From the NCBI GenBank assembly GCA_001599935.1, contig BCIJ01000024.1, forward strand, positions 186,001-250,000: a DNA stretch of 64,000 bases. The letters are read 5' to 3'. Below the pieces are notes generated by a model. That model was not told where the DNA came from and did no database searches. It saw nothing but the letters and a program-made list of their open reading frames with translations. This document shows positions 1 through 64,000 of the stretch, piece by piece; within the stretch, counting starts at the first letter, position 1; the number at the start of each line of letters is the position of its first letter. This stretch comes from Holtermannia corniformis. Taxonomy: Eukaryota > Basidiomycota > Tremellomycetes > Holtermanniales. The position numbers and the translations under genes were made by a program.

Positions 1-309
1 AGATGAGGCGGAATGGCCGATGGCGGGTTGGGTGCCATGGTGTGGATGTCTAGCTGTCCGTTGCCCACCTGCTGTCTTGACAGTGCTGCTGCTCGCTGCC
101 GTCGCTGCACAAAGTATTACAGGTTGTTTGTCAGCACAAACGGCGTCACCGTCCGATCTGCTTCCGGCCGAATCCTGCATCCCGGTACAATCTTGACCGT
201 GGCGGCAAGTGTGGTGGCACTGAACATGGTATGTAGTGTACTCTTTGTACTCTTTGTAGATATATCACAGTACGCACAGCGCACACAGCCACTTGAACAC
301 CATGATCCA
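1..309. other. no gene recognised at left edge
   Basis: This stretch lies downstream of the minus-strand PPR gene that ends at 310. The open frames crossing it are short, carry no recognisable domain and overlap the PPR gene antisense. It probably holds the 3' untranslated region and terminator of that gene. Confidence 0.4.
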
Positions 310-2366
310 TCACGGCTGCTCACTCTGCCGCCGCGCTTCGGCCTCGTGCCCACCATCGCCACCTCTCCTACCATGCCTCGCCGTCTCCGTCTCCCTGGTA
401 GTACCCTTGTCGGCCCAAGCGCGTCGTTTATCATTCACCATCCTATCCCTCGCTCGTCGCTCCCCACCGCCCTCTCGCTCCTCCCTTCGTCGCTGTTCTC
501 CACCACTCTGCACAAAGCGCAGTAGCTCACCCTGGAGCTTATATCCCGCCCCCTCCAGCTCTTCCACAGCGACGCGCCAGCGCTGATCCTTGACGGCCAC
601 GAGCTTGCGTACGAGCGCTTCGTACACTGCGAACCGGGGTGCGTGCCCTGCGCTCTTCATCTGCTCGAGAAAGTAGAACGCGTCTTCGTACGTTGGCTGG
701 CTCAGGCAGAGCAACACCATGCGCTCATACGTCACCTCGTCGGGCTTCAGTGCAGGTTCGAGCGCAGACATCTCGCTCAGCAGCGTGTCGCCTAGAGGTC
801 GGTGCCGAGCCTCGATCGCGGCCGAAAGTACCAGGTTGTACGTCTCGATCGTCGGTCTCACCTTGAGATCCCGTGCCGCCGCCTGGGTCGCCCGAGCCCG
901 CTGCAGGTCCTTCAACCGAACAGCAGCCTCGATCAACGCGTTCATCGCCGTAACGTCTACGACGTCGCCGCGCTCAACCATATCCTCGAGCGCATAGAAC
1001 GCTTCGTCTAGGATCTCGCGGCTCTGCGCGAGCACGTTGACGATCGGGCTCGCGGTCGCGCTCGTCGGCTCGAGGCCAGCGCTACGGATCGTCGAGAGCA
1101 CAGAAATGGCGTCGGGAACTTTGCCGGCGTGGCAAAAGGCTTCGAGCAGCGGTGCAAGGTGGTGTTCGCCTGCGCGAACGGAGAGTTGAGGAAGGAACGA
1201 GAGGGCAGACGTTGCGAGCTCGGGCTTGCCCCAGCGACCTGCAGCGCCGAGCACGGCGAGGATGAGCCCCTCTTCCGGGACGAACCGGCTCGACCCGGCA
1301 GTCTGTTGCCAGGCCAGCTCTACCCCCTCGATCTGCACAAAGTCAGCAATGTTCAACTCGCTCACGCAACACTCACAAACTGCTCGAGAGCACTACACCG
1401 CAGAATCTCAACCCAGACGGCCGGCTCGACAATTCTAAGCCCGAGTCTCTCCTCCAGATCCACCAGGCCAATCGCCAACCTCGGCATCCCCCACGCACAC
1501 GCCGCGGCAATCGCCTGCCGCATCTGCTGTACGTCGGGCTTCATCTCCTTGGTTTGCATCTCATGCACGAGTAGCATGACCTGCTCGATCGATTGCGTTC
1601 CGAGTGCCGGACGGAGCAGAGCGCGATACGTATCGGGACTGGGTTGCACCCGGGCGTCGGAGAGGTGTAGGAGTAGAGAGTGGAGGAGGTGTGGGTGGGG
1701 GCCGGCAGCATGTAGGAGGATATCAAACCCTTCGATCCCGAGGTCGAGCCCGGCCGCCCGTGCGTCCTCGTACAGCCCGAGCGTGAGCTTCCACCCTAGC
1801 CCTTCACGCCCTTCAGCCGTCTCGGCCGGTTCTCGTTCGGCAGCCGTCTTGTAGACCACCTCTTCCGCTTCCTCTGTCAATGTCGGCACCTCCAGCCCAA
1901 CACCCAGAGCATACGCTCCCCGTCGATGCGTGTAATCGGCCGCCGCTTTCAACGCCTCGAGGTAGTCTTCCTTCATCGCATACTCTTTCCGCGCAAACTC
2001 GTCCAGCACCGTCGCGAGGCTCCGCGGCGCCTCGTATCGCTTCGCCTTGGTCTTGTTCAACTGAGGTGAAGCCCGTGCAGACCGAGGATAGGGTGAACGA
2101 GAGTCGACAAGCAGTGATGCAGACGGAGGAGCCAGCCGATCGTTCCAGAGCTTGCGGCCTGTCGATGGCGGCTGACGCGCTCGACTCGCTTCTTTCAGCA
2201 GTGATTTCGGGATCTCTGACGACTCGGCTGGTGCACTGTCAGTGGGAGATCAAGACGCGGTGCAGCTCCGGAACCAACCGAAGAATGATGCTGCACGCAC
2301 AGCCGTCTGCCGCGCTGGAGAGACGGCGACACGGCCGAGCTTGAGCCTGATCAGCCGAGTGAGCAT
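310..2366 (-). CDS. mitochondrial pentatricopeptide-repeat protein
   Basis: Helical-repeat protein of the PPR class, likely binding organellar RNA. I read three exons: 2366-2275, 2235-1377 and 1332-310, giving about 657 residues. The start at 2366 opens a basic, acid-free N-terminus (MLTRLIRLKLGRVAVSPARQ) typical of a mitochondrial presequence. Several PPR-like units are visible, for example the helical block with TIETYNLVLSAAIEARH and the block with PDEVTYERMVLLCLSQP. The tail after the last repeat is highly charged (Arg/Glu-rich). The second intron (1333-1376, 44 nt) is clear: gtgagt donor, ctgac branch, gcag acceptor, frame kept. The first intron (2236-2274, 39 nt) is required because of an in-frame stop, but needs the weak donor gttccg, so exon 1 is less sure. 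Which transcript it acts on cannot be told. Confidence 0.8.
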
Positions 2367-2621
2367 GATGGACGATGATCAGGCGGGTTCTGCTATAAAG
2401 AGGGATGGCTAAGTCGATGCAACGTTGTGTCGCAACAAGGGACTTTTTGGTGGTCAAGTTGTGTCACGTGATAAGCCTGGCTGCGGTCGACGCCGGTCGT
2501 TGCACAAGCTACGAGACCGTTTTCAGTGTAGTACAGGAGCTGTATGGATGACTTGACAACAGTCTGATTGGTGCGGCTACAAGCCAGCAAAAAGAAAGGC
2601 CCATGAGAAGACAAAAAGGAA

Positions 2622-2693
2622 CTTCCGAGCCGGGAATTGAACCCGGGACTCCCGCGTGACAAGCGAGCGTACTAGCCACTATACTACTCAGAA
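2622..2693 (-). tRNA. tRNA-Asp (anticodon GTC)
   Basis: The reverse strand folds into a complete 72-nt cloverleaf. The acceptor stem TTCTGAG pairs with CTCGGAA (one G-T wobble), with discriminator G at 2622. The anticodon stem CTCGC/GCGGG holds the loop TTGTCAC (anticodon GTC). The T arm is CCGGG-TTCAATT-CCCGG. No intron. A T run on the transcribed strand directly downstream (A run at 2614-2618 on the plus strand) fits a Pol III terminator. Confidence 0.95.
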
Positions 2694-2831
2694 TTGATAT
2701 TTAATAATCTCTAACACGTTAATAGCATCAGCCCTGTGTTACCTCCCACTTGCACCTTTTCACTACATCGCTGCGTTGCCGTTCCGCACAATACAACAGA
2801 ACAGCCTTTATACAACCTTGCCGTGTTACGA

Positions 2832-4734
2832 CTACTTCTTGCCCTTTTTCTTTTTCGTCGGAGCCTGCGGTGGGGACTGCACGATCAAGCTTCCACCCGC
2901 ACCACCGTCCTCGCCCAGCTCATCCACGCGCTTGCCGACCTCGAAATTCATCATCAGATCGCGCACCGTCTCCTCCAGGTCACGCATCCCGTTTTTCAGC
3001 TGCTCATTCTCCGCCTTGAGTTCGGCAGTCTGCCGCTCCATCGCCGTCACTTTGACGCTGAGGCCGGATGATAGGGCGCGTTCGGAAGCGAGGGATGACT
3101 GGAGGGTACGTGCGAGGGCTGTTGATTTCTCGGAACGCTTGGACTGTACTTCGAGGTCTTGTAGCCGTGCGTTGAGGGTTGCGACTTGTGCTTCGTAGTG
3201 TTGGCGCTGGGCTTCGAGCTGGCTTGAGAGCAGGTAGGAATACTCGAGTGTGATATCTTCGATCTTGGACATTTTGTCCATGGCCATTTCGCTGGGACCC
3301 GGCGACGCGGTCGTGGGCGCGGTTGATACAGTGCTGACGGCAGCGGTGCGAGAAGGTGTCGCGGGCGGAAGCGGCCGCGGTGGTGATGTAGTCGAGAGCG
3401 ACGAGAGCGACGGCAGTTCGACTAGCTTTCCGTCTGTTCGATTTTGGATCAGCCTATGGACGTAGCTGCGCCATGTCAGTCAATGATACCTCAAGACACG
3501 CTCGCAACTCACTTGTCGCCTTTGTAATCCCAGACGCGCTGCGTCTCCAGCTCCATGGCAAACGCATGACCGGTCTCCTCCCAGTGCACTCGAGCGTGCC
3601 CATGACCTGGTGCATACCGTCCACAGCCGACATCGCCGCAGACGACACAGATCCAGTTCCGTTCCAAACTCTCGCAGTGCTTGCACTTGGTCAACCTCGT
3701 GACGCCGTCGCGGGGATTGTCGCGCGCAACCGAGCCCGATAGTAGGAGGTGCGACACTCGACAGACTGGGCAGCGCGAGTCACCCCACTTACGGAGACAC
3801 TCGCAGTCGAATGTATGTGCGCACGGAAGTGTCACTAGCCCAGTGACCGAGGAGTCGAGGCGCTCGAGACAGACTGGGCATGACGGCAACTCGTAGAGCT
3901 GCTTGTGATCCACATCGGGCAAGAGTGAGGTGTATACTGAAGGAGGAAACGCTGGGACTTCGATAGGATCGGTGGTGTCGCCGTTTGGATCGAGCATATG
4001 GAGCGCAAGGTGGTGTATCCGGATCGGATGACAGGTCTCTTTCGAGTCGAGCGACGTGAATTCCCGGCCTGTGAAGATGACGAGGAAGTCGGCAGCCTGG
4101 CGTGGATCGCGGAATTTGAGCAGGACTATTGATCGATTGGGCGTCATCGCCTCGCGGATCATACGGATGCCCTCGAGACACACTGCCCAGCCACCAACGA
4201 ACTCGAGAAAATCACTCGGGCGCATCCACGCGGGCACTGCGAGGATGGCCAGCAAACTGCCGTCTGCACCCTCGGCCCTTGCGCCCTCGGCACTGACGAC
4301 CGGTCGCCCGTCGAAATCTGGCGGCGGGGCGTGCTTAAAGAGGTGGATACGACCATAGCCTACGTCCGTGATCCCTTGAGCGTGCGGCTCAGCTTCGAGC
4401 GGCTTGGGTGCGGTATAGTGCCCGAGCAGCGGCTGCAAGGAGAGCTGATCCCGCTCGGCAGCTGTTGGCTGCTTTTGCTTCTTCGGCAAGGTATACGCAG
4501 GACCCTTGGTTGTATGCCGCATCGGATTGTCCACTGACTTTTCTCTCGTAAAGTCGATGAATTCGCAAGCTGGAAGCAAGTCAGCCAAGTGATCCGCGAG
4601 GCAACATCTCACGAACTGATCTCGCCTTGACCTGTCGACACCTCTTCCTCTGGAGCGGCAACGACTTTCCTACCCGTGTGCGAGCTAACTGCGATGACTA
4701 ACGAGTAGTAGTTTGAGTCTGTTGGGAATGGCAT
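2832..4734 (-). CDS. ETP1: BRAP2/ETP1 RING and UBP zinc-finger E3 ubiquitin ligase
   Basis: Homologue of human BRAP2 and yeast Etp1, cytosolic ubiquitin ligases with an RRM-like N-terminal domain, a C3H2C3 RING (CPVCLERLDSS ... CAHTFDCECL ... CPVC), a UBP-type zinc finger (CKHCESLERNWICVVCG ... GHARVHWEETGHAF) and a C-terminal coiled coil; all are present in that order. Start at 4734 (MPFPTDSNYYS). Intron 3466-3512 (47 nt) is unambiguous and restores the family motif DNYVHRLIQNRTDGKLVELP. The first intron ends at 4570; the only frame-compatible donor I find is gttcgt at 4616, since a gtgaga site at 4612 gives the wrong phase. The coiled coil (about 3287-2900) ends in a lysine tail. Divergent from the small gene at 4979. 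Confidence 0.92.
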
Positions 4735-4978
4735 AGTCTGTACAGACCATACACATTGACAGCAAGACGCGTACTAGCAACCGGGTGGCAACATGGCCAG
4801 AACCCGCGGATCATGAGTGGCGAACGACCGTGTGGCATTCGTGCGCTCCCTTGATCTGCTGTTCCCTTGTCAGGCAGGAGACCGTCCGCCCGACGATAGG
4901 ACTCCTTTGAGTATGAAGCTGACGGGTGGTTGATTGGGGACGCGCAAATGTCCCGGCCCCAGCGCAAGTGCCGGCACG

Positions 4979-5236
4979 ATGCAGTGCACTGACGGCAACG
5001 GCCAGCAGCTCTCGCAGGAATGCGACGCAGCGTGGGACGAAGCCAAGCCACTGCTATGGGCAATGATCATCGGGTATATCGTGATTGTGAGTTGCTTTGT
5101 GTGTGAGACTGCACCGCTCATTGAGGCAAAGTCACTGGCATTCCTCGTCGGAGGCATCTGGCTCATCATCAAGGTCGTCAAGATGTGCACCGAGCCACGT
5201 GAAGTCAGCGGAGACAACGCCAAGGCGACCGTGTAG
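4979..5236 (+). CDS. small two-helix membrane protein, unknown
   Basis: An 85-residue frame starting MQCTDGNGQQ; an upstream in-frame ATG at 4937 would add 15 residues. Two hydrophobic segments are visible, around LLWAMIIGYIVIVSCFV and SLAFLVGGIWLIIKVV, followed by a polar tail. A gtgagt...ttgag segment of 39 nt at about 5089-5127 could be spliced without changing frame, which would fuse the two helices; I cannot decide from sequence. No family recognised. Shares a 244-bp intergenic region with the divergent ETP1 gene. Confidence 0.5.
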   Translation: MQCTDGNGQQLSQECDAAWDEAKPLLWAMIIGYIVIVSCFVCETAPLIEAKSLAFLVGGIWLIIKVVKMCTEPREVSGDNAKATV

Positions 5237-5347
5237 ACGGACGAGGAGAGTTTTCCCCAGCCGACGATGCAGCCTTAGAATTGCATCATGGAAGGGAAAC
5301 GTGGTACAATCGCATCCAACGTTGAGTGAAGCGCAGTTTATCGCACT

Positions 5348-5551
5348 CTACGGGTGAACGATCTCGTGATTCCCCACGGGGGGCCGGGAGGCCGCAGCCC
5401 GCGCAGCGCTGTAGATACTGGAAGCGCTACCACCCGCCGTTTTCATGACCCACTGTAGCGCTGCCGAGTTCTCGGCCTCGCAGAACGACCCAGGTGTTGC
5501 GGTCGAAGGCACGTGCATGGTGTCAGGGGAAGTTTCGGTTGACTCGGCCAT
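5348..5551 (-). CDS. small hypothetical protein
   Basis: A 67-residue open frame (MAESTETSPDTMHV...). Low complexity, Ala/Ser-rich, no domain, no membrane segment. Kept only because it has an ATG start and lies in a gap between genes; it may be spurious. Confidence 0.25.
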   Translation of the reverse strand: MAESTETSPDTMHVPSTATPGSFCEAENSAALQWVMKTAGGSASSIYSAARAAASRPPVGNHEIVHP

Positions 5552-6510
5552 GGCTATCTGTGCTTTTGATTTGCTTTGGCAAGGGTGGTAGCGTGAGACG
5601 AGAGGGAGTACGCCAGCGCGAAGCTAGCTCTTATACCTTCTACCCGAAGCTCGATACCGAAAGGGAGTTCCGGCTTATCGCGCTCCGCTGTCTCTGTGAG
5701 CTCCACAGCGGATCACACAGGTAGGTGGAAGACGAGAGCGGGAGCAGTATACGCGGTGTACCAAATCAGTCCAACCAAAGTACCGCCTGGCCGAACCGGC
5801 GGAACTCCAACGCTGGCGTTCAAATGCAGTGCGCTGATAGCAGTCCTTTCTTTGCACTACCTTTGACGCAGGCGATGCGTCGCGTTCTAGTGGGCACTTG
5901 GCTGACGACACATAGCTATCAGAAGTACGGGGCGGACTTCCTGGAGTGATTTGGTTGGAGATGCGATAAGCTCGTGCCCTTCACCGTTCGGGGTGATCTC
6001 CCGACCACACAGGCTGGATCTCGTCGGTGGAGGCAAGTGTACACCAATTCGACAGAATCGACACGGTGCATTGCCTCCTTACAGCTCAACATCAAGGATT
6101 GAGACCATTGTACTCTTTGTTCTAGAACTGAATGGTAGACCCGAAATTGCATCGTCGTGGGGTATCAACTATACAATGCCCACCGCAGAGCTGTACACGA
6201 CGTTCCGGTTCTGGTGTCTCGCATGAGAGTGCCACCCGCTGGGGGCTGCACTACGGTCACAGTTGAGCCGACGACGAAAGCGGTCGCTCGAGCCTCGCTA
6301 GTGCTACAGCCGAGACTGAACCCCCGAGGGAACCCAATCGCTAGGCTGGACAGCAGCTTCTTCCACTCAGCCGTTCAAAGGAGGCGAGAAATGTTGTCGG
6401 GTCGGAGTGGAGTGGAAGAGATGCATGCAATGCAAAGCCTGGGTCTGATCGGAAACAGGTTGGTCGGTGAAACGTCGGACTGCATCTCGAGCTAGCAGAT
6501 CCTGTCAAAA
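5552..6510. other. intergenic, nothing recognised
   Basis: About 960 bases with only short frames of biased composition and no splice-consistent exon chain, tRNA or repeat that I can support. Confidence 0.4.
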
Positions 6511-6888
6511 CTAATGCGAGCCGAATAGCTGCATGCTACGGTCGAGTTCCTCGACTTCCTCGCCCCCTGTGAAAGCTTCGACGACATAAGGGGTGGCAGC
6601 GGCGCTAACGGCGCCAACAGCCGCCTTGACGACAGCCTTCTGGCCTCCCTGGTACGTGGACTGCCATGTTTTGGCGGCCATCTCACGACCCAACTGTGAC
6701 CAAGACGGTGACCTGGGAAGTTGACTAGCTGTTGTCCGACTGAGACTCTGCGGATCGCAGATATGTCTACCCAACGGGCATTCCCGGGATGTGGTCGTCA
6801 TGCTGGACGGCAGCTTACCGTCAAAGTAGGAGCCCGTCGTGTTCATCTCTTTGATGTAGTCAATCGTAGGCTTTGGACCGTCTGACAT
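6511..6888 (-). CDS. small hypothetical protein
   Basis: Frame starting MSDGPKPTIDYIKEM and ending MQLFGSH. A gtaagc donor after the codons for GSYFD and a caacag acceptor about 90 nt downstream keep the frame, giving a protein near 95 residues; unspliced it is 125. The C-terminal half has an Ala/Val-rich helix-like stretch (AVVKAAVGAVSAAATPYV) followed by an acidic segment. No family recognised. The organised start, plausible intron and composition make it more credible than neighbouring short frames. Confidence 0.45.
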   Translation of the reverse strand: MSDGPKPTIDYIKEMNTTGSYFDGKLPSSMTTTSRECPLGRHICDPQSLSRTTASQLPRSPSWSQLGREMAAKTWQSTYQGGQKAVVKAAVGAVSAAATPYVVEAFTGGEEVEELDRSMQLFGSH

Positions 6889-7851
6889 GTTGAAGACGTT
6901 GTTGGAGAAGCAGCGGCGACGTGCACCAGAGACACATTATATCTGAAATATCCGAGCTCTCAAGCCGACTTTGAGGGGCCGCGCTCGGTCGGTGCTACTA
7001 TCTGTGACGTTCGAAAGGACAGTCAATTAAGCGGAATGATCGTGCAAGTGGTCAAAAGGGTTGCATCGGCATGGGAGCAGAACGTTCTGGGGCATTCGCG
7101 GAGCGTGACCCATGATTGTGTCGGCGGGGCGGGGCAGAGAAGAGATACATTGGGAAACTACGGCCTGCTGAGATATCGGAATGCATCGTATTTCGACGGC
7201 GCGATACAGTATCGGTACTTGCCCGCAACGCATGTTGCGACCAAGACTCCTCTGCGAACCGTCCTGCCGGCCCTTGTAGGGCGCGTTTATCACTCTTGAT
7301 GACCTCGAGTTTCCGTAGGAAATGCCCGAGCTGAACGTTTGAGTTGAATCTTCAACGAAGACTATTCTCGACTACGTTGCCGCTGTCGTAAGCCATTGTC
7401 GCTGCGCTCTCTGGCGAATGTTTCTGGGAAGGACCTCGGGCCGTCTGGTCAATTGTATCTCCAGTTGGTGTGTCGAAAAGACTTTGATCAGAAAGGTTGC
7501 GGCTGCGTTTCGCTGTACTTTAATTCGGCATCGGCTTGAGGAGCAAATTGCCGATGACGAATCATGAAAGGTTCCCCAGCCTAATTGAAGCAGATTTGGA
7601 TGACTTTGAAGACTCGTGCGCCGTGCGGAATGCGAAAGAGCCGGGCGTAGTGTGAAACCGGCATCGTTATCGGCTGCTCGCTTGATGGAGGAAACAGTGA
7701 CCACCAGGCCAACAGTCGGAGCGTCCCATTGGGCTATGGTGAATGATCGTTGCCGCCGGCAGTGACATCAGTAAAGCATTTGCTCCCGCAGCACTGTCCT
7801 TTGCTTGACCGCCATTGAGCAGTCTGGGCAGAGTACTGTGCAGTCCTCGCA
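6889..7851. other. intergenic, nothing recognised
   Basis: About 960 bases upstream of the SCCPDH-like gene. The open frames on both strands are short and unlike any protein I know. Confidence 0.4.
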
Positions 7852-9459
7852 ATGGTATCGTCAGCAGAAAAGCAGTACACAATCTGTCTGTACGGCGCTA
7901 CGAGCTTCACCGCGACCCAGGTCCGTGCGCACCTCGATGGCCACCCACAGGCAAAGGCATTCTCCTATGTGCTCGCCGGACGCAACAGGGCCAAGCTCGA
8001 AAAGCTGCAAGCCGGAGATGAGGATGCGAGGCGGCACGACATCCTCGTGGTCGACCTGGAGAACGAGGAGCAGGTCAGGGGTATGGTCGAGAAGTCACAA
8101 GTGATCCTCAATATGGCCGGTACGTAGACCGAGCGGTGACCGTCCCGCCGGCTGATCTTTCCTCTGCCAGGCCCGTATGCTGTGCATCACGCAGAGAACA
8201 TTGTCAAGTGCGTATGATGATCCAGCCCGCAGCTGCGAAAGCTCATCAGAGTGCAGAGCTTGTGCTGCCGCCGGGACCCACTACGTCGATCTCGCTGGTG
8301 AAGCCGGCTGGGTCGGGTCAATGGTGGCTAAATACGACTTTTTGGCATCCAAGACGGGCGCTTGCATTGTTCCCTCGTGCGGCTTTGACTCGATCCCATC
8401 GTGCGTTCGTCAGCATCGGGCAGGTCACCCTGGGCTGACGGTAAACAGAGACCTCACTGTATACCTCGCTGCGCAGACCGTCCAGAAGCAGGCGGGACCC
8501 TCGGCCGGGCTGCGCACTTCCGAGGGCTTTTTCAAACTCAAGGGTGGCATCTCTGGTGGTACAATCGCAACAATGAATGCCGAGGCGAATGCAAAGGCTC
8601 AAGGGCGGCCCCATGGCGGTCGCAGCGAGTGGGCGTCGGTCAATGGGGTTGAGCGCCGCAAGTCCCACGTACATGGTTGACGCCCACATGCTGACATGAC
8701 TCAGCGTCTACCGCCTTCCAAGCCGTCTACTCGCATCCGCTGCTCCCCAACACCATCGGCCACTTCTTCCCAATGTACCCCTTTAACCGCACCGTCGTCC
8801 GCCGGTCATGGTATCTCCAGCGCTCGCTCCAAGCCGCCAAGTTTTCACCATCGACACACAGCGTCAGCGATGATCCGCAAGATCAGTTCGAGTACCGCGA
8901 ATCGATCGTCTTGCCGCCATGCAGGTTCCGTACGCTCCGTGCCGCCCTGGTCAGCTTGACAATGGCGGCACTCGGAGCCGTCTTCTTTGGCAGCAAGTGG
9001 GTCCGAGATTTGGCGATGAGCTGGTTACCAAAGGCCGGGACTGGGCCTGCTCTCGAGTGAGTCATGAGCCTCACAGCAGGCGAGGACATGACTAACACGG
9101 TGCTGCAGAAAGATGCACAAGGGCTACTTCAAGGTCACCAACGTCTCCCAGTCCAACACCAACCCGCCCATCAATGTCTTGACGACTATGACGGGCCAAG
9201 GCGATCCCGGGTACCTCTCGACCGCGTGTGAGTTCTGTGGTTGCGACCTCTGTCGCCAAGAGCTGATCAAGCATCAGACATGATTTCCGAATGCGCCCTC
9301 GGTCTAGCGCTTGACCACGCCCGGCTCCCAGTCTACGGCAAGCAAGGCGGCGTGCTGACACCGACCACGGCTCTCGGCGACGTCCTCGTCGAGCGCCTGA
9401 CAACCTATGCCCAGATCCAAGTCTCGAGCACGACTCTCGACGACAAGCGTGTATACTAG
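7852..9459 (+). CDS. saccharopine dehydrogenase-like oxidoreductase (SCCPDH family)
   Basis: Rossmann-fold protein of the SCCPDH/trans-acting enoyl reductase group. The N-terminus has a dinucleotide-binding strand-loop (ICLYGATSFTATQVRAHL), followed by LAGRNRAKLEKL, the GPYA segment, GTHYVDLAGE and CGFDSIPSDLTVYL, all family hallmarks. A hydrophobic segment near ALVSLTMAALGAVFFG suggests lipid-droplet or membrane contact, as for human SCCPDH. Exons read: 7852-8119, 8171-8211, 8252-8400, 8449 to about 8600, a downstream exon ending 9056, 9109-9227, 9278-9459. Between about 8600 and 8720 the frame before (SGGTIATMNAEANAK) and after (FQAVYSHPLLPNTIGHFFP) cannot be joined with a simple short intron, so this part is unresolved. 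Despite the name, a role in lysine biosynthesis is not implied. Substrate unknown. Confidence 0.82.
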
Positions 9460-9579
9460 CATTTCATCGTCTACCCTACAGCCGTTTGCGTTGCGTTTTG
9501 CGTTTGTATATACAGTACCGTACAAAAATGTCCACCTCTGATGATCCTTCTGAAATCAATTCCCTCCATTCGTTGCTGC

Positions 9580-11954
9580 TTAGGCAAACTTGCACACGCC
9601 GCAGCTCGGCGTCGCGCTTGATGTTGCGACGCTAGTTGATACGGTGGTACTGCCCGACTGGGTGATGGTAGTCGTTGCGCTCGTTCGATTCGCCACCATG
9701 TTGCCAGCGCTCAGGTTGGTCCCGCGGAGATCACACGATGTGAGGCTGGCCTCGCACAGCGTGTTCGGGAGTTGTCCCGCCAGGGACGGGTTGGCATTGA
9801 GTGAGAGGGTGCGGAGGGATGCAGGGAACGATTGCGTTGGTGGGGACACGTAGGCGTTCGAGTCGAGGTAGCTATACTGCGTCAGTCCGATTTGGCAAGC
9901 ATGTCATGTCAGTGAGCACTCACAGTGTGTTCAAAGCCGTCAGGTGGGAAGTGTTGGGGATCGTGCCGCTCAGCTCATTGTACGACAAGTCGAGATAGGT
10001 CAACTTGTTGGTCAAGTGCTGGATCGGGCTGTCTTTGAGCCCTTGGCCAGTCACGACGCTGTAATCATCAATACCACTCTCGCATACACCATCCCGCTAC
10101 TCACAGTGTCAAGAGCTGCTGACTAGCACCCAAGTTTGGCAATGTCGTACCGAGGTACTTGTTGTTGACAAGACTCAAGCTCAAGAGCTTGCTAGCTTTC
10201 GAGAACGAGTCACCGTCGAGCGGACCAGTCAGCGCCGTCTGTTGAATGTCAATCGCTGAAAGGTTGGCGAGCGTCATGAGAGAGTTTGGGTAGGTCCCGG
10301 TCGGGATGGAGCCTGAACCGACGATGGAGAGGGATTTCAGGGATACGAGGTTGGCGAGGGTCGAGGGAAGGGTGTTGGGAACCGATGGGTTCTTGAGCGA
10401 GCTGATAGACGTCAGTAATTGCCTAGCTTGGCGACGGTAGCGCTCACAGTCCAGTCACACGACCGCGCTCATCGCAGCTCACTCCTTGCCATCCACCACA
10501 CGGGCTGGCGTCCTTGCCCCACCCGCCGTCCTTCAAAGAGCTCTCAACACTGCCGTTGCCTTTGCTACCCGTCAATTCGAGCACGTCTCTGAGCGCGCAG
10601 AATTGCAGAGCTGCGCCGACGCCGGTCGAGTTGGCACCCGACAACGGCGAGAGGTAGTCATTCTCGGTCGACTGGAAGAGCGGTACACAGTCGGAGCATG
10701 GGTAGGCCAGCGGGTTGGTGGGAGCGGACGAGGCGAACTGGGAGAGGCACGTCGCGAGCGTTTGGCTTGTAGCGGCTGATGACGGTTGGGCGGCAGAAGA
10801 GGTTGAAGTCGCGTCGGCGTTGGAAGTGGATGATGCCGAGGTCGACGAGGAAGAGTCGCTCGAGTCGGAAGCGGCGGGTGCTGCTGTGCTCGACTTGTCG
10901 CGTAGCAACGTTGTACAGAGCACAATGATCAAGACTGTGAAAGCAATAATGACACCTGCGATGATGATCTATCGTCGTCAGCTTTGCGTCGACACGTTGG
11001 TTGCTGACTGACCCGCCACCGGCGCTGCTTCTTCTTGCGCTGCTTGTCCTGCTCCTCTGTGCGATCACGCTTCTCACCTGCCCGGTAGAACTCGCCACCG
11101 TAGCCCGGGCCATAGCCCGAGCGCTGATCTTGCGTGTGCCAACTCGGGACTTGACTCCGTACTGAGCCACGCGAATCGGCCCACTCTGCGCGCGGTCGCT
11201 TTGGCTCGGGTGCATCCAGTGGTACCGATACCGCTACGTCCCGTGCCGCGAGCATCATCTTGCGGTAACGCTGCATCTCTGCCTCTTCGCGCTCGCGCAT
11301 CTTCTGCAGCGAGCGCAGGTGGCGATCACCTCGCTCTGCATCAGGTTGCGGGATCCCGAGTCGAGCGGGTAGTATGCTCGAGACGCGGTTGAGCAGTGTG
11401 CGCCGCTTGGTCTGACGAGGCGCGGCGGAAGGGTGGAGCGAGGCGGTAGATCCCGCGTCGGTTTCCGAGTATGCTGGCGATGGGACGGGCGAAGGGCGAA
11501 TGTACGTAGGCGTAAGGAGAACGTTGTGTAAGACCGAGTCGTACTGCTGAGAACCCAGTGTATCTCTCGACGCGGCGGCCGACTTGTCCCGGCGCATCTG
11601 CGGGAGAGCCTCGGCAGGGTAGATCTCGCCTGGTCGTACAGACAGTTTACCACCTGTTCCCACGCCCGGCCGCCTCAGCTCGACCTCTTGATACTCTGGA
11701 CTCGGCTCTGATTCGACCACGACCTCGACGGGCGGTTGAAAGCTGCTGAACGCCTGGCGTGTGATCGAGAGGTTGAGGGGTGGTGGACGCGGCGACTCCT
11801 TCTTAGGTGGGTTCGGAGGGTAGTAGGACGATACAGGCGAGGCGAGTGGGATCGGATGGGAGATCGGTTGATGGTTGACTTGGAGGGGTGGGTGGCGAGC
11901 CGGGAGGAGAGACATGAGCGAGAAGCGCTCCTTGAAGCGGGATCCGTTGGTCAT
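9580..11954 (-). CDS. type II membrane protein with extracellular leucine-rich repeats
   Basis: About 314 N-terminal residues (11954-11013) are polar and disordered, Pro/Ser-rich then strongly basic (KQRKKKQRRWR). A 44-nt intron (10969-11012) follows, then one hydrophobic helix IIIAGVIIAFTVLIIVLCTT, then a Ser/Thr/Ala stalk and an ectodomain. The ectodomain starts with a Cys-containing cap ending CGGWQGVSCDERGRVTGL and continues with plant-type repeats, for example LTYLDLSYNELSGTIPN and LRTLSLNANPSLAGQLPN, ending in a Thr/Ser tail and CGVCKFA. Positive charges before the helix favour a cytosolic N-terminus. No kinase or other enzyme domain. An upstream ATG at 12102 could add an exon, but I found no frame-consistent junction. 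Function unknown; a surface or wall-sensing role is inference only. Confidence 0.72.
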
Positions 11955-12315
11955 GGTATCGGTGAGACCTGCCAGAGGTCGATCGAGTGGTAGGAGGGAG
12001 AAGCGAGTCGGGGTGGTAGATGTAGTGATCGGTCACGGTCGGTGCTGGAGCGGCTGTGACCGTCAGTAGGCGGGACAAGGCGGGTGAGTGATCAGCGGCC
12101 ATGGTTCAGCAGCATCAGCGTATTGTCGTCAGTGTGCCGCCCTCTCCCCGTGCCCATGGTCAGTTGTTAGTGTCAGTAACAATAGCGAACAGCGCAAAGA
12201 CAAAAAGGGTGAAAAAGACAATAAGCGAGGAGGGTCGAATCACGTGAGTACGTTTCAGACGGCAACATGAAACCAGCGCGAGCCTTGGATACAACTGCGG
12301 CGCTGCATCTATCCC
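11955..12315. other. intergenic between LRR gene and VPS29
   Basis: Promoter of the LRR gene and 3' region of VPS29, both on the minus strand. A minus-strand frame from 12102 (MAADHSPALSRLL...) lies here but cannot be shown to be coding. Confidence 0.35.
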
Positions 12316-14121
12316 CTACCATCCCCCTCGAGGCGTACCACCGACAGCCTGCGCCTGCGGAGACGTTGCGAGCCCCGGTGCGTCCTTTGGCGGGTCCGGC
12401 CGCCGGTACTCGACCTTGTCCACCTTGACCTGCGCATCGTCAATAATGATCTAGTCGGACCCTTGACATGTACACACCTCGCCCTCGACCAGCTGATACA
12501 CGTACGTGACCACAGCAGGACCCTGAATGTCCATCAATGCAAAAGAGGGGGTCGCCTCGCTGGCATCAACGTCAGCTGTGCACACTGACGCGCACGCTAC
12601 CCACCCAGGCCACAGCCCACTCCATGCACCCGTCGCTGAACCCGGGTTGACAAAGAACCGTTGCTCGTACTCGAAAGCCTCGAATCTATGATGGGATCGT
12701 CAGTTTACAATCTGGCGTGAGGACGCAGAGCAACTCGGCCCATTCGACGCGCAGGCACAGGCATCTCTAGTCGCACTGCCAACTCGGGATGATGGCTGAT
12801 CACGCAAGGATCTTCTGGGAGATGATGCATTGCTGCTACAAGAGCGGCGTAGGACGCTGGGCACCTCGTCAAGAGTTCATCTTGGAGAGCCATGCGGATC
12901 GGGTCCAGCGTGGATCCGGCACGCTTACGACGTAGCCAACCAGGTGGCTGCTAGGCAAGTCGAGGCAGAGAGCCACGAGACTATCCACGCAATGAATGGC
13001 TATTGACGGCCAGTACGCGCCGTCGATGACCAGGCCAAGAACAGCCCGGCTTATGGTGCAAGCGCCCACGCAACGCCAGTTATTGAAATCAGCGAGCCAT
13101 CAAGCGCAGGCGCTTGCACGCACACCTGATCTGCAAGACGGCGGAAAAGGTCATCCGACCTGCACGTTGGGCTCGCCGAGCGTGTGCTCAGTTACACCTG
13201 TGCGGTAGGTGTATACGCACAGGAACATGGGCAGGCGATTCGCGCTACTGTTTGAAGCTGGCAGGCCCAAACAGGTGTGCGATGAAGTTGTAAGGAAGGC
13301 ATCATTGCGGAAATGCAGAGACAGTGTCAAAGCACCACGTTCGTCCAGAGCTCTTCGCATCCTGTGTTGACCGCACGGTGGTTCGTGAGCGCCTTGACAG
13401 ACGTGTATTGATGGAGCGGTGGATGAACTCTGGAGTACACTAGGAGAACGGTGGGGCCGGGTGTTTTACACTGGCGACTGTAGGCGGCAAGCTCTAGAGC
13501 TTCGAGCTTCCCACACCCCGATCAAACGAGTGGCTCTAGGAAGTCTAGCTCGAGTAAAGTCATTCCAGAACGCGTGACAGAACGGACCCGCCTGAAGTGT
13601 AGCTGGCCACCAGTCTACACGTCCAGCACGATCACTGCTAGACCGGACGAGGTGCTTGAACTGACCTGTGCGTTCCGCCACTGATGAGCACATCGACGTC
13701 CATCTGCCTGGCGAGTGCGGCCAGGCTGTCCGTGTCACCGGCCGGGATGCACTGCGTCCCGTGCAGTACGCCGATCCGGAGATGAGGGTTAACAGGCAGT
13801 GTGAGTGATTGCGGAAAGTGCGTGTTCTACCGAGCCGGATAAGCCGTACCGTCATCACGCGCAAGGAGCCGACCGCACCTCGTCAAAGTCGCCTTTGACC
13901 GCATGCACCTCTGGCGCAATCGTCCTCAGGTAGTCGTACGTCTCCTTGTCGCACACGTTGCCGGTACAGATGATCTGTGAGATCTTACCGGGCACCTGGG
14001 TGTGCGTCAGTCTGTGCGCGAACGAGCAGAGCCGACTGACGAGCAGTTTCTTGAATTTCGCAGGCAGGTCGTGGCATCGTGTTGGGATGTGCAGGTCGCC
14101 GATGATGAGGACGAGGACCAT
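12316..14121 (-). CDS. VPS29: retromer subunit VPS29
   Basis: Cargo-recognition retromer subunit with a metallophosphoesterase fold, acting on endosomes with VPS35 and VPS26. Six exons: 14121-14041, 13995-13879, 13826-13666, 12685-12605, 12559-12478 and 12429-12316; phases agree and give 211 residues, a little longer than the 182 of human VPS29. Visible motifs: [74 protein letters not shown]. The GHTH metal motif reads GGTH, so the first histidine (human His115) is replaced by glycine. The second intron position before FEAFEYE holds a 980-nt intron, against 45-52 nt for the others. The last exon adds a Pro/Ala-rich tail. Divergent from PEX5 across 181 bp. Confidence 0.96.
12686..13665 (-). 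other. 980-nt intron 3 of VPS29
   Basis: Bounded by gtcagt at 13665 and an acceptor catcatag ending at 12686, with a ctgac branch motif about 15 nt before it. The exons on both sides join in frame (THR then FEAFEYEQ). It is about twenty times longer than the other introns of this gene. No recognisable protein, tRNA or terminal repeat was found inside on either strand. Confidence 0.88.
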
Positions 14122-14302
14122 GGTCTGGCTGGGTTTCGCTGAGCTGACTGTTGATGGTGGTGGTGGTGGTGTGCGACTGATTACGATCTGAATCCTAATC
14201 AGTTTCCTAATCGCGCGCGGTTGATTACGATTTGAATGGTAATGCGTCCGATCGGCTACTGGGATCCGGGAGAGGACAGCTACCGCCCAGTAACGATTCA
14301 CA
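14122..14302. promoter_or_regulatory. bidirectional VPS29/PEX5 promoter with repeated palindrome
   Basis: The 181 bp between the two start codons hold two 22-bp palindrome-like units: 14179-14200 (GATTACGAT-N4-ATCCTAATC) and 14223-14244 (GATTACGAT-N4-ATGGTAATG), plus a half site CCTAATC at 14206-14212. A third unit with perfect arms, GATTACGA-N6-TCGTAATC, lies at 27690-27711. Spacing and symmetry suggest a dimeric DNA-binding factor; its identity is unknown. Confidence 0.55.
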
Positions 14303-16897
14303 ATGGCGGCGCTGCTCAACGGCGCAGACTGTGGGCCTGTCAACCCTCTCAAGCACTTTGTCAACAGCCTCGAGCAGGACAGAGGGCCGCAGCGGGTACG
14401 TCGCGGCAAATCTAGCGATCGCACCGCTCACAAGCATAGGACCGCCATGTCGCGAGTTCATCAAGGCAGCAGCTGGTACGTAGACTGCCTTGGGTTCCAC
14501 AGGGAGATTGAAGCGAGAACAGCCTTTTCGAACCCTCCCGGCCGCATCCCAGCCTTTTGTACCGCAATCCTCGGCTCAACCTCAGCCTTTCGACCTTGCG
14601 AATCTCGCTCGAGCTCTGTCACCGCCGCAACAGAGTCAGCACCCTCAGCAAGGCTGGGCTGTAGACTTTGCTTCTAATCCAGGCTCGACTCGGACACAAA
14701 CACAAGCCAGAGACCAAGCACTGCAGCATGCCTGGCGGAAGGAACTCGAGCCGCTGGCGGCAAGGCCGCAGCAGTATCGACCGTATCAACGCTCAATACA
14801 ACCAAGTCCTAGTATGTCACACGGCGGTGGCTCAATAGGCTCGGGCTGACGACATGATAGCGTGGGCAGCAGACTTTGACATGCAGCTCAACGCTCAAGG
14901 TTAGTGCGGTGGCACGCTGACTACAACATACTGAGGCACACGTTCACAGAGCAGCAACAGCCACAGACGAAGCACTTGTATCCCCACTCTATGCTTGTCA
15001 ATCGGTCACAGCTCTATCACGCTGATTACCCGTATCAACCTACCTTGTCGCCACACCAGCCAATGCAACATGCCGTCTTCCCGCCTGAAATCCAGCGCGA
15101 GCGCGAGCAAGCTGTCAACACGGCTTCTGAGCAGCTGCAAACGCCCGACACGGAGCTCGCCAACGCCGCATCCGCCCTGCTCGAAACGCTCGCGGCCCAG
15201 ACGGATCCAAAGCTTGCGGATTCACAGTTCATGCAGCTTATGAAGGAGTTTGCAAGCGGCGACAAGGTCGTTCAAGGCGAAGAGGTTCTGCGAGCTGCGC
15301 ACGGCAAGGGTAAAGCGCGGGCCGGTACCGGCGCCTGGACAGACGAATTCGAACAGAGCTTGCAGAGCTCTCTGTCTGGTACTGCGCAGCCCGAGACCGC
15401 GAGCGTACAGCCGCTCGGCATGGGCGTCCCACAATCGCTCAACGAGGCACTCGAGCACTCGGCGACTGCCATCCCAGGCAAGACGTCCAACTGGGAAGAC
15501 ACGACGTTTGACGCAGACGAGCTCGAGACGTTTTTACACTACAATGGCGAGAAGATTGCAGCCCAGGCGCAAGCGCAAGCTACAAAGCCGGATTGGGATC
15601 GGCTGCAGGACGATTGGGATACGTTCGAGCTCGATCAAGGCGCCTATGGCGGGATCAGGCAGGGCGCAGGGCTCGAACGGGGGCGTTACCTGTTCCAGAG
15701 CCGCAACCCTTATTTTGCTGAGCAGCAGGCTGGCATGGGACCCGCTAGCCCCTATCAGGTACGTGACTGCATGTCAGCGGCTATCGGGTCATGCTACTGA
15801 TACTCGTCCAGGGCGTTCTGGAACACGAAGCGGCCGTACAGGCAAACCCACGCGACGTCTCTGCATGGTACAACCTCGGGCTCAAGCAACAAGAGAACGA
15901 GCGCGACCAACAAGCCATCCTAGCCCTCTCCAAGGTCATCCAGCTCGAACCGAGCCATCGCGCGGCCCACCTCGCCCTCGCCGTTTCGTATACTAACGAG
16001 GGGGAACACGAAGCTGCGCAGACAATGCTGGAGCAGTGGGCCGCTCTCGCGGATCTAGGTGGTGCTGCGATGGGCTCAGCCGCGCCAGTCGGGTTCAAGG
16101 ATCGCCATGGGGCGCTTATCGACCGCTTGGTCGTGATGGCGAGGGCCATGCCAAATGGCGAGATCGATGCCGATGTGCAGGTCGCTCTTGGCGTGCTGTT
16201 CAACACGAGCGAGGTGAGCCTGTTTAGTCGCTAAAGTACTGCATGCTGACCATCATCAGGAGTATGACAAGGCAAAGGACTGCTTCGAGTCGGCACTTGC
16301 CGTCCGTCCAGATGTACGTCTTGAGAAACGGTCCGAGTCGGAGCTAACCCAGCCAGGACTGGCTACTGTACAACCGTCTCGGAGCGACGCTCGCCAACAG
16401 CGGTCGCGCAAGCGAGGCCGTCGACTACTATCACCGCGCGCTCGCGCTGCACCCCAGCTTTGTCCGCGCTCTGTAAGTCTGCCACAACTCGCACCACTCA
16501 GCCGAGCTGATCGCTACCACACCAGGTTCAACCTCGGCATCGCATGCAACAACCTCGGCCAATACCACGACGGCGCACAACGCATCCTCGACGCAATCAG
16601 GCTCCAGCACGCCGACGCGACCGAAGCCTACCCCGTGGACGGGCAGCGTCCTCGCGCCGTCAAGGGCGTCACGAGTGATGCCCTATGGGAAGTCCTGAGG
16701 ACTTCGTGTATGCAGTCAGTCTGCCGTCGAGCGGTTCAACGGGCGCTGACAGTGATCGGTAGTTTGAACCGCCAAGATCTGATGGCGATGTGTACGGACA
16801 AGAATCTGAGCGGTATGCTTTGCGTGTGAGATCAGACAGCGTGCGCGTTGACGCGCTTGCAGCTTTCAATGCAGAGTTTTCGTCCGTCGAGGCTTAA
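14303..16897 (+). CDS. PEX5: peroxisomal targeting signal 1 receptor PEX5
   Basis: Shuttling receptor that binds C-terminal SKL-type signals and carries matrix proteins to peroxisomes. The N-terminus [19 protein letters not shown] contains the conserved cysteine (Cys10 here) whose ubiquitination drives receptor recycling. The disordered half has several WxxxF/Y-type motifs for PEX14/PEX13 binding ([29 protein letters not shown]). The C-terminal half holds TPR repeats, beginning near [19 protein letters not shown] and including [42 protein letters not shown]. Many short introns; early ones need care: after the exon ending CAGCTG the acceptor before CCTTTTCG gives the right frame (47-nt intron), and the unit coding TWAADF is a small exon of its own. 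The end is ...[10 protein letters not shown] at 16897. Confidence 0.95.
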
Positions 16898-16991
16898 GAC
16901 TATAGAAGGGTGGAGGTGTTGCATGGAGCCTTGTTGAATTAGAGGCGAGCATGAGTATGTACAATCTCACTTGCTGTCTAGTGCTTAGGTA

Positions 16992-19116
16992 TCAGCGAAG
17001 AGGTCCCGCAGGTGCAAAGGTATCCCAGTAGCTTGGCGGCGCGTCGTACACTCGTTCCGAGTCGTCAGACCATCGCTCGGGGATCAGATTGATCCGCGTT
17101 GCAACCGTACTCGACGATGGCACGCTCGGCAGCTGCCTGCTCCTGCGCTGAGGGTAGTGCCACGAGCGCTCACTACCCGGCGACCCATCGCTGTACGAGC
17201 TCAGGCTACTACCGATCGTGATACTGCGTAGACTTGACGGCGTGCCCGGGTTGACTGTATCCGTGCCCATACTCCAGGACGACGCCGTCGTCCGACTACT
17301 CTGGGCCGATGATCGTTTCTGCATCCGAGGTCGGATGTGCACCGCTACCGGCGCGGGAGTAGGGGACGGCGAAATGCTTTGACTGTGAGTGTGCGTCTGG
17401 GTCTGGGGCGGAGTTGTGGGTGGTTGAAGCGGGGTGCGGCGGCCATCTGGTGTGGCGGGGAGCGCGCGTCTCTTTGCGCCGGATCGGTCTTGCTGCGCAG
17501 CGGGTGGCAAATCGACGTGAGCAGACCGAGGCAACGGTGCCAACACTAGAGACTGGTGCGGGCCAGAGACCTGGATTGGCAGTCAGCAACCTCTCCGGCG
17601 AATCTATTCAACTCACCGCGCGTGTCGTCTCGGCCGATTCAGAAGACTGCAGGGGCACACTGTTGCTTGACCACGGGGTTGCGGACTGATGCGCGTTGGT
17701 GCCGTGATCTTGAGAGCCATCGGCGAATGGATGCCCAGCGGGCACAACACCCATGGATCTCGGGTATGCGCGTCGGGCGGTCGGCGGCGACAAGCTAGAC
17801 GATCGAGGTGTTGCCTGTGCCGTTGGCGGGAGGAAGTAAGGAGTGATGATTCGCTCAAGGGTACTGATGCTGTCTTCGCTCGGTCTGATGACTGGCTCGG
17901 CAGCGATGGGTCGCAAGGTAGCTTGCGGCCCAGGCGCAGGTTCTGCCGGTTCAAGTCGGGCGTACGACTTGGCCCCGTTTCTATCGGCCCTGGGTACGGA
18001 TTGTAGTGAGAGGCGACGAAGACGAAATGGGAATTTAGGCAATGTCACGCCACGACGCCGACTGTCTTTGGCGCTTGGAGAGGCTGACGGGGCAAACGGA
18101 GGAAGAGTGAGGTTGTCCGGCTCCTTCAGTGATGGTACAGAAGCCGTGACTGCAACGGTGGGAGTAGTTGTCGAAGCGAGACCAAGCGGCATGCACGCGT
18201 GCCTAGGTGAACCGACAGGTTGAGACGATCGCCTCGAGTTGGACTGCTGAGCTACCCCAGCTGCGTTTTGCACGTATGACCCGTGGCTGAAGGCGGCGCT
18301 CCTTTCGGTTGACTTTGGCCCGCTTCTGCCGAGCACACGATGTCGCCATTGCGGAGCGCTTGAAGAGCCCATGTCTAGATACGACTCGGCGGAACTCGCC
18401 ATACTTGCCTCTGATGGGTGGCGGCGAAGTGGTGGTACCAACGATGTCGTGCGCGCCTCTGTCGCCACTGCGCGTGTCGCAAATTGGATTTGCGCGACTG
18501 AGAGCACCGTCGAGCTTGGAGAAGGCGCACATTCATCGGGAGAATGGACATCGGTGGAGAGTCTGTGCGGTGGAAGTCGCGCCGACGTGCTGAACACCGT
18601 CGTATCGCGGGGAGCAAACGGATGCGGTGCTGTGCGTCCATCTGTGTCGGTGAGGACGTCCGCGTGCGGTCTGAAGGAAACGTCGGGCCCAAACCATGCA
18701 GCCGAGGAGTCTCTCACGCCGCAAGCTGTCACAGGAAGGGTCGAATGAAAATCACCTTTGGCGAGGGAGTGACGAGGTGGGTTGACTGCTGCGCCTGGTC
18801 CCGGCGATGATGCACATTCATCTTGTAAGTTGGCTTGCGCACCCAGCCACGGCGCAGTGGGATATTGCACGAGAACAGCGTTGCGGCGGCTCGCTGGAAT
18901 ATCCGTGACGGCGCGTGACGAGCGACCCCGGCGGGAAGGGTCATGTCCGGAAGGCTTGCCAAGCTCGCGCGAGGAGCTGGCTTGACGGATGATATGGTTG
19001 CTCGGGACGGATGTGATGATGGCTGGAAGCGACGGACGTCTGTCACGACTCGCCAGCACGATGGGTGGCTGTAATTGGCATTCGTCATATGATGAACCCA
19101 TAAGGATGCCGTCCAA
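16992..19116 (-). CDS. Ser/Pro-rich disordered protein with PPSY motif
   Basis: Two exons, 19116-17617 and 17570-16992, separated by a clean 46-nt intron (gtgagt, ctgac, ccag), give 692 residues. Composition is dominated by Ser, Pro, Arg and Thr, with no globular domain, membrane segment or coiled coil. A short basic patch (LPKFPFRLRRLSLQS) and a C-terminal PPSY motif (DAPPSYWD) are visible; PPxY motifs bind WW domains, such as those of Rsp5/Nedd4 ligases, but that link is inference. Long uninterrupted frame, correct splicing and tight spacing to both neighbours support a real gene. No family recognised. Confidence 0.7.
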
Positions 19117-19165
19117 GATGACACAGACAGGCTGTGGAAGCTACCAACGCAATCAGCTGCGAGCT

Positions 19166-20236
19166 TTAGATACGGTTCATGCGCACCTTGACCTTTGCCT
19201 GCTCAAGCTGTTGTGTGAGCCAGTCTGGCCGGATGACAGAGTCTTGTCGGGCGTTGTAATCCTGGCGTAGACTGACCCAGGCTGTGAGTAGCCTGTGAAC
19301 TCGTTCACGCTGGGCGCTTGTGATGGTTTGGGTTCCGGCGCAGATGGCGCAGAGCTTCACAGATAGGTGGGAGATCGTGATGAAGCCCATGTCGAAGCGC
19401 ACTCGCTTCAGTGCAGTAGACAGAATGTCTGATGAGGCGGCTGGAACTCGAAGCTGGTGTAAAGGTCAGCAGTCACACGAGACGCTCAATCACTCTGCGA
19501 CTGCAGCAGCTCACAACACTCGCCTCGCAAGCAATCTCCCACACTTTCCGCGCAACCACGTCCCAGGCGTCTCGACCCCTCGTACAAGCAGCCACTATGC
19601 GCCACTTGCCCCACGCATACTCTAGCAGCACTTCCAGCACCTGATCGGGGGTCACGTCGCCTTTGCGTGCTGCTGATGACAGGACATCGACAACGACCCG
19701 CTTGGCGAGTGGACTGGGGACCGGTCGAGGCAGCAGAGGAGGATACTGGAGAAGATTGCTGGATGGTACGATGGGCGCGCTGACGGGTGTATCCGAAGGT
19801 TGCGTGAGCTTTGTTTGATCAGTTAGTGATGCTGCGACCATCGTGTATATATCTGTCACTTACCTGGTGCTTGACCGTCTCGAGTGCTTGAAGCACTTCG
19901 CGCACCCTAGCACCAGAGCGAAGGCATGCTACTATGTACGCAAGAGTAGTGTCCGACGTCGTCGATCCCACCCTTTCGACCGAGTGAAGCAGCCTATCGA
20001 CGCTGATCGGCGGCATGTTGGGTGTACGAGTGTAGTGTACGAGCTGCAAGGCGTACTGCTCAGCTATGTATGTCGTACCGCATCTTTGAGAACCAGCGAA
20101 GCCACTCACATGCGCTATGTAGCCTGCGAAGAAGAACCAGCGATGAGGGCGATTGTTGACGAAACCGGCCGAGCACCAAGGCCTTTATATATGAGCTCAA
20201 GCGCGCCAACAGGGGTAGATTGCGGTCATTACGCAT
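19166..20236 (-). CDS. probable mitochondrial protein of unknown function
   Basis: Four exons: 20236-20110, 20063-19864, 19808 to about 19517, and about 19455-19166. Junctions are phase-consistent; the third intron is best read from a gtgagc donor after the codons for CEASV to the acceptor acaccag (about 61 nt), which removes an in-frame stop. The roughly 300-residue protein begins MRNDRNLPLLARLSSYIKAL and continues with an Arg/Ser-rich segment ending RRLHSA, resembling a cleavable presequence. The rest looks all-helical (for example TTSDTTLAYIVACLRSGARV), possibly PPR- or TPR-like repeats too divergent for me to name. Only 49 bp separate it from the downstream gene. Confidence 0.6.
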
Positions 20237-21189
20237 CCCAGAAGGACCTCGGTCAGACGAACGGGAACCGAGCAGGTGTGTGACAGCTCGATTAATCAGC
20301 AGGCAGGGCCGTGCGAAGCTATTTGGGATTGAGAAGACCTCCTGCCCGGCGGAGGTCGACAGGGTCTGCGAGCAGCGCACGGTGACGGTGACATCTGTAT
20401 GTTGTGTGTTGACCCTGTCCGATCGCTCGGAAAGGACTGTCGGGAGTCAAGTCGGCCGCCATCACCGAGGAAGCGCATGGACCCGAGCTAGGTGCGTGCG
20501 TGCTGAAAGGGACGAGATCGACTACAACAAGGTCGGCTCCAGAGATCAGACTTGCTTCTTTCGCTTCCGGAACCAGAGCCTCGGCTGTATCGAGCTCACC
20601 GCATGCAGACTGTCATCGCGCGGATGCTGTTTCGCAAGCGATCTTGGCATCGTGTGGGTCGAACGGACTGTTTCAGGTTGCGCGCACGGTCAGGCCGGGC
20701 AGGCGATCAGGCGATCAGAGCCCCTTCCGCTTCACCGTGCACGTCGAGATGGTCAGTGCTTCGCTGTCGAAGCATCACGTTGCTCTCGAAACAAGTCCAA
20801 AGCAGTTGCTTCTTTCCGTCAAAGCGATTGACATGGTACGCTGCGTTTCTCATCAGCCGTGGTAGTGCAATCATGGACTCGTGTATCATACAATTCATCG
20901 CAAGGGTGTTGCTTTCAATCGCCTATGATCGAACTCAATGATGGTTCGATGCATGCAAGACGCGCCTTCTGGACACACTGACCATGTCCTTCACTTCACG
21001 ATTTCAGTTTTGCAAATGTTTTCGTAACATGTTTGATATGTCGGCTCGAGGCCGTCGTAGCAATCTTGGCAATCTTGGACGGGTGGGGTGGGATGGCACT
21101 GATTGGAGACTTCTTGCGAGGTCACGACTCAGTATTTCTCCATCCAAATTTGACTGAAGCTCACCATGCTTGTTGTGCTTACAGATCTC
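20237..21189. other. intergenic, nothing recognised
   Basis: About 950 bases. A plus-strand frame of 203 residues (20220-20831) overlaps the start of the minus-strand gene and has an unnatural Arg/Cys/Ser-rich composition, so it is not annotated. No RNA gene or repeat seen. Confidence 0.4.
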
Positions 21190-21510
21190 TCAGAACTCGC
21201 CGCCCCTTTTGACTCGTTGCTGCACCGCCATCTCGCGCACGGCCTTGATGCCAGGAACCCCTTTGCAGGCTCTTATGATGGTCTCCCTCTGAGTCGACCA
21301 TGTTTGTGCAGTCAAACCGGTTCCGACCTTGTATATAAACTCATCCGGGAGCTCGCCTACGCGACAGACTAGTGTCAAGATGGGTGAAGATGAGCCCAGT
21401 GAGATGGTAGATGGAGGCTGCGCCGAGCCATGGCTGTCGTCGAGCAGCGATGTCGCTACATTCAGTGTCACGTAGGTCTCTGCAGGATCCAGGACGGGAG
21501 GCGGCGCCAT
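21190..21510 (-). CDS. short unassigned protein (106 aa)
   Basis: Frame starting MAPPPVLDPAETYVTLNV. It looks like one small alpha/beta domain: strands near YVTLNVATSLL and SPILTLVCRV, then EFIYKVGTG and a helix ending KAVREMAVQQR. Size and pattern loosely recall small assembly-chaperone domains, but I cannot name a family. A longer frame extends upstream to 21609 without an obvious reason to prefer it. Head-to-head with the tRNA methyltransferase gene, 176 bp apart. Confidence 0.5.
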   Translation of the reverse strand: MAPPPVLDPAETYVTLNVATSLLDDSHGSAQPPSTISLGSSSPILTLVCRVGELPDEFIYKVGTGLTAQTWSTQRETIIRACKGVPGIKAVREMAVQQRVKRGGEF

Positions 21511-21686
21511 CGTGGTTGGTTGATGCGGCGATGACGCCGACGGCTTCGGCGATGAGATCTGCCACGTGCCGCATAGCGGGCTCCGCAAATATACCAATAT
21601 TTCAGACAACCTCTTGCCTGTCTAGCAGTTCGACGTGCTGACTATCCCAACCTCGAGCTGGTCTCATCGCTTGCAAGAGCTTGATC

Positions 21687-23385
21687 ATGTCTGTGCTTGA
21701 CCCAAGTACTTGTATCGAGCCGCCAGCAGAGATTGTAGCTTCCTCCTCGAAACCTCGTCGCACTGGTCGACTGCCAAATGGACCTCCGGAGCAGACGTTT
21801 GGTGCTCGCATCTTGACAGACGAGGATCCCTTCAGTCATAATGCCTGGTAGGTGTCCCATTGCTGCCGCAAATCCCAGAAGTCTGACCCATGGTCGTTAG
21901 GGATCATGCATCACTGCCCGACGACTTTGAGGAGACCGCAGCGGGGATCCTGGAGAAGCAACGAGCCAAGCCTGTAGATCCCACCAAGAAGGGTTAGCGT
22001 CGTCACATGGACGCGAACGCCTCTCACTATCCCTATAGAGGCGTATTTGACTCAGGCAGCGAGCTTCTGGGACCAATTTTACAGCACCCAGTATGTGATT
22101 CGCCTGGTCTGGAACAAGCTGACATCGCCCAGTAAAGACAAGTCCGTCCCCGTTAGCCCGAGGCTCTGTAGCTGAAACCTTTAGCTTCTTCAAAGATCGC
22201 AATTGGCTTCATATCGAATTTCCAGAGCTTCTCGAGTGTGCCAAAGCCGACGTTAGTGCATCTACTGCTATTCCATGACGACAGCTGAAGCTTCAAATCA
22301 GGCAGGACCAAAGATCGTCCTTGAAGTAGGATGCGTGCGTAGCTTGACTTGTAACATACATTCACTAACATTTCAGGGCGCCGGCAACACCGTCTTTCCC
22401 CTCATGCTGCAGAATCAAAACCCAGAGCTTGTCGTACACGCGTGCGATTACTCTGCGACTGCCGTCAAAGTCGTGCAGTCATCCGACCTGTACCCCATTC
22501 CGCCGAATGGAAACGGCTGCATCCATGCGTCCGTCTGGGATCTGGCCACGCCTTCGATCCCTGGTTCATCGACCTCGTTGCCAGAAGGGATCGAGCCCGG
22601 TACCGTCGATGTGATCACCATGATCTACGTCCTGTCCGCATTGCACCCGCACGAATGGAAGGATGCCATGGCGAACGTGTGGAAGTGCCTCAAGCCGGGC
22701 GGCCTAGTCCTCATTCGGGATTATGGCCGCCATGACTTGGCGCAGTTGCGGATCAAGGGCGGTCGCATGCTCGACGAGAATTTCTACATTCGCGGCGATG
22801 GGACTCGCGTCTACTTTTTCACTGCCGGCAAGTACTGCGCGCCATGCATCACTCTACGGCTGACGACATCAATAGAGGAACTGTCCGAGATGCTGACAGG
22901 GTCTCAAGCGGCATACAAGCCATTTCAAGTCGTGGACCCGATCGCCAAAGCTAAAGATACAGCTGCTGAGGATGCAGCGCTGGACAGTCCGATGCCAAGC
23001 ACGCCCTTGTCTCAGGGCGCGTCAGCACAAGACTTGCATAAAGTCACGACGCAACTCGAATCGCTGCAGACATCGAACGAGATGCCACGAGCACGGGCAG
23101 TCGAGCTACCAACATCCTCATTCGAGCCCTTCACGCGGCCAAACGAGGAGTACGGGGTGCCAGAGCACCCACTTTATGCCATTTCGCAGCTCGGTGTGGA
23201 CAAGCGACTGGTACGTCTGCTCGGCCTCAGCTTCACTGTCGCTGAGCATGTACCTAGCTGGTCAACCGCAAGGAGAGGTTGAAGATGTACCGGTGCGTGG
23301 CCACCCAGCCTTCTCGAGTCGAGCGCTGATGCTTCGCAACAGGATTTGGATGCAAGTTAAGGCGCGCAAGTTGCCCGAGGCATAG
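21687..23385 (+). CDS. TRM140: tRNA 3-methylcytidine methyltransferase (Trm140/METTL2 type)
   Basis: SAM-dependent methyltransferase that makes m3C32 in tRNA-Thr/Ser in this family. Start at 21687 (MSVLDPSTCIEPP). Family motifs appear in order across short exons: FGARILTDEDPFSHNAWDH, FWDQFYSTH, FFKDRNWLHIEFPEL, the SAM-binding strand VLEVGCGAGNTVFPLML, HACDYSATAVKVV, DVITMIYVLSALHPHEW, KPGGLVLIRDYGRHDLAQLR, FYIRGDGTRVYFFT and the C-terminal LVNRKERLKMYR-IWMQVKARK. Five or more introns of about 40-50 nt interrupt it, two near the 3' end. A Ser/Thr-rich insert separates the catalytic core from the C-terminal helix. No actin-binding fusion as in S. cerevisiae Abp140 is seen. Confidence 0.95.
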
Positions 23386-23525
23386 GCTGCTCACAGGGTC
23401 GAAACGCAACAATCATATCACTACGTACAACGGGTCCATATGCTTATAATCCTCCATTTACAAACCCACCACACGTCTATATGTTTATCCACACTTGCTG
23501 CCGTCGATACGTCAATCCGCCCGCC

Positions 23526-23960
23526 TTACAATGTTGCTGCAGAGACCGGCAAAGGGGCCGAATGTGCTTGTGGGATCTGAGGGATCCAAGATCGAGAATG
23601 TGATCGGCGGACACCGATGTTGAGCGTCAAGCGGACCTTGAGGCCTGCATGACTTGCGTTGCGTTTGATGCGCACCGAAGACACTCCAGCGACGTCTTGG
23701 TGGATCATGAGTACCGTGAGGAAGATGAGGGACATGAGGGAGAGGGCGAAGAGGACGAAGCGACGGCGGTTCGAGGGTCGCTGTGCCCGGTAGGGCTCGT
23801 CGGCGAGCAAGAGGGATTTGGATTTGGACGCCATCGATGTCTCTCGTGAAGGAAAGTAGGATGTGGTTGGGAGGTTTTTGGCATCGCTCAGAGACGGAGA
23901 GGGCAAGTGAGGAGTCGAGGGTGTGATGACAAGCAGAGGGACTTTGATAGTCGCTGCCAT
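23526..23960 (-). CDS. single-pass membrane protein, unknown
   Basis: Intronless 144-residue frame starting MAATIKVPLLVITPS. A basic stretch (SNRRR) precedes one hydrophobic helix FVLFALSLMSLIFLTVLMIH, so the N-terminal half is probably cytosolic and the short C-terminal half lumenal or external. The N-terminal region is Ser/Pro-rich. No family recognised. Convergent with the Trm140-type gene, 140 bp apart. Confidence 0.5.
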   Translation of the reverse strand: MAATIKVPLLVITPSTPHLPSPSLSDAKNLPTTSYFPSRETSMASKSKSLLLADEPYRAQRPSNRRRFVLFALSLMSLIFLTVLMIHQDVAGVSSVRIKRNASHAGLKVRLTLNIGVRRSHSRSWIPQIPQAHSAPLPVSAATL

Positions 23961-24454
23961 GGTGACTGTTTGGTTCTCGCCTGGCCGAGCGTTTGCCTCT
24001 GGCCGAAAAGATGGCGGGCGGCAGGCTTCAAGTCTTCGTAGCGCAATCGATCCGAGGCCAGCTCGGAGACGGCCGCACCGATTGCTACTTGATTATCGTG
24101 CTTGACGACCAAGACAGCCGTGCCGGATTACGAGCTGGGCACCGAGTTACGACGCCACGCTCTCAAACCCACGCGTCACCTTTGCGACCAGCGCAAAATC
24201 ACGCCGAGGTGCGACGGCGAGTGCAACTGGGCTGAGCAGGGTCGTGAAGGCTGCGCTCAACGTTATCGTCAATTGGTGCAAGTCCACCAGACGCGCGCGA
24301 CGTGCTCCCGAAATCACCAAAGGCGGACGCCACCAACTGCAAACTCTAACCGGATCAAGTTCCTGATCAAGGAAATGCATGTCCCAGGACCGGTTGGGCG
24401 ACCGTCTATGACTCTTGAGGCGTATTGTCTGTGGAAAGCCCCAATCCACTGAAT
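23961..24454. other. intergenic, nothing recognised
   Basis: About 490 bases between the downstream end of the MAP kinase gene and the start of the small membrane protein. Only short frames of biased composition. Confidence 0.4.
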
Positions 24455-27306
<2,852 letters not shown>

Positions 27307-28117
27307 GTTTGCCCAGTGTCGCACGAGCACGGCAAGGTTTGCAAGCACGAAGGAGTGAGTGAACGGCTTCAGACCTGCATGCTACGTCTGGCAGCGTGGT
27401 AGCTAGTCATACAGCACGCGTTTGCCGAGTGTTGGTGTTGAGGATCAGCAGCGTGTCGCCAATGGCGATCGTCCACGAGCTCGCCTGTGGATGTAGCTCG
27501 GTCAGGGTAGCAGTGCCCCCGAAACGCCAACCGATCCCTGACTTGCCCCGCGGCTCCACCCGGCCTGTGACCCGCTCACTCGCACTGAAGCTGGTAAGCC
27601 AAGATGGAAGATGAAAAGACTGCAAGATGTTTGCGATGCGCTGGGCCGCTTGCTCGCCTTTGCCGGCTGCTGCGTCGTGCGCCGGTGGCGATTACGACTT
27701 TGATCGTAATCCCATTACAATACGGATCCTAATCACCGCCAGCTGCGCACTCCAGCTCGGAACAGGTCGAGATCCGGAGGCAAGGCAGAGGCGCAGCACG
27801 ACTCCAGTGCAAGAGTGGTCATAGTGTCGCCTGCATGATCTATCTGCCGTTGCCCAAGTGCCCTTTTGGTCAGCCAGGGTGTCTCGGACAGACGGCAGCC
27901 GAACAAGAACACGCTGGAATGTATAGTTGCCCGTGTCGCAGGGAAGGCAACAGTGATGCTTACTCTCACATGCTGCGCGATATCGTACATAGCAGTCAGC
28001 GTTACCGTAGCAGCCGGCTCAGACAGCAGCTTGGTTCAACCAGGATGAGAAACAAGTATCACGTGATGCACTCAACGCGCGAAAGGCAGTCGCGTCCTGT
28101 TCATAAGTTCATCCACA
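27307..28117. other. intergenic with an orphan minus-strand frame and a palindrome
   Basis: Holds the SLT2 upstream region and the RNase H2A promoter. A minus-strand frame at 27407-27704 (...GIGWRFGGTATLTELHPQ...) reads like a folded domain but has no ATG near its N-terminus; it could be the last exon of an unrecognised small gene. Just upstream of it lie the palindrome 27690-27711 and a related half site ATCCTAATC at 27726-27734. Confidence 0.4.
27690..27711. promoter_or_regulatory. palindrome GATTACGA-N6-TCGTAATC
   Basis: Perfect 8-bp inverted repeat with a 6-bp spacer; same arms and overall 22-bp length as the units in the VPS29/PEX5 promoter. Candidate transcription-factor site. Confidence 0.5.
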
Positions 28118-29638
28118 ATGCCAGGCGATCCAGTAGATCAAACACCGTTCCCAGCGCTGGTAGAGAGCTACACGTACCATTCGGATCTTCCCAAGGACTT
28201 TGAGCCAAGCAGCGGCGCGACTGGCGATGAAGCCTGGGTCATGGGCATCGACGAGGCCGGCCGTGGACGTGAGCGACGAGATGAAATCCTATCGCTCGAG
28301 ATACTCATCATGATGCAGCTGTACTGGGCCCGATGGTCTACGCTGCCGCTTATTGCCCGTTCGGGTTCCGAGAAACACTCGAGGGCATGGGATTTGACGG
28401 TCAGTTCAAGTCGCTAAAGCAAGACCGCGGGCACTAATGTACCGAACCAGACTCCAAGGCGTTGACTCATGAAGTCCGACAATCACTTTGGGTCAGTCGG
28501 CGGATACTGTCTTCCGTTTGTCTACTCAAAGCCCTTTGCAGGAATCGTTTTCGACCAGTCCCGAGCTCTGCTACTCGTCGCGCACGCTCTCGCCACAGGA
28601 CATAAGTCGCGATATGCTCCGGCGCGTCCCAGTCAACTTGAACAGACAGGCAGAGGTAGGCGCTCTGGCATTCCGTGCAGGCTGCCGGTGCTGATCCGGT
28701 CGGGTCAGGACGCGACAATCTCCCTGATCCAAGATGCGCTCAAGCGCGGTGTCAACGTGAAAGAGGTGCACAGCTTGTCATGATGCGCGCTATGAAGTAA
28801 GGCTGACGCTATACAGTGCTTTGTGGACGCTCTCGGCCCCGCGCCACAGTGGCAGGCTCGCCTCTCGGAGCTGTTCCCGTTTGTGTCCCTCTCGCAGCCG
28901 AATGACTGACTAATTCACCATAGCACCATTGCGTTCACAGTCTGCCCTAAAGCCGATTCGTTGTTCAAGATTGTCGGGGCGGCCAGTATCATCGCCAAGG
29001 TGGACCCTTACGAACTGACGGATCGGCTCAGTGCTGACCCTCGGTAGATCACACGAGATCGCTACGCGCACGATTGGGTACACCCTGAAGGCTCCACTCT
29101 GCCCGTTGTCAAAGTCGTCGAAGTCGCTCAGACATCAAAGGGCAAGGGCAAGGGCAAGAATAAGCGCACAGCTGCGGCAGATAACAGCCACGACGAGGAC
29201 GTGGCTTCAAAGCGGCAAAAGTCTGGCCACGAGGGGGCAGACGCCGTGGAGGAAATGAAACCCACATCAGTCGAAGTTCGCGGTAGCGGGTACCCATCAG
29301 GTGCGGCCACTGAAAGTCAAGCCTGCACAGCGACTGACTTTGCAATGATAGATCCCAAGACTCAAGCCTACCTGAAAACGGCGTTCGATCCGGTATTCGG
29401 CTATCCCGGCATCGTCCGCTTCTCGTGGGCGACCGTCAAAGTCATCATTGACAAGCAAGGTGCCGAGTGTACATGGTGTGTACAAGTCCACTTGGACCTC
29501 GTGGAACACCAGCTAAACGTCTACAGGATCGACGATGCGACCAAGAACATGGCGACGAATTACTTTGACCCCAGTGTTGACAAGGGCCGGCCAAAGATCT
29601 GGCAAGACGTCGGCATGGTCTCTGTGGGTGAGCTGTGA
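28118..29638 (+). CDS. RNH201: ribonuclease H2 catalytic subunit A
   Basis: Removes ribonucleotides and RNA from DNA duplexes in the nucleus. The catalytic DEAGRG motif is split by an intron ([22 protein letters not shown]), followed by DDSKALTHEVRQSLW, VNVKECFVDALGP, TIAFTVCPKADSLFKIVGAASIIAKV, TRDRYAHDW and GSGYPSDPKTQAYL. About nine introns of roughly 50 nt; the one after GSGYPS must be spliced because the unspliced frame breaks SDPKT. A Lys/Gly-rich insert (SKGKGKGKNKRTAAADN..., about 45 residues) sits between HDW and GSGYPS and is absent from typical orthologues. The end ...IDDATKNMATNYFDPSVDKG is a short C-terminal tail. Convergent with GGT, 69 bp apart. Confidence 0.93.
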
Positions 29639-29707
29639 GAGGGCGTGTGTATTCGAGTGTAGCTTGTGTGTGTATTGATGTATACCTGGTCTGACCTATG
29701 GCTATGT

Positions 29708-32700
29708 CTAGATCTGACCGAGCGCAGCACCGTCGCCTCGGAGATCCGACCCGCAGGCCCACACGCGCCGTCCAGATGGGTCGGTGACAGCTTGGATAAT
29801 CTAAGACTGTCAGTTTTCGGTGGAGACTGCCGTGATGCGTCATGCCGAGGCGCACCTGCCCTCGTCCTGCCACAGATCGCGCCCAGCCGCTAGCGACGTG
29901 AACATCGTGGCCCATGTCTTCCTAGCGTCAGCACTATCGACAGCACTCGGCGCACGAGCACATACCTCTGAGCTGCTTCACAACATGCTGCGATACACCA
30001 TCTTCGATCCAGATCTCCGAGTTGATATCGCCGGCCGCCTTATCATCTCCCTCGCCTGCAGTCGGTAGACCTGCACTGATGCAGAAGCGAGGGGCGTCAA
30101 GCGCCGCTTGGGGAGTGAAGCCGCGAAGGGTGTTGAGAAGCACTTGAACGTGCCCTTGAGGCTGCATGAAGCCTGTACGGGTCAGAATACATCCGAGAGA
30201 CGGGACGACGTACCGCCCATGACACCATAGCTCATCAGCAGTTCATCTCCCGAAGTGACCATTGCCGGGATGATGGTGTGATACGGTCGTTTACCGCCCT
30301 TGAGCTCGTTTGGGTGTCCCTTTGTCAGCGAGAACCCTGAACCGCGATTCTGTAAAGTAAACCCGCAACCCTTGGGGATCGCACCAGTGCCAAACCCTGC
30401 AGCGGTTCAGCAACGCCAAGTACCCCCGATGTGATTAACCGGCATAGTTGCTGTTGTTCGAGGTGTCAGTCTTCCGGTGTAATGTCGCTGTCGCGACTTG
30501 CCTTGCGATAAAGCTACAAGCATTACCATCCTTATCCGCAGTCGACAGATAGATTGTATCCGAGCTCTGAACCGGCGAGCCGTGCCTCACGTCGGCGGTC
30601 GCTCTGGCTGGATCGATGAGTGCTGCACGTTTGCGCAGGTACTCCTATGGCGATACGTGTCATGGATGGACCGAAGCGCTTCTTACTGTAGGGTCGTACC
30701 TTGCTAAGGAGCTCGTCAACGGGGACGTGGACGACGTCGGGATCAGTCACGTAGTAGCGGGCTGCGAGGATGTCAACTCTGCTGTGATCCCTTGCTTTGA
30801 GTACACGTACAGTCTATGCGCGTGTCATCCCGGCGGATGGAGTTTCGGCCACATTGTCTTCACGTACCCGCAAAAGCAAGTCTGCACGCCGGCTTGGTTA
30901 GCTGCAGCCTCGCCACATTCTCCCAAACTCACCTCAAACTCTCGATCAAGATGTGTAGATATTCGGTCGAGTTGTGCGCAAGCTCCAAAATGTCCACGTC
31001 GTGTAGATCCTCATAAGCTTCGATGATCCCAAGCGCAATCAGCGCGGTGATGCCTTGGCCGTTCGGCGGGCACTACTTTGTCAGCAACTCCTATCTATCG
31101 AGTGAAGCCTGTCATTCACCTCCCACAGCGATACGCCCTTTGCGTCTGCGGTATCATGATGCCTAAAGTCATACTTGATAGGCTGTACAATCTCCGCTTG
31201 CATCTCTGCGAGATCTTTGAGCGTCATGACACCGCCTTTGGACTGCACGAGATCGACGATTGATTGGGCGATCCGACCGGTGTAGAAGCCGGCTGGACCG
31301 TGTTCGGCTACGGCTTCGAATGTTGCTGCCAGCTCGGGATGCTGCATGATGTGTGACGGGAGCGGGTGAGTCTGCGCTGGTGAGTTAACGACCCGTACGC
31401 CTTGTGGGCCGTTCACGGACACCGTCAGGCATCATCATTCTGGAGTGATCAGTCACGATATGTCAGGTTGACAGAAGTAATACATACTCGGCAGCATTGT
31501 CAGACGCAGTGTTGATCAGATTGGCCGATCTCTCCCACTAGGCTTGCTCAGCGCAACGACTACCGCTTCAGTTGACCACACCCACCGCATACGAGTTGAT
31601 CTCATGGGAAGGAACACCCTCCTTGGCCATGCGAATTGCAGGCGCTAGGATCTCTTGCATGCTCAGCTTACCGCTTCCAAACTCGTCAATCGTTTTGCAC
31701 CAGCCACTGGCGGCGCCTGGAACGGTGACCGAGTTGAGGTTAGTGAGCGGGATCTGCGCTTGTCAGTTGGCGTCTTGGAATCAGGGTACCACAGCCCCGA
31801 TGCACTACCCACTGCATCACCCGTGATGCCTTGCGATCGAAGATGGTCCATCGTCAGTGCCTTGGGCGACTTTCCAGAGCCATTGATCCCCTTGACCGTC
31901 TTGCTCGCAGCGTCGTAGAAGAGACAGAAGATGTCACCGCCGATGCCTGTGATGTAGCATGAGCGTTGACCGAGCTGCTTGATGCTGTGACTAGCCTGTA
32001 CACGACGGTTCGGTCACGTTCATTGCTGCGGCTGTCGCGACCGCTGCATCGGCTGAATAGTTTGAGTTGGTCCAAGCGCGAGTGGGTGCCACCAAAGAAT
32101 TCACCGCGGATATCCTTCTGCGTATCCGTATCCGCGGCCGCGGATATCCGTGTTTTTGTATCCGTATCCGTTCCGTATCCGTATCCTGAGGATCAAGAAT
32201 CACGGATATCCTTGTGTATCCCTGTGTATCCTTTTATGTATATCTTGTCTAATATCAGAGATTGAGACGTATTACTCAAGGGTAACATTCAGGCCAGTGC
32301 AGTGCACCTGGAACACACTTTAGATACAACCTAACATGTCAATTAAGACGTGCGGATACGCAGTATCCGTGATCCGCATGATATCCTTCCGATCCTTGCC
32401 TTGGATCCATGATCCTTGAGTCACATGATTGCGATCCTTCTGATCCTTTCACATGCTTTTTCGCGGATCATCACGGAAATACCTCCACTTTTGTTACGTA
32501 ACGCCAAATCGCGGATATCCGCCGCGATTTTTTTGGGTGCCACCAACCTGCATTGCCACCTTTGTTGAGAATCTCGATACCGGCTTGGCAAGCTAGCTAG
32601 TACGACATAAGCATCTCGATACTTTATCCATGTACGCACCGGTTGGGTCGCAGCTACCGCGCCCTTGGCCGAGAAGACGGTTGAGCGCCTGGATGCAAAG

Positions 32701-32759
32701 TGGGTGAACTGCGGGTTGTGCGATGGGTGCACCGTGGACCAGTCGATTGCGTTGGGCAT
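29708..32759 (-). CDS. gamma-glutamyltransferase family protein
   Basis: Ntn-hydrolase that transfers or hydrolyses gamma-glutamyl groups, normally self-cleaved into two subunits. Start at 32759 ([15 protein letters not shown]). Motifs in order: [26 protein letters not shown] across two introns, [73 protein letters not shown], the nucleophile context [20 protein letters not shown] (Thr codon at 30555-30557), [20 protein letters not shown], and the C-terminal DPRSDGA-like stretch [13 protein letters not shown]. No signal peptide or membrane helix at the N-terminus, resembling the soluble bacterial-like branch rather than animal GGT. The intron at 32053-32547 contains an inserted element. Divergent from RPS23 across 362 bp. 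Confidence 0.9.
32083..32546. mobile_element. 438-bp inserted element with 13-bp target duplication, inside a GGT intron
   Basis: The 13-mer TGGGTGCCACCAA occurs at 32083-32095 and again at 32534-32546. Between them are 438 bp rich in GGATATCC, GTATCCG and GGATCC words; GCGGATATCC lies near both ends (32106-32115 and 32511-32520), the right copy extending to the palindrome GCGGATATCCGC. Removing the element and one duplicate copy turns the 495-nt intron into 44 nt, the usual size here. No open frame of note, so it is non-autonomous. The T run before the right duplicate is on the wrong side for a conventional poly-A in either orientation. Confidence 0.75.
32106..32229. repeat. degenerate GTATCC/GGATATCC tandem repeat
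   Basis: Part of the inserted element. Runs of the six-base word GTATCC(G), interspersed with GGATATCC and the palindrome CCGCGGCCGCGG, give overlapping inverted repeats. Related words (GGATCC, TGATCC) continue less densely at 32350-32470. Confidence 0.7.
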
Positions 32760-33121
32760 CCTGTCGCGCTCTGGACTCCAGTGGTACTGCTGAGCCAACC
32801 TATACCACGCCCGTCCCCGTTGCCAGGCGCTCTCCACCGGACGACGGCATGACCCCGTGCCACGTGCTGGTGATCCGATCAGCGGATGAGGCCGACGCCG
32901 TGGATGAATGCGAAACAACTCGCAGTCGGAATATTCCGCGCGCCTAAAGTGGTACTGGGGGTTTACGCGGCGTTTTTAACTCAAGTGCGAAATTTGCGAA
33001 ACTGACGCTAACCCCCCTCCGTTCGCCCTGCTGCCCGCCTCGCTCCCTGCGCCCGGTGGTGCGGCCGCTGGCCAGTAAGTGTGTCAACTGTCGGTCCTGC
33101 TGTCACATCAAGTCATCAAAA
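32760..33121. promoter_or_regulatory. shared GGT/RPS23 upstream region
   Basis: 362 bp between two divergent start codons. No clear TATA box. A pyrimidine-rich stretch (cccccctccgttcgccctgctgcccgcctcg region, about 33010-33050) lies some 70-110 bp before the RPS23 start, as is common for ribosomal-protein promoters. Confidence 0.4.
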
Positions 33122-34152
<1,031 letters not shown>

Positions 34153-34379
34153 ACTCTGGCATGGCGAGTTTGCTGGAGGAGGCACAGGCTTGTAGATCAC
34201 TCATGATGCACGGGTCTTGACATATCAGAGGGTGCATTCAGCGTTGCAGGAGATTGTTACGCAGTCGATGTAGGCAGCGACACATGAAACAAGGGTCGCG
34301 AGTGCCACACCAGCTACACACCCGTAAAGGCGCATCAGTGACCATAGCATCAGTGTAGTCTGAATCTCTGCACACCAAG

Positions 34380-34751
34380 ATGGTATGAGCAAGGATTGAC
34401 CACCAGCAACTGTGCTGACTGTACAAGGCAACAAGCGACAAGATCCTCGGCTCATTGATGCTGCTCATCGCAGCCGTCGTGTTCATCTACTACACGACCT
34501 GGGCGCTCCTCGTTGTACGTCCCAACCACCTCATCCATACTCCTTTTTTAAAGCTTGTCTAACGCCAATGCCAACAGCCGTTCCTTCCCGCCTCGTCACC
34601 CCTCCAAGACGTCTTCCCAGCCCGCGAATGGGCGATTCGGATCCCCGTCTTCTTGCTGCTGGTCGGTGGCGGCGCCGTCGCGCTGTTCGTATCGCTCGTG
34701 TTTGTCAAGGAGGCGAGGAAAAAGTCGGCTAGAGCGGGCAAGGTTGCTTGA
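34380..34751 (+). CDS. DPM2: dolichol-phosphate mannosyltransferase subunit 2
   Basis: Small ER membrane subunit that stabilises the DPM1 catalytic subunit for dolichol-phosphate-mannose synthesis. The start codon alone forms the coding part of exon 1 (34380-34382), directly followed by a 45-nt intron (34383-34427); exon 2 begins ATSDKILGSLML. Two membrane helices are visible, SLMLLIAAVVFIYYTTWALLV and the one with IPVFLLLVGGGAVALFVSLV, joined by a short loop (PFLPASSPLQDVFPAREW) and ending in a basic tail KEARKKSARAGKVA. Length about 90 residues, as in the family. A second short intron interrupts after WALLV. Confidence 0.9.
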
Positions 34752-34985
34752 TGCTATGTGTTTGGTTGATGGTGCTGTGTGCACAGACTTGAAGACGCGA
34801 GCGGCGAAGCAAGGTTCGAGCTCTGGTATTGTCGGGGGATGGAGTCGACACAGAGCACTGCATGCTCACAACGAGCTAACTGCACGATCCAGCCACTGAC
34901 GAAGCCACAGGGAACAATGACCATGCGCATGCATTACAGTGGTGGACTGATCTCATAAAACGTAGATATTGACTTCAAGCACAAC

Positions 34986-37614
34986 TTATACTCGCCAAGA
35001 CGCCAGCAACGCCGCCGCGGCTTCTTTGACTTTGCCCTCGCCGTGTTCAGCCACGGCTTGCAGACCCTGCGTCAAGCGATTTTCAAGCTCGCTCGCTCGC
35101 TCAGCTCGGCGCTTTGTGAGGTTCGCAAGCAGTGTCACTACGTTTTGTTGTAGTTCGGGTGTGATGATGGGCGCTGAAGTGGAAGAGGGAGTGGGCGCGA
35201 GGATGTACGCCAGCACATCGGTCGTCGTTGAAGGAGGTGCGAGGTGTGGGGCCGTGGCGTCAACGGCCTTGTCGGGCACGGCGTGCTCGGCCAAGATCGA
35301 GGCCACGATGGTGCAAGCTGAGCCGTGTCAGCGTCAAACACTCGCCACGCCTGAACACTTGCCGACATGATCGTTGGTAAACGCCGCCAACAGTGCAAGG
35401 GACACGACACCCTCGTTGACGAGGATGGGATATTTCCCGCCAGTGCGCACTAGTTGACACAATGCGTCGATAATCTCTTTTGCGCCCAGGCGCTCGATTG
35501 CGCCAGCTGTCCGTACCGCGCCGCCCGGTTGACCAGCTGCAGCACAGAGCGTCCGGATGACGTTGACAAACACGCGCGTCCCCTCGCATCGCATCGCGAC
35601 ATCATCAGTGCGGCCAACAAGACTGACAATGTCTGCCAGGATACCACGTTGGTCGTCTGCAATGCGGAGCGCATTCTCCTCTGGGCAGGTTTAGCATGTT
35701 GCCTGGAAATCTCGCACCTTACGCACCCGTGCTATTGGCCAAATGCTTGACGACGCCAATGGCGCCGCCTTGCACTGACCCCAGCAAGTCCTTCTCCCTC
35801 GACCAAGCCCCCATTGATCGCAGCGCTTCCATCACGCCCGCGTCGCCTAGCTTGATCTTGTTGGCTTTTGGAATCGCCAAATTCTTGAGCAGACCGACGA
35901 GACCGTGTTGGAGCTTGATGTCGGATGCTGGCACGGCGAGCGCGACAAGCTTTGGCAGCAGTGTACCGTCTTGCAACAGTTGTATACACGCCGACTCTGT
36001 AGCATGTCAGCGAGAGAACCGGACGAATGGAATACCGACCCTCTCTGGCTGCATTGCCCAAGCACAAGAGCGCACACGACACGAGATCATCTCGCTCTCC
36101 ATCCCCGATATCCAGCCAGCGGTTGATCTCTTGCCAGAACGCATCCAATCGCGCGTCGTTCATGTCCACTTCGGCACACGTCTCGACGACCGTCTTGACA
36201 GCGGCCGCTTTGCACATGCCAACCTTGGTTGCCCACTTTTGCGCCGAGCCCGACGTCGCCGCTGGGGGCTTGGCGTTGACGGGCGAGACGGGTGAGACGG
36301 GTGACTCGGCATCGTCTGCGTCTGTTGCCGCTCTCCAGAATGAGGGTGGTTCGCCAAGCTCGATGAAGAGCTGAAGGATGCCGAGGACACTTTGTGGATC
36401 CCCGGCCGACCGGCGGTCTTTGATGGCCAGTTTGGGAGCGAGGGGTAACTGCAGGTCTGGCAACGCTTTACACACGGTCGGGTTGTCTAGCGTCAACGTC
36501 TCGAGGAGCTGGCTTGCATTGCGTAGGATGCGGAGGTCAGCGCCGCGAAGGGATTGGAGATGGGCTGGCGGGGTGAGAGGTTCGTTGGTGGGTAGGAACG
36601 CGAGCATGGGCGGGATGAGGTGGATGATGGTGACGGGTTCGACAGGAGTAGCCCCCTCTGTCTCATCTCAGCAAGGGTATTCCGCACTCGGTTGGACTGA
36701 CCAGTCTCTGTGACGTTTGTGACGATCGCCCACAACCACTCGGTGATGAGAGCGCGCGTTTTGATATCGCCATGGTGAGAGCTAGCAATCGCCCATTCAC
36801 CAGGCGAGTAGAGGCCGTTTGCTACACTCAGCAGTAGGTCGATCGCTCGAGTTGTCGCAAGCACTTTGCGAGCCGAGTCTGCTGCGAGTGAGCTCGCGCA
36901 TCCCGCGCAGGGGGAGCAGACGCACCACTGTCGATGTAGGAGAGGTTCAAGACGCTTGCAATCACGGCCTTGGCCGCTCCCAGATGAGTAGTGTCTTTGC
37001 GCAACTGGGCAGCAACGAGGCAAGTTGAGAGCATGGCCAGTGCTGTTTCGACGTAGCCTGACGCGATGATGGCTTCGCGGTTGGCGTCTGAGGTCGTCAG
37101 CTGTAGAGTTGGGATATGGCGAGTGCGACGTACCATTGTCGATGGCCAGGTTGGCGGCCGCTCGAGCCGCTTGGAGCACGATGGGGATGATGGCATCGGT
37201 TGGCGAGGAGAGCGCCTTGGCTACCGCCTCGCCGTGCCAGTCGAAGCCTGTACCATCCGATGATCCACCTGCTGTAACGCCTTGTTCACTGCTCTCCTCG
37301 CTTGACTCTTGCTGCCGTGCTGGCCGCAACCCTATGCGATGCTGGACGATAGCAGTGATGATGACTGGCAACGACGAGCGCCCGACGAGCTCCCGGATCG
37401 AGTCTGTCGCTGTGTGAGCCGTACGCACGCACCATACTGGCCATGGACACATACCATCGCGCAGAGCGTCGGCCAGACTGGCGAGGATGGACTCGACTTG
37501 GGACCAAGTGGCATCCTCCTCGGCGGGTTCTCGCTCGTCCACACTCAGCTCGTGTTCGACCGTCTCGAGTCTTGCGACGAGGGCGAGGTAGGGAGCTGCA
37601 TCAGTGTACGCCAT
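34986..37614 (-). CDS. armadillo-repeat protein, RAP1GDS1 (SmgGDS)-like
   Basis: Armadillo solenoid resembling SmgGDS, a chaperone and exchange factor for small GTPases with C-terminal polybasic regions. Start at 37614 (MAYTDAAPYLALVARLET). Repeats are visible through several short exons: AIIPIVLQAARAAANLAIDN, NREAIIASGYVETALAML, LLETLTLDNPTVCKALPDL, AVSCALLCLGNAARE, the GLLKNLAIPKANKIKLGDAGVMEAL stretch, GGAIGVVKHLAN, and near the end TGGKYPILVNEGVVSLALLAAF. The pattern of a short missing-residue helix 1 followed by NLA/NLS is typical of ARM units. About 700 residues by estimate. Fungal members are poorly characterised; the GTPase partner is unknown. Confidence 0.75.
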
Positions 37615-37840
37615 GGCCGCTGCCGCTCTGTACAGTGCTCGATTCCATATGCATAGCAAGACAGCATGCAGAGACGGTCACCGGCGCACCAACACGTCAA
37701 CGCCACGCTAGTAACCACCACCACCGCCGCCGTCTTGAGCACCGACGCACTCGACCACCGTCCGCCATCTTTATCGCCCTCTGCTCACCACCACCACCTC
37801 GTCGCGCAAAGAGCACGCACGCACGCATGCACACGGCGCC
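37615..37840. promoter_or_regulatory. shared promoter of RAP1GDS1-like gene and TOM1
   Basis: 226 bp between divergent starts. Contains an (ACC)n/(CGC)n-type simple run around 37716-37733 and a GCACGCACGCACGCATGCACAC purine-pyrimidine alternation just before the TOM1 start. No TATA box seen. Confidence 0.4.
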
Positions 37841-40800
37841 ATGAAGGTCAAGAAATCGGCGAAAAAGCACCAGCCAGCCGTGAGTAGCGTCCTCTGCGGT
37901 TCATTCGACCTGCTTCCGCCAGCTCGGGACGGGGCTCACGCTCCCAACTCAGGCTAAAGACATTGCGGTCATCATCGACCGTGTCCTCGCCACTCTCACG
38001 CACAATGTAAAGCACGAGCCCGCCGCTCAGCAGGGCCTCGTCGCCTGTCTGCGCTCGATCAAGTCGTGGATCTACCCTCGCGGTGACCTCCACAACTGGG
38101 TCGCCGTCCTCGATGCCTTTGACGACGTCCTCATCGCCTTGATCGACAAGCGCAGAGTCACCACCCTCAACGCCGAGGCTTTCACCGAATCGGAAAAGCA
38201 CACGGTTCTCGAAATCCTCCGGATCCACAAGCTGCTGTTGGAAAACTGCACCAACCGCAAGCTCTATGCGTCTTACGATGTGAGGTGTTTGCTTGCGTCG
38301 TGGGTTGATGTTGACGCCTTGCAGCGCCTCGGAAGCCTGCTCTACTCATTGGACCTCCAAGTCGTCGAAGCCGCTCTGCTCGTCCTCATCCGCCCGGCCC
38401 AGCAGTACGCTTCCACATCCCCTTTCGTCACCGAGCAAACCCCTGAGATGCGCCAACATCTACTCGCGCTCACGTCAGGATGGGAAACCAGCTCTGGGAG
38501 CTGGTACCAGCTGCAAGAGCACGGCTGGGACATGACTCGGTTGGCGACGCAGCAAGGCAACTGCCAGCTGCCTCCTGAACAGCGCCGTCTCAAGTTTAGC
38601 CCCCAGCGCGGGCCGCACCCGGCTCACACAGAAGTCAACCCATCGCAGCTCGAGTCGCCGACTTCAGCGCTCCGCCTCGGTGGACCCGAGACGCCCGTTG
38701 CAGGTCCGTCGACATCGACGCCTCAGCGCCCAGCCGCACCCGAGCGTCGCCCAACGGCCTCGTATGCCATCGATCTCGGTGACATTGACGGCATCCGAGC
38801 AAGCGGCAAATCACCCTACACCGTTCTCGCCGAGCTTGCGGCCAAGCTCGAGTCGCAAGACCAGCAACACGATGTCTTTCAAGTCATGGCCAAGCTTCGC
38901 TACTACCTCTCGCTAGGCAGCCGCGAAGACCGACGACGCCTGCTCAGCATTCGCCTTGTCGCTATGGCCACCTACTTTCACGTCGAACTCGAAGAGGTCG
39001 CCCAATCAACGAGCTTTATGATGTACACGCCCGACCTCGTCAACTCGATTGCCGACCTCATCTATCCAGACCGAGATGTCGGCTACCCGGTCCAGGCCGC
39101 CGCCGTCTTTGTGCTCAACGCGCTCGCGTGCTATCGCTCAAAGCAGTCTGAAGTCCTCGCCGCCGTCAACATCAACATCAACCACGGAGTCCTGTTCACT
39201 CTGATCAAGGGCGCCGTCAAGAAACTCGCGGTAGACCATGGTATGCCGCTGAAGCTTGCAATCGATCAACACTGATCACGCAGTCGAATTACCTTTCGAC
39301 TTTGTCGATGCGTTGATCGCCTTTATCGATCTGCTGTCGCACACTGCAGCCCATGCATCGATGCTGGTCGGCGCAGGTATCATCCCCCTGCTATTGGAAC
39401 TTCTTCAGAGTTCTTCGCCGACACGCGCTTCAGTGCGTGTATCAAACGGTTCGAGGTCGCTGCTTACTCTGCTACAGTTCATCCCACGAGCCGCTGGCCT
39501 TTTGCCGGCCGTCGTCTACGGTGGCAACCAGATTCAAGGGCTGGCCGCGCTCGTCGCAGCTGGCGGTTTGGATGTCTTCAACAACCGCATTGCCGTGCGT
39601 CGTAGCCTGCTTTCTATTCGGTTTGGCTAATCGTCTCCAGGCCGAGTTGGACATGTTCTTTGCGCAAGACGCGGCGCCTGCCAACGATCTCGTTTCGGAC
39701 GGTAGGTGTCTGCATTTACCGCATGATAGTCCACTCATCATACAGACACGCAACTCTTCGTCCGCATCACCCCGCTCCGTGCACTCATCCGCGTCGTGCT
39801 GCGTTTCGTGACCAACTCTGGGACAACCGACGGCTTTCGCAACCTCATCGACACCGACTTGCCAAAGTCTCTCAAGCGCATCTTCGAGGCAGCCGACAAG
39901 CTTGGCCCACTCATCTTTGGCAACGGTGAGTGACCGGCGCCAGCAGCGAGACGAGGCTGACTCTGTTCAAGCTACGCATATCCTCGCAATGTTTGCGCAC
40001 AATGAACCAACGTCACTCAGTACGCTGCAAGAGATGGATCTGCCCCGGATCCTGTACGATCAACTGGCCCGTGGGATCATGTCGCATTCAGAGGTGGGTT
40101 CCGTTCACGTCCATGGCGCCGTTGCCGACGTTCTTCGCAGGTCATCAGTGCTATTCCAAATGCAATCGGCGCAATCTGTCTCAACAGCGACGGCATGCAG
40201 CTCACCCTGTCGCGCCCCGAGATTCTGCAAAACTTGATCAACACCATGACCCTACCGGAGCACGATGCGCTCATGTCGGCCGCGAGCAATGCGCGGCGCG
40301 TCGGCGAATCCGTAGACGAGCTCGCGAGACACCATCCTGCTCTGCGGCCCGTCGTGCTGCAGGCGACCATGACAATGCTCAGGCGCGTGTTGGCGGATGC
40401 ACAAAGCTTCACCCCGCCACCCGGTGAAGAGCTCGCTTACGGAGTGTTGGGCGCCCAGAGCTCGGCCCAACAAGGCTCAGTGATTGAAGACGTACCGGCG
40501 GCGTCCTCTGATCAGGCTCCCGTCGCAACCGCGGCTGCTCAAAGTACCGTGCCCAAAGCGACCCCCAAGCCAACGCCACAAACCAACCGAGTCTTGTTCG
40601 ATCTGGCAAAGGTCTTCCAAGTACGTGCTTTGTTCGACCCTCGCTTAGAATGCTCACTCGCTGCAGTTTTGCGATGGTCTCGTTCACCAGCCAGTGATCT
40701 GCGACGACTTCATCAGTGCCGGCGGTATCGAGATCATCTTCGAACTCTTGGCGACGCCGTGCATCCCCGTCGACTTTGCTTCGACGCCGACGTCACACGC

Positions 40801-43800
40801 CGCTTCCAAGCTCCTCCGCACAATCGGCAGTGCCGATGCGGCCCAGCTCATCACCCGCGCTGCCGTCCAAGTGCGGCGCGCCTTGTCAGCTGTCGAACCG
40901 CTCATGTCGGAGCAAGTCGGGGATGCCGTATGGGCGGATTTCGCTCGAGCCGTCTCACCCGAAAGGACAGCGGCAGACGTTGTGAGCTCGGAAACACAAG
41001 AGTATTACCGTGCGGTTGCCATCGCCAACAGAACCGTCTCCTTCTTCACAGACTCGGTGTGCCATGTCTCATTGCACCAGTCTCGACTCACGGCCTCGAC
41101 GCTCAATGGTCTCGATCGATCCGACGGTCACTTGCTTGACCTGCTCGGGCGCGTCAAGAGCATGAGCAGTCGACGGAACGCCGCATTCAACGTCAGCAAC
41201 GAGTACCCGTCAGCTGTTGCGCCATCAACCTCGTCTGCAGAGGCAACTCCAAGTGCGGCGGCCGATACTGCGGCTGTGTCGGACTCGACCCAAGTGACGA
41301 CTGGAGAAACGGCTGAGCTCGCCACGAAGAAGGGATCTCATTACGATAAGGTCCCCGATCACATCAAGCACCTGAAGCGCCTCAGTTATGCACTGTGCTC
41401 ATCCGTTACCAACTTGTACTACGGTGCGTCACTAGAATACCTCTTCTCAGCATTCTGACTTTAACAGGCATACGGCACGCTCTGAGCAACAAGCGAAACG
41501 ACCGCGCACAGTACAAGGTGGCGGAAGAGTTGGCCCAGATCATTGCCAAGCAAATTGTAGACGACCTGCGCCTTTGCTTGATCAGTAAGTGGACCATCGC
41601 CCTTTGGCGATATACTGAGGTACTCGGCAGTCTCGGGCGCAAAGCTGTTACCAGACTTCCGTAGCGACACTGTTCGTCTTTGCACTGGACTGCTTTGGAC
41701 CGGTCAGTCAGACTCGGCTGCACGCGAGCTCTGCTTATCAAGTTGTAGACGGACCCGGCAGCTCTCTTTCGCTGCCTCTTTATCTCTCCTTCCAGGATCA
41801 AGGAGGAGTGGTCGCCATCGCAGCCCTTCTGGGCGAATCGCACGTCGTGGTTGAAGACGACCTCAAGATTCCGTCCGACAAGCGTTCGCCAGCCCAGAAA
41901 GACAACGTGGAGAACAAAACCGACAGCATGAACGCGCTATCCAGTGTGCTCCTCTATTTGGTCAGTCCCAGGAGCTTGGTCGAGTCCCCGTACACACAGG
42001 CGGTGATTCAGCGCGAGCTCCGGGACTCTGAACAACAGCTCCTGCCGCACGCACGGCTCGTACGAGCCCGCCTCGAGGCCTGGCCCGTGATCCGCGCCAT
42101 GTGGAGTGCAGATTGGCTCGTTAACGCGAACAATAATGTCCAAGAAAACGTGGTCCGGGCGTTCATGGAAATCATGGCAGCCGAGAAGGAAGAGCCAAAC
42201 TCGGTGCCTGTCAGGATCATGCAGCCCGCACAGTTGCTACCTACCGCGGTGCGGCAGCCGGTCATAGCCGATCCCAGCCGGGTCGATCGCCTGATGGAGA
42301 TGGGCTTTTCGCGCAACCAGGCTGTAGCTGCATTGGTGCGAACCCGCAACAACGTCTCTTTGGCGACAGAAGCGCTGCTCGCTCCACACCTCTTTCCTGA
42401 GATCTCTCCCGATATACCGTCGCCAGCACCCGAAGTACCCGAGGCACCTGTCGCTCCCGCCGCTATCTCCAATGCCGCTAGCAACGAGACGCCCGCTGAA
42501 AGCGGTGTGATTGCAGCTACCACATCTGCGTCCACAGGCGATAGCTCCATGGACGTTGACCCTACACCCGTGTCGGCGGCCATTGTACAGTATCAAGAAG
42601 ACCTCAAAATGCTGAACGATTTGCGCAAGGAGCAACGACACGGCATGACTGCACGAGCCTTGCAGTTGGTAGAACAAAGTCCCTGGTTGGTCGACCATCT
42701 CGCGAGTGCCATACCCGAAGGTCCTGAGGGAGTGAGCATCGTCCTCGGTCGACTCCACGACGCTGTCGATCATTATTCTTCGGCCATAGATACCGTCCTG
42801 CAGGGTCGCCTGCGCCTGCTTGCTACTCTTGGCCGTTTCTCAAAAGGAGCTTCCACCACACGTCTGGCAGATCCGCAGCTGCTGGACACCATCGAGGTGC
42901 TAAACAAGCTGTTGAAGCTTTCCACTTGGCCGCCTCCCACTTGGCTTGATGGCCTGTTGTCCGTCGCGGAAGCTCTGCTGTCGCAACCCGACGAAACCCC
43001 TAGCATCGATGTACACCAACCGGTGTTGGCTCCCGAGGCTGCCACGATCTGGGACGAAGCTCGCGGACTTCTTCTACAATCCAGCTTGACGCTGCTCAAG
43101 TCCTACAACGAAACAATGGCAGGCCCAGACAGGCAGACCTCGCCTGCTCGCATCCATCATGTTTACCGGCGAACACTTCGCCTCCTCGTGTGCCTCACCC
43201 GTCGTGCTTCGCTAGCTCGTTCCTTCCACATCGACGGCGGAATCCAACTCCTTCTCCATACTTTCAAGGCAGCGTCTTCCAAGCTGCAAGGATGCCATCC
43301 ACACGTCACCATGATCATTCGCCATGTGATCGAGGCTGAGGGTACCATCCTTCGTGCAACGATGCATGCCGAGATCAAGCGATGGTTTCTGCCCAACCGC
43401 GACAAAGTCAACGAAATCAGCAACTTTCTTCTTCAATTGAAGCAAGTCGCCCTGCGGGACCCAGTGGCCTTCCTCGATGTCGTTCAGGATGAATGCGCTC
43501 TCTTCAAACCTGAACCGCCATGGGCTGTGATTCCAGCCAAGTCGCTGGGGTTAGACGCGCCAAACAAAACAACAGCAGCACCCGACGCCATGCTTGTGGA
43601 TGATCCCTTCCGCTCCGATGCTCGCAACGATGACAAAGATGGCGACGGGAATGCCGTTATCGGCTTCATCTTCAACGAACTGGAAGAGGCTTTGAAACCC
43701 GATGCGGGCGCCGTCCAGTCGCCGTCGCGCAACAGCGTCAGCATCGATGCGGCTGCACAAGTCAACGTGATCGCCAAAGGCGTGCTTCCATCGCTTGGAT

Positions 43801-46800
43801 CAACCAGTGTCGATGTCAAGGCCCAACGCGAGCGTTCAAAGCAGAAGAAGACATACATCTGCCTGCTCATGCAGCTTCTCACGGAGCTGGTGGGCTCGTA
43901 TCAGGCCTGCAAGACCGCTTTACTCGCATATCATTCCCGCCCACATGAGGTTGGCCATGCACGCGGTCGCCCTGTCATTCTTTCGTCATTCATCAACGAA
44001 CTGGTCTGTGGAGTGGACTACGACAAGGACATCACGGCTGCGAATCACAGCCGAGAGGAGGAATCCTCAGTGCGCATTTCCGTTTCAGCTTGGGCGTGCT
44101 CTGCAATCGTGGCCTTGTGCTCAGATGTCGCTGCCTCAGCCGAGCTCAAAGACAGCAGTTCTGAGCTTGTCAACGTGCGCAAAACCGTCCTCGACATGAT
44201 CGCGAGAGCTATCAAGGATACGACAACGTCACACGCGCCCGAATCGCAGCGCTACGGTCGACTTTGGGCTCTGGCCGAGCTTGTTCTCCGTCTGCTGCTC
44301 GCAAAGCCGTATGCGACAACTCGGGCACACGATGATTCTGTGCTGCATCTGGCAAAGATCATGCTTGAGAAAAATTTCGTCGGACTATTCACCCAAGCCA
44401 TCGGGGACGTCGATTTCGAGTATCCAAACGTTAAACCTCTATTGGCCACGGTTATCCGCCCGCTTGAGCACCTGTGAGTATTTGAATCATGTTCGCCGAA
44501 TCCAAGCTGATAGCTGCCAGGTCAAAGATCTCCATCAAAATGGGTAAGGCGGACAAAAAGAATGCCGAGGACGTCATGGACGTCGACTCATCCAGCGAAT
44601 CCGCATCATCTGACGATGACGAGGAGTTGCCCGATAACGTTGAAGGCTATCGGAACTCGTCGCTTGCCATGTGCGCACACAGTCTTTCTTCAACATTGAC
44701 ATATTGACTCTGAACAGGTACACTATGGACGGGCATTCGGATGATGAAGAGGAGGTTCGTGGACTCTACAAGTTGAAGGATGCGACTCACCGTTTACAGG
44801 ACGATGAGGGGCAGTCTGATGATGGCTATGTGTGTACCTTTTGTGGTATCGTTGCTACCAATTGATCGCAATCAGGACGACGAACTCGGGCCGGACCCTG
44901 ACTCGGACGAGACCACCGATGAGGATGACATAATGGAGGACGGCGACGAGATCGTTGATGAAGACATGGAGGATGAGGGAGACGAACTCGACTGGGTACG
45001 TTACCTATGATGCGGGCGAATTGCTCTGACGACTGCTAGTCCGACCAGGATGATGAAGGTCCTGACGATGGCGACGATCCGCAGGACGTCTTCGCCTTTG
45101 ATGACGAAGCTGTAATCGAAGGTGACGAGGACGAGGACAGTCACAATGACGAGGACGAGGATGGGTTCGAGGGAGAAATGTTTGATGACGTTGCAGACGG
45201 CGAAGATGAGGATGTCGGGGACATGGAAATGGACATGGAAATGGAAGACGGTGAGTTCTCAAGAGTTATTGACCGCAGCTTCTGACTGAAACATGCGACA
45301 GATTCCCAGATGGACGAAGACGAAGTTGCACTTGAGGACATGGCTCGGTAGGTCGATTGAACTGCTTACTCGAATCCTGGTTTACCATGTGCTTAGTTTC
45401 GCGGACGAACTCGGCTACGAGATGGATCATCCCGGCTCATTGTCGATCTTCGAGGGCGCCGGAGGCTATCCTCCCTTGAGTCGAGCCCAAAGCGGTCCCT
45501 GGGGATGGACGTCAAGCGTGGTCACCCCGACGGATGGCCGCAGTCGTGGCATATATCCAGACCGTACTTTGAATGACCTTCCTCGTGAGTAATCAGTGGA
45601 CGATGATATGACGGCCTGACAGCATGCAGAATCACTACTCCTTCCTCAGGCAATACTATCGCCCGATGGTGCCAACCCTCAGATTGGCAATCCTGGTTCC
45701 CTACTGACCACACAACGTGGTCATACTGAGATGGGTGAGCTTGTGGCAAACATTGAAAACATGCTCGGTCGCGAAGCCGCACAGGCGCTCGAACGGCTCA
45801 TCACCCAAGGGCGCCAAGGAGGAGCAGATGCTATACGTGTCGACGTCGCACAAGACGCTGAAGGCGAAGTCACCATCTCCGTGGGAGGTCGCCAGATAAC
45901 TGTGCCTCCTCAGGATATGTTGGCCGGTCCTCGCTCTTCGGCTGGTCTGCTACGCGAGTTCGTACCCAAGCCAACGCTGCAACGTTGGCTCGAGGAGCTC
46001 AGCGTAGTCCATGGTGGCTTTGCCCAGGAAAGGGCGGAGGACATGCGCGAGGTCGTCATCGCTCGCCTGCTGCCCGAGGCGCGCAGACTCGCGGCAGAGG
46101 TTGACGCTGAACGGCAACAACAAGAAGCGAAGCAGGACAGCCCAAGGTCATCTTCGCAGCTAGCAACGTCGGCAACCGATCAAGGCGAGAGCCTGGCCCC
46201 CAACACTCTGCCCATCAACAGCGCGCAGGATGCGGCACCCATCCAGCCGTCTTCATTCCAGCAGGTTCCCGTGCACGCGGAGGCGAACCTTGCACCGCCG
46301 TCAACCACGGCGGCTACCGTCGACCAAGCTGCACTTGCGCGCGTAACGATCTCTGTACATGGCAGAGACGTGGACATCACCGACTCGGGCATTGATCTCG
46401 ACTTTTTGGAAGCGTTACCAGATGACATGCGCGCCGATGTGGTTGAACAACACATGCGCGAACAGGCGCGCATACAACGCGTCCCGTCTCGCGGTTCTGC
46501 CCCAGCAGAGGTACCTCAGATCAACTCCGAGTTCCTTGATGCCTTGCCAGCGGATATTCGCGCCGAGGTCATCCAGCAAGAAGCGCTGGAAAATGCGCGG
46601 CGGGAGCAAGCTGCGGCGCGTGCCACGCCCGCTGCAGTGCCTCCGCAGCCGGGTTTCCTCGCCGCGCTTGACAATGATCCCCGAGGCGTCGTGCTGATGG
46701 ATCAAGCCTACGAATTGCTGAGGCGTGCCGAGCAGCTCGCGGAAGACCGGGCCTCTCCGCTAGCAGCTGTCTTGCCAGAGTCGTCTCGCCAAGCCGGCGA

Positions 46801-49800
46801 CGCTGCGCATGCCAAGCGCAAGCGCGTGGAAGCTCGTGACGCCATACAACTGCTTGACAGACAGGGCGTCGCAAACCTGGTCCGTCTGCTTTTCTTCCCG
46901 GACGTACACCGCAAGAGTCACTTGCTCAAAGTATTGGTGAACTTATGCCAGAACGCCAAGACGCGATTCGACCTACTCGACCTGCTGCTCACTGTCGCAC
47001 AAGAAGGCTCCAGTGATGCTCTGGTCGTTGATCGCACTGGCATGGGTACTCCGCGCGTCGGCAAAGGCACACCCAAGACTACGCCTCGCCGTCGCGGTCC
47101 AGGCGAAGCCAGTGCCACTGGATCCCTACCTTTCGGTCATGTGCAGTCCGGCAATGCCCCCACATTCGTTACTCAGCGTTGCTTTGAGGCGCTTTCATTC
47201 ATCGTCGGAGCGAACGAGCAAGCCCTCAATTACTTCCTGGCCGAGCGTGACCTGCCTGCGAACCTCAAAAAGACGATCAAGAAGGGCAAGGGCAAGGACA
47301 AGATGCCGTCGACCACGTTTTATCCTGTTGTTGCTCTGCTCAGCCTCCTGGACCGACCTATCCTATTGAAGACCTCGCACATTCTCGAAGGGCTATCATC
47401 ACTCTTGGCCACCATCACGAAACCACTCGCCCAGCACTCCAAGACCGAACAGTCGGCAGGGAGCGACCAAGAACAGCAGACAGCAACAGTCAACAACATG
47501 GCCGGCACCACGACAAACGAGCCTTCGCTCGCGGCTGCTGCAGAGCCTGAAGCAACGAAATCGACACCCTCCGACAAGCTGCCAGTCATTCCCGAGACGG
47601 CTCTGCGCTCTGTCGTCAACGTGATGACTATGGGCGAATGCTCGTCTCGTAGCTTTGCGCACACACTCTCGCTCATCCACAACCTATCCCACTTGCCCGA
47701 TGCTCGCGATGTCTTCATCGACGAGGTGCGGACACGCGCGAAAGACTTTGGCCGCACGCTCCTCGATGACCTCGAGGATCTCTCCTCGACGTTGGCAAGC
47801 CAATCGGTCGATGATCCTGGTAGCGTGGCTCTCGCAAAGTTCTCACCCGCATCGTCAGCGCAAGCGCAGCTGCTGCGGGTGCTCAAGACCCTCGACTTCA
47901 TTTTCTCCGATAAGCTTGCGTCGGATCCCGCCAGCAGCACCTCGTCGATTCCCGCGGATCACGCGCGAATTCGAGCGATATATGATAGCCTTGGATTCGA
48001 GTCGTTGTGGCGAAGCTTGAGTAGCTGCTTGGACCTCATCGAAGGGAATCCAGACACCAGCCATGTCGCAACTGTGCTTTTGCCTCTCATTGAAGCTTTG
48101 ATGGTCGTCTGCAAGTATTCCGACGGGAAGGCTGAGCCGGACCGTGGTCGCTCGGCAACGTCGCCAATGTCGCCCATCGCCGGGGCCGATGTGAAGGAGG
48201 ACCTCTTCGTCTCATTCACAACCAAGCACCGCAAGATCCTGAATTCGCTTGTACGGAGTAACCCCGCCCTCATGAGTGGGTCATTTTCCTTGTTGGTGCT
48301 CAACTCGCGCGTGCTCGACTTCGACAACAAACGCAATTGGTTCTTCCAGAAACTGAAGCGCAAACGAGACACATTCATCCCGGGTGTGATTCAGATCAAT
48401 GTCAGGCGACAGTATGTCTTCGAAGACTCGTTCCACATCCTCCAACGCCGCACTGGCGAGGAGATCAAGTACAGCAAGCTCAATGTCAAATTCGCCGGCG
48501 AGGACGGCATCGACGCCGGAGGTGTTAGTCGCGAGTGGTACAGCAGCCTGACCAAACAGATCTTCGATCCAAATTTCGGTCAGTCCTGTCTTGCTTTGTA
48601 GTGCATCGCGTCAAACTAACCCCGTCTAGCTCTGTTCGAGTCTTGCTATGCGGACAAGCAGACATACCAGCCCAACAAAGCGTCATCCATGTTCGTACTC
48701 GACCGTCGAGATTTGTGGTGTGCCCTGACCAGAATATAGCAACGGTGATCACCTGGCGTACTTCAAGTTCATCGGGCGGGTCATAGGGTATGTCCATTGA
48801 TTGAATTGTGAGCTGCGTTGCTCATTCGACACCCAACAGAAAAGCGGTCTATGAGTGCGTAACGCCGATCCGTTCGCTGTTGTATCAGACTGACGGCATA
48901 TAGCAATCGCCTGCTTGATGCTTATTTCAGCCGAGCCTTCTACAAGCAGATTCTCGGCAAGTCGGTTGACATGCGGGATTTGGAGAGTTTGGATCCAGAG
49001 TGCGTATCCCACTGCCCTCTGTGCAATCTCTGACGCGGTTCCTAGGTATCACAAGTCGTTGCTGTGGATCCTGGAGAACGATATTACGGGAGTAGTCGAC
49101 GTACGTAAGATCTTCAGTGCGCGCATCAGGTGTTGACCTCACATAGTACGACTTCGCTGTCGAAGAAGAGCAGTTCGGCGAGAAGAAGATCATCGAACTC
49201 AAGGAGGGCGGTGCGAACATTCCAGTCACCCAAGAGAACAAGGACGAATACGCCCGCCTGATGACTTCCTTCAAGTTGACCAACTCGATCAAGGAGCAAA
49301 TGCAGGCGTTCCTCACGGGCTTCTACGAGTTCGTAATGTCATACGGCCACCGAAACGCGACTAAAGTTCCGTCACAGGATCATTCCGAAGCACCTCATCC
49401 AGATCTTCCAGGCTGATCAATTGGAACGCAAGTATCCATCCACACGTCTGACGCCACTGACCCGCCGAATAGTTCTCATATCGGGTATCAGCATTATCGA
49501 CGTGGACGAGCTCAAAAACGCTACGCAGTAAGTCTGGTGTACCGCTACGCCCGCATTCTGACGTTTGGAACAGGATGCAAGGCTGGAAGCACAGCGATCC
49601 CGAGATCACCTGGTTTTGGCGCGCACTGAGAAGCTTTTCGCAGGAGGAACGTGCACACTTCCTCATGTTTGTGACATCATCATCAAGAGTTCCTCTAGGT
49701 GGTTTCAGCCAACTGCAGGGGAGCACGGGCACGCAGCCGTTCCAGATCCAAAAGGTGAGTTACTTGTCCGACACATAGTCAATCGTTAATTATGGTCACA

Positions 49801-49987
49801 GCTGCATGCCACCAATGCTCTGCCAAGGTCGGTCGACTTCTACGTTTGCTCGCGGAACCACTGACGATACTGCAGCGCGTCAACGTGCTTCAATTCCCTC
49901 AAATTGGGCACGTATTCAAACTACGAGACGCTGCGAGCCAAGCTGCTGTACGCGATGGAGGAAGGCGGCGGTTTCGGATTGGCCTAA
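37841..49987 (+). CDS. TOM1: giant HECT E3 ubiquitin ligase TOM1/HUWE1
   Basis: Twelve-kilobase gene coding roughly 3,600 residues by my estimate. N-terminus [13 protein letters not shown]. Armadillo-like DUF908/DUF913 ring segments span about 37.9-41.5 kb (for example [27 protein letters not shown]). A UBA domain lies at about 42,270-42,400 ([21 protein letters not shown]). Very acidic stretches occur at 44.5-45.3 kb. Two or three UBM/DUF4414 units are seen near 46.38-46.6 kb ([31 protein letters not shown]). The HECT domain runs from about 48.2 kb, with the catalytic cysteine in STCFN (codon 49886-49888) and the end EEGGGFGLA. Numerous 43-55 nt introns cluster in the 5' third and the HECT part; the middle has two long exons (to 44477 and to about 48580). 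Ligase for histones, ribosomal proteins and others in yeast. Confidence 0.96.
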
Positions 49988-50244
49988 GAGCTTTCGTGTA
50001 CATGATTTCGTTAGACTTTTGTACTTTAACAGGCATGCATCTCCTCGTCAGCTGTCGGAAGCACGCAGCTGTCCCGTCCACTCCTTGGTGCTGACATTCA
50101 ACTGTCAGCTGGCACTGAAAGCCCTGCGCAGCTTGCTTACCCCATTTGCACCAGTCGACTGACGCACCGCGCAAATGCAAACAGTTCTTCTTCCCCAGAG
50201 AACATTGCTAATGAGCCCAGGTCGGCGACGGGAACGCCCTAAGG

Positions 50245-52018
50245 TCAATCAACCTTGCAATGATGCAATGAAAATGCACTGACAAGCTCGTCCAGGTCTG
50301 CAGAGTGCCGTGGTCAGCGATGACACCATACTGTGCAGACCACTCACTGTCCAGCTGTGCGTTTGATGCCTGTAAAGTAGGAGCCTCGCCTTCAGCACTA
50401 AAGATCCGGTGGATCGGTAGTTCCGAAGATATGAAGATACGAGTCTGCAAAGTGAAACCCGCCCGTGAGACTTGATTGGACCTTGAACCGAACTCACCTT
50501 GCTTTCATAACACGCTAGCAACAACTTGTGAGTACAGGTGATCAGCTGGATGGCTCACTAACCATCAATGAATGTGATGAATCGTCGTGCCTCATCGTGT
50601 AAGCGCACGGTCACATGGGTTCCAGCTACATACCATGTCTTTCTGATTCAACCCCATGCGTGGCACGTCCTCTACAAAGACTGTGTTGAAAGTTTGGGTG
50701 ACCTCGAGATAATCAGCGGCACTAAGCGGCCGCCCGCACAGCTCTTCGAAAGTGAAACGCGCCACATGTTTCGTCGACCGGGGCACGTTGATCTCCCGAC
50801 CCCAAACTTCGAGTTTGCGGTTGTCGACGACATGATCGTCTTCGGCATCGGTCGACGTCAGCCCGTGAAACAACTTGACCATCTCAGATCGCGTCTCATC
50901 ATTGAGCGGGTCAAAGTAGACCTTGCTGAGTGCCCGGGGTAATCTCCGATAATCTACAGCGTCAACCTCGTCGAGCCGCAGCGTGACAAGCCTACCTGTG
51001 CCCGAGTTGAGATCAATGACTTGGAAGCGGTCTTTGATAAGCTGAATGGCGGGAAGGAAGCTGGACCGCTGTATGCCATTGAGGTAAAGCTCGTCGGGAT
51101 GACGACTGCTGTTGCATCAGTTGCTTGGCGGATACAGCTGACGTGCTACCCGCTTGGATGTCATGACGCAGACAACCCCATATGACATCAAACGCTCAAG
51201 CAGCTGACGTAGAATCATCGCCGTCACTATGTCTGTGACCTAGACGGCAGGCGTGAGCGTAAACGAGTGACAATTTCCGCTACTACACGACTTGCCTGAA
51301 ATTCATCAAAGCACAAGATGCGTGCTTCTTGAGCAAGCTGGCGAGCCACTTCAGGTGTTGCGTCCATGGCATGCTCTCGACCCAGAGCAGCGTATTTAGC
51401 TTGTACGCTGTGCTGGCGATGAAGTACGTCCAGCATGAACGCATGGAAATGGATCCGTTTCGCGTGAGATTTCAGATGGGTAGGCAGAGTGTCCAGAAAC
51501 AGGTCCATGAGCATGGTTTTCCCGGTTCCGACGTCTCCATAGAGGTAGATGCCTTTCGGTACATCAGACATGGCAATGGCACGGGGAGGTGTCATTGAAT
51601 GCCCAAACAGCCTAGCAAGCTAGCAGCTGCCTTCAGCCGGGGCAGATGACAGGTGAGCAAGTTCACTCACCCATGTGGATGTCGGGACCTTGACAGCGTC
51701 AGGTAGTGGGGGAGGGTGATAATCCTGTAGTTCCGTATTCAAAGCTTGCAGCTTCTTCATGATCTCTTCTTGATGCTCGTCTGTGCGAAGAAGTCCTCGA
51801 TTGACTAGCGCCCGGTAATGAGTCTCGAGATCTGGGATCGTCAGGCCACCACGAGCAGAGCCAGCGCAGCAACGCTACGGACCCGGGTTGCCCTGCTTGA
51901 GGAGGCCCACAGTTTCCTGTGCAGCACTACTGGACGATGTAGCATACCGCACATGACGCCTCACAGCTGCAAAAGTTCGTGCTCCTGTATGCAAAGTCCG
52001 CCGTTGAGTCTTGCACAT
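50245..52018 (-). CDS. AFG1: AFG1/LACE1-type mitochondrial AAA ATPase
   Basis: Matrix AAA ATPase that helps remove mitochondrially encoded inner-membrane subunits. Start chosen at 52018 because MCKTQRRTLHTGARTFAAV is a strong basic presequence; an ATG at 52093 would lengthen it. The family opening LETHYRALVNRGLLRTDEHQEE follows an intron, then LFGHSM, Walker A GDVGTGKTMLMDLF, Walker B ILCFDEFQ, a downstream REINVPRSTKHVARFTFEELCGRPLSAADYLEV segment, RRFITFIDACYESK, LFISSELP and a C-terminal DELVSAFSLHH. At least seven short introns. The stop is read at 50245-50247. Divergent from the LAMTOR2-like gene (169 bp). Confidence 0.9.
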
Positions 52019-52187
52019 GCAAGTCAGCACTTGGCGCGGCGGCACGGCGCGTATGACTACGCTCATTCTCCGGTTGACAACACCGTCCAACACTGTCTAC
52101 AGGGCGAAACGTTGGATTGCGTGCATCACGTGACCTGTCTGTTGTTTGGCCCCTGTCGACGCTCAGACCTCATCTTCCACGACATCA

Positions 52188-52826
52188 TGCTCTTCTCACC
52201 TCTCAGGATCCACTCGTTCCTCCAAGAGCTCCTATCGTTTGATCACGAGACCGGTGACGGCCTTCACACTGCACTACTGCTGGTGCCGCAAGGACAGCTC
52301 CTCGCCTGCGCATCGACCCCCTATCTGCAGTCGACAGTGGATGACATCTCGTCAGTTGATCCGCACGGGTCAGAGACGGACAGCGATGTTGGCGAGTCGG
52401 AGGACGTTGATGATTTAGAAGACGAAGACGCCGATGATGAACCATGGTTGGACGCACCAGAAAGGCTTCGTCTGCTGCAGGGCCTCGCGTCGCAATGGGA
52501 GGATGACGAGTCTCCACGTGTGGAGTGTGAAGTGGGTTGAAGCTTGCATGGTTTGCGCGTCGCTGATGGCTTTTACGCAGCTCGGACGCTTGCTGCTCGT
52601 GCCGATCAAATTGCCGGCACCTGAAACGCTTTCAGCGAGTGCGCCGTTGCCTACCTTGTCGCCGACCGACACTCCATCTTTCATCCTCGCTCTGAATGCA
52701 TCTTCTCGGACGCAATGGTCGGAATTGATGAAACATGTATGCAAAGCAATGCTTACATATAGGTCAAGCACTGAACCAACACAGGGCGATACATTCATGC
52801 GTAACTGGCAAGCTCTGGTCGACTAG
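52188..52826 (+). CDS. roadblock/LAMTOR2-like small protein
   Basis: Starts MLFSPLRIHSFLQELLSF and continues HTALLLVPQGQLLACAS, the pattern of the first helix and strands of LAMTOR2/p14 roadblock proteins, which scaffold Rag GTPases on the vacuole or lysosome. An acidic insert (ESEDVDDLEDEDADDE) follows, then LRLLQGLASQWEDD, an intron (gtgggt donor, acgcag acceptor) and LGRLLLVPIKLP and FILALNASSRTQWSELMKHV, matching the second half of the fold. The frame is open to a TAG at 52824-52826; a 26-nt gtatgc...tatag segment near the end is probably not spliced. Family call is by pattern only. The acidic insert is not usual. Confidence 0.62.
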
Positions 52827-55800
52827 CGATGCAATTCGTCATTGTACCTCCAATCTCCGGTGACGCACGCGTCCATTAACGCAAGAGAATGGAGATGAGC
52901 GGGTAGCGGTCGTTCTGCCTGACTCCAGCGATGCGCAGCGAGCACCCGCAGGTGGTGTAAGCTATCGATCAACCCATCTCGGTGATCCTTGTCGTGCCAT
53001 GCGTCGGTGGCAGACAGCAGATGAATGCTTAGTGCCGTTTGTTGGGCTGCTGGGCTTGATCCCATGAAGAGCGAAAAGGTATCGATGGGATAAATGATCG
53101 TCGCAGGCTCGTTCGCCGCGAGCGTGACGGGCCTGATAGGTAGGCGATAGGGGTGGTGCACTGCGTAACCGTCGTGTCGACCGCTACTGAGCTGTGCAGT
53201 TGTGCTTGTAATGGATGACGGGGCTTGCGATTGAGCGTGAGGATGCCGCAGCGGTCCGTCTAATTCAATTCCAACCGTCACGCAAAGAACACATAGCCGA
53301 GAGGGGGTCCGTGCATCGTGGACTAGGTCCAGCCATGCTGAGAAATGCGTCAGTCAGTTTGTAGCACATAGATGAATGGTCTCACCTCTCAACATTGTAG
53401 TTGTGGGAGTGGCGGCCAGGGCCACAATGATGGTGCTGCTTGCAATGGCACAGCTGACGGCAACTTCGTATACCTTAGCGACGACATCTTGCTCGGTGCA
53501 AGTTGCGCGAGATACGTGCAAAGTCTTGCAAACCAATCGTTCCCCGAGGCCATCGACGCACGATATGTTGAGAAGCTCGCGTTCAGCATGCCAAGTGTAG
53601 GTGCAGTGCAAGGAAGTAGTATGTTGCAATGGATCATGAGACAGCGTCGGCCATCCCAGAGAGAACTGAGGGGTCACCGTTGGGTTTGATCGTGCCCTTG
53701 TAAGGCTGAAGGCAGGGTTCTGGGAGAATCCACCCGCGGTACGGGTCGACCTCGAGACGACGCCAACGATCGGCAGGTGACAGCGATTGTACACATCAAA
53801 GGCGATCTGAGTGAGCGAACCCGTCGTGGAAGGGCCCGGTATCAGATGAAGGATAACATCTTCGGGAAGATCCGTTGTTGACGCGAAAACGTCTTGCGCA
53901 ACGTCCAACAATTGTCTGGGGCTATTTGACGGCAGAACAACGTAGACGACAAGCCAACGGGTGTTGCGCGACTCGGTTGCAAGACCAGCTAGAAGTGTAA
54001 GCGACAAACAGAAGTATCGTCACTCACCGATTCGACTACTCCAAGGCATACCTATGTCGATGATCGGCTGATGAGTAGCGTGTTCGCCCAGATGATACGC
54101 CTGTGTACGTTGAACACGAGTGGACAACAAATAGGTTGAATGCTCACCTCATAAGTTTGTGACATCCGCGTCATGAAGTCGAGACCATCAAACAAGCTCT
54201 GATCTCGTTCATCGGTGCATATCCAAGTCGCCGTGATGTCTTTGGCACCGCTCATTGGGGCGAGTCCCATTTCGCGCCAGAACAAAAGCGCGTCTCCATT
54301 GGTGACAAGACAGTCACCTATGTACCCAACGGCGAACCGAGGGGCATTGACCATACGGAGCGCGCCTTCGTGTGCGGATCGGCGACTGTGTGTTGAGCTG
54401 GTCCGCCTGCGGGTTTTCGTCGGCGAGGGATTGCCTGTTTCCTGTCATCTATAGTAATGGTATTTGATCTGAAGACCTACCGGCGAGTTCATGATAGGCT
54501 TGCAGTGTGAGCGAGTCTGATAACAGTGGCTGTGACAAAGGGATCGCTCGCGACGTGATTGGACCTCCGGTCAGGACGCTACAAAACGCATTGTTCCATA
54601 CAGCTTCTCTGACAAGAAGTTGCAAGACGTCATGGTCCGGAGCTCTGGCAGCAGGTATGGGTGAGAGCGGAGGGGAAGGGGGAGCCCCCGGAAACGGGTA
54701 AACGTCCTTGTCACAGCGAACGGTCTGCAAGTGCAGTGCTGCGTCCCATGTCAAGGCAAAGGCGTTGATGTCGAAGTTCGGCTCGGTGTTCAGCCACAAT
54801 AGCTCGCTCACAAGGCAGCGGTGACCTTGATGGTTGAACTCGAATCCTACGCCGTGTTCGTTGGCAACACGTGAGGGAACTGACACCTCCGCTGCAACAG
54901 TGGCCGTGTTCGAGTCAGGGGTTTGCGGGGGTGTCGGTTCCGACGAGGGCGCTCGTGGGGTGGTCGGAGTCGGTAGTCGTAGTTGTTGATTGAGCCATGG
55001 TGCTACTGGCAGGACGTGCGATGCTTGAGTCCCGAGAACACTTGCTCGTAAACGCCTGATAAGAGATGGTCGAAGGGCGTCCTTTGAAGCGGCAACTCCA
55101 TTTGCCACCTCTCGCCGATATCGCGAGTGCAGACCGTAGCTCTGCCCAGACAAAGGAAGTGGGACGTATCGCGCCACACCGCGGAAATTGTTGACACTCG
55201 GAGCATCGACCTGCAGAGAACGGGGTGGCGATACGAGTCTTGGCCTCGTGTCCATAGCGGTCGCCTCCGCACAGAACGGACGGCGCGGAATATCACTGTG
55301 AAATCGCAACGGGCTGACTTCGTTTGGATGTGGCGAAGTTGCATGTTGCATGACTGGTGTGTCCATGGGTGGATCCACTGACTGCGTGTCGTTGACAACG
55401 GCCGTTGGCGGCTTGATGTCGGGAGCGTCGCACCCGGGCGTTGGCGCATCGAAAAAATCGAAGTCTGTCTCCGTGATGGCAGCAATTCCAATTTCCTGCG
55501 TTGGAAACACTTTGGGTGCCTGCTCGGAGGGGATCAAACCCGCGGACACATGGTGCTCGACTGCGTCGACGATCATATGATCGTCCGCAGTTTGTGGTTC
55601 AGCTTGAACGATCGGATCCAGCCCTCCCATCACCTCTTCTGCCGGACCGGGAGACGAAGCAGCGGAAAAGAGATCGTCATCGCTGCCATCGGCGAGCATC
55701 ATGGCGATTGTGTCGTCAACTGTGTTGCGAACGTTTTGCGGTTGTTCGTCGAGTTGTGGCAGCGGAGTATCGATCCCATCGTTGGGCTCATCCATCCGGG

Positions 55801-56980
55801 CGCAGGCATCAAATATAGCTGAAGACTCGTTTGCCAGAGAGCCGACCTCTGGCGCTCGTAGAGTTGTCACAGCTGAGCTACTAAAGCCACCCGAATCGAC
55901 TACTTCGTCCTCGGCTAGGTGATCGGGCCAGATAGCGAGTACACCCTCCGCCGGGTTATCAGGGGATTCTTGCGCCTGACGTGGCTTCTGGTTCGAGAAG
56001 GGACACCAAAAAACGCTCCATTCCCACTCGGCGGTCTCAGACTGCGGATGTCCTTCACGCAAGGATTGCAACGAAGATATCAAACGCGCTCGGTCCGCCG
56101 GTGATGGATCCAGCGATGCGACGTAGTGAGCAACGGTATCGGACGGTGTAAGCTTGTAGCCTTTCCCTCTTGAGAATAGGCGGTTACGCTGCAGAAAGCC
56201 CTGACGGGTGGATGGACGAGGTGAGATGATCAGGAGGAGAGTTGTGTCAGTGATGGGCATCAGGTCGATTCTATAAAGACTTTCAGTGCCTGTGGGAACG
56301 TGTGACTGAAAGCACGTACTGATGCTCCCGAGACATCCCTATAGGCCAACGACCTTCCCATGACGCTAAACGGGCGAAGATTGCTTGCGCAAGGATATCC
56401 CATGTCGTTTGCAATGCACGAGCTGCCAAAGCCCCGCAGCCGCCTCCAATACACAGACTCTCGAGCTGCGTCAACGAGTGTGTCGAGCCGTTTACAGGAA
56501 GAGAGCTGGCCCGGCAATGGCAACTGCAAGACGCATGTCTCTGAGAACAGGGCACGATGTCGCTTGGCTGGAGAGTGCGCAAGATTGGGTTATGCTCTGA
56601 TTGTCATGTCAGTATCTCACGATTACTTCTATAGCCTGCTCACCTTGCAACCCCACTACTGCAGCGGGAGCGTGCTGTTCGCCTTGACAGGTGAACACCC
56701 AAAGCTCTGACCGTCCGGACACGGTGGTCACGCCCGCTGCTCGAAGCGAGCTTGGTGACACAATAGCGGCACAGGTTCGGAGTAACAAGGTCTTGTCGAC
56801 CGACCCTGGAGGCGTTGTCGAATCGTTCCCGGCATTGATCGACTGCCATGCCTCGAAGAGATGATTGCGTGGTGTGGCGGGTGACAAGGCCCTCTCGTCG
56901 GTAAATCGACGGACATGCAAGATGTTATTCGGTTCGAGCAGCTCGATACGCCAGTGACCTTTGATGATGTTGTCGGCCAT
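52823..56980 (-). CDS. MED13: Mediator subunit 13 (CDK8 module)
   Basis: Large subunit of the CDK8 kinase module (yeast Ssn2/Srb9) that links it to core Mediator. Start at 56980 (MADNIIKGHWRIELLEPNNIL). The N-terminal domain is followed by a large exon from 56260 (MPITDTTLLLIISP...) with the conserved acidic DFDFFDAP motif in its middle, long disordered Pro/Ser stretches and HRCLVSELLWL. The C-terminal PIWI-like half includes WICTDERDQSLFDGLDF, RWLVVYVVLPS, LPIVGVVSRS, YTWHAERELLNISCVDGLGE and ASSTIIVALAA. The last exon ends LPAHLHSLALMDACVTGDW. About seven short introns. Its stop (complement of CTA at 52823-52825) overlaps the stop of the convergent LAMTOR2-like gene. Confidence 0.87.
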
Positions 56981-57314
56981 GGCTGCTGGGTGCTGGCGTT
57001 CGGCCTCAATCAAGAGTAACTTGGGCCTAGCACCAAGTATGGCATTTGTTAGCGTTGTGCTTGACGAGCCGTCACACAGCTAGCACATAACCTCCCTTAC
57101 CGTTGATTTAACCGCGACAAAGTTTAGCGTTCACGTGCCTCGACAAGCTCTGCTTCCTCCTCTCGACTACAATCTTCGAGGCGGCTTCACTGCATGCATG
57201 AACAACCCGATCAACGCTCATGCAGTGCAGGCAGCTGCGTGTCATGGTGCACTGAGAAATATTGCATGTCGTAATTGTCCGTTCAGCCTCTCTGGCGATG
57301 CAGTGCGAAAGCGA
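56981..57314. other. intergenic between glucan synthase and MED13
   Basis: 334 bp: the 3' end of the glucan synthase and promoter of MED13, both on the minus strand. Nothing else recognised. Confidence 0.4.
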
Positions 57315-60300
57315 TCACGGTTTGCTCTGCCATGTCTATCAGCATGCTTCGACGCTTTGTACGAGTCCGAAGCAGCTCACAAGTTGTTCTTTTCGGAAAA
57401 ATGTAAAGTAGCCAACGGGTATCGCAAGCGGCACGGCGGGTCAGTCAAGGCTCATGATGAGAAGGTGGAAGACCTACTTGGCATACGAGACACAGCCAGA
57501 ATGCCCATTCCTGTGTGCAGGTGTCAATCCCCGACCGTGGTTCGCCATGAAAAGTACTGACCTTGAGCGGGTTGTTTGCTCCTGTGCCACCGACGTCCCA
57601 CTTGGCCGGGTCAGGGAAGACGCCACCTGGTCCAACCTAAGGACGTATTAGGTCCTGCTTTCTTGTCGCCGTCATAGTAGCCATACCTTGTTGGGTGCGG
57701 TTGCCCGAGCGACCATCACGACAATGGAGCCGAGCATTTGAGCACCCGCTAGTGTTGCACATACGTGCAATCGAGACAAAGTCTGATTGAACGTCAGCAC
57801 ACTGCCTTGTTCTGGCGGACAACACTCACCTGCAGCAAAATCATGCCACTGAGCAGATAGCGGTCAGTTACTGCACGTCGCACATATCTCAGACTCACAG
57901 GCCGACTCCTTGGATCGCGTCAAGAACACCCAACCACAACCACAATGCCGTCGCACTAGTCGATGAGCGCGGTTCGAGGCCCCAGGGGAAGACTTACATG
58001 TACGGTCCAGCATCACCACCCCAAGGAATGTAGAGGGCGATACCAGAAACACCCCAGAACATCTGACACCATCGCGGGCAGCCGAGACCCACGGCAAACA
58101 CTGGGAGAAGCCAAGAGTGAATCTTTGCGTAGCCTGTAAAGCTTCAGCGCAGGTCAGACAGCACGATTGGACACTGACGAATCAGAATTCCCATCAAAAG
58201 ACCCCAGACGCCGATGAAGAAGATGGCAATCATGACAACGACTGCCCATGCGGGCACGCCGCCGTTGTTCCACAAGAAGCTCCAATTCCGTCCGCTGCGC
58301 GAAGTTAGCACAATGCTTGATAGTCACGCTGTACTCACTATGGCGCGCTAAGCCAGTACTACGGTAAAAGTGAGTACTCGAAAGTAGGTACATACACGGC
58401 ACTGACGTTGCGAAGAACCTCGGAAATCATGAACCAAATGACAAGCTTCCTGCGGGCGAGCGTCTTGAAGAAGTTGGGTACATAGGGCGGGATCTGTAGG
58501 CATCAGCACTTTTCTGTTCGGCGCCTGACAACTCACTTGACGGTAGTAATCCGGGAGACCGCGGAACATGACATAGGCAAAACTCAAGCTCATCACCGCC
58601 AAAGGCCACACAATGTACATGACAGCACGAGGTGCCTGGTACACATCGGGATCCTTGCCGTTGAGCGAAGCACCCCAGTACCACAGGGCCGACACTGTTA
58701 TGATCAGCTACTATTGTTGGCTCATCTTCGTCACTTACCCCAGATCTGCTGCAATCCCTGCACAATGCAGGCGCGTAAAATCCACACTTCGGTTGCAGCG
58801 CCAGCCTCTTCACCAAAGTTGAGCCCGAAAAACAAGAAGCCAGCCGCCGACGCGACACCGTAGCCTGCAATCATGTTAGCTGAGCACTTGTCTCGACGCT
58901 GCAACTTACACCAGGTCGCCACCGAGGTGATCGTCTTTTGCGGAGGGATGAAGACGCCATGCAACGACGGAAGCCCGATGAGGAAGAAAGCAATGGCAAA
59001 ACTGCACACCGCGTCAGCGCACAACACAATGTCGAGGAATACACACATGAGCCACGGCACAGTCAGAACCCATACTGAAGGGCGCATGCGGAACAGCGTG
59101 TACCATACAATTGAAGCAACGAAGAAGATTGCACCAATGATGTAAAGGTCCACCGCGGTTTGCGTGTTGTTACCGGTGAGCAAGGTCAATTGGAACGAGG
59201 TCTAAGATGTTTCAGTGATGTTGCCAGGCGATGATTGCAGTCCGACTTACGGCACTAAGGAGCTACACCGACGGAATCGTGATCAGCCCTCATAAAGCAC
59301 TCCACACCACTACACACCTGTCCGAATGAGATGATGATGGTGTACAATGGCCAGCCAGCGATAGAACGCTGCATGAAGATCTGCAAGCGCGTCATGCTGG
59401 CGTCTTGTCCCGGTTCGTCGTAGTTTTGATCGCCATAGCCATCTGGTGGTGATTCGTGGGTACCCATCGAATAAGGAGCTATAGGGAGATCGTTGGTGAC
59501 TGCCAGACGGTCAAGTTGCGTCGAAAGACGCAGAAACAGTGCTCACATTCTGGGCGATACCCGTCCACCATGCTAGGTGCGCGCGAGTTCATGAAAGAGT
59601 CTCGTGACGATTTGACACTCATCGCTGCACGCCATGAGCAATTACCACGACAAGTCAAAGCGGAACGTACAAGACATCTTCTCGCGCTTGACTTCCGTGA
59701 AGAAGGCCTTTTCGCTCTTCATCAAGAATTTCTCAATGCAGAGATCTCCCTTCGAGTTGTCCGCAGACAAGTTTTGTAATCTTTGTACGAAAGATTGCGC
59801 AACCTCCCCATCGGCGTCGGTAAACTGAGCGCAAGATCAGTAGGACAAAGCACGTATCACCAGCGCACTCACTGTTTCGATGGCCTTGTTCAGTGGCGAC
59901 GAGCTGCCCTTCTCATCCATAATCGAGGAGATGGAGTCGAACGATGAAGCGCGAGAGTGAGTTGTGAAAGGCCGGTTGGGAGCAACATTGCCGTTCAGAC
60001 TGTCCATGCTCTGGCGATGCTCGAGGAAAGGGTCCTTGACACCCTTGGCCTGGCGTGCGATCTGACGGTTCGCAGCAGCCAAAAAGTTGTCGTAGGACTG
60101 CGATCCATTCGGATCCCGTCCAGCAGAAAAGTTGGAGCCGACCGCTGTGGTGTCGCCCATATCAGAGCTGGCCTGGGAATGGTAACGCTCCGAGCCCTCT
60201 TCATCCTCGTAGATGTCATCGCCGTGAGGGCTATAGCCGTCGCCTCGCAGATGGAAGTTTGCCTGCTTGCGTCCGGGACCGCCGTGCTCGCCCTCATGTC

Positions 60301-63300
60301 CACCCGCATTGGGATCCTCATCATAGAACGACTCCGCAGAGGAGCGGTGGGACTGCCTCCTCGCCCGATCGTCGTCCCCAGCTTGATCACCCTCGAACCG
60401 ACGGTGATACAATGCGCCCGACGCACTGAGCTGGTTCGGGTTGAAGTTGTCCTGCGGCTGTACATCATTCAATCGCTGGTCTTGTTGACCAAGAGGACTG
60501 CTTGGGGTACCAGGTGATCCAGGCTGCGAGTCGGGCGTTTGGGCGCCTGATCGCTGGCTCCAATCGATACGCTGGATGCTCGACGAGCTGTAGCCTTGCT
60601 GCGAGTACAGGCTGCCGGGTTCCGGGACGTGGGCATCATCGTACGCCCAAGCATTCTCGCCGGCGGTAGCGCGGCTGACAACGATACTGCGGCGTTGGAA
60701 ATCTTCAAGTCGCTGACGCCACTCCACGACAGGGAACCGCTGCACGGCAGATCGGGCACGCAGAATGGCGCGTTCCTCGTCTGTAGACTTCAAGGCGAGT
60801 TTGATCGTCTTGGTCAATTGCGACAACATGTGTACCGTGGCACTACTTTCGACCGGGAACCACTGTGGATTGTCAGCGGTCATCAAGAAGAAGGGCCGTT
60901 ACGTACCCAACCCGGCATCAAGCCAAGACCACCAAGACGTGCACCAACACCAAGAGCACCCTTGCGCCCGAATTCTACCGCGACAAGACCGAAAGGCTCG
61001 TCACGAGATGGAATCAAGGCAAAGTCGGCCCCACTGAAGAGGTATGGCGGTAGCGAGGTGAATTCGGGTTTGGAGAAAACGCGGTCGGGGTACATCTCCA
61101 TGAGGCGGGCGAGCTTTTCGGCAGCGAAGCGACCGTACAAGTCGATGACGGGCCCGACGCAGATGAGCTGAATTTTGGGCTTCTTGTCAAGCCTGATGGC
61201 GTCAGTATGTCCACTCGAGCCAATCACAGTACTTACAGCGAGGGCATGACATCGGCAATCAGATCAACGCCCTTCTGTTTCGACCAACGTCCAACGAAAA
61301 CAAAGAGCTGAATCTCAAGTCAGCATGCGCATCCCTTACGTCCGTTGCAACTTACATCGGCAGTGGGATCCTGCTTGATGCCAGCCCATTCCTGTGCCAA
61401 CCGCTTTTGTTCTGGCCGCTTTGCCTCGGACTCCTCGTCGACAGTGATCTTGTCCACGGCCATTGGCTGGGCTTCGAGTGCGGCGATGTCGGTAGGATCC
61501 GGATTAGGCAGTGAATCAATGTTGCGCAAAGTCCAAAGGGCGGGGTACCTAGCCCAACTGCGTTTACCGTACTTGTCGGACACACCAGCGACACCGATAC
61601 TCTTTTGATGGTGACTGATGAAGCTCGCCGCAGCGTGGAGCAGGTTGAAGGTGTTGCCGAATTGCACGTACTTGCTGCAGATCTCCTTGGGGATGTTGAA
61701 AGCCGCACAAACTTCCTTCATCTCATCCTTGGTGCGAAGGGGCCAGAGACCCTGGAATTCGGCATTGTGGAGCGACAAGCAGACCGGCACAACCTTGGGC
61801 AGGAGGTACAAAGGTGCGAGTGCGCCGTGATAGTCGTTGATGTGATAGATGTCGATGACCGGGTTGCGCCGAATGGCCTCCGCGATAGCTTGATTCCATG
61901 TCGAGTAGAAGATAGCAGAGCTGAGATCGTCCATTCGTTGCGGGTAGGGGTCAGACTTTGTCTGCGCGCGGAAGACGGGACTGTCAAGGATGACATATGT
62001 GATGTTATCCACGACATGCAGCTCGACTTCGATGAGGTATGGTTCGCCAAAGATGATGACCTCGATCGGCTCGGCATATTCTCCCTGTGGATACTCGAGA
62101 TCCTTGACTTTCGGAATCACCCAGATGAGATCAACATCAGACATGGCTTTGCCCATGAGTGTCGACATGACACCGAGCCCACCAATCTTGACTTTGAGCT
62201 TCCAATCGAGAATCTCGTATTCAAGCGTTGCGATGAGCACCTTGCGGCGCTTGGAAGGGATCTCGGGCCACCCTATGAGTTTGGCGGGCGTGCTGTGCTT
62301 GCCAGCTTTCTCGTTGACGGGTACGACAGCGGCACCAGTAGTTGCCATTGTCATTTCCTTCTTATCCGCGCCGATTGGGAAATAGTTGGTCTCTTTCGTT
62401 GGCTTGATACCCCACTTGTTCACCTTGATGGCGTAGAACGAGTATCGGAACACGGCAGCGGCAATGAACGCCGTGATGAGGGGTATGGCAACGAGCAGAG
62501 CAAAGAGGATAATGCTGACGTTCTGGTGACCGATCGGCGTTACTGACCAAGCTCCAGTCTTGTCGTTGACGTTGAGTGTCCATGCGAGATAAGGACTGGG
62601 CGGCAGCGACATGTTGAGGTAGTTGGGCGATAGCGCGTTGGGGGGCAGCCGGTCGATGATGCCGTCGCCATCGGCGTCACCGTAGAAGTAGTCGTCAAAG
62701 CCAAAGACGTTGAGCTGCACATAAGAAGGCCATGATGCCATCAACGGTATCGACCAGTCGCCGTTGTCGTTGTCAAAGTCGGAATCAATGCCAAGATCAA
62801 AGCCCCAGTTGTTGAACGAGCCGCGAGCCAGCAACTGCGGCCAGCGTCTTTGTCCACTGTAATCCACGTCGCCATGCACAATGTGGGTCGCCGATTGAGC
62901 AATTGAGGACCAGTATTGCACCTGGATGTGCTGACCATCCCACCATTTCTTGTCAAAGGTCGAGTCAGGGACGGTCGTGGCGGTACCGTCATAATCTTGC
63001 CAATCCGACCACTCCTGGCCGTAGGTGCCAGAGTAGCGGAATCGGTCGGCACCGTATGCAGTGTGGTTGAGCGTGTAGGCGCCATCCACCTTGCTCAGCA
63101 GGGTCGAGCTGTAGTCTGCTTCCTCGGGCCACACCATTGGATTGTCGATCGTCCCCTTGCGCAACATCAAGTGATCACGCGAGTTGGTTGTAATGTCAGC
63201 AGCGTCCGCGCGGGGATTGTCGATGATGATGTCGTAAATGCCATCGGGCGCATTCTGGATTGTTGCCGACCACACCCAATGCGACGGTGCCACAGCGCCA

Positions 63301-64000
63301 ATAACCTGTGCGGGCTCGGCTGCGAGCTGGTCGGCTGACATTACGGCGCAATTGACTGAATTGGTGTCAAGCGCCGGTGTGCCATCCGCACCTCGGAAGT
63401 TGATCGAGATCGAGTTGGTGACCGAAGTGCATTGCATTTCGGTGTCGAACTCGATAGTGATCTGTATCTCGTTTGACGTGGAAAGGATGCGCGCATCGTG
63501 ACCGGGTGTAAAGCGCGTCATGGCCGGGTGCTGCTGTACCCAGTTGGTGATCGGCACAAATGCTTTGTAGGAGAACGGATCGAGGGTAACGGTCGGTAGA
63601 CATCCACGCCAAGGTGCTGCACTATCGTTGTTGTACGACTCGAGTGAGTCCTCGAGAGTGTGCTCGTCGTATGGGTACAATAGGTTTTTGACCGTCGTGC
63701 TCGCGTAGGGCGACGCGATCCAGTTCTCGTCGGCCTTGCAATCGTGAGTGTATGTCGTCGTCTTGTTTTCGTTGGTGTACAAGAGCCAGACGGGGATGCT
63801 ACCATTCCCGCTGAACTTGCCCCCGGTCTGAGTCTGAAGGGGTGCGCGGCCGGTGGACCACATGCCGATCTCCGTCTGGGTGACGTTCGAACCCGGCAAT
63901 TGGATACGGTAGGTCCAATTACCCCATTGCACGAGATTGAAACCGTCCATGAGCGATGGGAACTGGGTTCGCAGAAAGTTTTGCTGCTTGATGGTACGCC
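57315..64000 (-). CDS. AGS1: alpha-1,3-glucan synthase (5' end outside window)
   Basis: Plasma-membrane cell-wall enzyme of the Ags1/Mok1 family. The window holds the end of the GH13 amylase-like part and the linker (63,950 downwards), an extracellular domain with N-glycosylation sites, one membrane helix ([22 protein letters not shown]), the cytosolic GT5 synthase domain with [14 protein letters not shown] and the acceptor motif [17 protein letters not shown] (about 61.0 kb), a long disordered segment (60.8-59.9 kb), and a C-terminal multi-span membrane domain (59.5-57.3 kb). The last exons read [10 protein letters not shown] - [16 protein letters not shown] - SKP and stop at 57315. Joining the first two requires an intron ending in CG. 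Many introns of about 50 nt lie in the membrane part. The N-terminal signal peptide and most of GH13 are to the right of the window. Confidence 0.95.
57429..57431 (-). other. non-canonical splice acceptor (CCG) in glucan synthase
   Basis: The intron starting gtaggt after the VCQ codons has a ctgac branch and would end gtgccg. A canonical acceptor would need T instead of G at 57430. The conserved continuation [16 protein letters not shown] begins immediately after it. Confidence 0.6.

Follow-up and report, generated by a model that had tools for sequence, protein, structure and literature searches.

The window analysed here is a stretch of 64,000 nucleotides of Holtermannia corniformis DNA (C24:186001-250000), and it was compared with the whole genome of 20.2 Mb in 55 contigs. 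It carries a gene for gamma-glutamyltransferase (GGT), readable via open exon pieces across most of the family model; joined by hand, these pieces match Gamma-glutamyltranspeptidase (PF01019) with an E-value of 1.5e-103. Among the best 120 of 7999 relatives of the protein, Kwoniella, Cryptococcus and other Tremellomycetes rank first, with an identity of 70% at most. The GGT gene is adjoined at positions 33300-34155 of the plus strand by a gene with short introns, which, reading by eye, we take to encode ribosomal protein uS12 (S23).

One of the GGT introns harbours an inserted element (Table 1). The initial annotation had described it as a non-autonomous element sitting in this intron, and such a reading holds: when the element and one copy of its target duplication are removed, 44 nt remain, the donor and acceptor are intact and the minus-strand reading frame is kept. 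The claim of a standard intron size of 44 nt is true only roughly, given that the GGT introns placed by script (several could not be placed) measure approximately 41-55 nt, and one joined by eye would measure 36 nt.

Table 1. Coordinates of the host gene, the inserted element and its parts (positions within the window)
Feature	Position	Strand	Remarks
Gamma-glutamyltransferase gene	29964..32759	-	extent covered by the exon pieces; ATG start chosen by eye
GGT intron	32053..32547	-	GT..AG; 495 nt, or 44 nt once the element is removed
Non-autonomous hAT element, 443 bp	32093..32535	+	starts CAAAG, finishes TTTG; 431-bp relative at C12:5460-5890
8-bp target-site duplication GGTGCCAC, left copy	32085..32092	.	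in register with the common ends
8-bp target-site duplication GGTGCCAC, right copy	32536..32543	.	in register with the common ends
13-bp repeat TGGGTGCCACCAA, left copy	32083..32095	.	TG + 8-bp duplication + CAA
13-bp repeat TGGGTGCCACCAA, right copy	32534..32546	.	exact match to the left copy
Left terminal inverted repeat, 23 bp	32093..32115	+	matches the right repeat at 19/23 positions
Right terminal inverted repeat, 23 bp	32513..32535	-	partner of the left repeat
Left subterminal repeats (GGATATCC, GTATCCGTATCC)	32106..32234	+	putative transposase-binding sites, by inference
Element right end	32404..32535	+	91.7% identity to the C12 relative

The element is short, bounded by imperfect terminal inverted repeats and a duplication, and, as had been proposed, devoid of coding capacity: of the 11 overlapping open frames with at least 40 aa, 10 were searched against Pfam, and none matched a family at E 0.01. 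Nor is it single-copy. A 464-bp query made of the element and its flanks found at least ten places in the genome, itself included (all such counts being lower bounds), with matches in C16 and C12 (two pieces each) and shorter matches to the ends in C21 (two), C8, C39 and C28. The terminal-repeat pattern, with up to three mismatches allowed, occurs at 27 places genome-wide, while the reversed control pattern occurs at none. These places resolve into 12 two-ended elements and three members with one end found (C15, C16 and C18). Flanking repeats recur in the relatives: an exact 8-bp duplication lies next to CAAA/TTTG in 10 of the 12 two-ended elements (C3, C4, C8, C10, C12, C13, the first in C21, C24, C28 and C39), and the remaining two (C2 and the second in C21) have a duplication of 9 bp.

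At least three copies are short, namely those of the window, C12 and C16, the last being incomplete. High copy number at uniform size, which is typical of MITEs, was therefore not found, and with three short copies, itself a lower bound, the element is not a high-copy MITE. The C12 relative sits, approximately 5 kb from a contig end, in a long coiled-coil-like frame, which it disrupts. It provides a second reconstructed empty site, since subtraction of the 431 bp and one 8-bp copy yields a continuous coiled-coil frame, the repeat there being judged by eye. The suggestion that the family tolerates residence in introns has a single case in its favour, the GGT intron; the only other short copy that is complete was found within a coding frame. 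The C16 copy holds a 661-bp LTR-like insert (C16:132264-132924, TGTGACG..CGTGACA, with GAGAC on both sides), and the genome searches found no 3' part of this copy. Inserts of similar appearance were seen by eye in the C21 copies. Large family copies of 10-16 kb (C8:344088-356654, C39:90970-107251 and C21:97487-107556), several of them with long runs of N, have probably been swollen by nested inserts.

The low copy number and the diverged left end might suggest that the window element arose by decay or rearrangement, for example by a deletion in place, and never moved as such. Against this, the C16 copy shares its interior (96% over 176 bp and 94% over 95 bp), which means that the form has been copied, and the window element retains its two ends and its duplication intact. 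For the stretch 32280-32420, the C16 copy was the only match beyond the element itself genome-wide at E 1 or better. Such a remnant origin we regard as improbable.

The length of the target duplication deserves a separate comment. A 13-bp direct repeat had been reported around a 438-bp insert, and the repeat is indeed present and exact. Within the window there are six pairs of exact 13-mers spaced 20-600 nt apart, this one included, and two of the other five lie within the element. As a target duplication, however, the 13 bp do not stand: the TG of the repeat is also the last two bases of the element and its CAA is also the first three. The matches to the 464-bp query mostly begin or end within the 13-bp repeat, which indicates that the boundary first reported was off, and alignment in register with the common family ends gives an insert of 443 bp and a duplication of 8 bp. 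One could still argue that the true duplication is 13 bp (12-13 bp in the short copies) and that the element is of another type. When matches between flank and element end are counted naively, the flanking repeat measures 13 bp in the window copy and 12 bp in the C12 copy, whereas the ten large elements have 8-10 bp. The extra bases (CAA.. and ..TG) are, however, the ends common to the family at unrelated loci, and in register both short copies have 8 bp. We therefore rejected the longer duplication, to which we give very little credence. In both complete short copies, CAA directly follows the 8-bp duplication (32544-32546 in the window), and it does so in none of the ten large elements; these are the same letters that open the element. 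Because of this observation, the exact length of the duplication is slightly in doubt.

An equally slight chance is left to the possibility that the insertion itself made the intron, as introners do. The two resemble each other in that the element lies in an intron and is probably a non-autonomous DNA element; in the excerpted text of PMC9860276, terminal inverted repeats and duplications of 3-9 bp are described for some introner families, and an origin from non-autonomous transposons is presumed for many. Introners supply splice sites, whereas the window element does not: neither donor nor acceptor falls within the element or its duplication, and the host sequence without it still forms a full 44-nt GT-AG intron. 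For this reason, the introner origin was rejected; the location of the only other complete short copy, in a coding frame, also speaks against it. Finally, that the intron grew by slippage and the flanking repeats arose by chance, as the short internal repeats might suggest, can practically be dismissed in view of the terminal inverted repeats, the exact 8-bp duplication, the relatives elsewhere with the same anatomy, the 27 places against none for the control and the motif GCGGATATCC, whose four occurrences in the window all fall inside the element (mean in shuffled sequence, 0.09).

An autonomous partner was also sought; the same genome contains relatives that code for a transposase and have related ends. 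The hAT dimerisation domain (PF05699) was found at nine places. Six lie inside two-ended elements (C4, C8, C10, C13, C28 and C39), another, in C15, adjoins the single known end of a one-ended member, and the two in C23 and C33 were not assigned to the family. By their end sequences, the members form subfamilies A (C2, C3, C4, C10, C13, C15, C28 and C39) and B (C8, C18 and two in C21). The C10 copy (C10:186127-191232, 5106 bp) can be read, through 14 GT-AG introns chosen by hand while viewing the sequence, as a transposase of 1060 aa with no stop. This model matches PF05699 with an E-value of 1.7e-12. Hermes is a hAT transposase with a solved structure, and the C-terminal region of the model matches it (E 1.5e-4), solely over residues 952-1021. 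For the DDE catalytic residues, candidate motifs were noted by eye. Among 8000 candidates sharing the most words with the transposase there was a single weak match (P0001, E 6.4e-7) and no close relative; a second search returned none among 139 candidates. The family thus combines 8-bp duplications, short terminal inverted repeats and a transposase with the dimerisation domain, all features of hAT elements, and we infer that one of the elements bearing PF05699 is the partner of the window element.

Which subfamily may have served as the helper can be judged from the ends. The right 61 bp of the window element agree with B (C8 copy) at 54/61 positions and with A (C10 copy) at 45/61; the left 60 bp, compared without gaps, show no clear preference (37/60 to B and 36/60 to A). 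The C12 relative is nearer to B at both ends (53/60 and 55/61) than to A (45/60 and 44/61). This likeness of the right end, together with the fit of C12, makes B the likely helper moving the window element in trans. The coding regions of B are largely N, and no intact B transposase was seen there. Past the terminal repeat, the left end agrees poorly with both subfamilies, and the helper may have been another one, or one since lost.

Overall, we are confident that the window element is a Ds1-like non-autonomous hAT element residing in a GGT intron, probably moved in trans by a resident hAT subfamily. The superfamily, hAT, is already known; what is new is at most a family or a family member, and the initial description of an undescribed small transposon family can be upheld to that extent only. 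As its anatomy shows, a short non-coding hAT element entered a 44-nt intron 12 nt deep and duplicated 8 bp of target, presumably by cut-and-paste with a hAT transposase supplied from another place in the genome, for which subfamily B is the best candidate. The sites that the transposase probably recognises are the imperfect terminal repeat (CAAA..GCGGATATCC) and two subterminal words, GGATATCC and GTATCC; binding to these words is suggested by analogy with the hexamers bound by the Ac transposase and with the repeats of Kat1. The insertion was probably tolerated because donor and acceptor are intact outside the insert, as is the acceptor side of the intron. The predicted fold of the 495-nt intron has a z-score of -3.88, and none of 100 shuffles was as stable. 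It pairs both element ends; in the pre-mRNA, these ends and the near-palindromic duplication may pair with each other, looping out the element and bringing the donor near the acceptor. In the same predicted fold, the donor GT is likewise base-paired, and this could impede splicing. Throughout, we assume that the 495-nt intron is spliced.

Adjoining this core finding is another interesting part, namely the clusters of a palindromic word nearly private to the family in the introns of its own transposase gene. The C10 element contains 16 GGATATCC sites: three near each end, one past the stop codon, nine in introns and none in exons of the one transposase model built. The density amounts to 9.6 per kb in introns (938 bp) and to zero in exons (3180 bp). 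Random placement would put all nine sites in introns with a probability of 1.7e-6, a figure that ignores codon constraint and clustering and relates to introns picked while viewing the sequence. Intron 4 carries a near-perfect palindrome of nearly 60 nt (fold z -8.0). Genome-wide, 17 of 17 GCGGATATCCGC sites and 42 of 45 AAGGATATCCGC sites lie in family members, the extents of the three one-ended members being assumed in these counts, and, among the matches listed for GGATATCCNNGGAT, all 44 (22 per strand) are in two-ended members. By eye, the three AAGGATATCCGC sites outside the family fall in two apparent coding frames and in one apparent intron of a transporter-like gene. In the latter case (C6:696631), the short apparent intron holds AAGGATATCCGC with complementary arms, and no hAT copy was recognised there by eye. 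GGATATCC is thus nearly private to the hAT family of the window element.

Subfamilies A (C10) and B (C8) are 75.6% identical in the exons of their comparable 3' part. Introns 9, 11 and 13 contain 5 to 9 GGAT/ATCC words in both, introns 10, 12 and 14 contain none in either, and, by eye, intron 3 is motif-rich and introns 1 and 2 are weak in both; exact GGATATCC is missing from introns 3 and 13 of B. The assignment of introns as rich or free agrees between A and B in seven clear cases (Fisher P 0.029, with classes set post hoc and outside introns 4 to 8, which were not comparable). In the readable parts of the A copies, length differs between copies for 6 of the 13 introns compared (2 to 14), and in four of these the step is 10 bp, i.e., approximately one helical turn: introns 3 (60/70), 5 (68/78), 13 (171/181) and 14 (41/51). 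The other two are introns 2 (49/50) and 9 (68/84). Intron 14 varies by a different, motif-free 10-bp unit, so general slippage can explain part of this variation. Among eight introns folded, five motif-rich ones (four from A and one from B) gave z-scores of -1.8 to -8.0 and three motif-free ones of -0.7 to -0.8, a stability that is partly expected since GGATATCC is self-complementary. As a speculation that we consider rather doubtful, the family may use GGATATCC both at its ends and in its transposase introns, where the clusters would be maintained while turning over largely in 10-bp steps. They might act as transposase-binding sites for self-repression or tethering, or as hairpins that fold introns down to approximately 44 nt, and the same property might let short derivatives live in host introns such as that of GGT. 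If the clusters are functional, the introns of a transposase would be an unexpected site of self-regulation. Titles and abstract openings of open-licence PMC articles yielded nothing on motifs of the transposase-binding type in transposase introns, nor on this family.

Among known systems, the maize element Ds1 of the Ac/Ds group (hAT) offers the closest model. In the excerpted part of PMC3260210, Ds1 is described as approximately 400 bp long, with 8-bp duplications and 331 copies in maize; it has little in common with the autonomous element beyond the terminal and a few subterminal repeats, its interior being non-homologous, and AAACGG hexamers bind the Ac transposase. The importance of both terminal and subterminal repeats is likewise stated for Kat1 in the excerpt of PMC4763223. 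To judge from these excerpts, the window element resembles Ds1 in its size, its 8-bp duplications, its kinship to the autonomous element at the ends only and an interior that is common to its short copies and non-homologous to that element. It differs in having 3 short copies versus 331, in its terminal repeat and subterminal word and in that its mobility is putative. Nearer in taxonomy, the accessible portion of PMC9713403 reports non-autonomous MITEs from Dioszegia hungarica with 8-bp duplications, maybe related to hAT, for which it mentions no autonomous copy detected. By description, these are comparable with the window element in their duplications, their presumed link to hAT and their basidiomycete yeast host. 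While the MITEs of D. hungarica were reported there without a helper, transposase-coding relatives with related ends, and hence candidate helpers, are resident here. The H. corniformis locus thus provides a clean example of a hAT derivative in a minimal fungal intron, accompanied by candidate helper transposons in the same genome.
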